Position numbers and translations under genes: made by a program. From Kangiella sp. (GTDB lineage Bacteria; Pseudomonadota; Gammaproteobacteria; Enterobacterales; Kangiellaceae), in the NCBI RefSeq assembly GCF_014762745.1, contig NZ_JABURJ010000110.1, positions 1 to 64,000 on the forward strand: DNA of 64,000 bases. The letters are read 5' to 3'. Below are positions 1-64,000 of the stretch, one piece after another (within the stretch, counting starts at the first letter, position 1; each line of letters opens with the position of its first letter). Below the pieces are notes generated by a model. That model saw only the letters and a list, made by a program, of their open reading frames with translations. It was not told where the DNA came from and searched no databases.

Positions 1-125
1 CTGTCAACACCTTTTCTGAAACTTTTTTTACCGCTTCTGAAACCGCCCTTCCTGGGCTTGCCTTCCGCGACTTCTGCCTCGAAAGTGGTGCGCATTATAA
101 GCACCCTTTGCGACTTCGCAAGCTC
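1..125 (-). promoter_or_regulatory. Tandem stable-RNA type promoters firing out of the window
   Basis: Read on the minus strand there is TTGCGA, 16 nt, then TATAAT followed at once by a GC-rich GCGCACC discriminator, preceded by an A/T-rich stretch that could act as an UP element. A second perfect -35 hexamer, TTGACA, lies at 3-8 and points off the left edge. This arrangement is typical of rRNA operon promoters in gammaproteobacteria, and tyrS next to an rRNA operon is a known gene order (for example in Pseudomonas). The inference is that a 16S rRNA gene begins just left of base 1; it cannot be seen here. Confidence 0.55.
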
Positions 126-221
126 TTTTTGAAAGTTTTTTTAAATTTATTTTAAACCGTCTGTTTTATGCTCAAAATGTCTATAAATCAGACTGTTATC
201 GCTCACTTTTAATACAAACAT

Positions 222-246
222 TAAAAAAGGCCACCGAAGTGACCTT
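222..246 (-). terminator. Rho-independent terminator of tyrS
   Basis: On the minus strand AGGTCAC, a TTCG tetraloop and GTGGCCT form a seven-pair stem (one G-U) followed by six T. It lies about 55 nt after the tyrS stop codon. Confidence 0.85.
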
Positions 247-299
247 TATAAACGGATAATAAAGGTAGGTAACTATGGATATATAGTCACCTTATATCT

Positions 300-1496
300 C
301 TACTTCAAAGTTACGTAGGCAATCTTTTTCTTACCTGCCTGTATGAGATATTTACCGGGTTTCAACATTAAGGATGGCTCGATAACTTCCCAATCCACTT
401 TCACCCGTCCATTTTTTAGCATGTCTTTTGCCTGTGCTGAATTGGTGGCAAGTCCTGCCCGGTTAATCACCGCCCCAATTGGAAATTGCTCGGCTCCCTC
501 CATATCAACCTCAACCTCAGGCGTTCCTTCTGGCACTTCACCTTCCTTGATAATGTTACCAGCAGCTTTATGAGCGTTATCGGCAGCATCTTTGTCATGG
601 AAGCGCTCAATGATTTCCTTTGCCAATTCAATTTTGATGTCACGTGGATTAGCGCCCTGTGCAACTTGTTGCTTCAACTCATCAATTTCTTTCAATGGAC
701 GGAAAGACAGCAGCTCAAAATAGCGCCACATCATGCTATCTGGGATAGAAAGTAATTTCTGATACATAACACCTGGTGCTTCGGTGATACCCACATAATT
801 TCCTAGCGATTTGGACATCTTCTGCACCCCGTCCAAACCTTCTAATAAAGGCATCATTAATACGGTTTGTGGACGCTGCCCATAATGCTTTTGTAACTCA
901 CGCCCCATTAATAGGTTAAAGCGCTGATCCGTGCCGCCCAACTCAACATCAGATTCGAGTGCAACCGAATCGTAGCCCTGAACCAATGGATAGAGGAATT
1001 CATGAATAGCAATTGGCTGCTCATTACCGTAGCGCTTTTTAAAATCATCACGCTCCAGCATTCGAGCAACGGTAGTATGCGAAGCAAGTTTAATCATGCC
1101 TGCCGCACCCAGTTTCTCACACCACTCGGAATTGAAAGCAATGGTAGTTTTTGCTGGATCAAGAATTTTGAATACCTGCTCTTTATAGGTTTCTGCGTTA
1201 GCAAGCACTTCTTCACGACTTAACGGCTTACGAGTAGCATTTTTTCCAGTCGGATCACCGATCATGCCTGTGAAATCACCGATCAGAAAAATAATCTCAT
1301 GGCCCAGCTGCTGAAATTGACGCATTTTATTGATCAATACCGTGTGACCAAGATGCAAATCAGGTGCGGTCGGGTCAAAGCCAGCCTTAATTTTCAATGG
1401 CTTACCGGATTTCAGTTTCTCAAGTAATTCGTCTTCTAACAGAATCTCTTCGGCACCTCGCTTAATTTCTGCGAAAGCCGCTTGAACATCAGTCAT
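300..1496 (-). CDS. tyrS: Tyrosyl-tRNA synthetase
   Basis: Class I aminoacyl-tRNA synthetase that attaches tyrosine to tRNA-Tyr in the cytoplasm. The HIGH-type motif appears as DLHLGH near residue 46 and the second signature as KMSKS near residue 230, which places it in the KMSKS subgroup of about 400 residues (as in Pseudomonas) and not the E. coli KFGKT subgroup. The C-terminal ~65 residues ([13 protein letters not shown] onward) form an S4 RNA-binding domain. It is full length at 398 aa. It is transcribed toward the putative rRNA promoters and divergently from the M23 peptidase gene. Identification is secure. Confidence 0.97.
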
Positions 1497-1616
1497 TGTC
1501 TCGTATTTCCTCTATTTACATTGGGCACAAAGATACACGAAAACCCCGAGGATGCAACGAATTTGCACTTCAATAAGGTCCGCGACACAGTTCACAAAAT
1601 ATCGTCTTTTTCACAC

Positions 1617-1637
1617 TTTTCGATCTTGGATCGAAAA
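1617..1637. promoter_or_regulatory. Perfect 9-bp inverted repeat between tyrS and the M23 peptidase gene
   Basis: TTTTCGATC, three bases, then GATCGAAAA, placed in the 197-nt divergent intergenic region. It could be an operator or a small transcript hairpin. There is no long T tract on either side, so terminator use is less likely. Function is unknown. Confidence 0.3.
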
Positions 1638-1732
1638 AACGCCCTGTTTTTATCATTTTACATTGACCAAAACACCTATTATGGTTAAGGTTATTGCGCA
1701 AAATCTGTTCAACCAACTTCTTAACTAATGCG

Positions 1733-3259
1733 ATGATTAACCGAGATTACAAAGGCTTTCAGAAAAGCAAACCACTCTTTTCCCGTAAAAAAACACGGCG
1801 AAAGGGCATTTTGCTATTTTCCGCCACGTTTATCGCTCTTTTAGCAGTGACCAGCTTCATAAAGATGACTCCGGGAGAAGAGTCAGAGCAACAAACCACA
1901 CAACAAGATACTGAAACCCTTCAATTAAACCTTTCATCGGACGAAACACAAACCATCCAGTTATCAGAAGTTTCTTCTGATGAGGCTTCTGATAGTGATC
2001 GGGCTATGGGAAGCAACTCATTAGACAAATTATCTCTGACTGAAATTGCATTAAAAGCAAGCCGTGAGAACGCTCCGGTCATCCAGGAAGAAGTGATTGA
2101 GCCAGAACCCCAGGAACCACAGATTGAGTGGCAGAGCCTGACCGTTGAGAATGGCGACAGCCTGGCTAAAATTTTTAAGCGCAAAGGTTATAGCGCTTCT
2201 GATCTTCATTATATGATGCTAAGCGACGAGAAAATTGAGTTACTCAAGAAAATTCGCCCTGGCCATACCCTGGAATTTGCCAGTAATGAGGACAACAGCT
2301 TCCTTGGTCTACGCTATCCTTACAGTGTTAGCGAAACCCTCCAGGTAACCAAGCTGGCAGACAAAAAATTCGACGTTGCGATTGACGAAAAAGAAATTGA
2401 ATTCAAGACCCGTTTTGCAACGGCGACCATTACCAGCAGTTTTTACATGGCGGGTAAAGAAGCTGGCCTTCCTGATGGCATCATCATGGAGCTGGCAGGC
2501 GTGTTTGAATATGATATCGATTTTGCGTTAGAAATCCGTAAAGACGACAACTTCTCAGTACTTTACGAAGAAAAATATATTGATGGTGAAAAAGTCGGTT
2601 ATGGCAACATCCTGTCTGCCGAATTTACTAACCGAGGCGACTCTTTTGCAGCCGTGCGTTATACCGATACCAATGGTCGCACCGCCTACTACACACCTGA
2701 AGGCAAGGCACTGCGTAAATCGTTCCTGCGGGCTCCATTGCAGTTCAACTATGTCAGCTCGAACTTTAATCCAAAACGTTTCCACCCAATTCAGAAGCGT
2801 GTAAAGCCGCACCGTGGCGTTGATTATCGCGCACCAATTGGTACGCCAGTTCGTGCCGCGGGTGATGGTCGCGTTACTCACTCCGCTTACAACAAATACA
2901 ATGGTAACTATGTGTTTGTGAAACACGGCAACAATATTACCACCAAATATTTGCATTTCTCTAAGCGAGCGGTGAAACAAGGTGAGCGAGTGAAGCAGGG
3001 CCAAATCATTGGTTATGTCGGTTCAACCGGTATGTCACAAGCACCGCACCTGCACTATGAGTTTGTGGTCAATGGCGTTCACCGTAATCCTAGAACCGTG
3101 AAATTACCGCACGCAGCTCCTGTGCCGAAAGAAGAAATGGAACGTTTTAGAGAACAGAGCAAGCCATTATTAGCCCAACTTGAAACTGAGCGAACTACTT
3201 ACTTCGCGCGCTTAACAGAGTCTGGCAGTAACAACAATAACAGCAAGCTTCAAAAGTAA
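1733..3259 (+). CDS. OapA-type membrane-anchored M23 metallopeptidase
   Basis: Envelope murein endopeptidase-like protein. A basic N-terminus is followed by a membrane segment (about GILLFSATFIALLAVTS), an acidic low-complexity linker, an OapA/LysM-like domain (WQSLTVENGDSLAKIFKRKG) and a C-terminal LytM/M23 domain with zinc motifs HRGVD and HLHYEF. The family cleaves cross-links in peptidoglycan. The tracked TTG start at 1694 has a close AAGG, while ATG 1733 (MINRDYKGF) gives a more family-like N-terminus, so the start is uncertain. The gene is 6 nt from anmK, which fits a joint role in wall turnover. Confidence 0.88.
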   Translation: MINRDYKGFQKSKPLFSRKKTRRKGILLFSATFIALLAVTSFIKMTPGEESEQQTTQQDTETLQLNLSSDETQTIQLSEVSSDEASDSDRAMGSNSLDKLSLTEIALKASRENAPVIQEEVIEPEPQEPQIEWQSLTVENGDSLAKIFKRKGYSASDLHYMMLSDEKIELLKKIRPGHTLEFASNEDNSFLGLRYPYSVSETLQVTKLADKKFDVAIDEKEIEFKTRFATATITSSFYMAGKEAGLPDGIIMELAGVFEYDIDFALEIRKDDNFSVLYEEKYIDGEKVGYGNILSAEFTNRGDSFAAVRYTDTNGRTAYYTPEGKALRKSFLRAPLQFNYVSSNFNPKRFHPIQKRVKPHRGVDYRAPIGTPVRAAGDGRVTHSAYNKYNGNYVFVKHGNNITTKYLHFSKRAVKQGERVKQGQIIGYVGSTGMSQAPHLHYEFVVNGVHRNPRTVKLPHAAPVPKEEMERFREQSKPLLAQLETERTTYFARLTESGSNNNNSKLQK

Positions 3260-3265
3260 TCATCC

Positions 3266-4372
3266 ATGGCCTTATATATTGGCTTGATGTCGGGTACCAG
3301 CGTCGACGCAATCGACGCGGTACTCTGCAACATCGATGACACATCTTCTCAACCCATCCAGCTTATACACAGTAAAAGCCTCGCTTTTCCCAAAGTCATC
3401 CAGCAACAGATTCACTCACTCAGTAACGCTGAGTATACCCATGATCCGATTGAAGAAATGGCTTTGCTGGATCGTGAACTGGGTGAGTTATTCGCTGAAG
3501 CTGTCGATGATCTGCTGAAAGATAGTGTACACACAAAAAATGAAATCAGAGCGATTGGTAGCCATGGGCAGACCATTCGCCATCGCCCAGATGCTTACCA
3601 CCCCTTTACCATTCAGATAGGCAATCCACACAGCATTGCCGCTCAAACCGGTATCGCAACCATAGCCGACTTTCGTACTCGCGATATGGTCTATGGTGGC
3701 CAGGGCGCTCCATTAGTGCCAGCATTCCATCAGGCCATTTTCCACGATCCAGCACAGGATCGTATCGTTGTTAACCTCGGTGGTATCGCAAATATTACTT
3801 ATCTTGCTACCCAAGGCGAGGTGCTTGGCTACGATACAGGCCCTGCCAATACCTTAATGGATCAGTGGATCGCGCGACATCAAAACAAAAGTTATGACCA
3901 GAATGGTGAGTGGGCACAACAGGGCAAAGTGATTCCAGAACTCTTGCAGGACTTTCTGGGCGACCCATACTTTACACAAGCACATCCCAAAAGCACTGGC
4001 CGAGAACACTTTAATCTTAACTGGCTGAAACAGTTTGCCATTGACTCATACCAGCCAGTGGATGTTCAGGCCACCTTGCTGGAGCTGACGGCTCAGACTG
4101 TTGCCGAGGCCATTCAAAGCCACACTCAGGAGGGTAAGGTCATTCTCTGTGGCGGTGGAGCCTACAACCCAGTCTTACAAGAACGCCTAGCAACAAAACT
4201 GACTCAGTTTAAGATCATGAGTTCCCAAGAGTTTGGCATTGCTCCGGACTGGATCGAAGCCATGGCTTTCGCCTGGTTAGCACATCGCTGCCTGAATAAT
4301 TTGTCGGGCAACCTGCCCGCAGTCACTGGCGCTCAACGTGAAGTTATTCTAGGCAGCATTTATCCTGCTTAA
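3266..4372 (+). CDS. anmK: Anhydro-N-acetylmuramic acid kinase
   Basis: Cytoplasmic ATP-dependent kinase that converts 1,6-anhydro-MurNAc to MurNAc-6-phosphate with ring opening, the entry step for recycling murein sugars. The N-terminal signature GLMSGTSVDAID and later ASKHA-type motifs (VNLGGIANITY, ILCGGGAYN) are present. The 368-aa length is normal. It follows the M23 peptidase by 6 nt, so the hydrolase and the recycling enzyme are probably cotranscribed. Confidence 0.96.
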   Translation: MALYIGLMSGTSVDAIDAVLCNIDDTSSQPIQLIHSKSLAFPKVIQQQIHSLSNAEYTHDPIEEMALLDRELGELFAEAVDDLLKDSVHTKNEIRAIGSHGQTIRHRPDAYHPFTIQIGNPHSIAAQTGIATIADFRTRDMVYGGQGAPLVPAFHQAIFHDPAQDRIVVNLGGIANITYLATQGEVLGYDTGPANTLMDQWIARHQNKSYDQNGEWAQQGKVIPELLQDFLGDPYFTQAHPKSTGREHFNLNWLKQFAIDSYQPVDVQATLLELTAQTVAEAIQSHTQEGKVILCGGGAYNPVLQERLATKLTQFKIMSSQEFGIAPDWIEAMAFAWLAHRCLNNLSGNLPAVTGAQREVILGSIYPA

Positions 4373-4393
4373 GCTTTCATTTACTACAGCCAT

Positions 4394-4426
4394 AAAAAAA
4401 TGCCAATGACCTGTGACCATTGGCAT
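4394..4426 (-). terminator. Terminator of erpA, possibly bidirectional
   Basis: Eight-pair stem TGCCAATG/CATTGGCA with a ten-base loop. On the minus strand it is followed by seven T, which suits erpA. On the plus strand it sits just after anmK but has a poor T tract. Confidence 0.75.
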
Positions 4427-4448
4427 TCTCAGCTGCTTGTTCTTTGTT

Positions 4449-4775
4449 TTATAACGAGAACGAAGAACCGCAACCACAGGTCGTTTTTGCCTGCGGGTTG
4501 CTAATAATAAAACGAGAGCCCTGCAAACCTTCGGTATAATCGACTTCCGAGCCCATCAAATACTGAAAGCTTAGTGCATCGATCAGAATTTTAACGCCAT
4601 CCTGCTCAATTGCCATGTCGTTATCATTCTGCTTTTCATCAAAAGTAAAACCATACTGAAAGCCAGAACAACCTCCGCCCGTCACAAAGACGCGCAATTT
4701 AAGCTGATCGTTCTGCTCTTCCTCGATCAACTGTTTGACTTTTCGGCTTGCAGCTTCTGTTACTGTAATTGACAT
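4449..4775 (-). CDS. erpA: Iron-sulfur cluster insertion protein ErpA
   Basis: A-type carrier that passes Fe-S clusters to apoproteins, including those of isoprenoid synthesis. The three cluster cysteines occur in [11 protein letters not shown] and in the C-terminal CGCGSSFSL. The 108-aa length is typical. The order tyrS, M23, anmK, erpA is the conserved gammaproteobacterial arrangement, here with erpA on the opposite strand to anmK. Confidence 0.94.
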
Positions 4776-4888
4776 TCAAATCTACCTAAACACATTGATG
4801 CTTCTATTATACCCGAATATGGGGGCCTGACTTCAAGATCTCAAGAGAATAGCAGTTATGCAAACAAAGGGACAGACAAGACGAACAT

Positions 4889-4924
4889 AAAAAAACGCTA
4901 CTCGGACAAAGCCTCAAGTAGCGT
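4889..4924 (-). terminator. Terminator after the bactofilin gene
   Basis: Stem ACGCTACT/AGTAGCGT with a 14-nt loop, followed on the minus strand by a T run (aaaaaa on the plus strand). Confidence 0.7.
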
Positions 4925-4941
4925 CTTAATAACAGATAACA

Positions 4942-5427
4942 TTAAGCTCTTACAGCTTCACTATCATCGGAGTGGATTGAATTTTCAGACTTTTTTTCGT
5001 CTGATGACTCCTTGCTGACTTTAGCTTCAGAAACCACTTCGCTATGATCAGGCTTGTGCTCTAGCGCATGCGGCTCACCCAGATTAACCATTTTACCATT
5101 AACGGTTGCGCCAGCGTTCATTTCCATAACCTTGTAATAAAGGTCACCGTTTACTTTGGCACCAGGTTTTAGCTCTACTTTCTGCGATACGCGCACATCA
5201 CCGTCAACCTGGCCAAAAATCACCACGAACGGCGATTCAATATTTCCCTCAATTCTGCCGTGAACCCCAACTGACAAAACTGACTGCTCATGATTGGTAC
5301 CATGAATATCACCTTCAATCACTCCATCGACAAACAAAGCGCCCTCAAAAGTCAGGTCGCCTTTGATGCTGGTTCCTTCTGCTATCAGTGTATCCACATT
5401 GTGTGATTTACTTTTATTACCCCACAT
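4942..5427 (-). CDS. Bactofilin (polymer-forming cytoskeletal protein)
   Basis: The central ~100 residues show the short glycine-spaced beta-helix repeats of bactofilins (GTSIKGDLTFEGALFVDGVI, then similar turns), flanked by a short basic head and an acidic, disordered-looking tail rich in Glu and Ser. Bactofilins form nucleotide-free filaments at the membrane that scaffold wall enzymes and cell shape. The start overlaps the end of the upstream gene by 11 nt, so the two are probably translated together. Confidence 0.9.
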   Translation of the reverse strand: MWGNKSKSHNVDTLIAEGTSIKGDLTFEGALFVDGVIEGDIHGTNHEQSVLSVGVHGRIEGNIESPFVVIFGQVDGDVRVSQKVELKPGAKVNGDLYYKVMEMNAGATVNGKMVNLGEPHALEHKPDHSEVVSEAKVSKESSDEKKSENSIHSDDSEAVRA

Positions 5428-6169
5428 TATTGTCTTCTACCTCATTTGGAGTTTGTTGTTGCGATTCGGCTTGCCAAGGATAGTCCTGCAATACCGTTTC
5501 ACCACCACGTCCAGAAGATGTGACTTGCACCCGAACCAGCTCAGGTACAAAACCTTCTGGAATATTAAATGTTCCTCTGTGGCTCGCCACATAACGGAAC
5601 TTAAATTGAGTATCTTGCTGAGACAGAGCTTCCAATTCCTGCAGGCTGTAACTTTTGTCCTCACCATCTTGTTTACCAACCAGGGTAATAGAGTAAGAAC
5701 CCGATACATCTCGCTGCTGCTGGCCGGCCTGAATCAGCATGAGTCGAAAGTTAAATTGATCAACTTTACCTGCTACAGACTCCCATACAAAGCTAGCAAT
5801 TTGCAAGCCACTTTCTACAGCATTGGGATCGAATATACGTAAAAATGCCTGTTTCTCTTTTTCCAGGTTATGTATCTGCGTATTGAGCTTTTGAATATCT
5901 TTCTTCAGCTCTGCAGTTACCTGATGCTCAACCTGATACTGCTGTTGCCAGTGAATCAGGCTGTTATTGGATTCTTCCAGTTGGCTACGAAGATTGCCTA
6001 AACGCTCATTGGCTGAACCGTAGCCCTGATATTGGCGCTCACTGAGCCAATAACCCAGGCCAATAGCACCCAGTAAAATGATCAGCATGAAAGCTGCCCA
6101 GCTCCAGTACCAGCTGGCTTTGCGACGCTTACGAATAATATAGTCTGGCTGATGGGAATCTTTAGTCAT
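5417..6169 (-). CDS. Coiled-coil inner-membrane protein (DUF6776-like)
   Basis: A basic stretch (RKRRKASW) precedes a single membrane helix (AFMLIILLGAIGLGYWL), then a coiled coil of about 70 residues (ERLGNLRSQLEESN through KEKQAFL) and a beta-rich periplasmic domain. I recognise the layout as that of DUF6776 proteins found beside bactofilin and erpA genes, but no function is established. The overlap with the bactofilin gene suggests it could anchor or regulate the filament at the membrane, which is inference. Confidence 0.75.
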   Translation of the reverse strand: MTKDSHQPDYIIRKRRKASWYWSWAAFMLIILLGAIGLGYWLSERQYQGYGSANERLGNLRSQLEESNNSLIHWQQQYQVEHQVTAELKKDIQKLNTQIHNLEKEKQAFLRIFDPNAVESGLQIASFVWESVAGKVDQFNFRLMLIQAGQQQRDVSGSYSITLVGKQDGEDKSYSLQELEALSQQDTQFKFRYVASHRGTFNIPEGFVPELVRVQVTSSGRGGETVLQDYPWQAESQQQTPNEVEDNNVG

Positions 6170-6332
6170 AAATTGTTGAAATCATTTGTTCTTGCGGCTG
6201 CATTTTCTTATTATGTAACTAATTGAATACAATGGCTAATTTTTTTAGCCTTCACCACAGCGACGATAATTTGCGATTAGAGCAAATTTATTCTTCGCAG
6301 GGAACAAAACTTATCACAAACTCACAACGCCA

Positions 6333-8108
6333 ATGACACTGATCGACCGCTTACGATTACGACTTGGGGGCTTTGACGCATTAGCTCTTATGGCGCTTAT
6401 TGGCTTGATTTGCGGTCTTCTTGCCGGCGGTTCCAACATTCTGTTTCGACTCTTTACCGAAAGCTCGCTGGTTCTCTGGGCAACTGATCCCAACACTAAA
6501 ACTGATTATGAAACCATGGACTGGCTGTATCGATTACTGCTGCCGACCATTGGTGGCCTCATCGTGGGCTTGCTTTTACAACAGTTGAAACCAGAAAATC
6601 GTCAGGTGGGTGTTTCCCATGTTCTTGAGCGCATGGCTTACCACCAGGGACACCTCCCCCCGAAGAATGCTTTTGTGCAGTTTGCGCTGGGTGGATTGAC
6701 CATTGCTTCGGGCCAGTCTGTTGGTCGTGAAGGTCCGGGCATTCACTTAGGTTCAGCATCGGCCAGCTGGGTTGGCCAAAAACTGAAACTGCCCAATAAC
6801 AGCACCCGCATTCTGGTCGGCTGTGGTTGCGCCGCAGCAATTTCCGCTAACTTTAATACACCACTGGCCGGGGTGATTTTCGCCATGGAAATCATCATCA
6901 TGGAATATGCGGTGGCCAGCTTTATTCCGATTATTCTGGCTTCGGTTGCCGGTGCCATTTTAACCCGCCTGGTATTCGGTGATGGTGCCTCATTCGACGT
7001 GCCTTCCAAACTCGACATCCAGTCTCTTTGGGAAATGCCCTACTTCCTGCTGGTGGGATTTGCCGGCGGTGTATTAGCCAGTATTTTTATCATCGCGACC
7101 CGCAAGGTTCGGCAAATTTCGCGCGAATGGCCTGTGTGGCTAAAAACCACCGTGGCAGGCACCAGTGTCGGGATTATTGCGATTGGTATTCCTCAGGTAA
7201 TGGGGATTGGTTACGACTCAGTCAATAGCGCATTGCAGGGCGAGCTGGCGCTGACGATTCTCGCTCTGGCTCTGGTCGGCAAAGTCATCGCAACCATAAT
7301 CTGTTCGGGCTTGTCGCTACCGGGTGGTGTTATCGGCCCGGCCCTGTTTATGGGCGCCATGCTGGGCGGCGTGATGGGCGATATTGGTGGCGAACTATTC
7401 CCTGACCATGCCAGTTACACAGGTTTTTATGCAATGATTGGTATGGCAACCGTCATGGGTGCAGTACTGCAGGCGCCGCTTGCTGCCCTGATGGCTTTAT
7501 TGGAACTGACCAATAACCCCAACATTATTTTCCCCGGCATGTTTTCCATCGTAATCGGCAATATGGTCGTGACCCAGCTGTTCAAGCAACAATCTTTCTG
7601 GGAAACCCAGATGACCGATCGCGGTCTCGACCTGCGCGTCAGCCCAATCAAACAAGTGCTTCGAAGTATTGGTGTCGCAGGCGTGATGTCACGCAGCATG
7701 GCAACACTCAACTTCCGCTCTACACCTGACGAAATTCAGATAGCACTTAAAGACAAACCACGCTGGGTTCTGGTTATGGAAGACGACCATGTCACTTCCC
7801 TGATGGTAGCCAGCGATCTGGTTCGTTACATGATGGAGCGAGAAGAAAAACAGCGGGAAGAAACACCAAAACCTGACGCAGAGCAAAAACGCAAAGTCAT
7901 TAATCTGTTAAAAATACCAGCCAATCGTCAGGATCTGGTTTCCATCAACTTGCAGGCAACGCTTGAAGAAACATTTGATAAGATGGAACAGGCAAAAATG
8001 TCAGCCGCTTATGTCTACCGGATCACACACGACGGCCAAGAGCGTATTTATGGCGTCATTACCCGCGATATGATTACTGACCAATACGTTTACACACATA
8101 AACCCTAA
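6333..8108 (+). CDS. CLC-family chloride channel/transporter with C-terminal CBS domains
   Basis: About ten or more membrane helices cover residues 15-430. The CLC selectivity and gating motifs are visible: GREGPGIH, with the glutamate typical of Cl-/H+ exchangers, and LPGGVIGPALFMG. The last ~150 residues (VMSRSMATLNFRST onward) are a CBS pair, with a charged linker (EREEKQREE) between the halves. ClcA of E. coli lacks CBS domains, so this is the longer ClcB/CBS type. The start lies 160 nt from the divergent DUF6776 gene. It is probably cotranscribed with the next gene, 10 nt away. Confidence 0.92.
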   Translation: MTLIDRLRLRLGGFDALALMALIGLICGLLAGGSNILFRLFTESSLVLWATDPNTKTDYETMDWLYRLLLPTIGGLIVGLLLQQLKPENRQVGVSHVLERMAYHQGHLPPKNAFVQFALGGLTIASGQSVGREGPGIHLGSASASWVGQKLKLPNNSTRILVGCGCAAAISANFNTPLAGVIFAMEIIIMEYAVASFIPIILASVAGAILTRLVFGDGASFDVPSKLDIQSLWEMPYFLLVGFAGGVLASIFIIATRKVRQISREWPVWLKTTVAGTSVGIIAIGIPQVMGIGYDSVNSALQGELALTILALALVGKVIATIICSGLSLPGGVIGPALFMGAMLGGVMGDIGGELFPDHASYTGFYAMIGMATVMGAVLQAPLAALMALLELTNNPNIIFPGMFSIVIGNMVVTQLFKQQSFWETQMTDRGLDLRVSPIKQVLRSIGVAGVMSRSMATLNFRSTPDEIQIALKDKPRWVLVMEDDHVTSLMVASDLVRYMMEREEKQREETPKPDAEQKRKVINLLKIPANRQDLVSINLQATLEETFDKMEQAKMSAAYVYRITHDGQERIYGVITRDMITDQYVYTHKP

Positions 8109-8118
8109 GGCTTAGCGC

Positions 8119-8538
8119 ATGCTGTGGATCAAAACCTTTCATATCTTTTTTATGGTCGCCTGGTTTGCAGGAATTTTTTACCTGCCCAGAATCTTCGTCA
8201 ACCTGGCGATGACAGAAAACGATGGCGCCTTCAATCAGCTCAACATCATGGCGCGCAAGCTGTATCGCTTTATTACCCCATTCATGGTGCTTACAGTAAT
8301 CTTTGGCTTCTGGCTGGCTTCCTATAACTGGAGCTATTACATGAGCTCTGGCTGGTTCCACGCCAAGATGACACTCATCGCCCTGCTCATCATTTACCAC
8401 TTCGTTTGCGGTATGTACCAGAAGCAATTCGCCGATGGAACCTGCAACAAAAGCCACACCTATTTTCGCATCTTTAACGAACTGCCGGTTCTGATTCTGC
8501 TGGGAGCTCTAATTCTGGCGATTGTGAAGCCGTTTTAA
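8119..8538 (+). CDS. HemJ/CopD-family membrane protein
   Basis: Small four-helix membrane protein of 139 aa. The N-terminal signature (HIFFMVAWFAGIFYLPRI) and the later histidine in helix 3 match the UPF0093/HemJ family, a quinone-linked protoporphyrinogen IX oxidase in many proteobacteria that lack HemG or HemY. The assignment to HemJ over the wider CopD family rests on the WFAGIFYLPRI pattern and the length. hemL lies elsewhere in this window. Confidence 0.8.
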   Translation: MLWIKTFHIFFMVAWFAGIFYLPRIFVNLAMTENDGAFNQLNIMARKLYRFITPFMVLTVIFGFWLASYNWSYYMSSGWFHAKMTLIALLIIYHFVCGMYQKQFADGTCNKSHTYFRIFNELPVLILLGALILAIVKPF

Positions 8539-8551
8539 GGGACTATTTAAA

Positions 8552-9295
8552 ATGAAATACCTTCTTATTTTTATTATTGTGTTCTCGATGTTAGGTTGCG
8601 ACTCACAATCACCCGAAACTCTAATCACTGAATTCAAGCAATCTATAGAGACAAAAAATTTATCAAAATTGGAAAGCCTTTACTTAGATGAGCATTATAA
8701 GTGCTCTTTAGACCAAGTTAATTTTCCAGAAAAGTTACATGAGCTGAATTTTGAAGTTAGTTCTATGACAACTGAAGCTATAGAGAACTATAAGATGGCT
8801 TATCGTTCAGAAGTCACTAAAAATATCAAGTTTGCTGAGTATCTACAAAAAGGATTAAGCTACAAAGATGCTGGAAAAGAAACATACAAATACTTAAGTA
8901 CAGAAACCAACTCTCGACAAGGTCTAAATTTCAAAATGATTCCCAGCCATGAAGCTAATATAACTTTAAAGTTTACTTCGAAGAGCGATGACAAGATCTG
9001 TCCACAAAAGGGCACAAAGCGTATGACGCTATATTTTGCTAAAAATGAAGGACAATACAAAATAATCAACCCTATGTGCGACGTGAAGTTAGCTACTAAG
9101 GATACAGCTAAGATCGTTGAAAGTATTGAGGCTAAATATACTCAACACATTGACCTAGCATTACTAACAGAAAGATATATAGCTGAAGGGCTAAAAGGGA
9201 TAAAAGCCTATTCTAAAGAAACTAATATACCCGAACCATTAGTACTTGATTCTTATCTAACTAATATTTGCCCAAGATTGTTTGCAAACTACTGA
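8552..9295 (+). CDS. Uncharacterised lipoprotein
   Basis: A clear type II signal peptide ends in the lipobox FSMLGC, so the mature protein should start at Cys16. The rest (SPETLITEFKQSIETKNLSKL) is helical at first, resembling the NTF2-like or DUF-type starts of many small lipoproteins, but I recognise no family. The gene is clearly richer in A+T than its neighbours, which suggests later acquisition or weak selection. It follows the HemJ-like gene by 13 nt. Confidence 0.75.
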   Translation: MKYLLIFIIVFSMLGCDSQSPETLITEFKQSIETKNLSKLESLYLDEHYKCSLDQVNFPEKLHELNFEVSSMTTEAIENYKMAYRSEVTKNIKFAEYLQKGLSYKDAGKETYKYLSTETNSRQGLNFKMIPSHEANITLKFTSKSDDKICPQKGTKRMTLYFAKNEGQYKIINPMCDVKLATKDTAKIVESIEAKYTQHIDLALLTERYIAEGLKGIKAYSKETNIPEPLVLDSYLTNICPRLFANY

Positions 9296-9310
9296 CAAGA
9301 CTTAATGAAT

Positions 9311-10150
9311 TTAAAACCAATGTAACCACCATGGATTTATCTTCTCAGCTTTTAGTAAAGGTAATTTCATTTCCAAAGGCCTAATGCCATTAACCAACGT
9401 TACCAAAACAAAACTCAACAGCATCAATAAATACCAGGACGACAGCTTGGCAAGTGGTACCATTTGCCAGGCTTCTTTTTGATTGGGATAAAGCCAGATA
9501 TTGGCATAAGTCGCGATATTCTCGGCGAACCAGATAAAGAGCGCGACCAGAAACCAGCCGAACAGCAATGGCATTTTGCGGTGCGTTTTAATGACTTTAA
9601 AGTGAATCTGGGTACTGAAGAACAGATAAAAAGTAACTGCCAAAATGACCCAACGTAAGTCATACCAATAATGGTGAGTAAAGAAATTGATATAAACCGC
9701 AACCACTAAAACAACCGTCGTCCACTTTGGCGGATACTTGCTGTAACGAAAATCAAAAATGCGCCAGACCCGAGCCAGATAGCTGCCTACCGCACTGTAC
9801 ATGAAACCCGTAAATAGCGGCACGTTAGCAATGCCAAAAATAAACTCTTCAGGATAGTGCCAGGACTGAATCGCATCGGAGGTCTTAAATAACTCCATGA
9901 CAGTCGCCACCAGATGGAAGACGATGATAACCAAGGCTTCCTTCCAGGTTTCCAGCTTAAACAACAACATGAAAACCTGAAACATGATCGCGGCAAGGAA
10001 GATAAAGTCGTAGCGGTGCAAACCTTCAATCGGATACCAATACTTGGTCACCAGCATCACAGCCAGCAGGAAACCACCGAACATACAGGCATAGGCCTGC
10101 TTCAAACCAAAGATCCAGAACTCATGCACAAACTGTTTGATATTCTTCAT
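9311..10150 (-). CDS. DUF817 family integral membrane protein
   Basis: 279 aa with about eight hydrophobic helices and the features of DUF817 ([16 protein letters not shown] near the N-terminus, [20 protein letters not shown] in the middle, [13 protein letters not shown] late). Function of the family is unknown. It is a single gene, convergent with the lipoprotein gene. Confidence 0.85.
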
Positions 10151-10242
10151 TTAGATAGTGCCATTCCCCAGTTGATGGAATGATACTACCTAATTTATTG
10201 GGCAAAATCCTGCGTAATTATGGCCAATTCTGTTAATGGTTG

Positions 10243-11574
10243 TTACAGCTTCTCTCTTGGCACAAACTCCAGGACTGTAGCATTGATGCAATAGCGTTGC
10301 TTACCATTCGGACCATCATCAAATACATGCCCAAGATGAATACCAGTTGAAGCAGAGCGAAGTTCGGTGCGTTGCATACCGAAACTATTATCTTCATGAT
10401 AGGTAACTGAGCCGTCTACTGGTTTTGTAAACGATAACCAGCCAGTTCCTGAGTTAAATCTATCACGCGTATCGAATAATGGCTGTCCACTGAGCTTATC
10501 CACAAAAACGCCATCGGGTGTATTCTTGAACACTTCATACTGCTTACAGAAGCGACCATCGGTGCCTTTTTGGAACGCCACATTGAAAGCCTCCGAATCA
10601 CCCAGCTTGAAGTAACCTAGCGCTTTGTAAAATTCCTTCGCTGATAAGTAGCCCTGGTAGCCTAAAGCCTCTTCGCCATTATCAATAAACAGAATGGTCG
10701 GCGTTGCCCAGGTTGGTGTTTTGATCTCAAGCCCATCTAACTGAGAAGCATAACGGAACGTCATAGGAATGGTGCCCTGATAATCGTTCGCCACATCCTT
10801 TTTGAATTTCTCACAATAAGGGCAATAGTCCTGCGAATCGACAATCACAATCTGTTTGCCACTTAACAATGCACTGTTATCGGCTTCATCAAGATCCTGC
10901 TTGCCGTCAAAAGTCACACCAGTGGAAAAGTCAGGGCAATATCCATTCGGATTTTTGCGCAGATAATCCTGATGATACTCCTCTGCAGGATGAAATTTAT
11001 CGAGTGGTTTAATCACGGTCACAATCTTGCCGTAACCAGCTTTACTCATCAGTTCCTGGAACTCGTCTTTTAAACGATTGGCAATTTTTTCCTGCTCAGG
11101 ACTATTGGTCAAAATGGTGGAACGGTATTGAGTTCCGACATCGTTTCCCTGACGATTTAATTGAGTCGGGTCATGAGACTCGAAATAATCTTTGATAATG
11201 GTTTCAAGACTGATTTGCTGCGGATTAAAAGTCACTTTAACCACTTCCGCATAATTATCTGGATTAGACTTATGTTTTGCCTTGGTGATTTCGGCATAAG
11301 TCGCAGGATGACCGCGACCATCGGCATAACCCACTTCCGCATCAATCACACCCGGTAAAGCCTCCAAACGCTTCTCAGCACCCCAGAAACAACCCTCGCC
11401 CAGCACAATGGTATCCACATGCTTGGTCGCTGGCATATCCTGCTCAAGGCTTTCAGGTTTTTCTTTATTAACAAAGGGTTGCTTGGATAAGCTTGCAGAT
11501 TGAGCTCGCATCATCACAAAAGCAAGCCCAATGACAACCAAAACTGTGACGATAAAAACAGAAAGATATTTCAT
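10243..11574 (-). CDS. msrAB: MsrA-thioredoxin-MsrB fusion methionine sulfoxide reductase
   Basis: Repairs oxidised methionine. An N-terminal membrane anchor or signal (SVFIVTVLVVIGLAFVMM) suggests an envelope location. MsrA follows at about residues 55-215 with the catalytic GCFWGAE. A thioredoxin-like domain at about 235-315 has CPYC and a TPTWATPT cis-proline loop. MsrB is at about 325-440, with GTGWLSF and catalytic Cys in RYCIN. The usual zinc CxxC pairs of MsrB are missing (DKLSGQPLF in their place), so it is a zinc-free form. The order differs from Neisseria PilB, where the thioredoxin domain comes first; here it could reduce both flanking domains. Confidence 0.92.
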   Translation of the reverse strand: MKYLSVFIVTVLVVIGLAFVMMRAQSASLSKQPFVNKEKPESLEQDMPATKHVDTIVLGEGCFWGAEKRLEALPGVIDAEVGYADGRGHPATYAEITKAKHKSNPDNYAEVVKVTFNPQQISLETIIKDYFESHDPTQLNRQGNDVGTQYRSTILTNSPEQEKIANRLKDEFQELMSKAGYGKIVTVIKPLDKFHPAEEYHQDYLRKNPNGYCPDFSTGVTFDGKQDLDEADNSALLSGKQIVIVDSQDYCPYCEKFKKDVANDYQGTIPMTFRYASQLDGLEIKTPTWATPTILFIDNGEEALGYQGYLSAKEFYKALGYFKLGDSEAFNVAFQKGTDGRFCKQYEVFKNTPDGVFVDKLSGQPLFDTRDRFNSGTGWLSFTKPVDGSVTYHEDNSFGMQRTELRSASTGIHLGHVFDDGPNGKQRYCINATVLEFVPREKL

Positions 11575-11733
11575 CTAACTCACACCATTATTCAGGGATG
11601 GATTTAGTATGTACAAAGAGCCATGAAAATTTAGTCAAAATTCGGCGATCGTCAGTACACAGTGAGTTAGATGACCTTTCTGCTGAAATGTTACATAAAG
11701 TTTAGTTATTAGTTCATACCTACACTCTATAGG

Positions 11734-12063
11734 CTATTCCTTTTCCATCACCACCGCTGTGCCAAAGGCTAACAACTCAGCAGCCATGCTGGCGATCATG
11801 GAGGTTTCGAAGCGCACGCCGACCACAGCGTTAGCACCGAGCATTCTAGCTTCGTCACACATGCGGTCTATCGCCTGCTCGCGGCTTTCCGCCATCAACT
11901 TGGTGTATTCATGCACTTCACCGCCAACCAGATTACGCAAGCCTGCCAGAATATCTTTACCCACATGGCGTGTGCGCACGGAATTGCCACGCACTAAACC
12001 GATCACTTTACTAACCTTATGACCAGGCACTTGCTCCACTGTATAGACTTCAATATCGCTCAT
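11734..12063 (-). CDS. YbjQ/UPF0145 family protein
   Basis: 109-aa cytoplasmic protein with the family pattern GLVRGNSVRTRHVGKDILAGLR and ARMLGANAVVGVRFET. The family forms pentamers and is often labelled heavy-metal-binding, although its function is unproven. It lies 16 nt downstream of the anti-sigma gene, so it is likely in the sigma-factor operon. Confidence 0.88.
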   Translation of the reverse strand: MSDIEVYTVEQVPGHKVSKVIGLVRGNSVRTRHVGKDILAGLRNLVGGEVHEYTKLMAESREQAIDRMCDEARMLGANAVVGVRFETSMIASMAAELLAFGTAVVMEKE

Positions 12064-12079
12064 CGTTTTATTCCTTCTT

Positions 12080-12517
12080 TTAAAATTTAACGTTTTTGTA
12101 TTTATCTGTTTTCAAAGCTATCAGTCTTTGGCGCAGTACGCTACCCAATAGCAACAGCACACCGGCTTCAATCAGAAACACGCCAGCTTTTACCCACAAT
12201 GGAACTGATGGTTCGGTGTAGAAGGTAAACAACTGCCACACCATAAAACCGACAAAGCCGATAATTAAAATAATCCAGCCCACAATTGCCATACCGTTGG
12301 CCACGGGCTCTTTCATGATTTTATCCAATTGTGCCTCCTCGCATTCAGGATATTGCAAGTTACCCATTTCCTGCTTAATCGCCAATAAATCGTCATACAC
12401 GGCTCGGCATTGGTCGCATGATTCAATATGCACACGCACTCTTTGTCGATCCTGCTGGTTTAATTCATGATCGATATAACCGCTGATAAGTTCCTGGGTT
12501 TTATCACACTGATTCAT
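12080..12517 (-). CDS. Zinc-finger anti-sigma factor
   Basis: The N-terminal ~60 residues form an anti-sigma zinc-binding domain with the H-x3-C-x2-C core HIESCDQC. Two membrane helices follow (GMAIVGWIILIIGFVGFMVW and AGVFLIEAGVLLLLGSVL). The gene overlaps the sigma factor gene by 14 nt, so the two are translationally coupled and it very probably holds that sigma factor at the membrane. Confidence 0.87.
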   Translation of the reverse strand: MNQCDKTQELISGYIDHELNQQDRQRVRVHIESCDQCRAVYDDLLAIKQEMGNLQYPECEEAQLDKIMKEPVANGMAIVGWIILIIGFVGFMVWQLFTFYTEPSVPLWVKAGVFLIEAGVLLLLGSVLRQRLIALKTDKYKNVKF

Positions 12518-13004
12518 GATTCACCTCATTCAATTCGTTTTTCAAAAGTTCTCGCAATGCCATTCGAGCCCGATGTAATCTCGACATCACAGTGCCAGCC
12601 GGAATCGCTAATATTTCCGCAATATCCTCATAGCTATTACCATGATAATCGCGCAACACAATCAACTCACGTTGCATCAGTGGCAAAGCATTCAAGGCTG
12701 TCATTAATCGCGTTTTAATTTGCAGTTGCTCAAGTTGTCTTTCCGGCGACTGAGTTGATGAACTTTGCTGTTCAGTATCCAGCTCATCCGCTCGCGACAA
12801 TTGCCGAATCCGATCAATCGCGGCATTACGCACGACCCGATAAAGCCATTTCTGCAAATCGATACCGCCTTTTGGAGCCTTTGGATGCGCCAGAGCCTTT
12901 TCTACACTGGCCTGCACCACATCCTCCGCATCAGTTTGACTACCCAATAGTTGCACTGCAAAAATTAAGGCTTTTCGGCTGTAATCAATCAATTCCTGCG
13001 ACAA
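12504..13004 (-). CDS. ECF-type RNA polymerase sigma factor
   Basis: 166 aa with region 2 (DAEDVVQASVEKAL, LYRVVRNAAIDRIRQ) and region 4 helix-turn-helix (SYEDIAEILAIPAGTVMSRLHRAR). A low-complexity linker separates them. It lacks regions 1 and 3, as expected for ECF sigma factors. The regulon beyond its own operon cannot be read from the sequence; oxidative stress is a guess based on the msrAB neighbour. Confidence 0.93.
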   Translation of the reverse strand: MSQELIDYSRKALIFAVQLLGSQTDAEDVVQASVEKALAHPKAPKGGIDLQKWLYRVVRNAAIDRIRQLSRADELDTEQQSSSTQSPERQLEQLQIKTRLMTALNALPLMQRELIVLRDYHGNSYEDIAEILAIPAGTVMSRLHRARMALRELLKNELNEVNHESV

Positions 13005-13035
13005 TGACTTTGCCCTCTTGTTGTCGTTCTCAATG

Positions 13036-13066
13036 GTTTAACGAGGAGTTAACGGTTTTATTCCAT
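13036..13066 (-). promoter_or_regulatory. Possible autoregulated ECF promoter
   Basis: On the minus strand GGAATAA is followed 15 nt later by GTTAA, about 35 nt upstream of the sigma gene. This resembles the GGAA -35 of ECF promoters. Similarity is partial. Confidence 0.3.
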
Positions 13067-13230
13067 TATTTATAATTTTTATCCTAAAAGTTATAGCATG
13101 ATAAACCCAAAAGCTATAACAGCTGCCAATATTAGTATCATCTAACCGTTTTCTTAATATCATTAATTGAAGTAAATACAAACAGTTACTATACTCACTT
13201 CGGTATTATTTGAAACAATAGGGAAACAAC

Positions 13231-13770
13231 ATGAATATCCTCAAAGACCTTGGGAAGGGTTTTTACACACTTCTTTTTATCGCACCACTTTTCTGGATTA
13301 TTCCAGCCCTGATAGAAGGCTTACAACACTTTGTTGAAGTACAACTTGGAATGTTCACCATTGGTGACGGTGTTCAGGACGGCAAAGAAAAAGCTATTCG
13401 CTTACTATTTGGTTATTTTAAAGTTATCAGCATAACAATCCCCGCATTGTTAATTCTCAAGCTGGCCGCTAATCAATGGGATAAACGTCAATTATTTCCC
13501 TTAACCTCATTCGAAAAGAAAGTATTCATTGCAGTTCCGCTGTCATTATTGCTAGCGCTCATTTTTGTTTTCTATTTCAGCGCTCCTGTAGTCGCCTGGC
13601 TGAATAGCCTACTTAATATCCCTCAAGGATTGCTACCTTTCATGCCTGTTATACTTCTGCTCATTCCAATGGCTCTGTTGCGCCAACCCTTTTTAAAGAT
13701 GTTGCTTCGCTTATCGGGAATTAACATAGAAGGAAACTCTCTCAGCGCTCTTATCTTTTTGAAATATTAA
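13231..13770 (+). CDS. Uncharacterised four-helix membrane protein
   Basis: 179 aa with hydrophobic helices at about 10-35, 65-82, 100-125 and 130-150. I recognise no family. A GGGAA ribosome site precedes the ATG. Its stop codon overlaps the start of the next gene as TAATG, so the two are coupled and probably form a two-subunit membrane complex or one split protein. Confidence 0.65.
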   Translation: MNILKDLGKGFYTLLFIAPLFWIIPALIEGLQHFVEVQLGMFTIGDGVQDGKEKAIRLLFGYFKVISITIPALLILKLAANQWDKRQLFPLTSFEKKVFIAVPLSLLLALIFVFYFSAPVVAWLNSLLNIPQGLLPFMPVILLLIPMALLRQPFLKMLLRLSGINIEGNSLSALIFLKY

Positions 13771-13994
13771 TGTTTCTATTCACTGCTCTGTTACTGACTG
13801 CACCAATGATATTGCACTACAAACTGGGGCTTGATTGGGCGATGGGTGCAACCGGCTGGGAGCTTTTTGGGTTGCTGGCTGCTGACTCAGTTCTAGTTGG
13901 CTTTATGGCATTATTGATGGGGCTATCTATGCGTTTAGCAGTTACTGCTACATATGCCAAAAAACTAACCCTCACCGCTGATCAGCCCACATAA
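13770..13994 (+). CDS. Small uncharacterised membrane protein
   Basis: 74 aa with two hydrophobic helices (FLFTALLLTAPMIL and LLAADSVLVGFMALLMGLSM). It begins within the stop codon of the preceding membrane gene. No homologue recognised. Confidence 0.6.
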   Translation: MFLFTALLLTAPMILHYKLGLDWAMGATGWELFGLLAADSVLVGFMALLMGLSMRLAVTATYAKKLTLTADQPT

Positions 13995-14100
13995 CAGTAA
14001 AATACCTGTCATGCATAACCACTATCAGTGATCACCATTGACATTCGCGGTGGGGTAACGCTTCAATAGTAATTACCGAAAAGAACAACTGGAAGCTACT

Positions 14101-14970
14101 ATGAGTAACACATCCGACTATACCCCACCAAAAGTCTGGAAATGGGAAAAAGAAAGTGGTGGCAAATTTGCCAAGATTAATCGCCCTGTGTCGGGTCCTA
14201 CACACGCTAAAGATTTACCAGTAGGGAAACACCCTCTACAGCTATATTCCCTAGCCACGCCCAATGGCGTTAAAGTGACTATTCTGCTGGAAGAACTCCT
14301 AGCCAAAGGTATTACCGAAGCAGAATACGATGCCTATCTGATTGATATCAGCGAAGGTGATCAATTCAGCAGTGGCTTTGTGCAGATTAATCCCAATTCA
14401 AAAATCCCAGCGATGGTTGATCACAGCACCACCCCACCGACTCGTATCTTCGAATCAGGCGCCATTCTGTTATATCTTGCTGAAAAATTTAATGCCTTTC
14501 TGCCGAGCAAACCTGAGCAACGCGCTGAATTGTTGTCATGGCTTTTCTGGCAGGTTGGGAGCGCGCCTTATGTCGGCGGTGGCTTCGGCCATTTCTTTAA
14601 ATATGCGCCAATCAAAATCGAATACTGCATTGACCGCTTCACTATGGAAGCCAAGCGCCAGCTGGATGTTCTGGATAAGCGTCTGGCCAACAATAAATAT
14701 ATCTGTGGTGATGAATATACCATTGCCGACATGGCGATTTGGCCCTGGTACGGCTGTCTGGTACTTAACGAAGTCTATGAAGCCGCCGAGTTTTTACAGG
14801 CCGATACCTATAAACATGTGATGCGCTGGGCGAAAGAAATCGCTGGTCGTGACGCGGTGAAACGTGGCCGTATGGTCAATCGCACCTGGGGCGAGCCGCA
14901 TGAACAGCTGCATGAACGCCATGATGCTAAAGACTTCGATACCAACACCGAAGACAAAAAAGACGACTAA
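14101..14970 (+). CDS. yghU: Glutathione transferase-like disulfide-bond reductase, YghU type
   Basis: Nu-class glutathione transferase homologue with an N-terminal extension (PPKVWKWEKESGGKFAKINRP) typical of YghU, a thioredoxin-fold domain to about residue 135 and an all-helical C-terminal domain (SAPYVGGGFGHFF). E. coli YghU binds two glutathione molecules and reduces disulfides. Full length at 289 aa. It is followed 14 nt later by the YjdF-like gene. Confidence 0.92.
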   Translation: MSNTSDYTPPKVWKWEKESGGKFAKINRPVSGPTHAKDLPVGKHPLQLYSLATPNGVKVTILLEELLAKGITEAEYDAYLIDISEGDQFSSGFVQINPNSKIPAMVDHSTTPPTRIFESGAILLYLAEKFNAFLPSKPEQRAELLSWLFWQVGSAPYVGGGFGHFFKYAPIKIEYCIDRFTMEAKRQLDVLDKRLANNKYICGDEYTIADMAIWPWYGCLVLNEVYEAAEFLQADTYKHVMRWAKEIAGRDAVKRGRMVNRTWGEPHEQLHERHDAKDFDTNTEDKKDD

Positions 14971-14984
14971 GGAACGAAGCGGCC

Positions 14985-15596
14985 ATGCAAAATAACAGAA
15001 TAGCCATCAGCATCTGGATTGCCATTTTCATGGTCGTTTTCATCTGGTCAGGGATAGGTCCTAAAGATCGTATGACCTGGATGCTGGAAGTGGCGCCGGC
15101 AGTGCTCGGTTTTATCGCACTAGTTATCACCTACAAACGCTTCCCGCTGACACCAATGCTTTACATCCTGATACTCATACACAGCATCATCCTGATCGTC
15201 GGCGGCCACTATACTTATGCCGAAGTGCCGCTGTTCGACGACATGAAACAATGGTTCGGCTGGGAACGCAACAACTATGACAAACTGGGGCACTTTGTAC
15301 AGGGTTTTATCCCTGCCATGATCGCCCGCGAACTCATGATACGACTCAATGTTTTTAATAGCGCTAAATGGCGCACCTTTTTTATCATCAGTTTCAGCCT
15401 CGGATTCAGCGCCTTTTATGAATTGATTGAATGGTGGGTCGCGCTTCTTTCTGAACAGGCTGCCGAAGCTTTCCTCGGCACCCAGGGCTATGTCTGGGAC
15501 ACCCAATCCGACATGTGGTGGTGTTTACTCGGCGCTATTATTGCATTGCTCACCTTGAGCAAATGGCACGATAAGCAGTTGGAAAAATTAAAATAA
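14985..15596 (+). CDS. YjdF/DUF2238 inner-membrane protein
   Basis: 203 aa with about six membrane helices and the family signature around GGHYTYAEVPLFD, YDKLGHFVQGF and SAFYELIEWW. Function is unknown. Probably cotranscribed with yghU. Confidence 0.88.
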   Translation: MQNNRIAISIWIAIFMVVFIWSGIGPKDRMTWMLEVAPAVLGFIALVITYKRFPLTPMLYILILIHSIILIVGGHYTYAEVPLFDDMKQWFGWERNNYDKLGHFVQGFIPAMIARELMIRLNVFNSAKWRTFFIISFSLGFSAFYELIEWWVALLSEQAAEAFLGTQGYVWDTQSDMWWCLLGAIIALLTLSKWHDKQLEKLK

Positions 15597-15603
15597 GACT
15601 CGC

Positions 15604-15625
15604 GGTGTGCCAAAGCACACTCTAC
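15604..15625 (-). repeat. GTAG-headed REP-like palindrome
   Basis: On the minus strand GTAG is followed by a short stem GTGTGC/GCACAC. The GTAG tetranucleotide next to a palindrome is the hallmark of sites used by REP-associated tyrosine transposases; such a gene lies at 19.7 kb. Confidence 0.5.
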
Positions 15626-15644
15626 TACTAAGCCTCACGCTTCT

Positions 15645-15674
15645 GTCATACCGCGGCTAGACCGCGGTATCCAG
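15645..15674. repeat. Palindromic intergenic repeat
   Basis: Perfect nine-pair stem ATACCGCGG/CCGCGGTAT with a five-base loop, framed by GTC and CCAG. It resembles the two related palindromes at 23667 and 25926 in frame and size but has a different stem. Confidence 0.5.
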
Positions 15675-15826
15675 TGACTTTTGAAGATATATAAAGATAA
15701 CCCAGCATGGCGCCCCTAAAACCCCAACTCAGCCTTTGTCTCTCAACAACCCACCTATATCAACTTGCCATTTATCAAGGACTTAATTACTCTTAGTCAC
15801 TTCACCAAAAATAAGAGAGCAAACAC

Positions 15827-16159
15827 ATGGAACAACTAAAACATTCTGGCTTGGGTATCACAACATTCGTCTTGGGGTTAATTGCGCCGATCGGTTTAAT
15901 TCTTTGCATCATCTTCGCGGCGATTGCAGAAGCGTCCAGTTATGGGGGTATGGATCCAAATTCCACTCAAGCGGTGGTTATTGGATTGTTTTTAATATTG
16001 TTTGTTCTTTTAGCGCTAGTTGCCATAGGTCTTGGCATCGGTGCTTTCGTACAAAAAGGCTACAAGAAAATTCTGCCAATCCTTGGTGTAGTGTTTTCAT
16101 CGGTTGTCCTGTTATTCACAGTCCTCCTGATGATTATTGGCGCTAACGCTGGCTACTAG
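15827..16159 (+). CDS. Small membrane protein (DUF4190-like)
   Basis: 110 aa with three hydrophobic helices (GITTFVLGLIAPIGLILCIIF, AVVIGLFLILFVLLALVAIGLG, ILGVVFSSVVLLFTVLLMII). The opening LGITTFVLGLI and the general plan are like DUF4190 proteins. No specific function can be given. Confidence 0.65.
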   Translation: MEQLKHSGLGITTFVLGLIAPIGLILCIIFAAIAEASSYGGMDPNSTQAVVIGLFLILFVLLALVAIGLGIGAFVQKGYKKILPILGVVFSSVVLLFTVLLMIIGANAGY

Positions 16160-16162
16160 ATA

Positions 16163-16190
16163 CAAAAAAGCCTCCAATCGGAGGCTTCTT
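16163..16190. terminator. Bidirectional terminator between a small membrane gene and rubredoxin
   Basis: Six-pair stem GCCTCC/GGAGGC with a four-base loop, A run on the left and TTCTT on the right, placed between convergent genes. Confidence 0.75.
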
Positions 16191-16208
16191 CTTAACAAAA
16201 TCTATCGC

Positions 16209-16397
16209 TTAAAGACTTTTCTTGAACTCGTCGGTCATCAGTTCGAAATCTTCTTTGCCGACGCCGCAGTCCGGGCAGTACCAGTCTTCTGGCACATCTT
16301 CCCAGCGGGTTCCGGGCGCGATGCCATCTTCTTCCCAGCCGAGTTCTTCGTCGTAAACAAAATCACAAACCAGACAACGGTATTTTCTATATTCCAC
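16209..16397 (-). CDS. Rubredoxin
   Basis: Small cytoplasmic electron carrier with one iron held by four cysteines, visible as CLVC and CPDC in a 62-aa protein. The aromatic core ([19 protein letters not shown]) is standard. The redox partner is not in the window. Confidence 0.95.
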
Positions 16398-16571
16398 CAG
16401 CTAAACCTCTCGAATCTCTATCTGTATGGGCTTTTCAGGGCCACATTGTAAGCATTTTGCGCTGAATTGCTAGCAACTGAGGGGACAAATAGGCCAAAGA
16501 TACACCAATTGGGTAACTTCATGTTAGAATTGCGCCAACTTAAAAGTCATAATAAACATTTGGGTGCACGC

Positions 16572-17582
16572 ATGGTTTTTCAAGGCCAACATATTCTCTC
16601 CATTGACCAATTAGACCGCGAGGCGGTTGAGCGAATCCTTCAAGTTGCTGATTTAATGCACCCCTACGTGGCTCGCGAAAAAAGCTGTCGCGTCCTGGAT
16701 GGCGCAGTGCTTGCTAATATGTTCTTCGAGCCCAGCACCCGCACCCGTATCAGCTTCGGCACAGCCTTTAATCTACTGGGCGGCCATGTGCGCGAAACCG
16801 TTGGCATGTCGACCTCGTCCCTAGCTAAAGGCGAATCGCTGTACGACACTGCTCAGGTACTTTCGACTTACGCAGATGTGGTGGCCATGCGCCATCCGCA
16901 AGCTGGCTCTGTAGCTGAGTTTGCAGCAGGCAGCAAAATCCCGGTGATCAATGGTGGCGACGGCCCGAATGAACACCCAACCCAGGCTCTGCTTGATATC
17001 TATACCATCTTCAATGAACTGAACCGCATTCAAAAAGGCACCGAGAATTTGCGCATCGCAATGATGGGCGACTTGAAAAACGGCCGCACAGTTCATTCAC
17101 TGACACAATTGCTGTGTGTCTTCCCGAATATAGACTTTACCTTTGTCGCGCCCAATGCCTTGGCCATGCCAGACAAAGTCTTAGCGGTTTGCGATAAACA
17201 TAATCATCGCGTCACCATTACCGAAAGCCTCGAAGACGGCCTGCAAGGTCAGGATGTCGTATACCAGACGCGCATTCAGGAAGAGCGTTTCGAAACGCAA
17301 CGCGAAGCGGATTTATACCGCGGCAAATATCGACTCAACCAATCGCTTTACGAAAAACTTTGCGACCCGAACACCATCATCATGCATCCGCTACCACGCG
17401 ACTCACGCCCGGAAGCCAATGAGCTGAGCAATGACATGAATGATAATCCTAATCTGGCGATATTCCGTCAGGCTTATTTCGGCGTCAAAGTGCGCATGGC
17501 CTTGTTTGCGCTCGTGCTGGGTGTTGAAGACAAGCTCAGTCAATACGAAGCTCCGGTCAGCTGGCACTCGAACAAGCTTTAA
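16572..17582 (+). CDS. pyrB: Aspartate carbamoyltransferase catalytic chain
   Basis: Catalyses the first committed step of pyrimidine synthesis, carbamoyl phosphate plus aspartate to carbamoyl aspartate. The carbamoyl-phosphate loop FEPSTRTRISF, HPTQALLDIYT and MHPLPR are all present. The tracked TTG start at 16467 adds 35 unlikely residues; ATG 16572 (MVFQGQHIL) gives a normal 336-aa chain. No pyrI or pyrC-like gene is adjacent. hemL follows 39 nt later. Confidence 0.95.
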   Translation: MVFQGQHILSIDQLDREAVERILQVADLMHPYVAREKSCRVLDGAVLANMFFEPSTRTRISFGTAFNLLGGHVRETVGMSTSSLAKGESLYDTAQVLSTYADVVAMRHPQAGSVAEFAAGSKIPVINGGDGPNEHPTQALLDIYTIFNELNRIQKGTENLRIAMMGDLKNGRTVHSLTQLLCVFPNIDFTFVAPNALAMPDKVLAVCDKHNHRVTITESLEDGLQGQDVVYQTRIQEERFETQREADLYRGKYRLNQSLYEKLCDPNTIIMHPLPRDSRPEANELSNDMNDNPNLAIFRQAYFGVKVRMALFALVLGVEDKLSQYEAPVSWHSNKL

Positions 17583-17621
17583 TTCGTATCTCAATTTTCA
17601 TACCAAATTATCGGAATTTTT

Positions 17622-18896
17622 ATGACCACATCAGATCAACTTTTTAATCGCGCCAAACAGCACATTCCTGGTGGCGTCAACTCTCCTGTTCGTGCTTTCA
17701 ACGGCGTTGGTGGCACTCCGATTTTCTTCAAGTCTGCAAACGGTGCCTACTTCACCTCAGCCGACAACAAACATTACGTCGATTACGTTGGCTCATGGGG
17801 GCCAATGATTCTTGGCCACAACCACCCAGCGATCTTAGAAGCTGTGATTAAAGCGGCTGAAAAAGGTTTGAGCTACGGCGCGCCGACCGAAGTCGAAGCG
17901 GAAATGGCGGAAAAGATCTGCGAATTGATTCCATCGATTGAAATGGTGCGCATGGTCAACTCAGGCACCGAAGCGACCATGAGTGCGATTCGTCTGGCGC
18001 GTGGTTACACCCGTCGCGACAAGATCATCAAATTTGAAGGTTGTTACCACGGCCACGCCGATTGCCTATTAGTTAAAGCAGGTTCTGGGGCATTAACCCT
18101 TGGCGAACCCACCTCACCGGGCGTACCAGCGGATTTTGCCAAACACACCTTAACCGCTGAGTTTAATAACCTTGATAGCGTTAAGGCGCTATTGTCAGAG
18201 TTTGGCGAAGACGTCGCCTGTATTATCGTCGAGCCAATTGCCGGTAACATGAACTGCATTCCGCCTGTTCCGGGCTTCCTCGAAGGCCTGCGCGAACTGT
18301 GCGATCAGCACGGCGCCGTATTAATTTTCGACGAAGTGATGACCGGATTTAGAATGGGCATTGATGGCGCACAAGGTTACTACAACATCAAACCTGACAT
18401 GACGTGTTTAGGCAAAGTCATCGGCGGCGGTATGCCAGTAGGCGCTTTTGGCGGTAAAAAAGAAATCTTCGAACAGCTGGCGCCACTTGGCCCTGTCTAT
18501 CAGGCAGGCACTTTATCAGGCAACCCAGTAGCCATGGCCGCAGGCCTGGCCGCCCTCAATGAATTATCAAAGCCTGGCTTCTACCAGCCACTGTTCGACT
18601 ACACCGAAAAATTAGTAGACGGCATGCGCGCGATAGCCCACGAAGCCAGCATCCCATTCACCACCAATCATGTCGGCTCCATGTTCGGCTTCTTCTTCAA
18701 CGACGCCGAAACTGTCACCAGTTACCAACAAGTCGCCAACGGTGATCTGGAACGCTTCAAAAAGTTCTACCATGACATGCTAGACCAACACATCTACCTG
18801 GCACCGTCTGCGTTTGAAGCAGGTTTTGTTTCAGCCGCCCATGGCGAAGAAGAACTCGAGTTAACTTTGAATGCAATGAGAAAAGCGTTGTTGTAA
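17622..18896 (+). CDS. hemL: Glutamate-1-semialdehyde 2,1-aminomutase
   Basis: PLP enzyme of the C5 haem pathway that converts glutamate-1-semialdehyde to 5-aminolevulinate. The opening [16 protein letters not shown], the PLP lysine region [17 protein letters not shown] and the DEVMTGFR motif identify it with confidence. Full length at 424 aa. Confidence 0.97.
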
Positions 18897-18904
18897 AACT
18901 TAAC

Positions 18905-18938
18905 CTCCTTGATTACCATTAATTTGGTAATCAAGGAG
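18905..18938 (+). promoter_or_regulatory. 14-bp perfect inverted repeat covering the higA ribosome site
   Basis: Arms CTCCTTGATTACCA and TGGTAATCAAGGAG with a 6-nt spacer. The right arm contains the AAGGAG Shine-Dalgarno of the downstream antitoxin gene. It may be a HigA operator, and in RNA it would bury the ribosome site. It lacks a T tract, so it is not a normal hemL terminator. Confidence 0.6.
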
Positions 18939-18946
18939 AAAGCATC

Positions 18947-19243
18947 ATGAGTAAATTGAAACGCAAACCAACTCATCCAGGACTCATTCTAAAAAAAGAT
19001 ATACTCGAACCACTGAAGCTTTCAATTACACTAGCGGCTCACATGCTAGGTATAACTAGAAAACGTTTATCCAATTTCGTCAATGGCAAAGTATCTTGCA
19101 CGCCAGAGCTCGCCCACCGCCTAGCTTACATGACCAACACCACCGTTGCTTCGTGGCTCAATATGCAGAACGCCTTAAACATTTGGGAAGAGGATAAAAA
19201 AGAAGCTCCAGAAGGAGTGCAGAAGTTAGAAGCGTTTTCTTAA
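18947..19243 (+). CDS. higA: HigA-type antitoxin, no adjacent toxin
   Basis: 98-aa DNA-binding protein of the HigA/VapI family (opening HPGLILKKDILEPLKLS, helix-turn-helix LAAHMLGITRKRLSNFVNGK). Such proteins neutralise a HigB RNase and repress their own promoter. A higB gene normally lies just upstream, but only 50 nt separate this gene from hemL, and the next gene downstream is not RelE-like. It is thus an orphan, maybe a relic or a stand-alone regulator. Confidence 0.85.
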   Translation: MSKLKRKPTHPGLILKKDILEPLKLSITLAAHMLGITRKRLSNFVNGKVSCTPELAHRLAYMTNTTVASWLNMQNALNIWEEDKKEAPEGVQKLEAFS

Positions 19244-19245
19244 CC

Positions 19246-19291
19246 GTAGGGTGCGTCGCGACGCAGATCCTGCCCCTTGGGTGCCGCTCTT
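19246..19291 (+). repeat. 46-bp GTAG-headed REP repeat, copy 1
   Basis: Begins GTAGGGTGCG, contains the palindrome TGCGTCGCGACGCA and ends in a shared segment (GATCCTGCCC to GCTCTTA). Copies lie at 19642 and 20596, with an inverted partial copy at 20264. Its end reaches the stop codon of the gene at 19290. Confidence 0.8.
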
Positions 19292-19616
19292 AAGAATTAA
19301 TCAATTGCACTAACCTACTGCGCAAATCTTCGCTAAACTCATTCAAGTCCGACTCATTAATTAACTCATATCTAAGCATCAGCAAAAGACTCATAAACAT
19401 ATTCGACCTTGAATGATGATCTAGACAATCCTGAAGAATTTTTGCTTGTTCATCAACAAACCCTTTTGCATTCCAGAATTGCTCTGTGGGAGTGTGCTCA
19501 GTGTTAATAACAATCTTTATCAGCTTTTCATTCTGCTTAGCCAAATATCGCTCACGCCAGCCTTCAAGACTTTTCCTATAAACTTTCCAATCAGACTCTA
19601 AAACTTCAGAACTCAT
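19290..19616 (-). CDS. Hypothetical protein in REP-bounded patch
   Basis: 108 aa, mainly helical and hydrophilic (LEGWRERYLAKQNEKLIK, then EDLRSRLVQL). No family recognised. ATG start. It is bounded on each side by the same 46-bp repeat. It might be a cargo gene of the repeat patch. Confidence 0.55.
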   Translation of the reverse strand: MSSEVLESDWKVYRKSLEGWRERYLAKQNEKLIKIVINTEHTPTEQFWNAKGFVDEQAKILQDCLDHHSRSNMFMSLLLMLRYELINESDLNEFSEDLRSRLVQLINS

Positions 19617-19641
19617 AAAATACTAAACCTCACTCCATATC

Positions 19642-19688
19642 GTAGGGTGCGTCGTGACGCAGATCCTGCCCTAGGGGTACCGCTCTTA
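19642..19688 (+). repeat. 46-bp GTAG-headed REP repeat, copy 2
   Basis: Same as copy 1 with a few substitutions (palindrome GCGTCGTGACGC, then CCCTAGGGGTACC). It lies between the hypothetical gene and the transposase gene. Confidence 0.8.
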
Positions 19689-19711
19689 TAACCTGCAATC
19701 TACCACCAAAC

Positions 19712-20242
19712 TTAAACCTCACCAAATCTGCCTTCAAATTCACCACATCCGGCCCAGTCAATTGAAAACAAGCCTCGTTTGCCATCACGATGGAATGTCG
19801 AATAAGGCCAATCTCTCACCCTCTTAACCCACTGATGCTTCACAGGATTGATATAACAATAATGGATATGGTTTATATAATCTTCTTCGTCTCGAATTTG
19901 ATGCTCCCAAAAACGTCGTTGCCATACACCTTTTTCATTACGAGTTATTCTTGAAATGTGATCGATAGCATTGAGATTAAGCCGCTTGGTGAAACCTTCT
20001 TTAATTAATCTCAATCGATTTGAATAATCGTCATCATTTTGCGGTAACGTCATCACCATATGAAAATGATCCGGTAAAATAACCAATGCATCAAGTTTGA
20101 AAGGAAGTTGCTTTTTGACGTGATTAAACGATTGACGAAGCTCATTGATATGACGGGTTAATAACCCACTCTTACGATCCAATATGTTAACGGTAAAGAA
20201 ATAGGTACCTCCCTTTACCTTTGCTCTTCGATAGTTCGGCAT
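19712..20242 (-). mobile_element. REP-associated tyrosine transposase (RAYT)
   Basis: Single-strand DNA nuclease of the Y1/HUH class, related to IS200 TnpA, which acts on REP palindromes. The HUH motif is PDHFHMVMTLP and the catalytic tyrosine is probably in YCYINPVKHQW. The tracked GTG start lies inside a REP palindrome; ATG 20242 (MPNYRRAKV) follows AGGAGG at good spacing and matches family starts, giving 176 aa. GTAG-headed palindromes flank it on both sides. The gene looks intact. RAYTs usually stay single-copy and spread the repeats, not themselves. Confidence 0.9.
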
Positions 20243-20263
20243 CCATGCCCTCCTTGAATTTAT

Positions 20264-20286
20264 CGGTGCGTCACGACGCACCCTAC
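20264..20286 (-). repeat. GTAG-headed REP palindrome, inverted partial copy
   Basis: On the minus strand GTAGGGTGCG then the completed palindrome GCGTCGTGACGC, without the distal segment seen in the 46-bp copies. It directly precedes the transposase gene. Confidence 0.75.
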
Positions 20287-20291
20287 GTTAA

Positions 20292-20576
20292 CTAGTCTCC
20301 GACAAACATTATGCCATACCCATCAGCTTCAGACTGCTTCAATACTTTCAATAGAGAATTATAGAAAACGCTTTCTGTACTGACTTCCTCGATTGATTGG
20401 ATTAGTGGGAGCACTCCGGAGCTAAGTTTAAGATCGCTGTATTGATCAATCAGCAGACCGGTCTTTGACTTAAATCTTTCTATTGCTGGATATAACTCTT
20501 CGTATTCTGTACTGCTTATTGAAATTAATAATTCTGCAGGCTGTCCATTTTGAAGCTTATGTATATCTAAACTCAT
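20292..20576 (-). CDS. Hypothetical protein in REP-bounded patch
   Basis: 94 aa from ATG (MSLDIHKLQNGQ); the tracked GTG start would add six residues. Soluble, mixed alpha/beta pattern (ELLISISSTEYEELYPAIERF, ending DGYGIMFVGD). No family recognised. It is bounded by the inverted REP and copy 3 of the 46-bp repeat. Confidence 0.55.
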   Translation of the reverse strand: MSLDIHKLQNGQPAELLISISSTEYEELYPAIERFKSKTGLLIDQYSDLKLSSGVLPLIQSIEEVSTESVFYNSLLKVLKQSEADGYGIMFVGD

Positions 20577-20595
20577 ACTACAAATCTCTGTCACC

Positions 20596-20642
20596 GTAAG
20601 GTGCGTCGTGACGCAGATCCTGCCCTAGGGGTGCCGCTCTTT
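20596..20642 (+). repeat. 46-bp REP repeat, copy 3
   Basis: As copy 2 but headed GTAAGGTGCG, so one base off the GTAG consensus. It lies at the right end of the patch, before the SDR gene. Confidence 0.75.
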
Positions 20643-20743
20643 TGATTGATAATCTATCATCAATTCATCACCTTACCAAACCGATTAAAATCCCCGGCGA
20701 AATATGCTTAAATGCTTCTTTTTACAGATTTCGATGATTTCCT

Positions 20744-21535
20744 ATGATGAATTTAGATTTGACGGGTAAAAGTGCTTTGGTCTGTGGTTCGAGTCAGGGC
20801 ATGGGTAAGGCGATTGCGGAGCAGTTGGCGTCGCAGGGTGCGTCGGTGATTCTTCTTGCGCGGAATAAGGCGAAGCTTGAGGCAGTGCGCGATGGGCTGG
20901 ATACATCCAAAGGTCAGCAGCATGCGGTTCTGGTGGCGGATTTTGCTTATCCCGAGCAGGTTAAGGCGACAGTAGCTGAGTTTTTGAAGAGTGGTCGTCT
21001 GGTTGAGATTCTGGTTAATAACACGGGCGGTCCTGCGCCGGGTCCTGCCAATTCAGCCGAAACTGACGATTTTCTGGCGGCTTTCAATCAGCATTTGATC
21101 TGTAATCATGAGTTGATGAAGCTGTTAACACCGGGTATGAAAGAAGCGAATTATGGGCGTATCATCAATGTGATTTCTACTTCGGTTAAGCAGCCTTTGC
21201 ACGGCCTTGGCGTGTCGAATACGGTGCGCGGGGCGGTAGCCAACTGGGCGAAGACGTTAGCCAATGAGCTGGGCCAGTTCAATATCACGGTCAATAACGT
21301 GTTACCGGGCGCGACCAATACGGTGCGCTTGGAAGCCATTATTCAGAACAAGGCAAAGAAACAAGGCGTTTCCATCGAGGAGATGGAAGAAGAAGAAAAG
21401 TCGATCATTCCTATGCGCCGTTTCGGTGAACCGGAAGAGTTCGCTAATGCGGTAGCGTTTTTAGCTTCGCCCGCGGCGGCTTATATTACAGGTATTAATT
21501 TGCCGGTAGATGGCGGACGCACCAGCTGTCTGTAA
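20744..21535 (+). CDS. Short-chain dehydrogenase/reductase
   Basis: NAD(P)-dependent oxidoreductase with the nucleotide-binding loop GSSQGMGKAIAEQL (a TGxxxGxG variant), NNTGG in strand 4, and a C-terminal AAYITGINLPVDGG ending. In place of the usual YxxxK active site the segment reads STSVKQPLHGLGVSNTVRGA, so the catalytic Tyr and Lys are not obvious. It is 19 nt upstream of a 2-aminomuconate semialdehyde dehydrogenase gene, which suggests a role in the same pathway, but the substrate is unknown. Confidence 0.85.
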   Translation: MMNLDLTGKSALVCGSSQGMGKAIAEQLASQGASVILLARNKAKLEAVRDGLDTSKGQQHAVLVADFAYPEQVKATVAEFLKSGRLVEILVNNTGGPAPGPANSAETDDFLAAFNQHLICNHELMKLLTPGMKEANYGRIINVISTSVKQPLHGLGVSNTVRGAVANWAKTLANELGQFNITVNNVLPGATNTVRLEAIIQNKAKKQGVSIEEMEEEEKSIIPMRRFGEPEEFANAVAFLASPAAAYITGINLPVDGGRTSCL

Positions 21536-21554
21536 TCAGCACTAGAGAACCACT

Positions 21555-23000
21555 ATGCAAATCATCAAGAACTACGTTAATGGCCAATTGCTCGATCCGT
21601 TTGCCGGTCAATACATTGATAATGTTGAACCGGCCACTGGGCAGGTCTACAGCAAAATCCCAAACTCGGATGAGCATGATTTAGAGCAGGCAGTCGTTGC
21701 CGCGGAACATGCGCAAAAAGGCTGGGCTAATACTCCGCTTGAGAAGCGCGCGGAAATTTTGTGTCGTCTGGCGGATATCATCGACGCCAATGCCGACATG
21801 TTGGCGCAAGCTGAAGCCATTGATAACGGCAAGCCGATTACTCTGGCCAAGAATGTTGATATTTATCGCGCCTCGGCCAATATTCGATTTTTTGCGCACG
21901 CCATTACTCAGTTCTCCAGCGAAAGCCATGCCATGGAAGATGTGGCCATTAACTATACCCTGCGCGATCCGATTGGCGTGGTCGGTTGTATCTCTCCCTG
22001 GAATTTACCACTCTATTTATTCACCTGGAAAATCGCGCCAGCACTAGCCAGCGGTAACGCAGTCATTGCCAAGCCATCGGAAATCACACCAATGACCGCA
22101 TTTTTGTTTTCCAAGCTGTGCATAGAAGCAGGTCTGCCCGATGGTGTCTTGAATATCCTGCATGGCACAGGCCCCAGTATTGGCGGCCCATTGACCACTC
22201 ATCCGAAAATCAAGGCGATAAGCTTTACCGGCGGCACAGCTACCGGGGCTCAGATCACCAAAGTCACTGCGGGCATGTTCAAGAAGTTATCGCTCGAACT
22301 GGGCGGTAAAAACCCAACTTTGGTCTTTGCCGATTGTGACTTTGAAGATACGGTGAATAATGTTGTTCGCGCAGCCTTTTCGAATCAAGGTCAGATTTGT
22401 TTGTGCGGTTCTCGCATTTACATTGAGCGCCCTATTTACGAAAAGTTTAAGCAGGCTTTCGTGGAGAAAGTAAAACAAATCAAGATTGGGGACCCGCTAG
22501 AAGCTGACACCCAACATGGCGCACTGGTTTCCAAAGCGCACATGGAAAAAGTGCTCTCCTACATTGAACTGGCAAAAGAAGAAGGCGGCACTATTTTGAC
22601 TGGTGGTAATCAGGTAACTTTAAAAGGCCGTTGCGAAAATGGTTACTTTGTCGAGCCAACCGTGATTGAAGGCCTGACCAATCATTGCCGAACTAATCAG
22701 GAAGAAATTTTTGGTCCAGTCTGCACCATCATGCCATTTGATACAGACGATGAAGCCATCATGCTCGCCAATGGCACTGAATACGGTTTAGTCTCCAGCG
22801 TCTGGACCAACGATCTCAAGCGTGCGCACCGCGTCGCCAAAGAAATTGAAGCCGGCATCGTCTGGATCAATTGCTGGTTACTACGCGACTTGCGAACGCC
22901 TTTCGGTGGCGTCAAAAATTCGGGCGTAGGACGTGAAGGTGGCTTAGAAGCTTTACGCTTTTTCACCGAAGCCAAGAATGTGTGTGTGAAGTATGGGTAA
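21555..23000 (+). CDS. Aldehyde dehydrogenase, probable 2-aminomuconate semialdehyde dehydrogenase
   Basis: NAD-dependent aldehyde dehydrogenase of 481 aa, with LELGGKNPTLVFADCD, catalytic Cys in FSNQGQICLCGSR and the NCWLLRDLRTPFGG segment that marks the ALDH8/AmnC/XylG subgroup. These oxidise 2-aminomuconate or 2-hydroxymuconate semialdehyde. The rest of the 3-hydroxyanthranilate pathway lies about 6 kb away and lacks this step, so the 2-aminomuconate semialdehyde substrate is a fair inference. Confidence 0.88.
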   Translation: MQIIKNYVNGQLLDPFAGQYIDNVEPATGQVYSKIPNSDEHDLEQAVVAAEHAQKGWANTPLEKRAEILCRLADIIDANADMLAQAEAIDNGKPITLAKNVDIYRASANIRFFAHAITQFSSESHAMEDVAINYTLRDPIGVVGCISPWNLPLYLFTWKIAPALASGNAVIAKPSEITPMTAFLFSKLCIEAGLPDGVLNILHGTGPSIGGPLTTHPKIKAISFTGGTATGAQITKVTAGMFKKLSLELGGKNPTLVFADCDFEDTVNNVVRAAFSNQGQICLCGSRIYIERPIYEKFKQAFVEKVKQIKIGDPLEADTQHGALVSKAHMEKVLSYIELAKEEGGTILTGGNQVTLKGRCENGYFVEPTVIEGLTNHCRTNQEEIFGPVCTIMPFDTDDEAIMLANGTEYGLVSSVWTNDLKRAHRVAKEIEAGIVWINCWLLRDLRTPFGGVKNSGVGREGGLEALRFFTEAKNVCVKYG

Positions 23001-23003
23001 GGT

Positions 23004-23231
23004 ATGAACAAGGTGTTTTCTAAGCTTCCTATCACTGGTCTTCTCACTTCTTTTATTGTAGGAGGCTTAGTCTTCAATCTTGCTTTTTATTTAACATTTA
23101 AAGAAGTCAGTAATGCTTGGATTTCATTAATTTTAATAGGCGGTCTAAGCTTTCTGCTAAGTTACTTTGCGGGGTTTGCTTTAAAAAAGACCCTAAAGAA
23201 ACTGGGTTATAACAGGTCTGATATAGAATGA
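23004..23231 (+). CDS. Small membrane protein
   Basis: 75 aa with two helices (GLLTSFIVGGLVFNLAFYLTF and AWISLILIGGLSFLLSYFAGF). It starts 3 nt after the dehydrogenase stop and overlaps the next gene by ATGA, so it belongs to the operon. No family recognised; A+T rich. Confidence 0.6.
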   Translation: MNKVFSKLPITGLLTSFIVGGLVFNLAFYLTFKEVSNAWISLILIGGLSFLLSYFAGFALKKTLKKLGYNRSDIE

Positions 23232-23548
23232 GTGCCCTACTATACATAATTACATTTGCTTGTACTCTTTCTCCAGTAGTAATAAGTCTTTGGAGAAAAG
23301 TTAATAAACCATTTCGCTATATCATCGTCAGCTACTGCTACTTTCTCACGATTAGTATTCTGTTACTTCTAATTCTTAATCCTCTTTTCTTATTCTCAAT
23401 TAACCTCTTACCACAGTTAAACTATCAAAGTGATATAAAATTTTTTACCTATTTAGATCATATGCTTTCATTCTCCTATGAGCATGCTTATCTAATCACA
23501 CTGCTTATACCATTTGTCAGCATAAAACTCGTAAACAAATACTCCTGA
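23228..23548 (+). CDS. Small membrane protein
   Basis: 106 aa with about three hydrophobic helices (LLYIITFACTLSPVVISLW, YCYFLTISILLLLILNPLFL, AYLITLLIPFVSIKLV). It overlaps the preceding small membrane gene by 4 nt. No family recognised. Confidence 0.6.
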   Translation: MSALLYIITFACTLSPVVISLWRKVNKPFRYIIVSYCYFLTISILLLLILNPLFLFSINLLPQLNYQSDIKFFTYLDHMLSFSYEHAYLITLLIPFVSIKLVNKYS

Positions 23549-23638
23549 TTTTTTCCTGTTAAAGCCACTGGATCCTGCGGTTAAACCACAGGATGATCGT
23601 ATCTTTGGTTAGGTGTATACCCTAAAGCTTGTTATTCT

Positions 23639-23660
23639 GGTGGGCCAAGGCCCACCCTAC
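23639..23660 (-). repeat. GTAG-headed REP palindrome, second stem type
   Basis: On the minus strand GTAG then GGTGGGCC/GGCCCACC. It shares the GTAGGGTG head with the 46-bp repeats but has a different stem. Confidence 0.65.
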
Positions 23661-23666
23661 AACCAA

Positions 23667-23697
23667 GAGCAGATTCCGGCTCGGAGGCCGTAATGAC
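23667..23697 (+). repeat. GAGCAGATTCCGGC palindromic repeat, copy 1
   Basis: Same sequence as the element at 25926 with two substitutions (TCGGAGGCCGTAAT against TCGTAGGCCGGAAT), which weaken the stem. Confidence 0.65.
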
Positions 23698-23765
23698 AAA
23701 ATATTAAGTTGGTGTAAGCCTTTTTAGGACTTTTTATTTGGTAGTATGTCTGACTTCTTTTATAC

Positions 23766-23790
23766 AAAAAAAGCGGCCACATCGGGCCGC
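23766..23790 (-). terminator. Terminator of the metzincin gene
   Basis: Stem GCGGCC/GGCCGC with a 6-nt loop, followed on the minus strand by seven T. Confidence 0.8.
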
Positions 23791-23808
23791 CCTTCCTACT
23801 TTTGAATA

Positions 23809-24918
23809 TTAATTCACGCGAATCGGAATGTAGGTTGCATTGTTGCTTTCTTCTACTTCTGCAATGGTGTTGTTTGGATCTAACAAGCCACCTAAGAAGT
23901 AGTTTTGACCTGAGTTCAGGTCTGATGGAATCGTCACGGTACGTGTTGAAGTATAGACACTACCTTCAGGCTGCAATGAGAAGGAGGTGCTCGCAATCAA
24001 GCGATCTGCAGTACTGATGAAGTTATTGGTTGAAACGTAATAGTAAATCGTTGGCGCCTGACCTGACTCACCATTATTTTCATAGGTTAACTCCATACGA
24101 ACCTGCTGACCTTTATTGACATTGTAACGACGCTCGCCATTGACAGTAGTGTATGGCAGTTCTACGCCCGAAGTATTATACAGCTTGGTACGAATGTGTG
24201 AGCTATATGCACCACTGGCACCGCTGTATTTCCAGTGAACCAGACCGACATCCTGAATATTGCCTGCGTTGTTACCGTACAACTGGCGTAGACCATAGTT
24301 TGCGTCTTCACCCATGTAAGCTAGCGCGTAGACGTAGTTACGATGGATGTGATCCCAGTCCTGTCCCATGATGCTGTAACGACCATTTTCATGACCTAAA
24401 CCTGCGCCATGGCCAAATTCATGCAATGCAGTAGTTTTAAACGGACGAGATGATCCGCCATATGGAGTTAAAGTATCAGCACGTGCACGAATGCCGTATT
24501 CAACACCTGGCGTGTAATTCACCGTATTTTTGAACACTATGTCAGACTCAGTAATGTTATTGCTCCAGCCAAAGAACCAGCTGCATGAACTCCAGGTATA
24601 AGCTACTGCTGGTGCACTAATACTGCTTGACCACCAGACTTCATTCTGACCGTTATTCATGCCGATTGAAGTGTCATCGTATAGCATTGAGAAACGGATT
24701 TTACTGGGGTTCTTGTTGAACTGAGTAATGACATGACCAAGTGCTGTGCGGTAATCATTGCCCGCTGGAAATCCCACAGAGCTTGCTCGGTAGGTCACAC
24801 TGTTGGTGTTCCACTTTTTATAGACACCATTACATGATGTATCCAAAGTTGCTGCTTGCGTTTCCATTCCTAAAAACGATGCAGCGATTACGCTAGAGAT
24901 TAAAATTAATTTCTTCAT
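23809..24918 (-). CDS. Secreted metzincin metalloprotease with CARDB-like C-terminus
   Basis: 369 aa with a Sec signal peptide ending near METQAA. The zinc site is a full HExxHxxGxxH (HEFGHGAGLGHE), followed by YSIMGQDW as the Met-turn. The C-terminal ~110 residues (QQVRMELTYENNGESG, DPNNTIAEVEESNN) look like a CARDB beta-sandwich. There is no long N-terminal propeptide with a cysteine switch. It is 24 nt downstream of another secreted-protein gene on the same strand, a likely functional pair. Presumably an extracellular protease for protein feeding. Confidence 0.85.
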   Translation of the reverse strand: MKKLILISSVIAASFLGMETQAATLDTSCNGVYKKWNTNSVTYRASSVGFPAGNDYRTALGHVITQFNKNPSKIRFSMLYDDTSIGMNNGQNEVWWSSSISAPAVAYTWSSCSWFFGWSNNITESDIVFKNTVNYTPGVEYGIRARADTLTPYGGSSRPFKTTALHEFGHGAGLGHENGRYSIMGQDWDHIHRNYVYALAYMGEDANYGLRQLYGNNAGNIQDVGLVHWKYSGASGAYSSHIRTKLYNTSGVELPYTTVNGERRYNVNKGQQVRMELTYENNGESGQAPTIYYYVSTNNFISTADRLIASTSFSLQPEGSVYTSTRTVTIPSDLNSGQNYFLGGLLDPNNTIAEVEESNNATYIPIRVN

Positions 24919-24942
24919 TGTACTTCCTCCGTGAAGTAGTGA

Positions 24943-25713
24943 TTATTGATGGTCGACATCATCGATGATGTCTTGAGCAGGCTGCTTGGCACGCGCTGGA
25001 ACAGCAGGTGCTGACATAGCAACAGGAATCGCCGCCGAGAATCTTTGCGCAATATTCTCGCTCTTGATTTCTTTAGCTGGCTTACCTTTCATAGCAGACT
25101 GAACAGCCTTCTTAAATTGCTGAACTGAAGCACCTTTTGCTTGAGCTTGAGCTTGCGCTGGCAATGTTTTGCCGACAACTTCGCCTTGCTCATCATCCAT
25201 CATAGCTGGACGCTGTGCTCTTTCAGCAGCCTTACCAATTTGTACAGGCTTACCGCTCTCAGTAAAGACTTCGCCACTTTTCACTTTGAAGAAGCCTTCG
25301 GAGCAACGAACCAATGGACATTGGCCATCGTCTTTTTCAGCAAGCATCAAAATGTTCTCTTCGCCAAGATTGAACTCAGGAACATTGGATACTTCAAGCA
25401 CATCATATTGCGTATCGCTGACTTTTTTAATGCCGCCAATAAAACGTAGTGTTACTTGGCGACCATTTTGTCGACCTTGGAAATCATCTTCGATTTGATA
25501 AGTCACAAAGGTGTGAGGAATGCCTTCCACAGAGTCCTTGTAGTCAATGTTGACCACTTTTCCTTGAACAATGTGTTGAGCTTCTTTTGCAAGTGATTCA
25601 ATTCCTTTTGAATCATTCATTGATGCTATGGTGGGTAGAGATGCAAATGTTAGCGCAGAAAGAACTGCACCCAGCACTGCACATTTTTTTGTATTAAGGT
25701 AACTTTTTTTCAT
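24943..25713 (-). CDS. Secreted protein of unknown function, partner of the metzincin
   Basis: 256 aa with a signal peptide (AVLGAVLSALTFASLPTIAS). A beta-rich middle (HIVQGKVVNIDYKD, RQVTLRFIGGIK) is followed by an Ala/Gln/Lys-rich, probably flexible tail (PAQAQAQAKGASVQQF) and an acidic end. No family recognised. Position just upstream of a protease that lacks an obvious propeptide suggests a separate inhibitor, chaperone or substrate adaptor; this is inference. Confidence 0.65.
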   Translation of the reverse strand: MKKSYLNTKKCAVLGAVLSALTFASLPTIASMNDSKGIESLAKEAQHIVQGKVVNIDYKDSVEGIPHTFVTYQIEDDFQGRQNGRQVTLRFIGGIKKVSDTQYDVLEVSNVPEFNLGEENILMLAEKDDGQCPLVRCSEGFFKVKSGEVFTESGKPVQIGKAAERAQRPAMMDDEQGEVVGKTLPAQAQAQAKGASVQQFKKAVQSAMKGKPAKEIKSENIAQRFSAAIPVAMSAPAVPARAKQPAQDIIDDVDHQ

Positions 25714-25925
25714 AAAACTTACTCCTTGTTGATTGATCGCTTATTCCATATAAGCAGGAGTTATATTATGAATTTTGTAAGCCTTGACAATATGCGAAAA
25801 GCTGTAACTCATTGATTTTCATATTTGCATTGGATTTTTGATGTGTTTTCAGCGATTGCATGATCGATTGTGAGATATGTCTTACACAAGAACGGCATAT
25901 TTGCTGTGGCTTAGAATATTACAAA

Positions 25926-25956
25926 GAGCAGATTCCGGCTCGTAGGCCGGAATGAC
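25926..25956 (+). repeat. GAGCAGATTCCGGC palindromic repeat, copy 2
   Basis: Perfect eight-pair stem ATTCCGGC/GCCGGAAT with loop TCGTAG, framed by GAGCAG and GAC. Intact form of the element at 23667. Confidence 0.7.
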
Positions 25957-26011
25957 AATACGTGAGGATGGTGCCTTGGGATGACGATGAGATGCACGAT
26001 AAATGATAATA

Positions 26012-26099
26012 GTAGGTTGGTGATGAACGAAGTGAATCCCAACAGCAATGTAATTCAATAAGTATTTGTTGGGATTCACTTCGTTCATCACCAACCTAC
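26012..26099. repeat. Inverted pair of GTAG-headed repeats, perfect 33-bp arms
   Basis: Two identical 33-bp arms in inverted orientation, each beginning GTAGGTTGGTGATGAACG, separated by 22 nt, so the whole can form a 33-bp hairpin. Both GTAG heads point outward, as in paired REP elements. The related pair is at 28280. Confidence 0.85.
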
Positions 26100-26163
26100 A
26101 TCCAGATCGAGCAACAAAAAATCCTGCCCCCCTGATACATCACCAGTCGACGTTTTCTAAAAC

Positions 26164-26189
26164 TAAAAAGGCGAGCACATTGGCTCGCC
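26164..26189 (-). terminator. Terminator of the DUF885 gene
   Basis: Seven-pair stem GGCGAGC/GCTCGCC with loop ACATTG, then a T run on the minus strand. Confidence 0.8.
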
Positions 26190-26210
26190 TCAACTCTATT
26201 GCTACTGTTT

Positions 26211-28127
26211 TTAGTACTTCGGTTTCTTGCTTTCAATCCAGGCGTCAATTTTATCATTAAGCACTGACATGGATACGGCACCACCGAGTAACACTAAATC
26301 ATGGAACTCTTTGATGTCGAATGCTTCACCAAGTTCTTCTTTGGCTTTTTCGCGCTGATCGACGATATTCAACATGCCGAGCTTATAACCCAATGCCTGG
26401 CCGGGCCATACCATGTAGCGTTCGATTTCTGATACGACGCTGGACTGAGCCGTACCGGTTTTTTCGGCCATATAGTCAATCGCTTGTTCGCGTGTCCACT
26501 TTTTATGATGCAGTCCGGTATCAACCACTAAACGAACGGCGCGGAACAGTTCCGCTTTGAGGCGTCCTAAGTCGCCATAAGGGTCATCTTTGTACATGCC
26601 CATTTCCCAGGCCACTAACTCTGAGTACAAAGCCCAACCTTCGACGTAGGCATTGTACGGAGCGATACGGCGGATCAGGGGCAAGCTTTCTTGCGCCATA
26701 TTTAATGCGATTTGCCAGTGATGGCCCGGATTAGCTTCATGGTAAGTCAGCGTCTTCAAATCAAACTTAGGATTGGCCTTCATGTCCTTAAGGTTGATCC
26801 AATAAACACCTGGCTCAGAACCATCCAGTGGCGGTGGCGTATATTGTCCGCCAGGAGCACCGTCTTGTCGCTCAACCGGTATACGTCGAATCTCAACATC
26901 GTAAGGAGGAATGGTTGCAAAGCGGGTTGGCATCACTTCATTGATCTCTGCAAGCATCCCATTAAGATCATCCAGCAGTTTCTGCCGGCCCTCATCTGAA
27001 TCTTCGTAAATGAATCGGTCTTCGTCATTCAAAGAAGCCATGCGTTCCCCGACAGTGCCTTCTTCATACCCTTCCGATTTCAGAATCGCATCCATCTCTG
27101 CGGTAATTCGTTCCACTTCATCAAGACCAATCTGATGCACTTCTTCCGGTGTCAAATCAGTATCGCCCAACTCACTGACCGCATAGCGATAAAACTCTGC
27201 GCCGTTCGGTTGCGCCCAGATCCCAGACTCTTCGGGCGCCTTTTCCAGCAAATCTTCCATTACCATCGCCAGGGTTTTATAAGCAGGGTAAATCGTGGTC
27301 TTGGTGATGCTGACCGCATCAAACATCATTTTTTCTTTTTCCTCATCAGGAATATCGAGCTTATCCAATTTGGTCTGTAAGTTAGTCACCAGCGCATGTT
27401 GCTCAGGTTCTGCTGCGATAAAACCATTCAGGAAGTTAAGCGCGCCATTGACGATAACCTTGGGCGGCACCCAGCCCTGTTCAGCATCAGCCAGCACTTT
27501 ACTCTTAACACTTTCAATCATGTCGCCAAACTGTGCCATTCTGGCGATATAGTCTTTAGCATTTTGCTCGTTTTTAATCGGATGATTGTTTTGCAGCAGG
27601 TTAGGCACATCAATTGCTGGCCCATTGATTTGACTGACGATAAAGGGAGAGTGCCCCATCCAGCTGTCAATGAAACCAATATCAAACTGCTTTTCGCCTG
27701 AATAGTACTGAGCCAGATCAATGACTACCTTTCGATTCTCTTCGCCCTGAATAGTATCCGAATTCAGCTCCGCTAGCTGGTCGGCGTAATGGCGTAAACT
27801 CTGGCGCAGAGCCTTTTCGGCAGCAGGCGAATAATCGGGCAGCTTATCCTGATAGTAACCACCAGCGATCTCCTGGCTGACACCATACATGGTTGCGTCC
27901 ATAGGACGAGCAGCAAATAGAGTGGCTGTAACTTTGTCATAAAGAACTTCAGGAGTAACTTTGGTTTGCTTGTGCGCCTGCTCCTTAGAAACCGCTGTCT
28001 CAGCCTGTTGCTGCTGACTCGCCTTCTCCTGCTGCTCTTCTTCTTGCTGACAGCCCGCACTCAGTAGAGCAGCACTAACCAACAGACTAACCATAGTTTT
28101 ACGATTAACTCGTTTTGTGAAAGACAT
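26211..28127 (-). CDS. DUF885 family lipoprotein, putative metallopeptidase
   Basis: 638 aa with a lipoprotein signal and lipobox LLSAGC, then a Gln/Glu-rich linker (QQEEEQQEKASQQQQ) and the DUF885 domain. The conserved HExxxGHH motif (TYHEANPGHHWQ) and the later EGWALYSE glutamates are those thought to bind zinc in this family, which resembles M2/M3-like peptidases. It probably works in the periplasm on peptides. Fits an organism living on proteins. Confidence 0.88.
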   Translation of the reverse strand: MSFTKRVNRKTMVSLLVSAALLSAGCQQEEEQQEKASQQQQAETAVSKEQAHKQTKVTPEVLYDKVTATLFAARPMDATMYGVSQEIAGGYYQDKLPDYSPAAEKALRQSLRHYADQLAELNSDTIQGEENRKVVIDLAQYYSGEKQFDIGFIDSWMGHSPFIVSQINGPAIDVPNLLQNNHPIKNEQNAKDYIARMAQFGDMIESVKSKVLADAEQGWVPPKVIVNGALNFLNGFIAAEPEQHALVTNLQTKLDKLDIPDEEKEKMMFDAVSITKTTIYPAYKTLAMVMEDLLEKAPEESGIWAQPNGAEFYRYAVSELGDTDLTPEEVHQIGLDEVERITAEMDAILKSEGYEEGTVGERMASLNDEDRFIYEDSDEGRQKLLDDLNGMLAEINEVMPTRFATIPPYDVEIRRIPVERQDGAPGGQYTPPPLDGSEPGVYWINLKDMKANPKFDLKTLTYHEANPGHHWQIALNMAQESLPLIRRIAPYNAYVEGWALYSELVAWEMGMYKDDPYGDLGRLKAELFRAVRLVVDTGLHHKKWTREQAIDYMAEKTGTAQSSVVSEIERYMVWPGQALGYKLGMLNIVDQREKAKEELGEAFDIKEFHDLVLLGGAVSMSVLNDKIDAWIESKKPKY

Positions 28128-28279
28128 ACCTACACCCTTTATATTGTTTGTGTGGAACGATTATTAATGATAATCGGACAAATGTCACATGCGCAGGTTC
28201 AGGGTAAATCAGCGGCGATAGTCATTGTTGCTGAGCCGGTCACAATTCTACACCTTTTCATCTATACATTATTTTTCTT

Positions 28280-28367
28280 GTAGGCTGGCGATGAACGAAG
28301 TGAATCCCAGCATTTCAGGCATAACTCAAAATATTGCTGGGATTCACTTCGTTCATCACCAGCCTAC
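28280..28367. repeat. Inverted pair of GTAG-headed repeats, second copy
   Basis: Two 33-bp arms beginning GTAGGCTGG, inverted, 22-nt spacer, one mismatch between arms (G-U in RNA). Compared with 26012 the substitutions are paired within the stem, so pairing is kept. Located between the DUF885 and yajQ genes. Confidence 0.85.
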
Positions 28368-28456
28368 GGACTACGAAACTAACACCTCATAACTGGCCTG
28401 CTGATAATTTTGCCTTATAATAGCGGCTATTCTTTATTTGATTGATAGGACTGACC

Positions 28457-28942
28457 ATGCCATCTTTTGATATTGTTTCTGAAGTGGATAAACACGAGAT
28501 TACCAATACTGTTGATAATGCCAACCGAGAGCTATCGACTCGTTTTGATTTCCGCGGAGTGGATGCAAGCTTTGAGCAGACTGGCGAGAGCATTAAAATC
28601 ACTGCCGAAGCCGAGTTTCAGGTCGATCAGATGATCGATATTCTTTATAAAGCCTGCGTTAAGCGTGATATTGATACCAATGCGTTGGATATCACCGATG
28701 ATGCCACCCATTCCGGCAAGACCTTTTATAAGACGGCCACTTTCAAGCAGGGTATTGATAAAGATATCGCTAAAAAAATTGTCAAATTGATAAAAGACTC
28801 CAAGTTAAAAGTTCAGGCAGCGATTCAGGGCGAAGAAGTGCGAGTGACGGGTAAAAAACGTGATGATTTGCAGCAGGTTATGGCACTGGTCAGACAGGCA
28901 GAGCTGGGGCAGCCGTTTCAGTTTAAGAATTTCAGGGATTGA
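28457..28942 (+). CDS. yajQ: YajQ family nucleotide-binding protein
   Basis: 161 aa with the family opening [14 protein letters not shown], two ferredoxin-like halves and the [12 protein letters not shown] ending. YajQ of E. coli binds nucleic acid, and homologues bind cyclic di-GMP and assist transcription regulators. The tracked TTG start adds five residues; ATG 28457 follows AGGA. The window also holds two GGDEF genes. Confidence 0.95.
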
Positions 28943-28949
28943 TGTTTTC

Positions 28950-29012
28950 GGGCAGGCACATTGGCCTGCCCCTACCCCAATCATTGAGCCCCTTGCCTAA
29001 GAGGGGCTTTTC
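28950..29012 (+). terminator. Two successive hairpins after yajQ
   Basis: First GGGCAGGC/GCCTGCCC (28950-28971) with no T tract, then AGCCCC/GGGGCT (28987-29008) followed by TTT. Together they close the yajQ unit. The remaining ~250 nt to 29267 hold the presumed kynurenine operon promoter; I see no clear motif. Confidence 0.6.
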
Positions 29013-29267
29013 GGCTATAAAAGAGCCCATGCATTATTTTCCACATCAAAAAACATCAGGATTCATCTTTGCCCACCAGGGTGGTTGTAAATGGATTCTC
29101 GATTGAATACGCATTCCTTTCTTGCGCCGATTGCGCGCACCTGTTTTTCCTAGTATTTTCGTTTAATCGTTTCGTTATTTTTCTAGCTGATTGACAGTGT
29201 TTTCGATTCGTTCGCGCTGTAACTTATTGAATTTGAAATTGGCTAGCTAATTTGATTTGAGGTTTCT

Positions 29268-29690
29268 ATGAGTGAGAAATTCGTATCTTCGTCAGCCCCG
29301 GAACCCGTCGGTCTGTATCCCCATGCGCGTCGTGTTGGTCACTTACTGTTCTTGTCGGGTGTTGGCCCACGCAAAAAAGGCAGCAAGGATATTCCTGGTG
29401 TCACTTTAGATGATGAGGGCAATATCATTGAGTACTGCATTGAGACGCAATGTCGTAGTGTCTTTGAAAACGTTCGTGCCATTTTGCTGGAGTCGGGTTC
29501 AAGCTGGGATCAACTGGTGGATGTGCAGGTGTTTCTGACCAACATGAAAGATGATTTCAAAACCTACAATAAAATCTACGCAGAATACTTTGCTGACAAT
29601 CAACCTTGTCGCACCACCATTGAAATCAGTTCGCTACCCACTCCGATTGCGATTGAGCTGAAATGCATCGCCACTATTTACGATGATTAA
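29268..29690 (+). CDS. RidA-family deaminase, probable 2-aminomuconate deaminase
   Basis: 140-aa YjgF/RidA-fold protein ([44 protein letters not shown]). In 3-hydroxyanthranilate clusters a protein of this size (AmnD/NbaF) removes ammonia from 2-aminomuconate to give 4-oxalocrotonate. First gene of the operon, 11 nt before nbaC. General imine hydrolase activity is an alternative. Confidence 0.87.
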
Positions 29691-29701
29691 GGAGAATCGC
29701 C

Positions 29702-30244
29702 ATGAGTGATAAGACATTAACACCGGTTCCACCTTTTAATTTTCAGAAATGGATAGATGAGAACCGTCATTTGTTACAACCGCCTGTTTGCAACAAACAG
29801 GTTTTTGAACAGGATGACTTTATTGTAATGGTCGTTGGTGGCCCTAATGGTCGTCGCGATTATCATTATGATGAAGGTCCTGAGTTTTTCTATCAGCTGG
29901 AAGGCGAGATGGAATTACGTACCATTCAAAATGGCGAACGTGTCAATTACCCGATTAAAGCGGGGGAAATATTCCTGTTGCCACCGAGAGTTCCGCACTC
30001 GCCGGTTCGTTTCGAAAACTCTATTGGTCTGGTAGTTGAACGTAAACGACTGGAGCATGAGCAAGACGGCTTGATGTGGTTCTGTGAGAACTGCGATAAC
30101 AAATTATATGAAGAGTATTTCCATCTAACCAATGTAGAAAAAGATTTCCTGCCGGTCTTCGAGCGCTTTTTAGAAAACGAAGAGCATCGTACCTGCGACA
30201 AGTGCGGTACGGTGATGCCTAAACAAAACAAACTGGATCTTTAA
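29702..30244 (+). CDS. nbaC: 3-Hydroxyanthranilate 3,4-dioxygenase
   Basis: Fe(II) cupin enzyme that opens 3-hydroxyanthranilate to 2-amino-3-carboxymuconate semialdehyde. Cupin ligands lie in [16 protein letters not shown] and the later VPHSPVRF. The bacterial-type C-terminal rubredoxin-like site is present with CENC and CDKC, which is absent from the human enzyme. Normal length at 180 aa. Confidence 0.95.
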
Positions 30245-30247
30245 TTT

Positions 30248-31267
30248 ATGTCTGATTTGAAGATTGACATTCATACTCATATTCTTCCGAAAAATTGGCC
30301 GGACTTAAAAGAAAGATACGGCTATGGCGGCTTTGTGCAATTGGAGCATCATAAGTGCGACTGTGCGCGAATGATGGTCGATGGTAAGTTCTTCCGCGAA
30401 GTTCAGGAAAACTGCTGGTCACCGGAAGTGCGCATGAAAGACTGCGATCATCACGGCGTTCATGTTCAGGTCTTGTCTACAGTGCCAATCATGTTCAACT
30501 ACTGGGCCAAACCAGAAGACACCCTAGATTTGTCGCGTTTTCTCAATGACCACATCGCTGAAGTGGTAGAGCGTTACCCTACCCGTTTTGTTGGCCTCGG
30601 CACTTTACCGATGCAGTCACCTAAGTTAGCGATTCAGGAACTGGAACGCTGTGTTAAGGAGCTGGGGCTGGCTGGCGTGCAAATTGGTTCGCATATCAAT
30701 GACTGGAATTTGAACGACGAAAACCTGTTTGAAGTCTTTGCCGCGGCAGAAGAATTAGGTGCAGCAATCTTTGTTCATCCATGGGACATGGTTGGCAAAG
30801 AGAAAATGCAGAAATACTGGATGCCCTGGTTAGTGGGTATGCCTGCGGAAAGTTCTCTGGCGATTTGCTCAATGATTTTTGGTGGTGTTTTAGAACGTTT
30901 GCCAAATCTGCGAATTGCTTTTGCCCATGGCGGCGGAAGTTTCCCCGCAACACTCGGTCGTATCGAGCATGCCTATGAAGTTCGTCCTGATTTGATGCGC
31001 GTCGATAATCCGCATCATCCGCGTAAATATCTTGAACAAATATATCTTGATACACTGGTCCATGATCCGAAGATGCTTGAGTACCTGGTTGATTTAATGG
31101 GCCCCCATAAACTGGCGCTCGGTACCGACTATCCATTCCCATTAGGAGAGCTTGAGCCGGGTAAATTAATTGAGTCCATGAACTATGATAAAGCGGTTTC
31201 GGATCGCTTACTGCATGGAACCGCACTTGAGTGGCTCAATCTGGATAAAGGACGCTTTCTCAAATGA
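30248..31267 (+). CDS. nbaD: 2-Amino-3-carboxymuconate-6-semialdehyde decarboxylase
   Basis: Zinc amidohydrolase-fold decarboxylase (ACMSD) that turns the unstable ring-opened product into 2-aminomuconate semialdehyde, drawing carbon away from quinolinate and NAD. HTH of the HxH zinc pair is in KIDIHTHILP; later FAHGGGSFPATLGR and GTDYPFPLGE are conserved. 339 aa, full length. It follows nbaC by 3 nt and overlaps the next gene by 4 nt. Confidence 0.94.
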   Translation: MSDLKIDIHTHILPKNWPDLKERYGYGGFVQLEHHKCDCARMMVDGKFFREVQENCWSPEVRMKDCDHHGVHVQVLSTVPIMFNYWAKPEDTLDLSRFLNDHIAEVVERYPTRFVGLGTLPMQSPKLAIQELERCVKELGLAGVQIGSHINDWNLNDENLFEVFAAAEELGAAIFVHPWDMVGKEKMQKYWMPWLVGMPAESSLAICSMIFGGVLERLPNLRIAFAHGGGSFPATLGRIEHAYEVRPDLMRVDNPHHPRKYLEQIYLDTLVHDPKMLEYLVDLMGPHKLALGTDYPFPLGELEPGKLIESMNYDKAVSDRLLHGTALEWLNLDKGRFLK

Positions 31268-32121
31268 GTAAGTTCAACCTAATCACAGAGTTTATGGGCA
31301 AGCGTTATCAGGTAGATATAAAACATCCTCACTCGATAGCGATTCCTTTAAACTTTGATGGCAAGCAGCCCAATCATTTTGGTGCTGAAATTGCTAAACG
31401 ACAGCCGCTTCAGGCTGGCAGCTTTATTGGTGACACCACTAAAGGCGGCAGTTGTAATGTTGATTCGATTCAACTGGTTCCTCATTGCAATGGCACCCAT
31501 ACTGAATCGATTCATCATATTTGTGATCAAAAGGTCTCGGTCGGCGCCATTTTTAATAATAGCTTGTCTGTTGCTTGCGTGATCAGCATTGAGCCAATGT
31601 TGGCAGAAGCCACTAACGATAGCTATCGACCAACTCTTGAAGATGCTGATCGAGTCATTGATATGGCACAACTGCAGCAGGCTATTGATAACGATACGCT
31701 GAACAACATTGAAAGCTTAGTAGTGCGCTGTGCTCCCAATCATGATGTTAAAAAGTCATACCGGTACGATGATACCAATCAGCCACCATTCTTTACTCAA
31801 GAAGCAATGCAATGGTTGGCGGATAGTCCTATAAAGCACTTACTGGTTGATTTTCCTTCGGTGGACAAAATGTATGATGAGGGCCATTTAACCAATCACC
31901 ATATATACTGGAACTTGGAAGCTGATAGTCATCAGCTGACGGACACCGCACGTTGCGATAGAACCATTACTGAAATGATATTTGTGCCTGACGATATTGC
32001 TGATGGCATCTATTGCCTCAACCTGCAAATACCCGCATTTGAATTAGACGCAGCACCGAGCCGCCCGATTCTTTACCCATTAATTGAATGTTCTGAAACA
32101 CATTCAGAACAAGAACAATAA
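31264..32121 (+). CDS. Cyclase-family hydrolase, probable kynurenine formamidase
   Basis: 285-aa member of the cyclase/KynB-fold family. The metal motif is HCNGTHTESIHH, close to the HxGTHxD pattern of bacterial kynurenine formamidases, and GSFIGDTTKGGSCNVD precedes it. It is longer than typical KynB (about 210 aa). The place between ACMSD and kynureninase genes makes N-formylkynurenine hydrolysis the best guess, since no other formamidase is in the window. Confidence 0.75.
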   Translation: MSKFNLITEFMGKRYQVDIKHPHSIAIPLNFDGKQPNHFGAEIAKRQPLQAGSFIGDTTKGGSCNVDSIQLVPHCNGTHTESIHHICDQKVSVGAIFNNSLSVACVISIEPMLAEATNDSYRPTLEDADRVIDMAQLQQAIDNDTLNNIESLVVRCAPNHDVKKSYRYDDTNQPPFFTQEAMQWLADSPIKHLLVDFPSVDKMYDEGHLTNHHIYWNLEADSHQLTDTARCDRTITEMIFVPDDIADGIYCLNLQIPAFELDAAPSRPILYPLIECSETHSEQEQ

Positions 32122-32141
32122 AGCATTAAGAAGAAACCATT

Positions 32142-33419
32142 ATGAATACTATTTTTTCACTTGAGCATGCGCAACAACTCGATCAACAGGATCCGTTAAA
32201 GCAGATGCGTGAACAATTTCATATTCCGAAACAAGACAATGGTGATGATGAAATTTACCTGTGTGGTAACTCGCTTGGCTTACAGCCAAAACGCACACAG
32301 GAATACTTAAACTATGAGCTGAGCCAGTGGCAAAAGCTGGGCGTTAAAGGTCACTTTTCGGGTGAGTTTCCGTGGATGCCCTACCATGAATTTCTAACCG
32401 AAGAGTCTGCCAAACTAGTTGGCGCAAAAAATTCTGAAGTGGTTTGCATGAACTCGCTAACCGCTAACCTGCACTTTATGATGGTCAGCTTTTATCGCCC
32501 CAATAAAACGCGTAATAAAATTCTAATCGAAGACCATGCCTTCCCTTCTGATCATTATGCGGTTGAATCACAAGTTCGCTTTCATGGCTTTGATCCAGAC
32601 CAAGCAATGCTGTTAGCTAAACCACGCGAGGGTGAAGAAACCTTACGCACGGAAGATCTTTTAAACCTGATCGAACTGCATGGTGAAGAAATAGCGCTAA
32701 TCATGCTGCCCGGCGTTCAGTATTACACCGGTCAAGTTCTCGATATGAAAGCCATTACCGAAGCCGGTCATGCCAAGGGCTGTATGGTGGGTTTCGATTT
32801 GGCTCATGCTACCGGCAACATTCCGATGAGTTTGCATGACTGGGATGTGGATTTTGCCGCCTGGTGTTCTTATAAATATTTAAACTCTGGTCCGGGTTCA
32901 GTGGCCGGTTGTTTCGTGCATGAAAAGCATCACACCAATTTAGAGCTTCCTCGATTTGCTGGCTGGTGGGGACACGACAAAGAATCGCGCTTTAGAATGG
33001 AAAATCGGTTTGTGCCAATGCAGAGTGCAGAAGCCTGGCAGGTATCCAACCCACCTATTCTGTCCTTAGCTGCCATTCGTGCCTCGTTAGATACGATAAA
33101 AGATGCAGGCGGTATTCTTGCGCTTCGCAAAAAGTCATTGAAGCTGACTCGTTACCTGCGTGACCTGTTAGAACAGGAACTGGCAGATGAAATTAATATT
33201 TTAACTCCTGCCGATGAAAAGGCTTCCGGTTGCCAGTTATCCTTGACCGTAAACTTGCATGGCCTTGATGGCAAAACTGTTTTTGATCGTATTGAAGCTG
33301 CTGGCGTTACCTGTGATTTCCGTCATCCAAATGTCATTCGTGTTGCTCCGGTTCCTTTGTATAACTCATTTGAAGATGCTTACCGCTTTGTAACCATCTT
33401 AAAAGATAGTTTACAGTGA
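32142..33419 (+). CDS. kynU: Kynureninase
   Basis: PLP enzyme that cleaves kynurenine or 3-hydroxykynurenine to (3-hydroxy)anthranilate plus alanine. Opening DEIYLCGNSLGLQPKR, the DLAHATGNIP segment and the PLP lysine in WCSYKYLNSGPG identify it. 425 aa. The 3-hydroxy substrate is expected, because a monooxygenase gene follows. Confidence 0.96.
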   Translation: MNTIFSLEHAQQLDQQDPLKQMREQFHIPKQDNGDDEIYLCGNSLGLQPKRTQEYLNYELSQWQKLGVKGHFSGEFPWMPYHEFLTEESAKLVGAKNSEVVCMNSLTANLHFMMVSFYRPNKTRNKILIEDHAFPSDHYAVESQVRFHGFDPDQAMLLAKPREGEETLRTEDLLNLIELHGEEIALIMLPGVQYYTGQVLDMKAITEAGHAKGCMVGFDLAHATGNIPMSLHDWDVDFAAWCSYKYLNSGPGSVAGCFVHEKHHTNLELPRFAGWWGHDKESRFRMENRFVPMQSAEAWQVSNPPILSLAAIRASLDTIKDAGGILALRKKSLKLTRYLRDLLEQELADEINILTPADEKASGCQLSLTVNLHGLDGKTVFDRIEAAGVTCDFRHPNVIRVAPVPLYNSFEDAYRFVTILKDSLQ

Positions 33420-33427
33420 GGCCTGCC

Positions 33428-34807
33428 ATGTCAGTAACTCAAGATAAACACATCACTCTCATTGGCGCCGGTCTGGTTGGTTCGCTGGCCAGTATCTATT
33501 TGGGCTTGCGCGGCTACAAAGTCGATGTTTACGAAAAACTGCCGGACATTCGCCTGGAAGATATTCCGGCTGGTCGCTCAATCAATCTGGCGCTGGCTAA
33601 TCGCGGCATTCGTCCTTTGCAGCAGGTTGGCATCATGGAGCAGGTTGAGAAATTGCTGATCCCCATGAAAGGTCGCATGCTGCATGATGAAGCGGGCGAG
33701 CTCCAATTCCAGTCTTACGGACAACGCCCTGAAGAGGTCATTTATTCGGTATCCCGTGCTGGCTTAGTCAGTCTATTGCGCGACGAAGCCGAAGCCACTG
33801 GCAATGTTACTTTCCACTTTAAGCACCCTTTGGTCGACATCGATTTCGACAAGCAGAGCTTTACTGTTGAAGATGCCATGACGGGTAACAAGCAAACCTT
33901 AAACTATGACATTTTGCTGGCAACCGATGGGGCTGGTTCGCCAGTGCGTCAATTTATGGAAGCGGCCAAGGTTGGTCAGTTCAGTTCAGAGCTACTTGCA
34001 CATAACTATAAAGAGTTAACCATTCCTGCCGATCAAGCCGGCAATTTTCAGATTGAAAAGGAAGCCCTGCATATCTGGCCACGTGGTGGTTATATGGTGA
34101 TTGCGCTGCCGAATCTTGATGGTTCTTTTACGGTTACCTTGTTTATGCCAACCAAGAACGGCGAAGCCAGCTTTGCTAACTTAAACACACCAGAAAAAGT
34201 CGACAGCTTTTTCAAAAAGTATTTCAAAGATGCGTATGTTCTGATCCCTAATTTAACCGAACTGTTTTTCGATAATCCGACCGGCGTTCTGGGTACAGTG
34301 CGTAGCGAGAAATGGTTCCATGGCAACGCCATGATTTTTGGTGATGCGGCCCATGCCATTGTGCCTTTTCATGGACAAGGCATGAACTGCGGCTTCGAAG
34401 ATTGCGCTGAGTTGAATACCTTGTTAAATCAATTTAACGACGACTGGCAAAAAGTTTTCCCGGCTTTTAATCAAGCACGTCGCGATAATGCCAATGCGAT
34501 TGCCGATATGGCTTTGGACAACTATATTGAGATGCGTGATTCTGTGCGTGACCCCAAGTTCCACCTTAAAAAGGCTATCGCCTTTGAATTAGAGAAGCGC
34601 TTCCCTGAACAATTCATTCCACGCTACTCAATGGTCATGTTCCATCACATACCTTATGCTCAGGCGCAAAGTCGTGGTGCCGTCCAGGCTAACATTTTGC
34701 AACAACTTGCTAAGGATATTGATAGTCTGGATCGGGTAGACTGGACACTTGCTACTCACTTGGTTCAAGACCAGTTATCCGTGTTACCAAAGGATTATCT
34801 ACAATGA
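33428..34807 (+). CDS. kmo: Kynurenine 3-monooxygenase
   Basis: FAD- and NADPH-dependent aromatic hydroxylase. FAD motifs GAGLVGSLASIYLGLRGY and FGDAAHAIVPFHGQGMNCGF are clear, with the kynurenine-binding region in between. ATG 33428 follows GAGG at good spacing and is preferred over the GTG at 33416, giving 459 aa. Its stop overlaps the next ATG. Confidence 0.95.
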   Translation: MSVTQDKHITLIGAGLVGSLASIYLGLRGYKVDVYEKLPDIRLEDIPAGRSINLALANRGIRPLQQVGIMEQVEKLLIPMKGRMLHDEAGELQFQSYGQRPEEVIYSVSRAGLVSLLRDEAEATGNVTFHFKHPLVDIDFDKQSFTVEDAMTGNKQTLNYDILLATDGAGSPVRQFMEAAKVGQFSSELLAHNYKELTIPADQAGNFQIEKEALHIWPRGGYMVIALPNLDGSFTVTLFMPTKNGEASFANLNTPEKVDSFFKKYFKDAYVLIPNLTELFFDNPTGVLGTVRSEKWFHGNAMIFGDAAHAIVPFHGQGMNCGFEDCAELNTLLNQFNDDWQKVFPAFNQARRDNANAIADMALDNYIEMRDSVRDPKFHLKKAIAFELEKRFPEQFIPRYSMVMFHHIPYAQAQSRGAVQANILQQLAKDIDSLDRVDWTLATHLVQDQLSVLPKDYLQ

Positions 34808-35850
34808 AATCAGTTTTAGTTTCCAGCCTTGCCGTATTGTTAGGCTTAGTCTTATCAAACACATCTAGCGCTAATAATGTTCCGCAGGCTACCGAACAAG
34901 CCCGTGTTGAACGAGCCCAGGAATGGATCAATTTTCTGGCCAGTGACGAACTTAAAGGGCGTAAAACCGGCACTCCAGAAATGAAGCAGGTTCATGCCTG
35001 GCTTGACCAGCGCTTTAAAGCTATAGGGCTAAAGCCGTTGCCAGAAACCGATTCCTATCGTCAGGAATTCTCTTTTGATCGCAAAGGTACATCAATCGAT
35101 GCGGTTAATTACCTGGGGTTCATTGACTGCCAGTGTGACAACGACAAGTTCATTATGATTGGCGCGCATTATGATCACGTTGGCCAGAACCCCGAGCTGG
35201 AAGGCGATATCACTTTTAATGGTGCCGATGATGACGCCAGTGGCGTGGTTGCGAGTTTAGTCATTGCAGAACTTTTAGCGAAGCAGGAATCTCTTCCGTT
35301 CAATATCATTATCGCTGCCTGGGATGCCGAAGAGATGGGACTGCTTGGCTCCAAACACTTTGCCGAAAACCCTCTGATTCCACTTGAGCAGATCGAAACA
35401 GGCATCATGTTTGAGTTAGTAGGCACTCCAGTTGAGGAGCACCCACAAAGCGCCTGGATGACGGGTAATCAATATTCCAATTTGTTCGCGCTATTACAGG
35501 ATGACTTTTCTAAAGCGGGCTGGTCACTGGATGCCGATCCTTTTGCGCAGATGGGTTTGTTCATGCGTTCGGACAACGCGCCTTTTGCATTAATGGATTT
35601 GACTCAACAAAAAGCAGAGCAGGTATTTAAGCATGGCCAACAGGCTGATATTACCGGCATTCCAATGCATGCAATTTCGGTTTGGCGTGGTCAAGATCAT
35701 TACCATCAGGTACATGATGAAGCAGACATTATTGATGTGCCGAATCTGGTAGCCCTTTCCGAAGTGATTGCAGCAGCGGTTGCTAACTTACCAGCGGATA
35801 CCAAGGTGGTATGGAAAGAAAATCCTCACTTTAAATTTTCACGTCCATAA
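34804..35850 (+). CDS. Secreted M28 zinc aminopeptidase
   Basis: 348 aa with a signal peptide (LAVLLGLVLSNTSSANN). M28 co-catalytic zinc motifs are GAHYDHVG, NGADDDASG and WDAEEMGLLGS, with a C-terminal histidine in HQVHDEAD. It is last in the kynurenine operon with a 4-nt overlap (ATGA). It may release amino acids, including tryptophan, from peptides in the periplasm or outside, which would feed the pathway; that link is inference. Confidence 0.88.
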   Translation: MKSVLVSSLAVLLGLVLSNTSSANNVPQATEQARVERAQEWINFLASDELKGRKTGTPEMKQVHAWLDQRFKAIGLKPLPETDSYRQEFSFDRKGTSIDAVNYLGFIDCQCDNDKFIMIGAHYDHVGQNPELEGDITFNGADDDASGVVASLVIAELLAKQESLPFNIIIAAWDAEEMGLLGSKHFAENPLIPLEQIETGIMFELVGTPVEEHPQSAWMTGNQYSNLFALLQDDFSKAGWSLDADPFAQMGLFMRSDNAPFALMDLTQQKAEQVFKHGQQADITGIPMHAISVWRGQDHYHQVHDEADIIDVPNLVALSEVIAAAVANLPADTKVVWKENPHFKFSRP

Positions 35851-35868
35851 GTTATTTCGCGTATCCAG

Positions 35869-35914
35869 GTTGGGTTACAGATATTATCTCGTAACCCAAC
35901 ACCTACTTTTTTTT
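35869..35914 (+). terminator. Terminator of the kynurenine operon
   Basis: Ten-pair stem GTTGGGTTAC/GTAACCCAAC with a 12-nt loop, followed within 7 nt by eight T. Located between convergent genes. Confidence 0.85.
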
Positions 35915-35923
35915 GACCTAAAG

Positions 35924-36352
35924 CTAAACCTCTTTAAAGCCAAAATTTCCCTTCAGCTCGGCTAACAAGGGGCTGACTTCCTTAATTAGCTCATTATCAC
36001 CATAATGAATCGGCTTCTTCACTCCCCAGATAGGGCCAGGCCAGGCTGGATCGTTTTTGTAACGTGCAATGTGATGAATATGTAACTGAGGAACCAGGTT
36101 CCCCAGCGCCGCCACATTCATCTTGTCCGCCTTAAATACCTTTGCCATGGTTTGTAAGAGAAAGTTGGACTCTTCCATCACATTGATCTGTTGCGCTACC
36201 GACAGTTGATACAGTTCTTTTATATCATTAACTCTTGGCACCAGAATGGCCCAGGGGTATTGCTTGTCGTTCATCCATAGCAATTTGCATAAATTAAAAT
36301 TGCCCAGTTCAACAGTGTCCTGGGCTAATGTTTCATTTAAGGTAAAACTCAT
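35924..36352 (-). CDS. HIT-family nucleotide-binding hydrolase
   Basis: 142 aa with the histidine triad region QLHIHHIAR, an H-x-H-x-H variant with I/H spacers. HIT proteins hydrolyse nucleotide phosphoramidates or dinucleotides. It lies 23 nt downstream of mrcB and is probably cotranscribed. Substrate unknown. Confidence 0.87.
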   Translation of the reverse strand: MSFTLNETLAQDTVELGNFNLCKLLWMNDKQYPWAILVPRVNDIKELYQLSVAQQINVMEESNFLLQTMAKVFKADKMNVAALGNLVPQLHIHHIARYKNDPAWPGPIWGVKKPIHYGDNELIKEVSPLLAELKGNFGFKEV

Positions 36353-36375
36353 TAAACATCCTTAGTTTCCTGTCT

Positions 36376-38697
36376 TTATTGCTGTGACAAAATTGGCTGG
36401 CAATCAGCGGTCGCTTTGGGTGCTGTTCCTCGAAGATAAGGCACGCTCACTGCATTCTGGCAGTCATCCGTTGCCAACAATCCGCTGCGATAATCCACCA
36501 GCTTCCATTCAATATTGTCATGATAGCCGATATCGATCGGAGCCGTATTAATACCCGCAAACAGATCCGTGAACACAGGTAGCGCCGCAGTAGAACCGGT
36601 GATATTAGCATCCTTGTTGTCATCTCGACCAACCCAGACTACCGCCAGATGTTCGCCTGACAGCCCCACGAACCATGAGTCTTTCAGGTCATTGGTTGTG
36701 CCCGTTTTCCCGGCAAACGACGTAAATGGATTGGATCGATGAAGGTACTTGGCCGTGCCCTGCTCGACAGCCAATTGCATGGCGGCCTTAACCAGATACA
36801 CATTCAGCTCACTGGCGATTCTTTCTGAATCGACCGGATAGCGATCCAGCAACTGGCCGCCGTTATCAGTCACGGCGATGATTGATGAAGGCTTAATACG
36901 CAATCCGTTACTGGCAATGGATTGATAAAGCTGCAACAACTCCAGCGGTGTCAGTTCAAGTACGCCAAGTGGCAAAGCATCCAAAGGGCGAACTTCTTTT
37001 TCAACACCAGATTTCTCGACAAAATCAGCTAATCGTTGAATTCCGACTTCCTGACCTAAACGTGCCATCGCTACATTGTAGGACTCACTTAGCGCCCGGT
37101 AGAGCGGTACCATGCCGTGGAAATTACGGTCAAAGTTTTGCGGCTCCCACATGGTGCCATCTCTTTGCTCTAAGGATAACGGGAAGTCGCTGACGTTTGA
37201 CGACAGGTTATAATCAGAATTTTGCTCCAGCGCAGCCAACATAACGAAAGGCTTGATCACGGAACCAATTTGACGTCGAGCATCAATCGCGCGGTTGTAA
37301 CCAGCGAAGCCTGCCTTTCGATCACCAATTACTGCCAGAATATGTCCGCTCTGGCTATCGCTGATAATCGCGGCCGCCTGCAGGCTACCCTCTTCCTGCT
37401 GACGCTGCTTTTCGATATCGTTAATGGATTTTTCAACGGTACGCTCGCTGTACATCTGAATCACCGGGTCAAGCGTGGTGAAAACATTCAGTCCTTCTGA
37501 ATTTAATTCATCATCCGAGTAAGAATCCTGTAGTTGACGACCCACCAAATCCATAAAGGCCGGCACATTTGATAAATGAATACTTGGCTTTCTGACCAAA
37601 GATAAGGTCGTCTGTTTTTCCTGCTTGAGTTCGCGCTCAGTCAAAGTGCCGGACTGATGCATCAATTCAAGCACCAGGTTACGTCGCTTCATGGCATTCT
37701 CAGGATGACGGCGCGGGTCATAGACTGAAGGGCCTTTTAAAATAGCCACCAGCAAAGCTGATTGAGCTGGCGTTAAATTTTCAACTTCTTTATCGAAAAA
37801 GAATTTGCTGGCAAGCCCTACCCCATGAATGGCTCGTGGGCCATCCTGCCCGAAATAGACTTCGTTGAAATAGGCTTCCAGAATTTCATCCTTTTCATAA
37901 TGAACCTCCAGCAAAACCGACATCACCGCTTCGCGGAATTTACGCCACAGGCTGCGTTCATTAGTCAGGAAATAGTTTTTGACCAGTTGTTGCGTTAGCG
38001 TACTGCCACCCTGAGTACCACCATCGGAGGTTACGTTGTGCCACAAAGCACGTGCAATCGCTTTGGGTGACACGCCGCTGTGCTCATAAAAATCGCGGTC
38101 TTCAGTAATGATCAATGCCTTGATCAGGTGCTCAGGAATCTGATCCAGTTTAACCAGAATACGATCTTCCAGACGGTTTGGATAAATCTGCCCAATCAGT
38201 AAAGGATCAAGTCTTGCCATCTGTAATGGCTCGCCCAACACATGATCTTTTAGTTGGCTGACGCGCCCATTACGCAGGCTAAAAGCAATCTGACGGGCTG
38301 GCTGCTTTTCATCCCAAAAGACGAATGGACGAACATGGATATAATAATAATCGCCATATTGTTCGTAGTCACCCGCTCGCGTCGCTTTGACAGCCTTGCG
38401 GTAACCCAGAAGCTCCAGCTCCTGCTCAAGCCGAGTGGGAGTCAGTGACTTGCCATTCATCAGCTCAAGCGGCTGCGCATAGACCTTGGCTGGCAGCTGC
38501 CAACGATTGTCATCAAACTGACGCTTGATCACCATGTCGCAATAGATAACAAAGGCAGTAAACAAGGCAACGAAAATCAGGCCTCCCCGCAAAAATACCT
38601 TTTTCCAGGGTATTTTGCGCCAGAAGGATTGGTTAGTTTGCTTTGACTGCTTCTTTTTCGAGGATTTTGCGCTTTTCTTTACTGGTTTTTTAGCCAT
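36376..38697 (-). CDS. mrcB: Penicillin-binding protein 1B (bifunctional)
   Basis: Class A PBP that polymerises and cross-links peptidoglycan. A Lys-rich cytoplasmic head (KKPVKKSAKSSKKKQSK) precedes one membrane helix (VFLRGGLIFVALFTAFVIYC), a UB2H-like domain, a glycosyltransferase-51 domain (ITEDRDFYEHSG, GGSTLTQQLVKN) and a transpeptidase with the active serine in GSVIKPF, SYN and KTGTTND. 773 aa, typical length. Confidence 0.95.
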   Translation of the reverse strand: MAKKPVKKSAKSSKKKQSKQTNQSFWRKIPWKKVFLRGGLIFVALFTAFVIYCDMVIKRQFDDNRWQLPAKVYAQPLELMNGKSLTPTRLEQELELLGYRKAVKATRAGDYEQYGDYYYIHVRPFVFWDEKQPARQIAFSLRNGRVSQLKDHVLGEPLQMARLDPLLIGQIYPNRLEDRILVKLDQIPEHLIKALIITEDRDFYEHSGVSPKAIARALWHNVTSDGGTQGGSTLTQQLVKNYFLTNERSLWRKFREAVMSVLLEVHYEKDEILEAYFNEVYFGQDGPRAIHGVGLASKFFFDKEVENLTPAQSALLVAILKGPSVYDPRRHPENAMKRRNLVLELMHQSGTLTERELKQEKQTTLSLVRKPSIHLSNVPAFMDLVGRQLQDSYSDDELNSEGLNVFTTLDPVIQMYSERTVEKSINDIEKQRQQEEGSLQAAAIISDSQSGHILAVIGDRKAGFAGYNRAIDARRQIGSVIKPFVMLAALEQNSDYNLSSNVSDFPLSLEQRDGTMWEPQNFDRNFHGMVPLYRALSESYNVAMARLGQEVGIQRLADFVEKSGVEKEVRPLDALPLGVLELTPLELLQLYQSIASNGLRIKPSSIIAVTDNGGQLLDRYPVDSERIASELNVYLVKAAMQLAVEQGTAKYLHRSNPFTSFAGKTGTTNDLKDSWFVGLSGEHLAVVWVGRDDNKDANITGSTAALPVFTDLFAGINTAPIDIGYHDNIEWKLVDYRSGLLATDDCQNAVSVPYLRGTAPKATADCQPILSQQ

Positions 38698-38788
38698 TTC
38701 ACTTTATCGGTATCAATCTCGTGACTATGATAGTAGCAAATTCAAGCACACTAATGTTATGCCTTCTATAGCAAAATCTGACAAAAAT

Positions 38789-39340
38789 ATGGCGCGTCTG
38801 TTCTTTGCCATAGCGCTACCGCAGGATCTGAGAAACAAGCTGGAGCTACTGCAAAAGATGTGTCCATTCACTGGACGCCCCGTCAGCGCTCATAATTTCC
38901 ACATAACCCTGCTATTTTTGGGTGAACTTCCACGTACACAGCTGGATGACATTATCGAAGCCATTGTAATTCCGGCTATTAAACCTTTCCAGATTGAACT
39001 TAACCAGTTTGCTTATTACCCTAAAGCCGAAGTGGGCTGTCTTGAAGTCGCTCCTAGTGAGAAACTCACAGAACTTCATCAACATATCAGCCGCAATCTC
39101 AAGCAGGCCGGGATTCACATCAAACAGTCCACTAAACCCTTTCGTCCCCACATTACCCTTTATCGCGATGCCGTGGTTAACACGGAAATAACTCAGTCAG
39201 TTCACCACCAACTAAAGGTTAATCATTTTTGTTTAATGGAGTCTCAGTTTAATCAGAAAGGTGTTTATTATGAGGTCATCGAAGAGTGGCCAACCTATGA
39301 GCCAACCATTAAAGAACAGTTTTTTGGCATTAAAGACTGA
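38789..39340 (+). CDS. thpR: RNA 2',3'-cyclic phosphodiesterase (2'-5' RNA ligase family)
   Basis: 2H phosphoesterase fold with the two HxT motifs HITLLFLGE and HITLYR. Enzymes of this family open 2',3'-cyclic phosphate ends. The tracked start at 38615 runs into the divergent mrcB gene; ATG 38789 (MARLFFAIALP) is family-like and gives 183 aa, with ATG 38759 as the alternative. Divergent from mrcB and convergent with the GGDEF gene. Confidence 0.9.
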   Translation: MARLFFAIALPQDLRNKLELLQKMCPFTGRPVSAHNFHITLLFLGELPRTQLDDIIEAIVIPAIKPFQIELNQFAYYPKAEVGCLEVAPSEKLTELHQHISRNLKQAGIHIKQSTKPFRPHITLYRDAVVNTEITQSVHHQLKVNHFCLMESQFNQKGVYYEVIEEWPTYEPTIKEQFFGIKD

Positions 39341-39365
39341 GGCCTAATGCATTAACTGAGTCATT

Positions 39366-41192
39366 TTAAGAAATGAGCTGCTCAAATTCTTTAACCAAAC
39401 TATCTACTACAACAATCTGGTTACGACCTTTGCTTTTAGCGCTATACATGGCTTTATCAGCGTCGGCAATCAAATCCATCAAGTCGTAACCGGACAGCTC
39501 GGTGCTGGTCACACCAAAACTCGCTGATATATCAAAACGATAGCCAGTTTCTGTGGTATCAATACGGGAAACTGCTTGACGACAGCTTTCCGCCAGCTGC
39601 TGTGCTTTTTCAAGGTTGCAGGCCGGCAGGAAAATGGCAAACTCTTCACCACCCAGACGCCCAGCCAAGTCATTCTGGCGACAACTGGCTTTAACCACTT
39701 CCGCCGTTTGCTGCAACACCCAGTCACCCACTAAATGACCATACTTATCATTGATCGATTTAAAATAATCCATGTCGAACAGAATAAAGCCGACATCCTG
39801 CTTTTCTTGCTCGCTCCGCTGTAAAATCGCCTTAGCTGTTTCATAGAAATGATGACGAGAACTTAAACCCGTTAGCTGGTCGGTTTGCGATTGTTTGCGT
39901 AAACGAATTTGATGACGCTTGATACGATAGGTCCAAAAAGCTAAGGTTCCCAGAAGCACCAAAGCCAAAGCCAATACCAGACGGTTATTAACCGCTTCTT
40001 TTTTTGCTAAATCCTGCTCAAGCTGGAGCAATAAGTTCTGTTGATTAAGCTGCTCTATTTTCTGCTGCTTACTCTCGGTCTCATGCTCTACTAACTGATA
40101 AGCCAACTGCTTCGATGATTCATCATTTTTGTATCGGTTGATTTTAACCAAATACTCTTCTAGAAACTCTAAAGCCTGCTCCAAGTTACCTCGCTCTTTT
40201 AGTAGCTGAGAATTTAAATAATAGGCCTCCAACAACCAGGTCGTTACTGTTTCTCTATTATTCTTTTCAGCAGTCTCAATTGCTTTTGTTGCATAAAGCT
40301 GAGCTGAAACGCTGTCATCAACACCGCTTAAACTCAAAGCGTATAAGGTGTAGTACCCTGTTGTTAAATAACTGTATCCCAATTTCTCAACTGCTGGCAG
40401 TTGTCGCTCAATATCCAATTTAGCCTGCTCAAATTGTCTGCTTCTTACACTATTGGCCAGCAAGTAAAATTTAGCAGACAAAGCATAAACCGGTTCTTTC
40501 TCAAAGCAGTCACTATAAGACTTATTAATATAGGCAGTTTGCTCAGAACGGATTTTAGTTAGCTCATACCATGTTTGAGCCTTAACAGCAGCGAGCAAAC
40601 ACCTCTCTTTAAGATTAGATAAGCTACTGTGTTCATTTAACTTGCCTAATGTTTCTTCAGCAAGCTCATATTGCCCCACTTCGTTATAAACAATCGCAGC
40701 AACCTGATAGATATAATTACGAATCGAATCTTCGGCACCACCGGCTTCTGTTAATACATTTTTTATCAACTCAAGAGCACCAACATAATCTTTATTCAAA
40801 ACCTGCAGGTTTGCTAAAGCTAATTTAGTTCTAATGACTAAGGGCTTATTAACCTGACTGGCGATAACTTTCTGATAGTGGGCAATAGACTGTTCCGAAT
40901 TGCCTTTTAAGGCTTCAGCATAACCTAATAAATAATCTCTTAAGGCCTTATTCTCTATATCGGGAAGCTCTAACTCTGAGATATAGTTGACTTGCTGTAA
41001 GAACTGCTGGGGATCTGTTGTTCTAAGATGGTTTGCTATTTTTAGCTCTTCGACATAAGTAATTTCGGTAGCCTGCAACAAGCCACCGAAAATACCAATT
41101 ACTATTATTGAAAGTTTGTAAATCGATCGAAGGAAGCTATGCGACCCTGATTTCTTCTTCCCTGGAATCATCTTCTGAAGCATCCTCGTCAT
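39366..41192 (-). CDS. TPR-containing membrane diguanylate cyclase
   Basis: 608 aa. A signal or anchor (LSIIVIGIFGGLLQATE) is followed by about 350 residues of TPR-like helices placed in the periplasm, a coiled coil, a membrane helix (NRLVLALALVLLGTLAFW) and a cytoplasmic GGDEF domain with intact GGEEF, so it should make cyclic di-GMP. The start lies inside the borosin precursor gene, overlapping it by 56 nt in another frame. In-frame ATGs at 41183 and 41171 are alternative starts, still inside the precursor gene. Translation is thus likely coupled to the RiPP genes. Confidence 0.9.
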   Translation of the reverse strand: MTRMLQKMIPGKKKSGSHSFLRSIYKLSIIVIGIFGGLLQATEITYVEELKIANHLRTTDPQQFLQQVNYISELELPDIENKALRDYLLGYAEALKGNSEQSIAHYQKVIASQVNKPLVIRTKLALANLQVLNKDYVGALELIKNVLTEAGGAEDSIRNYIYQVAAIVYNEVGQYELAEETLGKLNEHSSLSNLKERCLLAAVKAQTWYELTKIRSEQTAYINKSYSDCFEKEPVYALSAKFYLLANSVRSRQFEQAKLDIERQLPAVEKLGYSYLTTGYYTLYALSLSGVDDSVSAQLYATKAIETAEKNNRETVTTWLLEAYYLNSQLLKERGNLEQALEFLEEYLVKINRYKNDESSKQLAYQLVEHETESKQQKIEQLNQQNLLLQLEQDLAKKEAVNNRLVLALALVLLGTLAFWTYRIKRHQIRLRKQSQTDQLTGLSSRHHFYETAKAILQRSEQEKQDVGFILFDMDYFKSINDKYGHLVGDWVLQQTAEVVKASCRQNDLAGRLGGEEFAIFLPACNLEKAQQLAESCRQAVSRIDTTETGYRFDISASFGVTSTELSGYDLMDLIADADKAMYSAKSKGRNQIVVVDSLVKEFEQLIS

Positions 41193-41385
41193 CTTCCGCA
41201 GGAGCCAAAATTACTGACACATTGGTATTAGCCCCTAATAAACTTTCTAATTTAGCGATATTTTTTTCTTTTATCGCTTCTGCAAGCTCTTCTTCTAAGC
41301 CTAATGCCTTTAACTTAGATACTGATAATGATTGCTCTGAAGTAAGGTTAGCAATAGTTTCAAGAAGTTGTAAATTTTGGCTCAT
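41137..41385 (-). CDS. Split-borosin RiPP precursor peptide
   Basis: 82 aa, SonA-like. Residues about 6-52 are helical (KLKALGLEEELAEAIKEKN, then IAKLESLLGAN) and match the borosin-binding domain that docks on the methyltransferase; the LGL/GL-x-E turn and the KLESL helix align by eye with Shewanella SonA. The presumed core is NVSVILAPAEDD, whose VSVIL corresponds to the SonA stretch that is backbone N-methylated. A strongly acidic tail (EDDEDASEDDSREEE) follows, which SonA lacks. AAAGGAG stands 6 nt before the ATG. It lies 34 nt after the methyltransferase gene. Confidence 0.85.
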   Translation of the reverse strand: MSQNLQLLETIANLTSEQSLSVSKLKALGLEEELAEAIKEKNIAKLESLLGANTNVSVILAPAEDDEDASEDDSREEEIRVA

Positions 41386-41419
41386 AGTAATCTCCTTTAA
41401 GTGTTGATAAGACCATTAG

Positions 41420-42160
41420 TTACGATTTTTTCCTTAACGGTGGTATCACAAGCGTTGTTTCCAGACTGGTCTCAACATTTGCTAATTGTTGTAATTGTAT
41501 TTTTTCTATTCTTGATTCTTTTAATAATAGTGTTGATGACTCATAAAGAATGACTTCGTGGTCTTCAGGATATATTGCATTCAGTTTCTTTTTGAGTAAT
41601 CCAAGCTTTTCTTCTGTTGTCTCAAACTCTGTGAGTTCCTGATCCCCTGCAATCCCTATTTGCCAAAGCACCAGATAGGCGCTCGGCTCAATATTTTTGT
41701 TATGAACCATATACTGGGTCGTTTCGTAATGCTGACAGCCGAACCTGCCTGGGTCAATAGCTAAATCAGCATATAGACAATCTTCTGCCGAAATTCCTGG
41801 CTCCATATGAGCCTCAAAGCCTTCCCTCTTCGCTGTTTCGATTACTCGATGAGGAGCAAGTGCAAACACCCCAGGGTGACCATAGAATGCTGCACACACA
41901 TTCTTGCCTGCTCTTACTTCATGCATTATCGCGGCAATCATTTCTTTATAGGTTTCAAGCCGCGACTTTCCCGACTGATAATATTGACCTAGGTCGTGAG
42001 TATTCGGATTAAGCTCTTTTATCCAGCTTCCCATCAAGCTACTTGCAACGGCTATGAACACGATATCAGCCTGCTCGATTTGCTGTTTTGATATGGGGGT
42101 CATGTGCACCATGAGCTTGATTCCAGTTCCTACACAGACCAGTCGACCCTTCTTGTTCAA
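41420..42160 (-). CDS. Split-borosin peptide alpha-N-methyltransferase (SonM-like)
   Basis: 246 aa of tetrapyrrole-methylase fold, but with the SonM pattern and not that of a cobalamin enzyme: LVCVGTGIKL at the start, YGHPGVFALAPHRVI, MEPGISAEDCLYADLAIDPG and LWQIGIAGD. Residues Y60/Y61, R67, Y71 (SRLETYKEM) and Y93 fall where borosin methyltransferases keep catalytic Tyr and Arg. It uses SAM to methylate backbone amides of the precursor's core. No cobalamin genes are nearby. It overlaps the GNAT gene by 4 nt. Confidence 0.88.
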   Translation of the reverse strand: MNKKGRLVCVGTGIKLMVHMTPISKQQIEQADIVFIAVASSLMGSWIKELNPNTHDLGQYYQSGKSRLETYKEMIAAIMHEVRAGKNVCAAFYGHPGVFALAPHRVIETAKREGFEAHMEPGISAEDCLYADLAIDPGRFGCQHYETTQYMVHNKNIEPSAYLVLWQIGIAGDQELTEFETTEEKLGLLKKKLNAIYPEDHEVILYESSTLLLKESRIEKIQLQQLANVETSLETTLVIPPLRKKS

Positions 42161-42687
42161 AACTTATCCCCAGTTCTTTCTTCGTACACCCAATAGCCAT
42201 AATCTGGATCGTTCTTATAGTTATAAAAACCAAGGCCAATGACCATACTTATACTGATTAAATTATCATGCTTTATTCGTCCGTATAACCTGCTTATCCC
42301 TATCTTTACTAAAATCTTATTAACCAATCCCTCAATGACTTCTTTAGCGATACCCTGATTAACAGAATCTTTGCTCAATATCACGCCTAATTCCCAGCCG
42401 TCCTCAAACATTCTTCGCTGGGATATTCCAATCAGACCAACCTTTGAATTGTCACTCTTTCTTCTTATAGCCCATAAAAAACTTCGGGGTTGGGGCTGGC
42501 TTAAGCTAAACAATTCCTTATTAAAACGCTCAATAGCTCCGCGTTGATTTAAAGGCTTCTCAATGCACCGCATTGTTATTGGATCCGTCAGCAGGGAAAC
42601 ATAAAATGACTCATCAGAGTCAGATACAATCGTCACGTAAAAATGACTGGTACTAAATGCCATATTATTGGTTCTTTCATCAGTCAT
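42157..42687 (-). CDS. GNAT-family acetyltransferase in the borosin operon
   Basis: 176 aa RimJ/RimL-like GNAT fold (RSFLWAIRRKSDNSKVGLIG, WELGVILSKDSVNQGIAKEV with the acetyl-CoA loop, ending YGYWVYEE). The stop overlaps the methyltransferase start as ATGA, so the two are tightly coupled. It could acetylate the peptide's N-terminus or a side chain, or confer self-protection; neither is shown. Tracked start is GTG 42693; ATG 42687 chosen. Confidence 0.82.
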   Translation of the reverse strand: MTDERTNNMAFSTSHFYVTIVSDSDESFYVSLLTDPITMRCIEKPLNQRGAIERFNKELFSLSQPQPRSFLWAIRRKSDNSKVGLIGISQRRMFEDGWELGVILSKDSVNQGIAKEVIEGLVNKILVKIGISRLYGRIKHDNLISISMVIGLGFYNYKNDPDYGYWVYEERTGDKF

Positions 42688-42794
42688 ATGCACAACAAAT
42701 TATAACTCTGTACCCCCAAACCCTTCCGATAATACCCATCCAACAAAAAAATAACCACCAGTTTATATTGTCCGATACGCTTAAAAATGGTTAC

Positions 42795-42817
42795 AAAAAA
42801 GGAAGCCATTGGCTCCC
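42795..42817 (-). terminator. Terminator of pepA
   Basis: Stem GGAAGCC/GGCTCCC with one mismatch and a 3-nt loop, then six T on the minus strand. It separates pepA from the borosin operon downstream. Confidence 0.65.
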
Positions 42818-42849
42818 TTTCGATTCACGCTCTCAATAACAGGCGCAAA

Positions 42850-44133
42850 TTACTTCAACAACTTCCTAGCTATGGTTCTGAAGCCATGACCGGTTCCGCC
42901 TGCTGCAAAATAAGCAGTGGGGCTGTCGTTATAGGCTCCGGCAAGATCCACGTGAACCCAGCCTTTGCCATCATTCGGCACGAAGCGCGACAAGAAACCG
43001 GCTGCATTGCTGGCGCCACCTGGTCCACCACCTTTTACCGCACGGCTGTTGGCAGTGTCGGCAAAGTTAGATGGACACTTGGCGGCATGGAATGGTTCCA
43101 GCGGTAACGGCCAATGGCGCTCGTTCTCGCTTTTTGCGACATTGAGATAGTCATTACGCTCATCGTCATCCAGTGCAAAAACCGCATTATAGTCTTCGCC
43201 GACGGCTGTAACGGCTGCGCCAGTAAGCGTTGCTGCGTCAATAATTAGTGGTGCGCCCGTTTGGCCAGCCAGCAATAGACCATCAGCTAGTACCAATCGG
43301 CCTTCTGCATCGGTGTTATGAATTTCAACCGAGATACCGTTAGGGTAAGTAATGATGTCACCCAACTTGTAAGCATGACCACTGATCAGGTTTTCCGCGC
43401 AGCATAGATAGAGATGAACCGGCTTATCAAGGCCGCGCAAAATGGCTAATGCCAAACCTGCAGTCACAGTCGCGGCACCACCCATATCGGCCTTCATGTG
43501 GACCATACCTGCGCTTTGCTTGATGCTATAACCACCGCTATCAAAGGTAATGCCTTTACCGACCAAGGCAGCCACAGGGGCTGAACTGTCATTCTTACGG
43601 TCAAACTCAAGCTTTAAAATAGCCGGTGGCCTGGTACTGCCGCGCCCCACTTCCCAGGTGCCGACATGGCCCTGTTTCTCAAGATCCTGCCCAGATACGA
43701 TCTGATAGCGCACATTGTCGGGAGCCAGACTTTGAATAAAGTCAGCGGCTTCCTGAGCCAAAACCTGCGGCGCCAGAACTTCTGGCGTTTCATTGACCAT
43801 GGAGCGCATCCAGCGGCTGACCTGAATACGGGCTTCCAGTTCTTTGTTGTCATCATCAGAAAGTTCGGCAAAGTCGATTTGTACGTCAATCTTCGGATCG
43901 TACGCGCCCTGGAAAAATGCCCATTGCTGTTCTAATTCCCAATCACCTTCGAGGGTGAAAAAGGATAATCCCTGACTGACCAGCTTTCTGGCAGCCATTT
44001 GCACCAGGTCGGAACCTTCGGCGTGAATGGTTACTGCATCTTCTTTATAGCTTAGTAATGCACCTTCGCCCCATTGCGCAGGCGCGCTGTCTGTTGATAA
44101 CAAAACTTTTAATGTCATACCAATCCTTATCAA
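42850..44133 (-). CDS. M17 leucyl aminopeptidase family protein
   Basis: Cytosolic two-metal aminopeptidase with the signature NTDAEGRLVLADGLLLA and the metal lysine region GKGITFDSGGYSIKQS. At 427 aa it is shorter than PepA (about 500) because the N-terminal domain is reduced. Its place upstream of the borosin genes is probably chance, since a terminator lies between. Confidence 0.9.
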   Translation of the reverse strand: MIRIGMTLKVLLSTDSAPAQWGEGALLSYKEDAVTIHAEGSDLVQMAARKLVSQGLSFFTLEGDWELEQQWAFFQGAYDPKIDVQIDFAELSDDDNKELEARIQVSRWMRSMVNETPEVLAPQVLAQEAADFIQSLAPDNVRYQIVSGQDLEKQGHVGTWEVGRGSTRPPAILKLEFDRKNDSSAPVAALVGKGITFDSGGYSIKQSAGMVHMKADMGGAATVTAGLALAILRGLDKPVHLYLCCAENLISGHAYKLGDIITYPNGISVEIHNTDAEGRLVLADGLLLAGQTGAPLIIDAATLTGAAVTAVGEDYNAVFALDDDERNDYLNVAKSENERHWPLPLEPFHAAKCPSNFADTANSRAVKGGGPGGASNAAGFLSRFVPNDGKGWVHVDLAGAYNDSPTAYFAAGGTGHGFRTIARKLLK

Positions 44134-44167
44134 GTTGTTGTCTAGAAACCGTCCCTATAGGCGGCAT

Positions 44168-44749
44168 CTAAAACAAATGGCCCAGTTTCGATTGTTTGGT
44201 TGAAAGGTAGTCTTCGTTGTGAGGGTTATGACCATATTTGAGAGGAACCCGTTCCACCACATCAATTCCTGCATCAATCATAGAACTGACTTTACGCGGG
44301 TTATTGGTCATCAAACGAATTTTTTGAATGCCCAGCTTATCCAGCGCATCCGAAGCAACCTTAAAGTCACGCTCATCAGCGCCAAATCCCAAATGCTCAT
44401 TGGCCTGTACCGTATCCATACCTTGATCTTGCAGGGAATAGGCACGAATTTTATTGGTCAGGCCAATACCGCGACCTTCCTGACGCAGATAAAGCAAAAC
44501 GCCAGCGCCCTCTTCAGCGATTTTCTGCAAAGCTGCTTTCAGCTGGAAACCGCAATCACAGCGCAGACTAAATAGTGCATCACCAGTTAAACATTCCGAG
44601 TGAATGCGCGCTAATACTGGCTGTTTGCTGTCCCAGTCGCCAAAGGTTAGAGCCACATGCTCTTTACCATCATCAGCCTCAAGCGCGTGAATCGTGAAGT
44701 CGCCCCAAGGGGTGGGTAAGCGTGCGCTCAAGCTATCTTTATGCGTCAT
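44168..44749 (-). CDS. ribA: GTP cyclohydrolase II
   Basis: First step of riboflavin synthesis. Zinc cysteines are in [18 protein letters not shown], followed by [18 protein letters not shown] and the [12 protein letters not shown] motif. 193 aa, stand-alone RibA and not a RibBA fusion. Same strand as the M17 peptidase, 34 nt apart. Confidence 0.95.
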
Positions 44750-44855
44750 TAAACCGTCTTCCGGGGTATTTAATTGAATGAAACCGCCATTTTACACCAT
44801 GTTCAAAGCAGAAACAGCATGATAATATTCGATGGCTACTATAATTCGAGGACAT

Positions 44856-45392
44856 ATGATGAAACTCCCCCAATCCCTGGCTCTAATCCTATTTACTATT
44901 TTATGTTCCACTGCCTCATTAGCGAATGATCGAGGTCAACCTAATAATGCGCACACTCAGGCCATTATCGATATTTTGGATGCGATTGATACACCCAATA
45001 TCACACGTCGTGCAATGATGAGTTCTTTTGCAGAAGATACATCGGGCGATATCACTGATGAATTTGCCAATTGCGTGAATGATAACCTTACCGATGACAT
45101 GCTGTATGAGATGTTTATTCCCGTCTATCAGTCTAACCTTGACCAACATACAGCGGTTAGACTAGCTGAGTTCTTCCAAACAGAAACAGGCAAAAAATTT
45201 GGTATCGTTGTGCGGATTCAAACTGGCGAAGACTTACCCATGCCAGATATGACTGCTGAAGATATGCGAGTGTACACTCAATATGAAAACGATATTCTAA
45301 GTCTTGGCAATGAACAGCTGGTCGCTGATGCCGAAGCAGCCGGTATGGAAATGGGCATGCAGCTTGGTATGGATTGCGTGGGTTCACTCTAA
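44856..45392 (+). CDS. Secreted DUF2059-like protein
   Basis: Signal peptide (LALILFTILCSTASLAND) followed by a helical domain with the DUF2059-like stretch VYQSNLDQHTAVRLAEFFQT. Probably periplasmic; function unknown. The tracked start is further upstream; GAGGA stands just before the paired ATGs at 44856 and 44859. Confidence 0.7.
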   Translation: MMKLPQSLALILFTILCSTASLANDRGQPNNAHTQAIIDILDAIDTPNITRRAMMSSFAEDTSGDITDEFANCVNDNLTDDMLYEMFIPVYQSNLDQHTAVRLAEFFQTETGKKFGIVVRIQTGEDLPMPDMTAEDMRVYTQYENDILSLGNEQLVADAEAAGMEMGMQLGMDCVGSL

Positions 45393-45414
45393 TCTTTAAC
45401 AAGACATGACTTAT

Positions 45415-45438
45415 AAAGCCGGCTAGTCCGGCTTTTTT
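45415..45438. terminator. Bidirectional terminator
   Basis: Stem AAAGCCGG/CCGGCTTT with a five-base loop, T run on the plus strand and A run on the left; lies between convergent genes. Confidence 0.85.
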
Positions 45439-46255
45439 ATTCCTTGAATACCACGGGCTTTAAAAACTGTTCCAACTCTTTCCAGAATTCATCCCAGTCT
45501 GCAGGCGTATCCGCATGAGCCGTCTCATAAATCTTATGGGTGGCATCTTCTTTCACCGTCAGCAGTTTATTCAAGGCATCAATCGGTACCGTCCTGTCAG
45601 CCTTTCCATGGATCAGATAGACCATGCCCTGATATTCGGACAGCGCTTTAACATTATCAAAGGGATGCTGCACCAGAAAAGCAGGCAACAGGCGTTTATA
45701 GGCCAAATCGACAATGCTGGAATAGGTCGACATCAGCACGATCGCAACAGGCTTATGTTTCGGTACCAGAGTCAACACAGCGCCACCGCCCATCGAACGG
45801 CCTAGCAGCACAATCCGCTCTTTATCCAGCTGCTCCTGCTGCTCTACCCACTCATAAGCCAGATTCATGGTTTCGGAAATGCTGTCAAAACTTGGGGTTC
45901 CATCGCAGCGACCATAACCCGGGTATTCCACTAGTATTACCGCGTAACCCTGTTCTCGCATATAGTCGACCCGTGGCGCCCAATCATCAATAATATTGCC
46001 ATTACCATGCGCCACCATAAGCACTGGAAACGGTTGCTTAAAATTTTGCAAAGGTGGCAAGTAAGCCAACTCAAACTCACCCTGTGAAAATTCCAGACGG
46101 TGAATCTCGCCACCTGCATTTTCTATTAATGCAGGATCCGATGGAGGCAGTTCATGTACAGGAAATAACATCCTATGCTGAATAAAATAGAAACTGACAA
46201 GATAGATAAGGTAAGCAAAAAGTGGGATAGTAATTATCCAGAGTAAGGTCGTCAT
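45437..46255 (-). CDS. Alpha/beta hydrolase, membrane-anchored (BEM46-like)
   Basis: 272 aa with an N-terminal membrane helix (LWIITIPLFAYLIYLVSF), the nucleophile elbow GRSMGGG, an oxyanion region (VAHGNGNIIDDW) and a late aspartate and histidine (HGKADRTVP, YETAHAD). Esterase or lipase-like; substrate not predictable. Confidence 0.87.
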   Translation of the reverse strand: MTTLLWIITIPLFAYLIYLVSFYFIQHRMLFPVHELPPSDPALIENAGGEIHRLEFSQGEFELAYLPPLQNFKQPFPVLMVAHGNGNIIDDWAPRVDYMREQGYAVILVEYPGYGRCDGTPSFDSISETMNLAYEWVEQQEQLDKERIVLLGRSMGGGAVLTLVPKHKPVAIVLMSTYSSIVDLAYKRLLPAFLVQHPFDNVKALSEYQGMVYLIHGKADRTVPIDALNKLLTVKEDATHKIYETAHADTPADWDEFWKELEQFLKPVVFKE

Positions 46256-46357
46256 AGAACTCCAATAAGCTTTTTATTGCGTCTGCTTTTTATACTGTTA
46301 GAATCAAATCATTCTAACAGAGCCCAATTCTATTTTAACGCTTCGAGTAATATTAGT

Positions 46358-46675
46358 ATGTCACACATTTGCCTAGTTACCGATATCCAGGACGGCCAAG
46401 CCAAAGCTTTTCCTTATAAAGATCGCGATCTTATTGTGGTACGTCGCGGCCTCAACGTTTACGGCTACGTCAATCGTTGCCCTCATGCCGGTACTGATTT
46501 GAACTGGCAGGACGATCAGTTTATGACGGATGACGAACAGTATTTAATGTGTTTTACTCACGGTGCCCTTTTTGAGCCTGAAACCGGCAAATGTGTCGCC
46601 GGCCCCTGTGCCGGAGCCCACCTTGGCGAAGTGCCGCTGGAAGTAGAAAATGGCAAAGTCTATTTAGCAGAGTAG
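46358..46675 (+). CDS. Rieske [2Fe-2S] protein
   Basis: 105-aa soluble Rieske domain with CPHAG and CFTHGALF giving the two Cys and two His ligands. ATG 46358 (MSHICLVTD) is chosen over the tracked start, which adds 27 unlikely residues. Probably a small ferredoxin of the NirD or dioxygenase-ferredoxin type; partner unknown. Confidence 0.9.
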   Translation: MSHICLVTDIQDGQAKAFPYKDRDLIVVRRGLNVYGYVNRCPHAGTDLNWQDDQFMTDDEQYLMCFTHGALFEPETGKCVAGPCAGAHLGEVPLEVENGKVYLAE

Positions 46676-46826
46676 CCCCCCGACCTCAAAAAACCGATTA
46701 TCCATACATCGTGTTCCCTAAATGCGGTTTCGTTGCAAAATGTTACCGCCCTATTGCATTCTTAAGGAATATTCTTAATACTGTTTTTTGTGAAACAATT
46801 CACATAAGCACTGTTGGGGGAAAATA

Positions 46827-49505
46827 TTGAGCAAACTCGCACTCATCGCGTTCACATCCAGCTTCTCTTCATCATGGCTACCGCTCATCTTAATCATGAT
46901 GCTGGCTGCAGGACTGGTTATTGCCATATTCCTCTGGCGCAAGGCAAGTGATGAAACTATAGCCACAAAGAACCTTCTCAACGCTCAATATCGAACACTT
47001 AATTCTGTCGTTAAATTCAAATCGCTCGAAGATAAGCTTGACGATATCTGCTCACTGATAGAAAGCCAGATTGATGACGGACTGAGTTCAATCATGCTGG
47101 CTGATGAACAGGGCGAAGTACTGAGCCCTATTGCATCGCCACAACTGCCACAAAGTTTTTTGCAATCTTTAAAAGGGTTACCGATTGGCAAAAAGGTCGG
47201 AGCCTGTGGTGCAGCAGCAGCTACCGGTAAAGCAGTTATTGTCCGCGATATGCTGGAAGACGATCGCTTTGAGCAGTTTCAGGATCTCATTCATGGCTAT
47301 AACCTGAGAGCCTGCTGGTCGCATCCCATCTACACCAGCGACAGTAAAAAACCGGTTGGAACCTTTGCTTTATATTTTAGAAAGCCTCGTTCGCCGAAAG
47401 AGGGTGAACTTGATCTGATTCTACGTAGCCGCGATCTGGCAGCTCTGATCATTGAACAGCATCAGCAACGAATAAAAAGAGAACGCTTTGAGCAGCAAAA
47501 TCGCTCCCTATTCACTCATAACCCAGAAGCAGTTTATACTCTTGACCTTGAAGGACACTTTACCAGCGTCAATAAAGCCGCATGCGAACTGATGCAATGC
47601 TCTGAGCAGGAGCTTCTAGGACAGCACTATAATTTAGCAGTTGTTGAGGAAGATCGAGCTAGAACAAAAGAGCACTTTGAAGCTGCGCGTCGAGGTATTC
47701 CCCAGCGCTATGAAATTCATGGACACAATAGTTTGGGTGAACTACTACACCTTCATATCACCAACATGCCGATCATTGTTGACGGTGAAGTGACAGGGGT
47801 TCATGGCATTGCATTGGACTTAACCCGAGAAAAACTTCATGAAGAACGCTCAAAAATCCTCGAACGCAGCGTGGAGTCCAGCACCCATGGTTTGCTGATT
47901 AGTGATGCCCGAGCCGAAGACTTCCCGGTGATATACGCCAACCCTGCATTTGAGCGCATTACCGGCTACAGTCAACAGGAAATACTTGGTCAGAACTGTC
48001 GTATTCTGCAAGGCCCGGAAACCGATCAGAAAACTCGCAAGGCCATTCGCGAGGCACTAAAAAATAATCAGGAAATTTCCAGCATTATCAAAAACTATAA
48101 AAAAGATGGCACTCCATTCTGGAATGAACTGCTGATTTCGCCAGTAAAAGATACGCATGGAAAAGTGACTCACTTTATCGGTCTGCAAAACGATATTACC
48201 GAGCGCATTCAGCGCCAGGAAAGTTTGGAGTTCCATGCCTCTCATGATCCTTTGACTCATCTGAAAAACCGTTCGGCACTTGAACGCTACCTTACCGACT
48301 GGGTCAAAGGTAAAAATAAATCAGACAATATTTATATTCTCTTTATCGACCTCGATGGCTTTAAGCCAATAAATGATAGTTTAGGCCATGAGTTCGGCGA
48401 TCATGTACTGGTCGAAACAGCGCAACGCCTTAACGCTGAAATCATTGAGCCTAATCTACTGGCACGATTTGGTGGTGATGAATTTGTCGCAGTGATTCAA
48501 GACTTATCTGATCGCGAACAAGTTGAACAGCTGGCACAGAAACTGTTAGCCAAAGTTGCCGAAACCTATAAGGTCGGTGATATTGAAGTTTCGCTATCCG
48601 CCGCCATTGGCATCGCAACTAGTGAAGAAACCTTTAAGCATCCAATGGAATTGATTCAGCGAGCGGATATTGCCATGTATGAGGCCAAGAAACGAGGTGG
48701 CAGTTACATCTACTGGCATAGCGCTGACTTGAACACCAACATCAATCAGCAGGTTGCTGTGCGAGCCCAGCTACAGGACGCTATTTTACAAAACCAGTTT
48801 GAATTATTTTATCAGCCTATCATGCGCCATGATAATACCATTGGCGGCGTGGAAGCCCTCATTCGTTGGAAACATCCGATTAAAGGTTATATTTCTCCGG
48901 CTGAGTTTATCCCTGTCGCTGAAAGAACTGGGCAAATCATTCCGATCAGCGAATGGGTGCTTAATCAGGCTTGTAGCGATATATACCAGCTAAAAAAATT
49001 GGGCATTAACTCTGTCTCGGTCAACTTCTCACCGATCCAGTTTTACCGCGAAGACTTTATCGAAAAAATTGCCGATACCCTTAAACTCCACAATATCCAG
49101 CCTGGTGAGTTAACCGTTGAGATTACAGAAAACGTATTGGTGCATGACACTGACCACATTACCGAGCTGTTGCACGAGCTACGCCAGCTCGGAGTGGATG
49201 TGGCCATTGATGATTTCGGTAGCGGCTTTGCCAGTTTGCGCTACCTTAATATGCTACCGGTAAACAAGCTCAAGATTGATCGCAGCTTCACCGGCAATAT
49301 TAACCAGAATGCCCATAACGCCGCCATCACACGCGGTATATTGGGCATGACTGCAGAGATGAATATTGAAGTGGTCGCCGAAGGCGTCGAAACTGACGAA
49401 GAATACCAATACCTTCGCGAACACCAATGCGACTTTATGCAAGGCTATTTATTCTGCCGCCCCATCCCGATTAAAGAGCTGATACAATGGGTGGAGAGTC
49501 GTTAG
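46827..49505 (+). CDS. GAF-PAS-PAS-GGDEF-EAL cyclic di-GMP protein
   Basis: 892 aa. One membrane helix (PLILIMMLAAGLVIAIFLW), a GAF domain at about 60-215, PAS domains at about 225-335 and 345-465 (the second with the flavin-type NCRILQG segment), GGDEF at about 480-635 with intact FGGDEF, and EAL at about 655-890 with EALIRW. In the second PAS the cysteine in GQNCRILQG is the photo-adduct residue of LOV domains, so blue-light sensing is possible. TTG start with GGGGGA 6 nt upstream. Confidence 0.92.
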   Translation: MSKLALIAFTSSFSSSWLPLILIMMLAAGLVIAIFLWRKASDETIATKNLLNAQYRTLNSVVKFKSLEDKLDDICSLIESQIDDGLSSIMLADEQGEVLSPIASPQLPQSFLQSLKGLPIGKKVGACGAAAATGKAVIVRDMLEDDRFEQFQDLIHGYNLRACWSHPIYTSDSKKPVGTFALYFRKPRSPKEGELDLILRSRDLAALIIEQHQQRIKRERFEQQNRSLFTHNPEAVYTLDLEGHFTSVNKAACELMQCSEQELLGQHYNLAVVEEDRARTKEHFEAARRGIPQRYEIHGHNSLGELLHLHITNMPIIVDGEVTGVHGIALDLTREKLHEERSKILERSVESSTHGLLISDARAEDFPVIYANPAFERITGYSQQEILGQNCRILQGPETDQKTRKAIREALKNNQEISSIIKNYKKDGTPFWNELLISPVKDTHGKVTHFIGLQNDITERIQRQESLEFHASHDPLTHLKNRSALERYLTDWVKGKNKSDNIYILFIDLDGFKPINDSLGHEFGDHVLVETAQRLNAEIIEPNLLARFGGDEFVAVIQDLSDREQVEQLAQKLLAKVAETYKVGDIEVSLSAAIGIATSEETFKHPMELIQRADIAMYEAKKRGGSYIYWHSADLNTNINQQVAVRAQLQDAILQNQFELFYQPIMRHDNTIGGVEALIRWKHPIKGYISPAEFIPVAERTGQIIPISEWVLNQACSDIYQLKKLGINSVSVNFSPIQFYREDFIEKIADTLKLHNIQPGELTVEITENVLVHDTDHITELLHELRQLGVDVAIDDFGSGFASLRYLNMLPVNKLKIDRSFTGNINQNAHNAAITRGILGMTAEMNIEVVAEGVETDEEYQYLREHQCDFMQGYLFCRPIPIKELIQWVESR

Positions 49506-49510
49506 TGGAG

Positions 49511-49687
49511 TTACTGGGTTGAACTGTCCAGACTTTCTACTTTACTTCGTTTATCTCTCCAAATTACCCATAAGACAAACACACCGCTAGCGATTAGCAT
49601 GGAACTTTTTACTATATAATCGAATAGAAATAGTAACCATAAGAATATATAGCTTAGAGTAACTAAAGTTTTCCCTATATTATTCAT
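49511..49687 (-). CDS. Membrane microprotein, candidate immunity protein (not in ORF track)
   Basis: 58-aa ORF found by reading the gap after the exporter genes: starts MNNIGKTLVTLSYIFLW, has two hydrophobic helices (TLVTLSYIFLWLLFLFDYIV and MLIASGVFVLWVIW) and a charged end (RDKRSKVESLD). AGGTG precedes the ATG by 7 nt. It lies 57 nt downstream of another microprotein gene and on the exporter strand. Small two-helix proteins in this position are often bacteriocin immunity proteins. Confidence 0.6.
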   Translation of the reverse strand: MNNIGKTLVTLSYIFLWLLFLFDYIVKSSMLIASGVFVLWVIWRDKRSKVESLDSSTQ

Positions 49688-49744
49688 TTTAAAACACCTA
49701 TCGTTACCGACTATGACTTTCCCATTGAGTCTATGATTTAAAGA

Positions 49745-49903
49745 CTAGTTTTTGTTACGACTACTAAATCTTTTGTCAGCAACATATAAAACCAGAGCTA
49801 GTGCAAAAACTATTGCAACTTCCAGCCATGTTGGCAGGGCAAATACATTCCTTAAAACGTATCCAATGGAAATTCCCAATATAAAATATAGTATTCCTTT
49901 CAT
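49745..49903 (-). CDS. Membrane microprotein, candidate immunity protein (not in ORF track)
   Basis: 52-aa ORF starting MKGILYFILGISIGYVL, with a second helix (WLEVAIVFALALVLYVA) and a basic end (DKRFSSRNKN). AGGTAG lies just upstream. It begins 8 nt after the exporter stop codon, so it is part of the operon. Immunity or transport accessory role is inferred. Confidence 0.65.
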   Translation of the reverse strand: MKGILYFILGISIGYVLRNVFALPTWLEVAIVFALALVLYVADKRFSSRNKN

Positions 49904-49911
49904 TTATCTAC

Positions 49912-52020
49912 CTATTTCTTAATCTCATGCAACATACCGCCTTCCAGCACTAAAACCCTATCGGCCATAGCGATGGTTTCTGGGCGATGTGCAACAATAA
50001 TTCGTGTGATATTTAAACTCTTCACAGTGTCATTAACTACTCTCTCAAGTCCTACATCAAGATGAGAAGTTGCTTCATCGAGAAATAGCACTTTTGGTTC
50101 TTTATATAATGCACGTGCTAATAGCAGTCTTTGCTTTTGACCACCTGAGAGACTGCTTCCCATGTCCCCTATCAATGTGTTGTATCCCATTGGCATCGCC
50201 ATGATATCGTGGTGTATTGCCGCCATTTTGGCACATTCTTCAATTCTTGCCTGGTCATGAGTTGTATCAAAAAAACAAATGTTGTCAGCAATGCTACCTG
50301 ATAACAGTTGGTCATCCTGCATGACTGTTCCAATCATTTTTCGGTAATTCCTTAATCCTATTTTTCGTATATCAAGGCCATCAAGTATTACTGCTCCCTG
50401 GGTCGGCTCTAATAAACCTAACAAGATTTTAATTAGTGTCGTTTTACCCGCTCCCGATGCTCCGACAATTGCGACAGATGAACCCGGCGTTATCCTGTAA
50501 TTTATACCCTTAAGGATCTCGGGTTCGTTTGAAGAATACTTAAAGCGTACATTTCTGACTTCCACTTCTCCCTTGCTATCTATTACATTACTTGAACCCT
50601 CAGTATGTTTTTCCTGCTCAGCCAAAACAATATCACCTAACCTTTCAAGGTGAAGCGAAAGCATCTTAAACTGAATAAGCTTATCAACTAGTGCCGAAGC
50701 CTTGCCGGTAAACTGTGATTTGTAAGACATAAATGCATACAACATACCCACCGTCAGGAGACTATCTATTACTTGAGTTGCCGCAAGATAAATAACAATA
50801 ACGTTCTCAATCCCAAATATCAGTCCATTTAGAAAGTTGTATGTGATATTAAGCTTACCAACCTTGATCCCTGCATTCATTTCATCGGCATAATAATTTT
50901 GCCAAACAGCCTGTCTTTGAACTTCATTTCCAAACAATTTGACGCTTTGTACCCCTCGAACTGTTTCCATGAAGTTAGAGCTTTGCTTGGCATTTGCAAC
51001 TATTTGCTCCTCGTTTAGTTGCCTGTAGGGTCTATACAAGGCCAACCTTAGTAAGGTATATAACAGTACCGCACCAATTACAATAAAGCCCAATAATGTA
51101 CTGTACACAAACATCATTATTAGAAGACCTACAGCCATAATTCCATCAACCAATGCCGATATTAATCCCGTGGTTAATAAATTCCTTATACTTGCTAAAG
51201 ACCCAAACCTTGAAACAACATCACCAATATGTCTTTTCTCAAAGTAGTCCATTGGCAGTCTAAGAAGGTGTCTGAATAAATTAGCGGCCATCTGTATATT
51301 CAGCTGAGTACTCATATACAAAATAATAATACTACGTAACGCTGTAACAGCTACCTTAATCAGCATTAATAAGCCAAAGCCAATAGCAAGAACTACCAGC
51401 AAATCAAGATCTTGGCTGACGATTACATCATCAACTACAAGTTGCATGTAAAACGGACTGGCTATAGCAAAAGTTTGCAGTAATAACGACAAGATAAAGA
51501 TCTGAACTAGAACACGCTTTATCCCAGTAATACTGCTCCAAAAGTCAGATAGTTTGGTCTTTCGCTTTATCTCTTGCGGCTTAAAGTCTGGCGTAGGTGT
51601 TAACTCCAGTGCCACCCCAGTAAAGTGCTTCGAAACCTCGTTAAGTTTTAATGTTCTTAGTCCAACTGCAGGATCATGAATTGTTATCTTATCCCGTTTA
51701 ATACTTTTGAGTACAACAAAGTGATTGAGATCCCAATGAAGTACGCAAGGTGTTTTTAAATGATTTAACTCTTCTAATTCCAGCCTCAAAGGGCGAGCTG
51801 ACATTTCTAAGTTATCACCGAGCTTAATGAGATCAGCGAGAGTGGCACCTTTAGACGATATTGAGAATTTCCGGCGCAGAGAGTTTAGATCAACTTTATG
51901 GCCATGATAGTTAGCTATCATGGCTAAACAGGCCAGTCCACACTCTGAAGCTTCAGTTTGGATTATTAAAGGTAACGTCTTTCTCCAGCTGTACTGGAGT
52001 AGTTTAGAAGGATTCTCCAT
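49912..52020 (-). CDS. Peptidase C39-containing ABC exporter
   Basis: 702-aa bacteriocin/microcin exporter that cuts double-glycine leaders and pumps the core out. C39 peptidase at 10-135 with Cys27 (QTEASECGLAC), His100 (LNHFVVL) and Asp116 (IHDPAVG); six membrane helices at about 165-440; ATPase with Walker A GASGAGKTT, signature SLSGGQKQR and Walker B VLFLDEATSHLD. All catalytic residues look intact. The adaptor gene is 5 nt upstream. Confidence 0.94.
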   Translation of the reverse strand: MENPSKLLQYSWRKTLPLIIQTEASECGLACLAMIANYHGHKVDLNSLRRKFSISSKGATLADLIKLGDNLEMSARPLRLELEELNHLKTPCVLHWDLNHFVVLKSIKRDKITIHDPAVGLRTLKLNEVSKHFTGVALELTPTPDFKPQEIKRKTKLSDFWSSITGIKRVLVQIFILSLLLQTFAIASPFYMQLVVDDVIVSQDLDLLVVLAIGFGLLMLIKVAVTALRSIIILYMSTQLNIQMAANLFRHLLRLPMDYFEKRHIGDVVSRFGSLASIRNLLTTGLISALVDGIMAVGLLIMMFVYSTLLGFIVIGAVLLYTLLRLALYRPYRQLNEEQIVANAKQSSNFMETVRGVQSVKLFGNEVQRQAVWQNYYADEMNAGIKVGKLNITYNFLNGLIFGIENVIVIYLAATQVIDSLLTVGMLYAFMSYKSQFTGKASALVDKLIQFKMLSLHLERLGDIVLAEQEKHTEGSSNVIDSKGEVEVRNVRFKYSSNEPEILKGINYRITPGSSVAIVGASGAGKTTLIKILLGLLEPTQGAVILDGLDIRKIGLRNYRKMIGTVMQDDQLLSGSIADNICFFDTTHDQARIEECAKMAAIHHDIMAMPMGYNTLIGDMGSSLSGGQKQRLLLARALYKEPKVLFLDEATSHLDVGLERVVNDTVKSLNITRIIVAHRPETIAMADRVLVLEGGMLHEIKK

Positions 52021-52025
52021 TATTA

Positions 52026-53276
52026 TTATATTTTTCCACGCAAACTATAAATAGGTTCGAGCAACCATTCAACTAAACTTCTCTCACCCAATATAATATC
52101 GGCGTTAACCGACATGCCAGATTGCAATATCATTTTCTTATCATATGCCGTTACATACTGGGATTTTAACTCAACATTCACCTTATAAACAGGCTCTTGC
52201 AACTGTATTAAGTTCGATGCTTCGTTTGGATTAATTACCGAAGACGCGATATTGCTCACCGTTCCTTCGTACAGCCCATATCGTTGATAAGGGAAGGCAT
52301 CATACCTTAACAATACTTTTTGTCCTTCATTAACAAAACCAATTGCACGGGAGGGAAGGTATAACTCAGCATACAGTACAGTATCTTCAGGTATTATAGT
52401 TAACAGTGGCTTATTAGGACTAACAGTTTGTCCTGCATTTACCTGCATAGCAGTCACACGACCAGAGACAGGAGCCTTGACAATATAAGAGCTTGCTCCT
52501 TTGAGCTCGATAATCCTTTCTTTTAAACGAGCTAACGTACTCTCTAACTCATTCTGACGTTCTTTGGCTTTAACTGGTAATTGAGATAGTTGCTTCTCTG
52601 CTTGGCTAAGTTCCAACTCTTTATTGAGAATTACTCTTTTGAGTGATTCCAAATTAGCTTTATGAGTTAAGTAAGTGCTATGCCTAGAGCTAACCTCAGC
52701 CTCTCTAACTAACCCCCTTTTTCTAAAATCAATATACTTGCTCCATTCATTTTTATTTACCTTCACAAGCTCTCTTTGCGTTTTAATTTGTACAGAAAGC
52801 TTCGACAACTCATCAGATAAGTTCGCTATCTGTTGGTGCAACTGCTCTGTTTCAGATGCATTAATTTCCTCTTGGTTGAAAGCACGATCAAGAAGGCTAT
52901 CAATCTGAGTTTCAACTTCCTTAATCAATTGCTCGTTAAGTGCATGACCTCCCGCGTAATACCTCCCTGTGGCTACCTGCAAAATAGCATCGCCTTTTTT
53001 AACATAGTCACCTTCTATTACTAGCTTTTTGTCCACCGTGCCTAGATAAGGAGCATATACTTTCAGCGCTCCCTTATTTGGCAGTATATAACCATTAACA
53101 ATCTGCTTTTTGGAATAAGTGCCTTGTATAAGAAACAATACCATCGACAGCACTATAGCTAAAAAAAATAACACAAACGCTAAACTTAAAGGCTGATTTT
53201 TTACAACTACACTTCCCAACATATTGGAAGAACTGTTGTCTACTGCTTCTTGTCGATATAACTTTACATCTTCCAT
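52026..53276 (-). CDS. HlyD-family periplasmic adaptor
   Basis: 416 aa with one membrane helix (PLSLAFVLFFLAIVLSMVLFL), a lipoyl half-motif (VKKGDAILQVATG), a long coiled-coil hairpin (about 125-265) and a beta-barrel part (SSYIVKAPVSGRVTAMQVNAG). It links the ABC exporter to an outer-membrane TolC channel, which is not encoded here. ATG has no good Shine-Dalgarno. Confidence 0.92.
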   Translation of the reverse strand: MEDVKLYRQEAVDNSSSNMLGSVVVKNQPLSLAFVLFFLAIVLSMVLFLIQGTYSKKQIVNGYILPNKGALKVYAPYLGTVDKKLVIEGDYVKKGDAILQVATGRYYAGGHALNEQLIKEVETQIDSLLDRAFNQEEINASETEQLHQQIANLSDELSKLSVQIKTQRELVKVNKNEWSKYIDFRKRGLVREAEVSSRHSTYLTHKANLESLKRVILNKELELSQAEKQLSQLPVKAKERQNELESTLARLKERIIELKGASSYIVKAPVSGRVTAMQVNAGQTVSPNKPLLTIIPEDTVLYAELYLPSRAIGFVNEGQKVLLRYDAFPYQRYGLYEGTVSNIASSVINPNEASNLIQLQEPVYKVNVELKSQYVTAYDKKMILQSGMSVNADIILGERSLVEWLLEPIYSLRGKI

Positions 53277-53405
53277 ATTTAATATTTAAAGGACTCGATA
53301 ACTATCTTACTAAGTTCCCAGTTGCTAATATTTATTTTTTAGTATTGCTTTACATGAGCTATAAAGACTTTAACTTCAATTAAACTATCAAATATAGTGC
53401 CCCTA

Positions 53406-53582
53406 TCATTTATACGACTGACATTTACCATTAATTTTCATATATTCTAATAATTTATGTAGAAAATATTTCAAACTCGATCCCATGCCCAATCTTGTTT
53501 TATCATCTTTGCTACCCAGAACTACTTCTAAACCTTCATATGCCTTATAACTTTCTAATAGATTTCTTTGAAATGGGACGGT
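53406..53582 (-). pseudogene. Possible gene remnant upstream of the adaptor gene
   Basis: An open frame of 58 codons with no usable start before its last 26 codons. It reads like real protein (ESYKAYEGLEVVLGSKDD, then LKYFLHKLLEYMK), and a neighbouring frame continues upstream (PQTEKLDRPISKKS), which would fit a frameshifted remnant. No family recognised. The rest of the 518-nt gap at 53277-53794 shows no gene. Confidence 0.25.
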
Positions 53583-53730
53583 CTAACTTCTCTGTTTGAG
53601 GAAAACTTATCAAGAACTACATAAATGTCCTATTTTAAATTTAGGTTTAATTAAATTAACCATGCCACATTACTACAATGTATTTATTTAATTAATTACT
53701 AATAATCACGTGTATCTAGCAATTTTCATT

Positions 53731-53754
53731 AATAAAGGGCGCCCACATGGGCGC
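53731..53754 (-). terminator. Terminator after the precursor gene group
   Basis: Seven-pair stem GCGCCCA/TGGGCGC with a 2-nt loop, then CCTTTATT on the minus strand. It separates the peptide genes from the exporter genes. Confidence 0.55.
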
Positions 53755-53794
53755 AGGATATACTGTCACAGAACTGACTAAATCAGTTAATACT

Positions 53795-54103
53795 TTAAGT
53801 ATCTCTGACAACATCAATTGATACCTTAACAGTATTGTCTTTTCTGCCATCTATTGCTTTACTGCACTCAACTTGGTATTTATTGTTAGAGTAGTTTATT
53901 TTAACTTTTACATTTGACTTTGTATAAAAAACTCCGTTTGAGATTTCTGTGCTTTCAGATGAAAATCTTGTTGCACTATTTATAATATCCTGAGCGATAG
54001 CTTTGCAATCCCTTTGCTCGAAACTATCCTCTTTAGAAAAAGCCTGCTTTGAAAACAATAGTAGAAGCACAAGTGCAAGTACTAATTTCCACTTACTATG
54101 CAT
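53795..54103 (-). CDS. Sec-exported two-cysteine protein in the microcin-like locus
   Basis: 102 aa with a Sec signal (LVLALVLLLLFSKQAFS). The mature part has two cysteines (RDCKAIAQDI and YQVECSKA) and a beta-rich middle (NVKVKINYSNNKYQVEC). AAAGGAG precedes the ATG and overlaps the stop of the upstream precursor gene. It may be a periplasmic immunity protein or a third product; the C-to-C layout loosely recalls the two GG peptides. Confidence 0.65.
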   Translation of the reverse strand: MHSKWKLVLALVLLLLFSKQAFSKEDSFEQRDCKAIAQDIINSATRFSSESTEISNGVFYTKSNVKVKINYSNNKYQVECSKAIDGRKDNTVKVSIDVVRDT

Positions 54104-54117
54104 ATTTACAAACTCCT

Positions 54118-54360
54118 TTACTCACCTTGCGAAACATCTACCGTCCGCTCATTACAATCAACAGTTAGAGAATCCCCTGAATTTAATTCCCAGCCTAAAA
54201 TATTAACTGACTTTGTGACCTCTATACTAAAACTATCAACTGACCCGCTATCGCATACATCACTAACAAACTGTTGTCTTTCTGAAGCAGTACTATCTGT
54301 AAGCCCGCTTTCATTGCCACCACTTATTATATTTAAACTATCTAAAGCTAATTCCTTCAT
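54118..54360 (-). CDS. Double-glycine-leader peptide precursor 2
   Basis: 80 aa. Leader MKELALDSLNIISGG fits the class II microcin type and would be cut after GG, leaving a 65-aa acidic core. The core shares with precursor 1 the motif CDSGSVDS and a second cysteine in VDCNE, 32 residues apart, so a disulfide is likely. Exported by the C39 transporter nearby (inferred). Antibacterial action is not proven. Confidence 0.82.
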   Translation of the reverse strand: MKELALDSLNIISGGNESGLTDSTASERQQFVSDVCDSGSVDSFSIEVTKSVNILGWELNSGDSLTVDCNERTVDVSQGE

Positions 54361-54380
54361 AACAACACCTAAAATCTAAT

Positions 54381-54409
54381 CTTATATAAAAGAGCTCATT
54401 ACTGAGCCC
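54381..54409 (-). terminator. Attenuator-like terminator between the two precursor genes
   Basis: Seven-pair stem GGGCTCA/TGAGCTC (one G-U), 4-nt loop, then TTTTAT on the minus strand. It would lower expression of precursor 2 and the Sec protein relative to precursor 1. Confidence 0.6.
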
Positions 54410-54443
54410 TTTACAATTGCGAATAAAAAAATTGAACGTATAA

Positions 54444-54713
54444 TTAACCTTCTGAGGTTTCTCCGCTTGAGCTTCCCTCTCCCGAAGGTTGATTAGAACC
54501 AGTATCAGTGTTACAGGTTACTGATACCTTACCTGATAATGAACCAGAAAATACAGACCCAAAAGTAACCTCGCCCTCAAGCATCATGCTAGCTGAATCC
54601 ACATTACCAGAGTCACAAATTGCTTCTGGCAAAGTGTCAACATTGCTAGATGATGAGCCACCATCATTTCCACCAGCAACAATTGTAATTTCTTCTACTG
54701 TTAAATTTCTCAT
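54444..54713 (-). CDS. Double-glycine-leader peptide precursor 1
   Basis: 89 aa. Leader MRNLTVEEITIVAGG, then a 74-aa core rich in Ser and Gly. CDSGNVDS and VTCNTD hold the two cysteines, 33 residues apart, as in precursor 2. The end (QPSGEGSSSGETSEG) is Ser/Gly-rich, loosely like siderophore microcins, but no siderophore-attachment genes are present. GGAG stands 6-7 nt before the ATG. Confidence 0.82.
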   Translation of the reverse strand: MRNLTVEEITIVAGGNDGGSSSSNVDTLPEAICDSGNVDSASMMLEGEVTFGSVFSGSLSGKVSVTCNTDTGSNQPSGEGSSSGETSEG

Positions 54714-55022
54714 TTGATTCTCCTAATTTGTTTGTTACTTTTCTCCATGTTTCCATGTCGAAGTTTGATTAATTAAAATTGTTAAAGCGCTTCAACGGGT
54801 GCAGAAGTTAATCCAAATCAATGGGGGGGGGGTAGTATCTTTTTGCGTTTTTTTGTATTTGTTTGTATCAATGCGTATTTGCATTAACCTCAATTTATTA
54901 ATGACTTTTGAGTTCTTTGACTGTAAACAACGTGCTAAAAAGTATATCTCACTCTTGTCATCGCTCTTTCTTTATCATAGATTCATTAGTTGATTTTATT
55001 AATAACCTTCCATTAAATTCTT
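54714..55022. promoter_or_regulatory. Control region of the peptide genes with a G10 tract
   Basis: 309 nt between precursor 1 and sfsA. It holds a run of ten G at 54823-54832 (ten C on the transcribed strand of the peptides), about 110 nt upstream of precursor 1. Weak promoter-like sequence (TTGAAG, 16 nt, ATTAAT) lies between the tract and the gene. The tracked 64-aa ORF here reads through the G tract and looks spurious. Confidence 0.4.
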
Positions 55023-55748
55023 ATGCAATTCTCACTACCACTCGAAAAAGCCACGCTTAAGAAACGCTACAAACGATTTCTGGCCGACGTTCACAACACC
55101 AAGAAGGGAGACTTTACAGCCCACTGCCCCAATACGGGTTCGATGAAAAACTGTTGGCAGGAAGGTGATACCGTCTGGCTGCTGGATTCTGAAAATCCGA
55201 AACGCAAATATCGCTACACCTGGGTGCTGGATGAAACTCCCGATGGTGACTTTATTTGCATTAACACTCATCTAGCCAACCAAATTGTGATGGAAGGCAT
55301 TGCCGAGAAAAAAATCAAGCAACTTAATGGTTATGATTCTGTCAGACAGGAAGTGAAGTATGGCGATGAGAACAGTCGCATTGACCTGTTACTTGAGGCT
55401 ACTGATAAGCCTGACTGCTATGTAGAAATCAAAACGGTGACTTTGCTCGAACAAGGTGATGAATTTAAAGCTGGCGCCGGTTTCTTTCCCGATGCAGTCA
55501 GTACTCGCGGACAGAAGCATCTGCGCGAGCTGATGGCAATGGTTGAGCAGGGGTATCGGGCAGTGCTGTTCTTTCTGGTCCAGCATACCGGCATCAAAAC
55601 GGTCAGCCCGGCTGCGCATATTGATCCACAATATGCTAAGTTATTAGATAAGGCGGCTAAGACTGGGGTTGAAATTGTCGCTTATAACACCCATATCAGC
55701 TCGGCTGAAATATATTTAGGGAAAGAACTACCGGTTATTATTCCCTGA
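55023..55748 (+). CDS. sfsA: SfsA family nuclease
   Basis: 241 aa with the family pattern FTAHCPNTGSMKNCW, and the nuclease core SRIDLLLE plus CYVEIKTVTL. SfsA was first described as a sugar-fermentation stimulator and is now linked to DNA/RNA cleavage. Normal length. Commonly upstream of dksA, as here. Confidence 0.93.
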   Translation: MQFSLPLEKATLKKRYKRFLADVHNTKKGDFTAHCPNTGSMKNCWQEGDTVWLLDSENPKRKYRYTWVLDETPDGDFICINTHLANQIVMEGIAEKKIKQLNGYDSVRQEVKYGDENSRIDLLLEATDKPDCYVEIKTVTLLEQGDEFKAGAGFFPDAVSTRGQKHLRELMAMVEQGYRAVLFFLVQHTGIKTVSPAAHIDPQYAKLLDKAAKTGVEIVAYNTHISSAEIYLGKELPVIIP

Positions 55749-55959
55749 TTTTCAGTAGGTTAATCAACACCTTAAGTCAGAAAAGTCTATTTTTTGCACT
55801 TTTTTAATGTATTTTGCACAGATTAGGCTTTTCAATTGCTGGTCATAGGGATAATATCCCTGTTTCACTTTTTCAAAGCGAGCCCTTTAAAAGCTTGCTT
55901 TTTTGCCAAGTGCGCGCCGTGAGGCGTCTGGTTTTAATACGAAATGGAGCGTTGCTTAG

Positions 55960-56406
55960 ATGCCACGTAAACAATCAGTAACAAATAGCACTCTCGAGAA
56001 ATTAGGCCTTAAGCCTTATAAAGAGAAGAAAGGCGAAGAATACATGAATGATGCTCAATATGAGCACTTCCGCAATATTCTTGCCGCATGGAAAAAACAA
56101 TTGATGGAAGAAGTTGATCGTACTGTGCACCATATGCAAGACGAAGCTGCAAACTTCCCGGATCCGGTTGACCGCGCTGCTCAGGAAGAAGAATTTTCTT
56201 TGGAACTGCGTACCCGCGACCGCGAGCGTAAATTGTTAAAGAAAATTATTCAGTCTCTGAACAAGATTGACGATGAAGAATACGGTTACTGCGAATCCTG
56301 CGGTATCGAAATCGGTATTCGTCGTCTGGAAGCACGTCCTACTGCTGAGCTTTGCATCGACTGCAAAACTCTGGCAGAAATCAAAGAAAAGCAATACGGT
56401 AGTTAA
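55960..56406 (+). CDS. dksA: RNA polymerase-binding transcription factor DksA
   Basis: 148 aa. Coiled-coil arms with the acidic tip [12 protein letters not shown] (DxxDxA) that enters the polymerase secondary channel, and a four-cysteine zinc finger (CESC, CIDC). Acts with ppGpp, notably at rRNA promoters such as the one proposed at the left edge. Confidence 0.97.
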
Positions 56407-56413
56407 TTGTTCG

Positions 56414-56438
56414 GGGCAGACATATCGTCTGCCCTTTT
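56414..56438 (+). terminator. Terminator of dksA
   Basis: Eight-pair stem GGGCAGAC/GTCTGCCC with a 5-nt loop, then TTTT. It lies just before the gluQ start, so some readthrough may serve gluQ. Confidence 0.8.
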
Positions 56439-56460
56439 CATATCTATCCCTTGTCTTATT

Positions 56461-57336
56461 ATGGCAGGACGTTTTGCTCCATCCCCATCAGGCCCTCTTC
56501 ATTTCGGCTCGCTGATAGCAGCCGTCGGTAGCTATCTGATCGCAAAGTCTCGCAACACTCAATGGCTGGTTCGCATCGAAGACATTGATCCGCCGCGCGA
56601 AGTGCAAGGTGCCAGCGACATCATATTGCGCCAGCTGGAAGCCTTTGGTTTGCACTGGGATAGTAGTGTTCTGTATCAAAGCCAACGCCTTGATCGTTAC
56701 AACGAAATCATAGAAGAGCTCAAATCGCGGGATCTGGTCTACGCCTGTAACTGCACCCGAAAAAAAATTAAAGCACGCAACGGCAATGGCTACTATCCGA
56801 ATATCTGCGCTGCAAAGAATTTAAGCTTTAATGGCGACGTCGCTATCAGATTACGCCATGGCCACGATGACTATCATTTTGTGGATAAGATTCAGGGAAG
56901 TTGTCAGTTTGATGATTCTCTCTATAACGAGGACTTCACCATTCGCCGCAAGGATGGCTTAATCGCCTATCAGTTAGCGGTTGTGGCTGATGATATTGAA
57001 CAGGGCATCGATCATGTGGTGCGAGGCTGCGATCTGCTCGACTCTACTCCACGCCAGCTACGTCTTTATGAAGTGCTCAGTGCTAAAGCACCTGACTGGT
57101 ATCATCTGCCGCTGGCAATTAACCCTGATGGCAATAAATTATCCAAACAGAACCATGCTCCGGCTATCGACAGCCAACAGGCCTCGAAGCTTTTATGCCA
57201 CGCACTGGAATTTTTAGGCCAGCCGGTTGCTCTGGAACTCAGACAAGAATTGCCCGTGGCCATTATGGATTATGCCCTTAGCCAATTCAGGCTTGATCAG
57301 ATCCCAGCCAGCCAACAAATCCTTTATTTAGATTAA
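56461..57336 (+). CDS. gluQ: Glutamyl-Q tRNA(Asp) synthetase
   Basis: Paralogue of glutamyl-tRNA synthetase lacking the anticodon domain. It attaches glutamate to queuosine in tRNA-Asp. APSPSGPLHFGSL carries the HIGH motif and NKLSKQN the KMSKS-like motif; zinc cysteines are in YACNCTRKK and later CAAKN. ATG 56461 replaces the tracked TTG. Directly after dksA as in many gammaproteobacteria. Confidence 0.94.
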   Translation: MAGRFAPSPSGPLHFGSLIAAVGSYLIAKSRNTQWLVRIEDIDPPREVQGASDIILRQLEAFGLHWDSSVLYQSQRLDRYNEIIEELKSRDLVYACNCTRKKIKARNGNGYYPNICAAKNLSFNGDVAIRLRHGHDDYHFVDKIQGSCQFDDSLYNEDFTIRRKDGLIAYQLAVVADDIEQGIDHVVRGCDLLDSTPRQLRLYEVLSAKAPDWYHLPLAINPDGNKLSKQNHAPAIDSQQASKLLCHALEFLGQPVALELRQELPVAIMDYALSQFRLDQIPASQQILYLD

Positions 57337-57387
57337 TTAGATAGGCGCTTGTGCTATGATCGCCCCATACTGTCAAATTCACACTTT

Positions 57388-58758
57388 ATGAGTTCAATAA
57401 TTAAGTCCGTCAAACGTTGGTTTGCCAGCCCGGCTACTGAAACATCCGGTGCAGGAGCAAATACTCAAATCATTTCACGCGATCAGCATTCGATTTCGCG
57501 TAAAGATATTAGCGAAAATGCCCTGAAAGTCTTATACCGTCTGAGCAATGCTGGCTATGAGTCATTTCTGGTCGGCGGTGGCGTGCGTGATATTTTGCTG
57601 GGGCTGCATCCTAAAGACTTCGATATCGCGACCAATGCAACGCCGGAACAGGTCAAAGAACTGTTCCGCAACTGCCGTATCGTCGGTCGTCGCTTCAGGT
57701 TGGCGCATATTCTGTTTGGCCGCGATGTGATTGAGGTGGCGACTTTCCGGGCGCATTGCGATGACAATATTCAGCAGGCCAAAGAAGGCATGATACTGCG
57801 CGATAATGTCTATGGCGATATTGAAGAAGATGCCATTCGCCGTGACTTCACCATCAATGCGCTTTACTACAACATCAAGGATTTCTCGGTTCACGATTAT
57901 TGTGATGGTCTGTCGGACTTACGTAAACGTCAATTGCGTATGATTGGCGACCCGGAAACCCGTTACCGCGAAGATCCGGTGCGCATGTTGCGTGTGGTTC
58001 GCCTGGCCTGCAAGCTGGATTTATCTATTGAGCAGAAAACCCTTGAGCCTATTGCCGAACTGTCCTATTTGCTTGAACAGGTTCCTGCCGCTCGATTATG
58101 GGAAGAATACCGCAAACTGTTTCTGGCCGGTGCCGGCAAGCTGACCTTTCAAAAACTACGCGAGTATGGTCTATTCCATGCATTGTTCCCAGCGACCGAT
58201 CGCGCTCTGAAACATCAAGATACTGCCCAGGCCCAACAGACTGAGCAACTGGTTCTGGACGCGCTGGAAAACACTGATACGCGGATTGCTACCGAGCAAA
58301 CGGTTAACCCGGCATTTCTGATGGCCGTCATGTTATGGCAGCCTCTATTGGAAAGTACCGAAGCGCTACAGCAGAAGGGCAATAACTTTAATGATGCCTT
58401 TTTTAAGAGCATGGCTCGCGTTCTCAACGCCCAGAGTCAGCATATCTCCATTCCGCGCCGTTATGCACTGGTGATTCGCGATATCTGGAGTATGCAGTTG
58501 CGCCTGCCTGCGCATCATGGCAAAAAAGCCTGGAGTATTTTCGAGCACCCACGTTTTCGTGCTGCTTACGATTTTTTACTGCTCCGTTCGCAGTCTGATC
58601 CACGTCAGAAAGAGCTCGCCGACTGGTGGACCAAATTTCAAGATGCCGATGCCAATGACCGCCGCCAGATGCTACAGCAAACTGCTACTGGCAAAAAACG
58701 TCGACGCCGCAAGCCGCGCAACCCAAAACGCCAACAAGCAAGCAAGAACCGTCATTAA
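57388..58758 (+). CDS. pcnB: Poly(A) polymerase I
   Basis: Adds A tails to RNA 3' ends, speeding decay. Nucleotidyltransferase core FLVGGGVRDILLG and DFDIATNA, RNA-binding region to about residue 300, and a very basic end (KKRRRRKPRNPKRQQ) as in other PcnB. ATG 57388 chosen (MSSIIKSVKRW); 456 aa. Followed 11 nt later by folK. Confidence 0.95.
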   Translation: MSSIIKSVKRWFASPATETSGAGANTQIISRDQHSISRKDISENALKVLYRLSNAGYESFLVGGGVRDILLGLHPKDFDIATNATPEQVKELFRNCRIVGRRFRLAHILFGRDVIEVATFRAHCDDNIQQAKEGMILRDNVYGDIEEDAIRRDFTINALYYNIKDFSVHDYCDGLSDLRKRQLRMIGDPETRYREDPVRMLRVVRLACKLDLSIEQKTLEPIAELSYLLEQVPAARLWEEYRKLFLAGAGKLTFQKLREYGLFHALFPATDRALKHQDTAQAQQTEQLVLDALENTDTRIATEQTVNPAFLMAVMLWQPLLESTEALQQKGNNFNDAFFKSMARVLNAQSQHISIPRRYALVIRDIWSMQLRLPAHHGKKAWSIFEHPRFRAAYDFLLLRSQSDPRQKELADWWTKFQDADANDRRQMLQQTATGKKRRRRKPRNPKRQQASKNRH

Positions 58759-58769
58759 TTTCCACCACC

Positions 58770-59348
58770 ATGACAAGACATTCCTTAACAAGACGCTCGA
58801 TTGCATACATTGGTCTTGGTAGCAATTTAGCCCAGCCTGTTCAGCAAATTGAACAGGCATTGCTGGCGCTTGATCAACTGCCTAACAGCTACCTGCTAAG
58901 CTATTCCAGCCTTTATCAGAGCGCACCCATGGGCCCGCAGGATCAGCCGCCTTTTATCAATGCTGTCGCCAAGCTGGCCACTGGTTTTACGCCAATAGAG
59001 TTACTCGACCAGCTGCAAGCCATTGAAAATCAACAGGGGCGAGTCCGCGAAGAGCGTTGGGGCGCTCGCACATTAGATTTGGATCTCTTGCTCTACGATC
59101 ATACAATCATGCAAACTGACCGTTTAACCCTGCCCCACTACGGTATTAAAGACAGGGATTTCGTACTGAAGCCATTGGCAGAATTAAGTCCTGGAATGTC
59201 GCTTCCGGATGGTAGCCTGATTAAAGACTTATTAGAAAAGTGCCCACAGTACGATTTAATGGCCTTAACTTATGACAAGAATCATCATTGGCGCCTTTAC
59301 AAAGATGCCGCTGAGACAGATGACTCAGAGCCAGGAGTAATTGAGTGA
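58770..59348 (+). CDS. folK: HPPK (6-hydroxymethyl-7,8-dihydropterin pyrophosphokinase)
   Basis: Folate synthesis enzyme. AYIGLGSNL at the start and the signature WGARTLDLDLLLYD. 192 aa. pcnB-folK linkage is conserved in gammaproteobacteria. Its end overlaps the next GTG start by 4 nt. Confidence 0.95.
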   Translation: MTRHSLTRRSIAYIGLGSNLAQPVQQIEQALLALDQLPNSYLLSYSSLYQSAPMGPQDQPPFINAVAKLATGFTPIELLDQLQAIENQQGRVREERWGARTLDLDLLLYDHTIMQTDRLTLPHYGIKDRDFVLKPLAELSPGMSLPDGSLIKDLLEKCPQYDLMALTYDKNHHWRLYKDAAETDDSEPGVIE

Positions 59349-59998
59349 GTGTAAACATATCCATTCCGCATAATTTTATTGCCGTTGAAGGCCCGATTGG
59401 CGTAGGCAAAACCACTCTAGCGCACAGGTTGTCGGAGGCTCTCAGCAGTGATCTGATTCTCGAGCAGGCAGAAGAAAATCCCTTTCTTGAGCGCTTTTAT
59501 CAGGATCCGAAATCAGGCGCCCTACCGACTCAATTGTATTTCCTGTTTCAGCGTGTTCGTCAATTACAGGAAGTGCGTCAGTCGGATATGTTCAGTCCGG
59601 TTCGAGTAGCCGATTACCTGATGGAAAAAGATCGCCTGTTTGCCCGTTCCACTTTGGATCAGGACGAATTACGACTGTATGAGCAGGTCTATCAGAATCT
59701 GACCATTGATGCGCCAAAACCGGATTTAGTCATTTATTTGCAGGCTTCTGTGCCGGTGCTGCTGGAGCGTATCAGAAAGCGTGGTCGTGCGGCAGAAAGC
59801 CCGGTGACCAAAGAGTATCTGCAGACCATTTGTGAAGCTTATACCGATTTCTTCTATTACTATGATGAGTCGCCACTTCTGATCGTCAATGCTTCAGGCA
59901 TTGATCTGGTCGAAAATGAAGCTGACTTTAATATGCTGCTCGATCAGATCAAAAATACCACAACTGGCCGTAACTATTTTAATCCTCATCCAGCATAG
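59345..59998 (+). CDS. Deoxynucleoside kinase
   Basis: 217 aa of the dGK/dCK family: P-loop VEGPIGVGKTTL, DRLFARS (the DRS/ERS-type motif) and the lid RIRKRGRAAE. Salvages deoxypurine or related nucleosides. Start is GTG overlapping the folK stop. The folK-dnk-panB order is common in this group. Confidence 0.92.
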   Translation: MSVNISIPHNFIAVEGPIGVGKTTLAHRLSEALSSDLILEQAEENPFLERFYQDPKSGALPTQLYFLFQRVRQLQEVRQSDMFSPVRVADYLMEKDRLFARSTLDQDELRLYEQVYQNLTIDAPKPDLVIYLQASVPVLLERIRKRGRAAESPVTKEYLQTICEAYTDFFYYYDESPLLIVNASGIDLVENEADFNMLLDQIKNTTTGRNYFNPHPA

Positions 59999-60038
59999 GC
60001 TGTGACAAAACCCTGAGAATAAATCCAGAGATTAAACC

Positions 60039-60833
60039 ATGAAAACATTAACCATTAGCGATATCGAAAAACTGAAACAGCAAGGTAAAAAATTCAGTTG
60101 TATCACCGCCTATGACGCCACTTTTGCCGGTGTTATTTCTGATGCAGGCGTCGATATGATTCTGGTCGGTGATTCGCTGGGCAATGTGATTCAGGGACAG
60201 AAAACGACGGTTCCGGTGACGGTTGAAGACATGGAATACCACATTGCCTGTGTGGCGCGTGGCAATAAACGCTGCCTGTTGATTGGTGACATGCCCTACA
60301 TGAGCTATGCCACTCCGGAGCAGGCTTACCACACTGCCGCTCTTATCATGCAGGCTGGTGCTCACATGGTTAAGCTGGAAGGTGGCGACTGGCTGCACGA
60401 TACCATTGCAGGTTTGACCGAGCGCGGCATTCCAGTCTGCGCCCACCTTGGCTTAACACCTCAATCAGTAGATGCATTAGGCGGCTTTAAAGTTCAGGGC
60501 CGTGACTCAAAACAGGCCAAACAGATGCTGGCCGATGCCAAAGCTCTCGAACAGGCCGGCGCACGCATGCTGGTGCTGGAATGTGTACCGCAAGGTCTGG
60601 CCAAACAGATTGCGCAGTCACTGACCATTCCGGTGATGGGTATTGGCGCTGGCGTTGATGTGGATGGTCAGGTGCTAGTGCTACATGACATGCTCGGTAT
60701 TTCACCATTCCAGGCCAAGTTTGTTCGCAACTTCATGGCGGATGCCAAAGGCGATATCAAGGCAGCCTTTGAACTGTATCACGAAGAAGTTCGAGCGAAA
60801 AACTTCCCAGCTGCTGAGCACTCATTTGACTAA
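60039..60833 (+). CDS. panB: 3-Methyl-2-oxobutanoate hydroxymethyltransferase
   Basis: First pantothenate-specific step, ketoisovalerate to ketopantoate. SCITAYDATFAGVI, LVGDSLGNVIQG and VKLEGGDW identify it. 264 aa. panC is 14 nt downstream. Confidence 0.97.
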   Translation: MKTLTISDIEKLKQQGKKFSCITAYDATFAGVISDAGVDMILVGDSLGNVIQGQKTTVPVTVEDMEYHIACVARGNKRCLLIGDMPYMSYATPEQAYHTAALIMQAGAHMVKLEGGDWLHDTIAGLTERGIPVCAHLGLTPQSVDALGGFKVQGRDSKQAKQMLADAKALEQAGARMLVLECVPQGLAKQIAQSLTIPVMGIGAGVDVDGQVLVLHDMLGISPFQAKFVRNFMADAKGDIKAAFELYHEEVRAKNFPAAEHSFD

Positions 60834-60847
60834 GGCTAGCTCTTACC

Positions 60848-61693
60848 ATGATCGTCGTTAACTCCGTTCAAACTCTGCGTCGCCTGATTCAAACCCACCG
60901 AGATATGGGCCATCGTATTGGCTTTGTGCCGACCATGGGCAATTTGCACGCCGGTCATTTGAGCCTGGTTAAAACTGCCAAGCAGCATGCTGATATTGTC
61001 GTCGTCAGCATTTTCGTTAACCCAACTCAGTTCGGCCCCAACGAAGATTTCGATTCTTATCCTCGCACTTTCGAGCAGGATCAGGCGCTACTTGAACAAG
61101 AAGGCGCTGATATTATATTTGCTCCAGAAGTTGCAGAGGTCTATCCCAACTGGCCTAACCTGACCAGGGTTCAGGTCGCCGAGCTTGGCAACAACCATTG
61201 TGGCGCATCGCGCCCTGGCCACTTTGATGGCGTCACCACAGTCGTCAGCAAGCTGTTTAATATGGTACGCCCCGACTGCGCCGTATTTGGTCAAAAAGAT
61301 TTTCAACAGTTGGCAATTATTCGCCGCATGACCAGTGATCTTAATTTCGATATTGATATCATTGGCGCACCGATTGTGCGCGAAGCAAACGGTCTTGCCA
61401 TGAGCTCTCGTAATGGCTATTTAAGCACAGAGCAAAAAGAGCATGCTTCTTTTATCTACCAGACACTGTCGTGGATGAAGCAGCAAATCGAAAATGGAGA
61501 GCGTGATTATAGAGCTCTGGAACAAGCCGCCAAACAGCGACTAACTGAGCAAAATTTCAAGCCTGACTATGTGCATGTCGCTCGTCAGGATAATCTTGAG
61601 ATGGCTCAAGATGGCGATCAGCAACTGGTCTTATTGATCGCAGCCTTCATGGGTAAAGTGAGATTGATTGATAATATGACGCTTGAGATTTAA
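60848..61693 (+). CDS. panC: Pantothenate synthetase
   Basis: Joins pantoate and beta-alanine with ATP. The motifs FVPTMGNLHAGHLSL (HxGH), FVNPTQFGPNEDF and FGQKDFQQLAIIRRM are all present, with MSSRNGYLS late. 281 aa. No panD in the window. Confidence 0.97.
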   Translation: MIVVNSVQTLRRLIQTHRDMGHRIGFVPTMGNLHAGHLSLVKTAKQHADIVVVSIFVNPTQFGPNEDFDSYPRTFEQDQALLEQEGADIIFAPEVAEVYPNWPNLTRVQVAELGNNHCGASRPGHFDGVTTVVSKLFNMVRPDCAVFGQKDFQQLAIIRRMTSDLNFDIDIIGAPIVREANGLAMSSRNGYLSTEQKEHASFIYQTLSWMKQQIENGERDYRALEQAAKQRLTEQNFKPDYVHVARQDNLEMAQDGDQQLVLLIAAFMGKVRLIDNMTLEI

Positions 61694-61856
61694 ACTAATT
61701 CAAAATTGACTTATTCTTTCCTGACTTCGCTATTTAACCTGGTATATCAGTAGCTTATTAACAATTACCACAACTGATAACCACTATTCCTGTCAAACTC
61801 TTTAACGCTTCTGATTTTTGTTTTATGCTGGTCTGATAAATGATTAGGAGCCAGTT

Positions 61857-63791
61857 ATGTCTGATTCAAAAACCTATCCAATAAAACAGTTCAGCACCCA
61901 TAACCCACACATTGATGAAGAAAAATATCTGCGTATGTACCAGCAGTCGGTACAGGAGCCGGATAAGTTCTGGTCACGTATGGCGCACGAGTTTATTGAC
62001 TGGTTTGAGCCTTGGAAAACGGTAAAGGAAGTTGATTTTAAGAAAGCGTCCATCAAATGGTTTGAAGGTGGCAAATTAAATGTCAGCTATAACTGTATTG
62101 ACCGTCATTTGAAAGATAAGGCTGACCACACCGCCATCATCTGGGAAGGTGATGAGCCGGATCAGCAACGTTATATCAGCTATCAGGAATTACACGACGA
62201 AGTGTGTAAAATGGCTAACGCACTAAAAAGTCGTGGTGTTAAAAAAGGCGACCGCGTCTGCATCTACATGCCAATGATCCCCGAAGTAGGTTTTGCCATG
62301 CTTGCCTGTGCGCGTATCGGCGCAATTCATTCAGTTGTGTTTGGCGGGTTTTCTCCGGAAGCCTTAAAAAGCCGTATTTTAGACAGTGACTGTCGTGTCG
62401 TGATTACTGCCGATGCTGGCGTGCGTGGCGGTAAGACGGTTCCGTTGAAAGCCAATACGGATAAAGCTCTAGAGCATTGTCCAAATGTGCATAGTGTTTT
62501 TGTCGTTAAACACCGATTGGCAGATATCAGCTGGCACGATGAACGCGATATTGACTATAACGAGCTGAAAAATGAGATGGAGTCCGAGTGTCCAGTCGAA
62601 ACCATGGATGCCGAAGATCCGCTTTTCATTCTTTATACCTCAGGTTCAACCGGTAGCCCAAAGGGCGTTATGCATACAAGTGGTGGCTACCTATTGCATG
62701 TAGCCATGACCCACAAATATATTTTTGATTACCACGAAGGCGATATTTACTGGTGTACCGCCGATGCGGGCTGGGTTACAGGTCACTCCTATATCTTCTA
62801 TGGCCCTTTGGCAAATGGTGCAACTACGTTAGTTTTCGAGGGTGTGCCCAGCTACCCGACACCCTCACGCTTCTGGCAGGTAGTTGATAAACACAAGGTC
62901 AATATCTTCTACACTGCTCCTACCGCTATTCGTGCCTTAATGGCTGTGGGCGACGATGCTGTCAAATCCACCTCTCGCAAATCCCTACGCCTGTTAGGCT
63001 CGGTCGGAGAGCCAATCAATGTCGAAGCCTGGGAGTGGTATTACAAAGTCGTTGGTAACGAGCGCTGTCCGATTGTCGATACCTGGTGGCAGACCGAGAC
63101 TGGCGGTATTCTGATTTCACCACTACCCGGGGCCACTCCGTTAAAACCAGGCTCTGCCACTCGTCCTTTCTTTGGCGTACAACCGGCAATTCTCGATCAG
63201 GACGGCAACGAGCTTGAAGGCAAGGCCAGCGGTTACCTGGTGATGAAAGACTCATGGCCCGGGCAAATGCGTAGCGTCTATGGCAATCATGATCGCTTTT
63301 TCCAAACCTATTTCTCGCAATACTCCGGCTATTACTTTACAGGCGATGGCGCCAACCGTGATGAAGACGGCTACTACTGGATTACTGGCCGTGTTGATGA
63401 TGTACTCAACGTATCAGGCCACCGCATGGGAACCGCCGAAGTTGAAAATGCCTTAGACCTACATCCGCTTGTAGCTGAGTCTGCCGTGGTTGGTTATCCG
63501 CACGATATTAAAGGTCAAGGAATCTATGCCTTTGTCATCTTCAAGAAAGGTGTGGAGTTTAATGATGAAATCAAGCAACAGTTGATTGATATTATCACTG
63601 AAGAGATTGGCCCAATTGCCAAGCCCGACAAGATTCAATGGGCACCTGATCTCCCCAAAACCCGCTCAGGTAAAATCATGCGCCGGATCTTGCGTAAGAT
63701 TGCTGAAAACCAGGTAGACAGCATAGGCGATACTTCAACTCTTGCTGATCCATCGGTGGTTCAGCATCTGATTGATAACCGCTTGCACTGA
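61857..63791 (+). CDS. acs: Acetyl-CoA synthetase
   Basis: Adenylate-forming enzyme that activates acetate. P-loop [23 protein letters not shown], the hinge [14 protein letters not shown] and the acetylation-site lysine in [16 protein letters not shown]. 644 aa, normal. A TAGGAG site precedes the ATG. Single-gene unit after a 163-nt gap. Confidence 0.97.
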
Positions 63792-63805
63792 TAGATTGGA
63801 ATGAT

Positions 63806-63830
63806 AAGCCCTGATAATTTCAGGGCTTAG
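63806..63830. terminator. Terminator between acs and the edge gene
   Basis: Ten-pair stem TAAGCCCTGA/TCAGGGCTTA with a five-base loop. T tracts are short on both sides. Confidence 0.6.
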
Positions 63831-63831
63831 T

Positions 63832-64000
63832 TAAAACTCTTTGTTGTGCCCTTTCCAGCCACTCATCAGTAACCACAAAACCTCGCATAACCTCCCGATC
63901 TTTTTCCATGGCCACTACAGTCGATAACTGCTCTTGGTTCAATTGCCCCAGCTTTATCACCTGCGGATAATCATGCGCTGTCAGCTCTGACAACCAGTAC
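63832..64000 (-). CDS. C-terminal fragment of an unidentified protein, cut by the window edge
   Basis: Open minus-strand frame running in from the right edge and ending near 63832; visible residues include LTAHDYPQVIKLGQLNQEQL and DREVMRGFVVTDEWLERA. Soluble and charged. Too short to identify. Confidence 0.5.

Follow-up and report, generated by a model that had tools for sequence, protein, structure and literature searches.

What would a peptide-methylating enzyme and its small precursor be doing beside a membrane sensor? The question is raised by a gene cluster of a Kangiella sp. that resembles the SonM/SonA borosin pair, in which methyltransferase and precursor are separate proteins. The window, i.e., the whole stretch of DNA that was analysed, comprises 64,000 nucleotides of contig NZ_JABURJ010000110.1.

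The methyltransferase and its genes

All four genes of the cluster lie on the minus strand and follow one another, in the direction of transcription, as GNAT, methyltransferase, precursor, and GGDEF gene (Table 1). The TTG start of the methyltransferase overlaps the GNAT stop codon (an overlap of 4 nt), and the ORF coordinates agree with the preliminary description that enzyme and precursor are separate genes 34 nt apart, the precursor lying downstream. Read from its first ATG, the sensor ORF shares 56 nt with the end of the precursor gene; a start at a later ATG is possible. Because of the bases shared by the GNAT and methyltransferase genes, the motifs upstream of the methyltransferase TTG (GGGGA) and of the precursor ATG (AAAGGAG), and the overlap of the GGDEF gene with the precursor end, the four genes likely form an operon. 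The gene partners do differ from those of SonMA, as had been claimed, but the GNAT gene and the TPR-GGDEF sensor had been left unnamed; the range first noted (41137–42687) also takes in most of the GNAT gene, which went unmentioned.

Table 1 Features of the split-borosin locus in the window
Feature	Coordinates	Strand	Remarks
GNAT (Acetyltransf_3) N-acetyltransferase gene	42157..42693	-	Pfam E 5e-16
Split-borosin (SonM-type) peptide backbone N-methyltransferase	41420..42160	-	246 aa, TTG start; SonM match, catalytic set, tree
Borosin precursor peptide	41137..41385	-	82 aa, ATG; profile link to SonA
Borosin-binding domain (leader), residues 1-51	41233..41385	-	hhalign to SonA-type profile
Predicted core, residues 52-62 (ANTNVSVILAP)	41200..41232	-	position relative to SonA core
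Acidic tail, residues 63-82 (AEDDEDASEDDSREEEIRVA)	41140..41199	-	P-A-E-D/E-D/E motif common to subfamily
TPR-GGDEF sensor protein	39366..41192	-	608 aa from first ATG; Pfam GGDEF E 6e-45; AlphaFold2; hydropathy

In a PDB search, the window enzyme matched SonM over almost its full length (residues 5–244; 235.7 bits, E = 4.8e-69), OphMA-type borosin enzymes with ~162 bits (E about 1e-46), and precorrin-2 methyltransferase with 24 bits (E = 2e-4). In the window enzyme, Tyr61, Arg67, Tyr71, and Tyr93 stand at the aligned positions of Tyr58, Arg67, Tyr71, and Tyr93 of SonM. All 31 borosin methyltransferases in the alignment have this Tyr/Arg set, which had already been read from the enzyme, and the 8 tetrapyrrole methylases or other TP_methylase proteins all lack it. 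Likewise, the proposed comparison with cobalamin and siroheme enzymes in a maximum-likelihood tree placed the window enzyme inside the borosin clade (97% SH-aLRT support for the branch), with the siroheme/cobalamin-type and RsmI-type methylases falling outside. The enzyme is not fused to clasp or core, and the genome contains three TP_methylase matches, namely one RsmI-like protein and two borosin enzymes. That the enzyme is instead a tetrapyrrole (cobalamin or siroheme) methyltransferase beside an unrelated small ORF, as its Pfam family, TP_methylase, might invite one to think, was rejected as having a negligible chance of being right, given the bit scores, the separate and well-supported clades, the absence of the catalytic residues from all eight tetrapyrrole-type relatives, and the borosin-binding domain of the adjoining precursor. 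Based on the homology to SonM and SonA, the catalytic residues, and the position in the borosin clade, the identification of the pair as a split borosin is well supported, and judged by its anatomy, the pair belongs to type IV.

Borosin methyltransferases, at least one per genome, were found in 20 of 20 Kangiella genomes searched, in 28 of 99 genomes of the order, and in 16 of 399 genomes of the phylum, one of these 16 being a very weak match. Among named relatives, K. aquimarina DSM 16071 comes closest, its methyltransferase being 90% identical. K. aquimarina and relatives (L031:1013-2675, L057, L058) carry a second cassette beside the window-type unit, consisting of a GNAT gene, a methyltransferase, and a precursor of 67 aa whose core contains two KLLLL repeats; the window does not have this cassette. 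The window genome itself has a second split-borosin locus (L002/L076) beside gcvP. Comparing the two loci, both have a BBD precursor and TPR proteins downstream, and their methyltransferases are 48% identical; however, the second locus has a SonA-like precursor without an acidic tail, lacks a GNAT gene, and encodes two TPR proteins (359 and 368 aa) that carry no output domain.

The precursor, its predicted core, and the acidic tail

As a single query, the precursor gave no usable match in Pfam, NCBIfam, or PDB. With hhalign, its family profile, by contrast with the single sequence, could be aligned to the profile of the SonA type across 68 columns (probability 97.6, E = 4.5e-12), bearing out the binding domain that had been proposed for it, and reached the SonA chains in PDB with E = 0.0016–0.004; the SonA-type family profile itself matches SonA in PDB with E = 1.7e-26. 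Orthologues of the precursor are present in 4 Kangiella relatives, and no signal peptide was found on the window precursor. The AlphaFold2 model of the precursor has four helices in the leader, at low confidence (pLDDT 58), and since its best Foldseek match, SonA, had an E value of 1.4, we set the model aside as evidence. The TOD6 repeat protein, the top PDB match of the acidic-tail profile, owes its rank to many weak repeat matches and was set aside as well.

The hydrophobic NVSVIL stretch occupies residues 55–60, directly C-terminal to the binding domain, and the acidic tail follows at residues 63–82, so that both were found where the preliminary description had put them, the former at the place of the SonA core. 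In SonA, the binding domain (residues 1–53) and a linker (54–61) precede the core (62–71), which is methylated at Leu63 and Ile65 (PMC8429565). An ungapped alignment of the binding domains places these two residues at Ile59 and Ala61 of the window precursor, a register that we infer from the binding domains. Because the methylated positions of SonA align there, the modified block would be better given as V56–A61 than as VSVIL exactly, and backbone methylation is predicted to fall within it. The core is new in that it differs from that of SonA but not in being unique to this locus: related precursors of several genera have a motif in common, in which P-A-E-D/E-D/E and an acidic tail come after a hydrophobic stretch. 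Among five close relatives, codons 52–64 include eight codons with only synonymous variation and one with an amino-acid change, and the leader includes 16 and 13, respectively; the numbers for the core are small, with few sites to compare, and residues 65–82 overlap the sensor ORF.

Of 22 acidic-tail loci, 20 have a GNAT gene no more than 700 bp from the methyltransferase. Within this distance, a GNAT gene is found in 0 of 12 Dyella-type loci and in nine of 61 others, some of which adjoin acidic-tail loci. Simple counting, with kinship ignored, gives this association a Fisher p of about 1e-11. On the tree, there are 4–5 independent contrasts, a number with which a sign test cannot reach 0.05, and the association therefore does not become significant there.

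The TPR sensor and its linkage to borosin pairs

The sensor of the window begins with a hydrophobic segment (about residues 20–40), continues with a TPR solenoid (about 41–333) and a second hydrophobic segment (about 400–422), and ends with a GGDEF domain (436–592) that contains RxxD and GGEEF motifs. The AlphaFold2 model (mean pLDDT 92.5) consists of a TPR solenoid, a long helix, and a GGDEF domain; the assignment of the solenoid rests on this model and on relatives of the protein, the Pfam TPR match being below the curated cut-off. From the positions of the two hydrophobic segments, the TPR part is predicted to be periplasmic and the GGDEF domain cytoplasmic. In addition, two cysteines are invariant in the TPR alignment and would fit a periplasmic disulfide.

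In a survey of 91 borosin loci, a TPR protein of the sensor family was found close to the methyltransferase in 88, nearly always on the same strand, and two of the three loci without one lie at contig ends or on short contigs. In the control, only 1 of 274 ORFs of at least 250 aa and more than 2.5 kb away from the methyltransferase matched the sensor profile. Split-borosin pairs thus adjoin a membrane sensor almost always, across a dozen or more genera. The surveyed loci are all related by descent, some were counted twice, and the sensor profile was trained on sensors from them; owing to the kinship and the duplicates, 88 of 91 is a measure of constancy and not of independence. A held-out check covered eight loci from genomes outside profile building, of which seven were split, each with a sensor (7/7), and the eighth was a fused 1174-aa ORF. 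This ORF (L176:3840-7364) contains a distant borosin-type methyltransferase region (35% identity) and is possibly a fused borosin.

A second TPR profile was run against 18 genomes, and by manual count, 31 of its 37 strong matches lie at borosin loci. Of the six matches away from borosin methyltransferases, three are TPR-GGDEF proteins of a different conserved neighbourhood. The other three (L148, L149, and L150) are TPR proteins that lie beside gcvP in Kangiella genomes and have no output domain, and no methyltransferase was found there. In the window genome, all three strong TPR matches are at its two borosin loci despite the presence of 32 GGDEF matches; with 14 to 64 matches in each of the surveyed genomes, GGDEF genes are common, whereas the TPR part is uncommon.

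The output of the sensor varies. Of 59 sensors, 41 end in GGDEF output and 10 in HisKA plus HATPase output, the rest being without an output domain and mostly about 355 aa long; receiver domains are present in 4 of the 59. On the tree, the output domain changed in at least three events, a count that leaves out four sensors whose output domain went unrecognised by pattern. The units of methyltransferase, precursor, and sensor occur in three gene orders with the same partners kept, and the tree requires seven changes of order, with some rows possibly misassigned in tandem arrays. The sensor thus remains linked to enzyme and precursor even where gene order or output domain has changed. Tandem copies were seen of more than one component: two to four TPR proteins of ~355 aa follow the methyltransferase in L069-L072 and L083, and three precursors lie between methyltransferase and sensor in Lysobacter profundi (L035:4846-5682).

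Proposed function and comparison with known systems

Since borosin pairs adjoin a sensor so constantly, the peptide is suggested to act as a signal, and signalling to the TPR sensor would be the simplest reading of the linkage from which it is drawn. For the window, we put the probability at roughly 55% that the methylated peptide of this type IV split borosin signals to the co-encoded TPR sensor and so changes cyclase output. As a type IV pair, enzyme and precursor would be expected to assemble into a dimer of heterodimers. The methyltransferase would bind the precursor via its helical leader and iteratively methylate backbone amides of the hydrophobic core (V56–A61) from N to C, as SonM does, and acetylation of the peptide may fall to the GNAT enzyme. 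Either as such or after processing, the peptide would then bind the periplasmic TPR domain, either directly or through a partner, and this binding would change the output of the diguanylate cyclase across the membrane. Against this reading, no conserved exporter or protease gene was found in the methyltransferase–precursor–sensor unit of the surveyed loci, the precursor lacks a signal peptide, and six strong TPR matches lie elsewhere than at borosin methyltransferases; transport is the main difficulty. Membrane permeability is said to gain from backbone N-methylation (PMC8429565), and one might speculate that this helps a cut peptide cross the membrane. The C39-type transporter cluster found 8 kb away has double-glycine peptides of its own and was rejected as a candidate exporter. 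This cluster (window 49912–54713, minus strand) contains genes for a C39-peptidase ABC transporter and an HlyD-type protein, together with two small ORFs whose products have double-glycine leaders (MKELALDSLNIISGG and MRNLTVEEITIVAGG), and looks like a separate bacteriocin-like export cluster.

Regulator genes often adjoin biosynthetic genes, and the sensor could accordingly belong to an ordinary split-borosin natural product, regulating genes or sensing the envelope without binding the peptide. SonMA-type loci have indeed been described as RiPP pathways (PMC8429565). We nonetheless regard this explanation as unlikely, if worth keeping in view: exporter, protease, and immunity genes are not conserved in the unit, the core-tail motif has been kept from genus to genus instead of diversifying, the TPR sensor is far more constant than the usual biosynthetic regulator, and diguanylate cyclases are no transcription factors. 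A unit without protease or exporter would also suit an intact methylated precursor that is never cut and acts inside the cell, e.g., as a docking or regulatory subunit with the acidic tail as an interaction motif, and the subfamily does conserve such a tail behind the core. However, a cytoplasmic precursor and the sensor's TPR domain would, by prediction, lie on opposite sides of the membrane, which makes an intracellular role improbable.

Peptide signalling to the sensor may extend beyond the window. Tentatively, and with the odds somewhat against so broad a statement, the split borosins of Gamma- and Betaproteobacteria could be N-methylated signal peptides with TPR sensors of their own and exchanged outputs, those of the acidic-tail branch being acetylated by GNAT. 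Should such peptides indeed signal, bacterial signalling would come to include backbone N-methylation, which is known mainly from natural products.

In the literature searched, with some central borosin papers outside the search, borosins were never joined with a diguanylate cyclase or tetratricopeptide, and no function was stated for bacterial split borosins. A figure legend already lists a GGDEF-containing domain among the parts of borosin gene clusters (PMC11395268); GGDEF as a neighbour of borosin loci is thus not new. Compared by description and not by sequence, RcbB of Vibrio vulnificus resembles the window sensor in joining TPR and GGDEF, its TPR domain repressing its cyclase (PMC12282931), and it offers a precedent for the control of a GGDEF domain by a TPR domain. 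However, its partner is a TPR protein, RcbA, and not a modified peptide, and the abstract of that work mentions no borosin genes. The OphMA-type fused borosins of fungi have a homologous methyltransferase domain, but their core is fused to the enzyme, whereas the core of the window is on a separate protein. Also among the closest systems is SonM/SonA of Shewanella oneidensis (PMC8429565), which shares with the window the separate methyltransferase and precursor genes, the SonM-type Tyr/Arg set, and a helical borosin-binding leader followed by a hydrophobic core. In contrast to SonM/SonA, the window has a different core sequence with an acidic tail behind it, a GNAT gene that overlaps the methyltransferase start, and an enzyme of 246 aa rather than the 263 aa of SonM.
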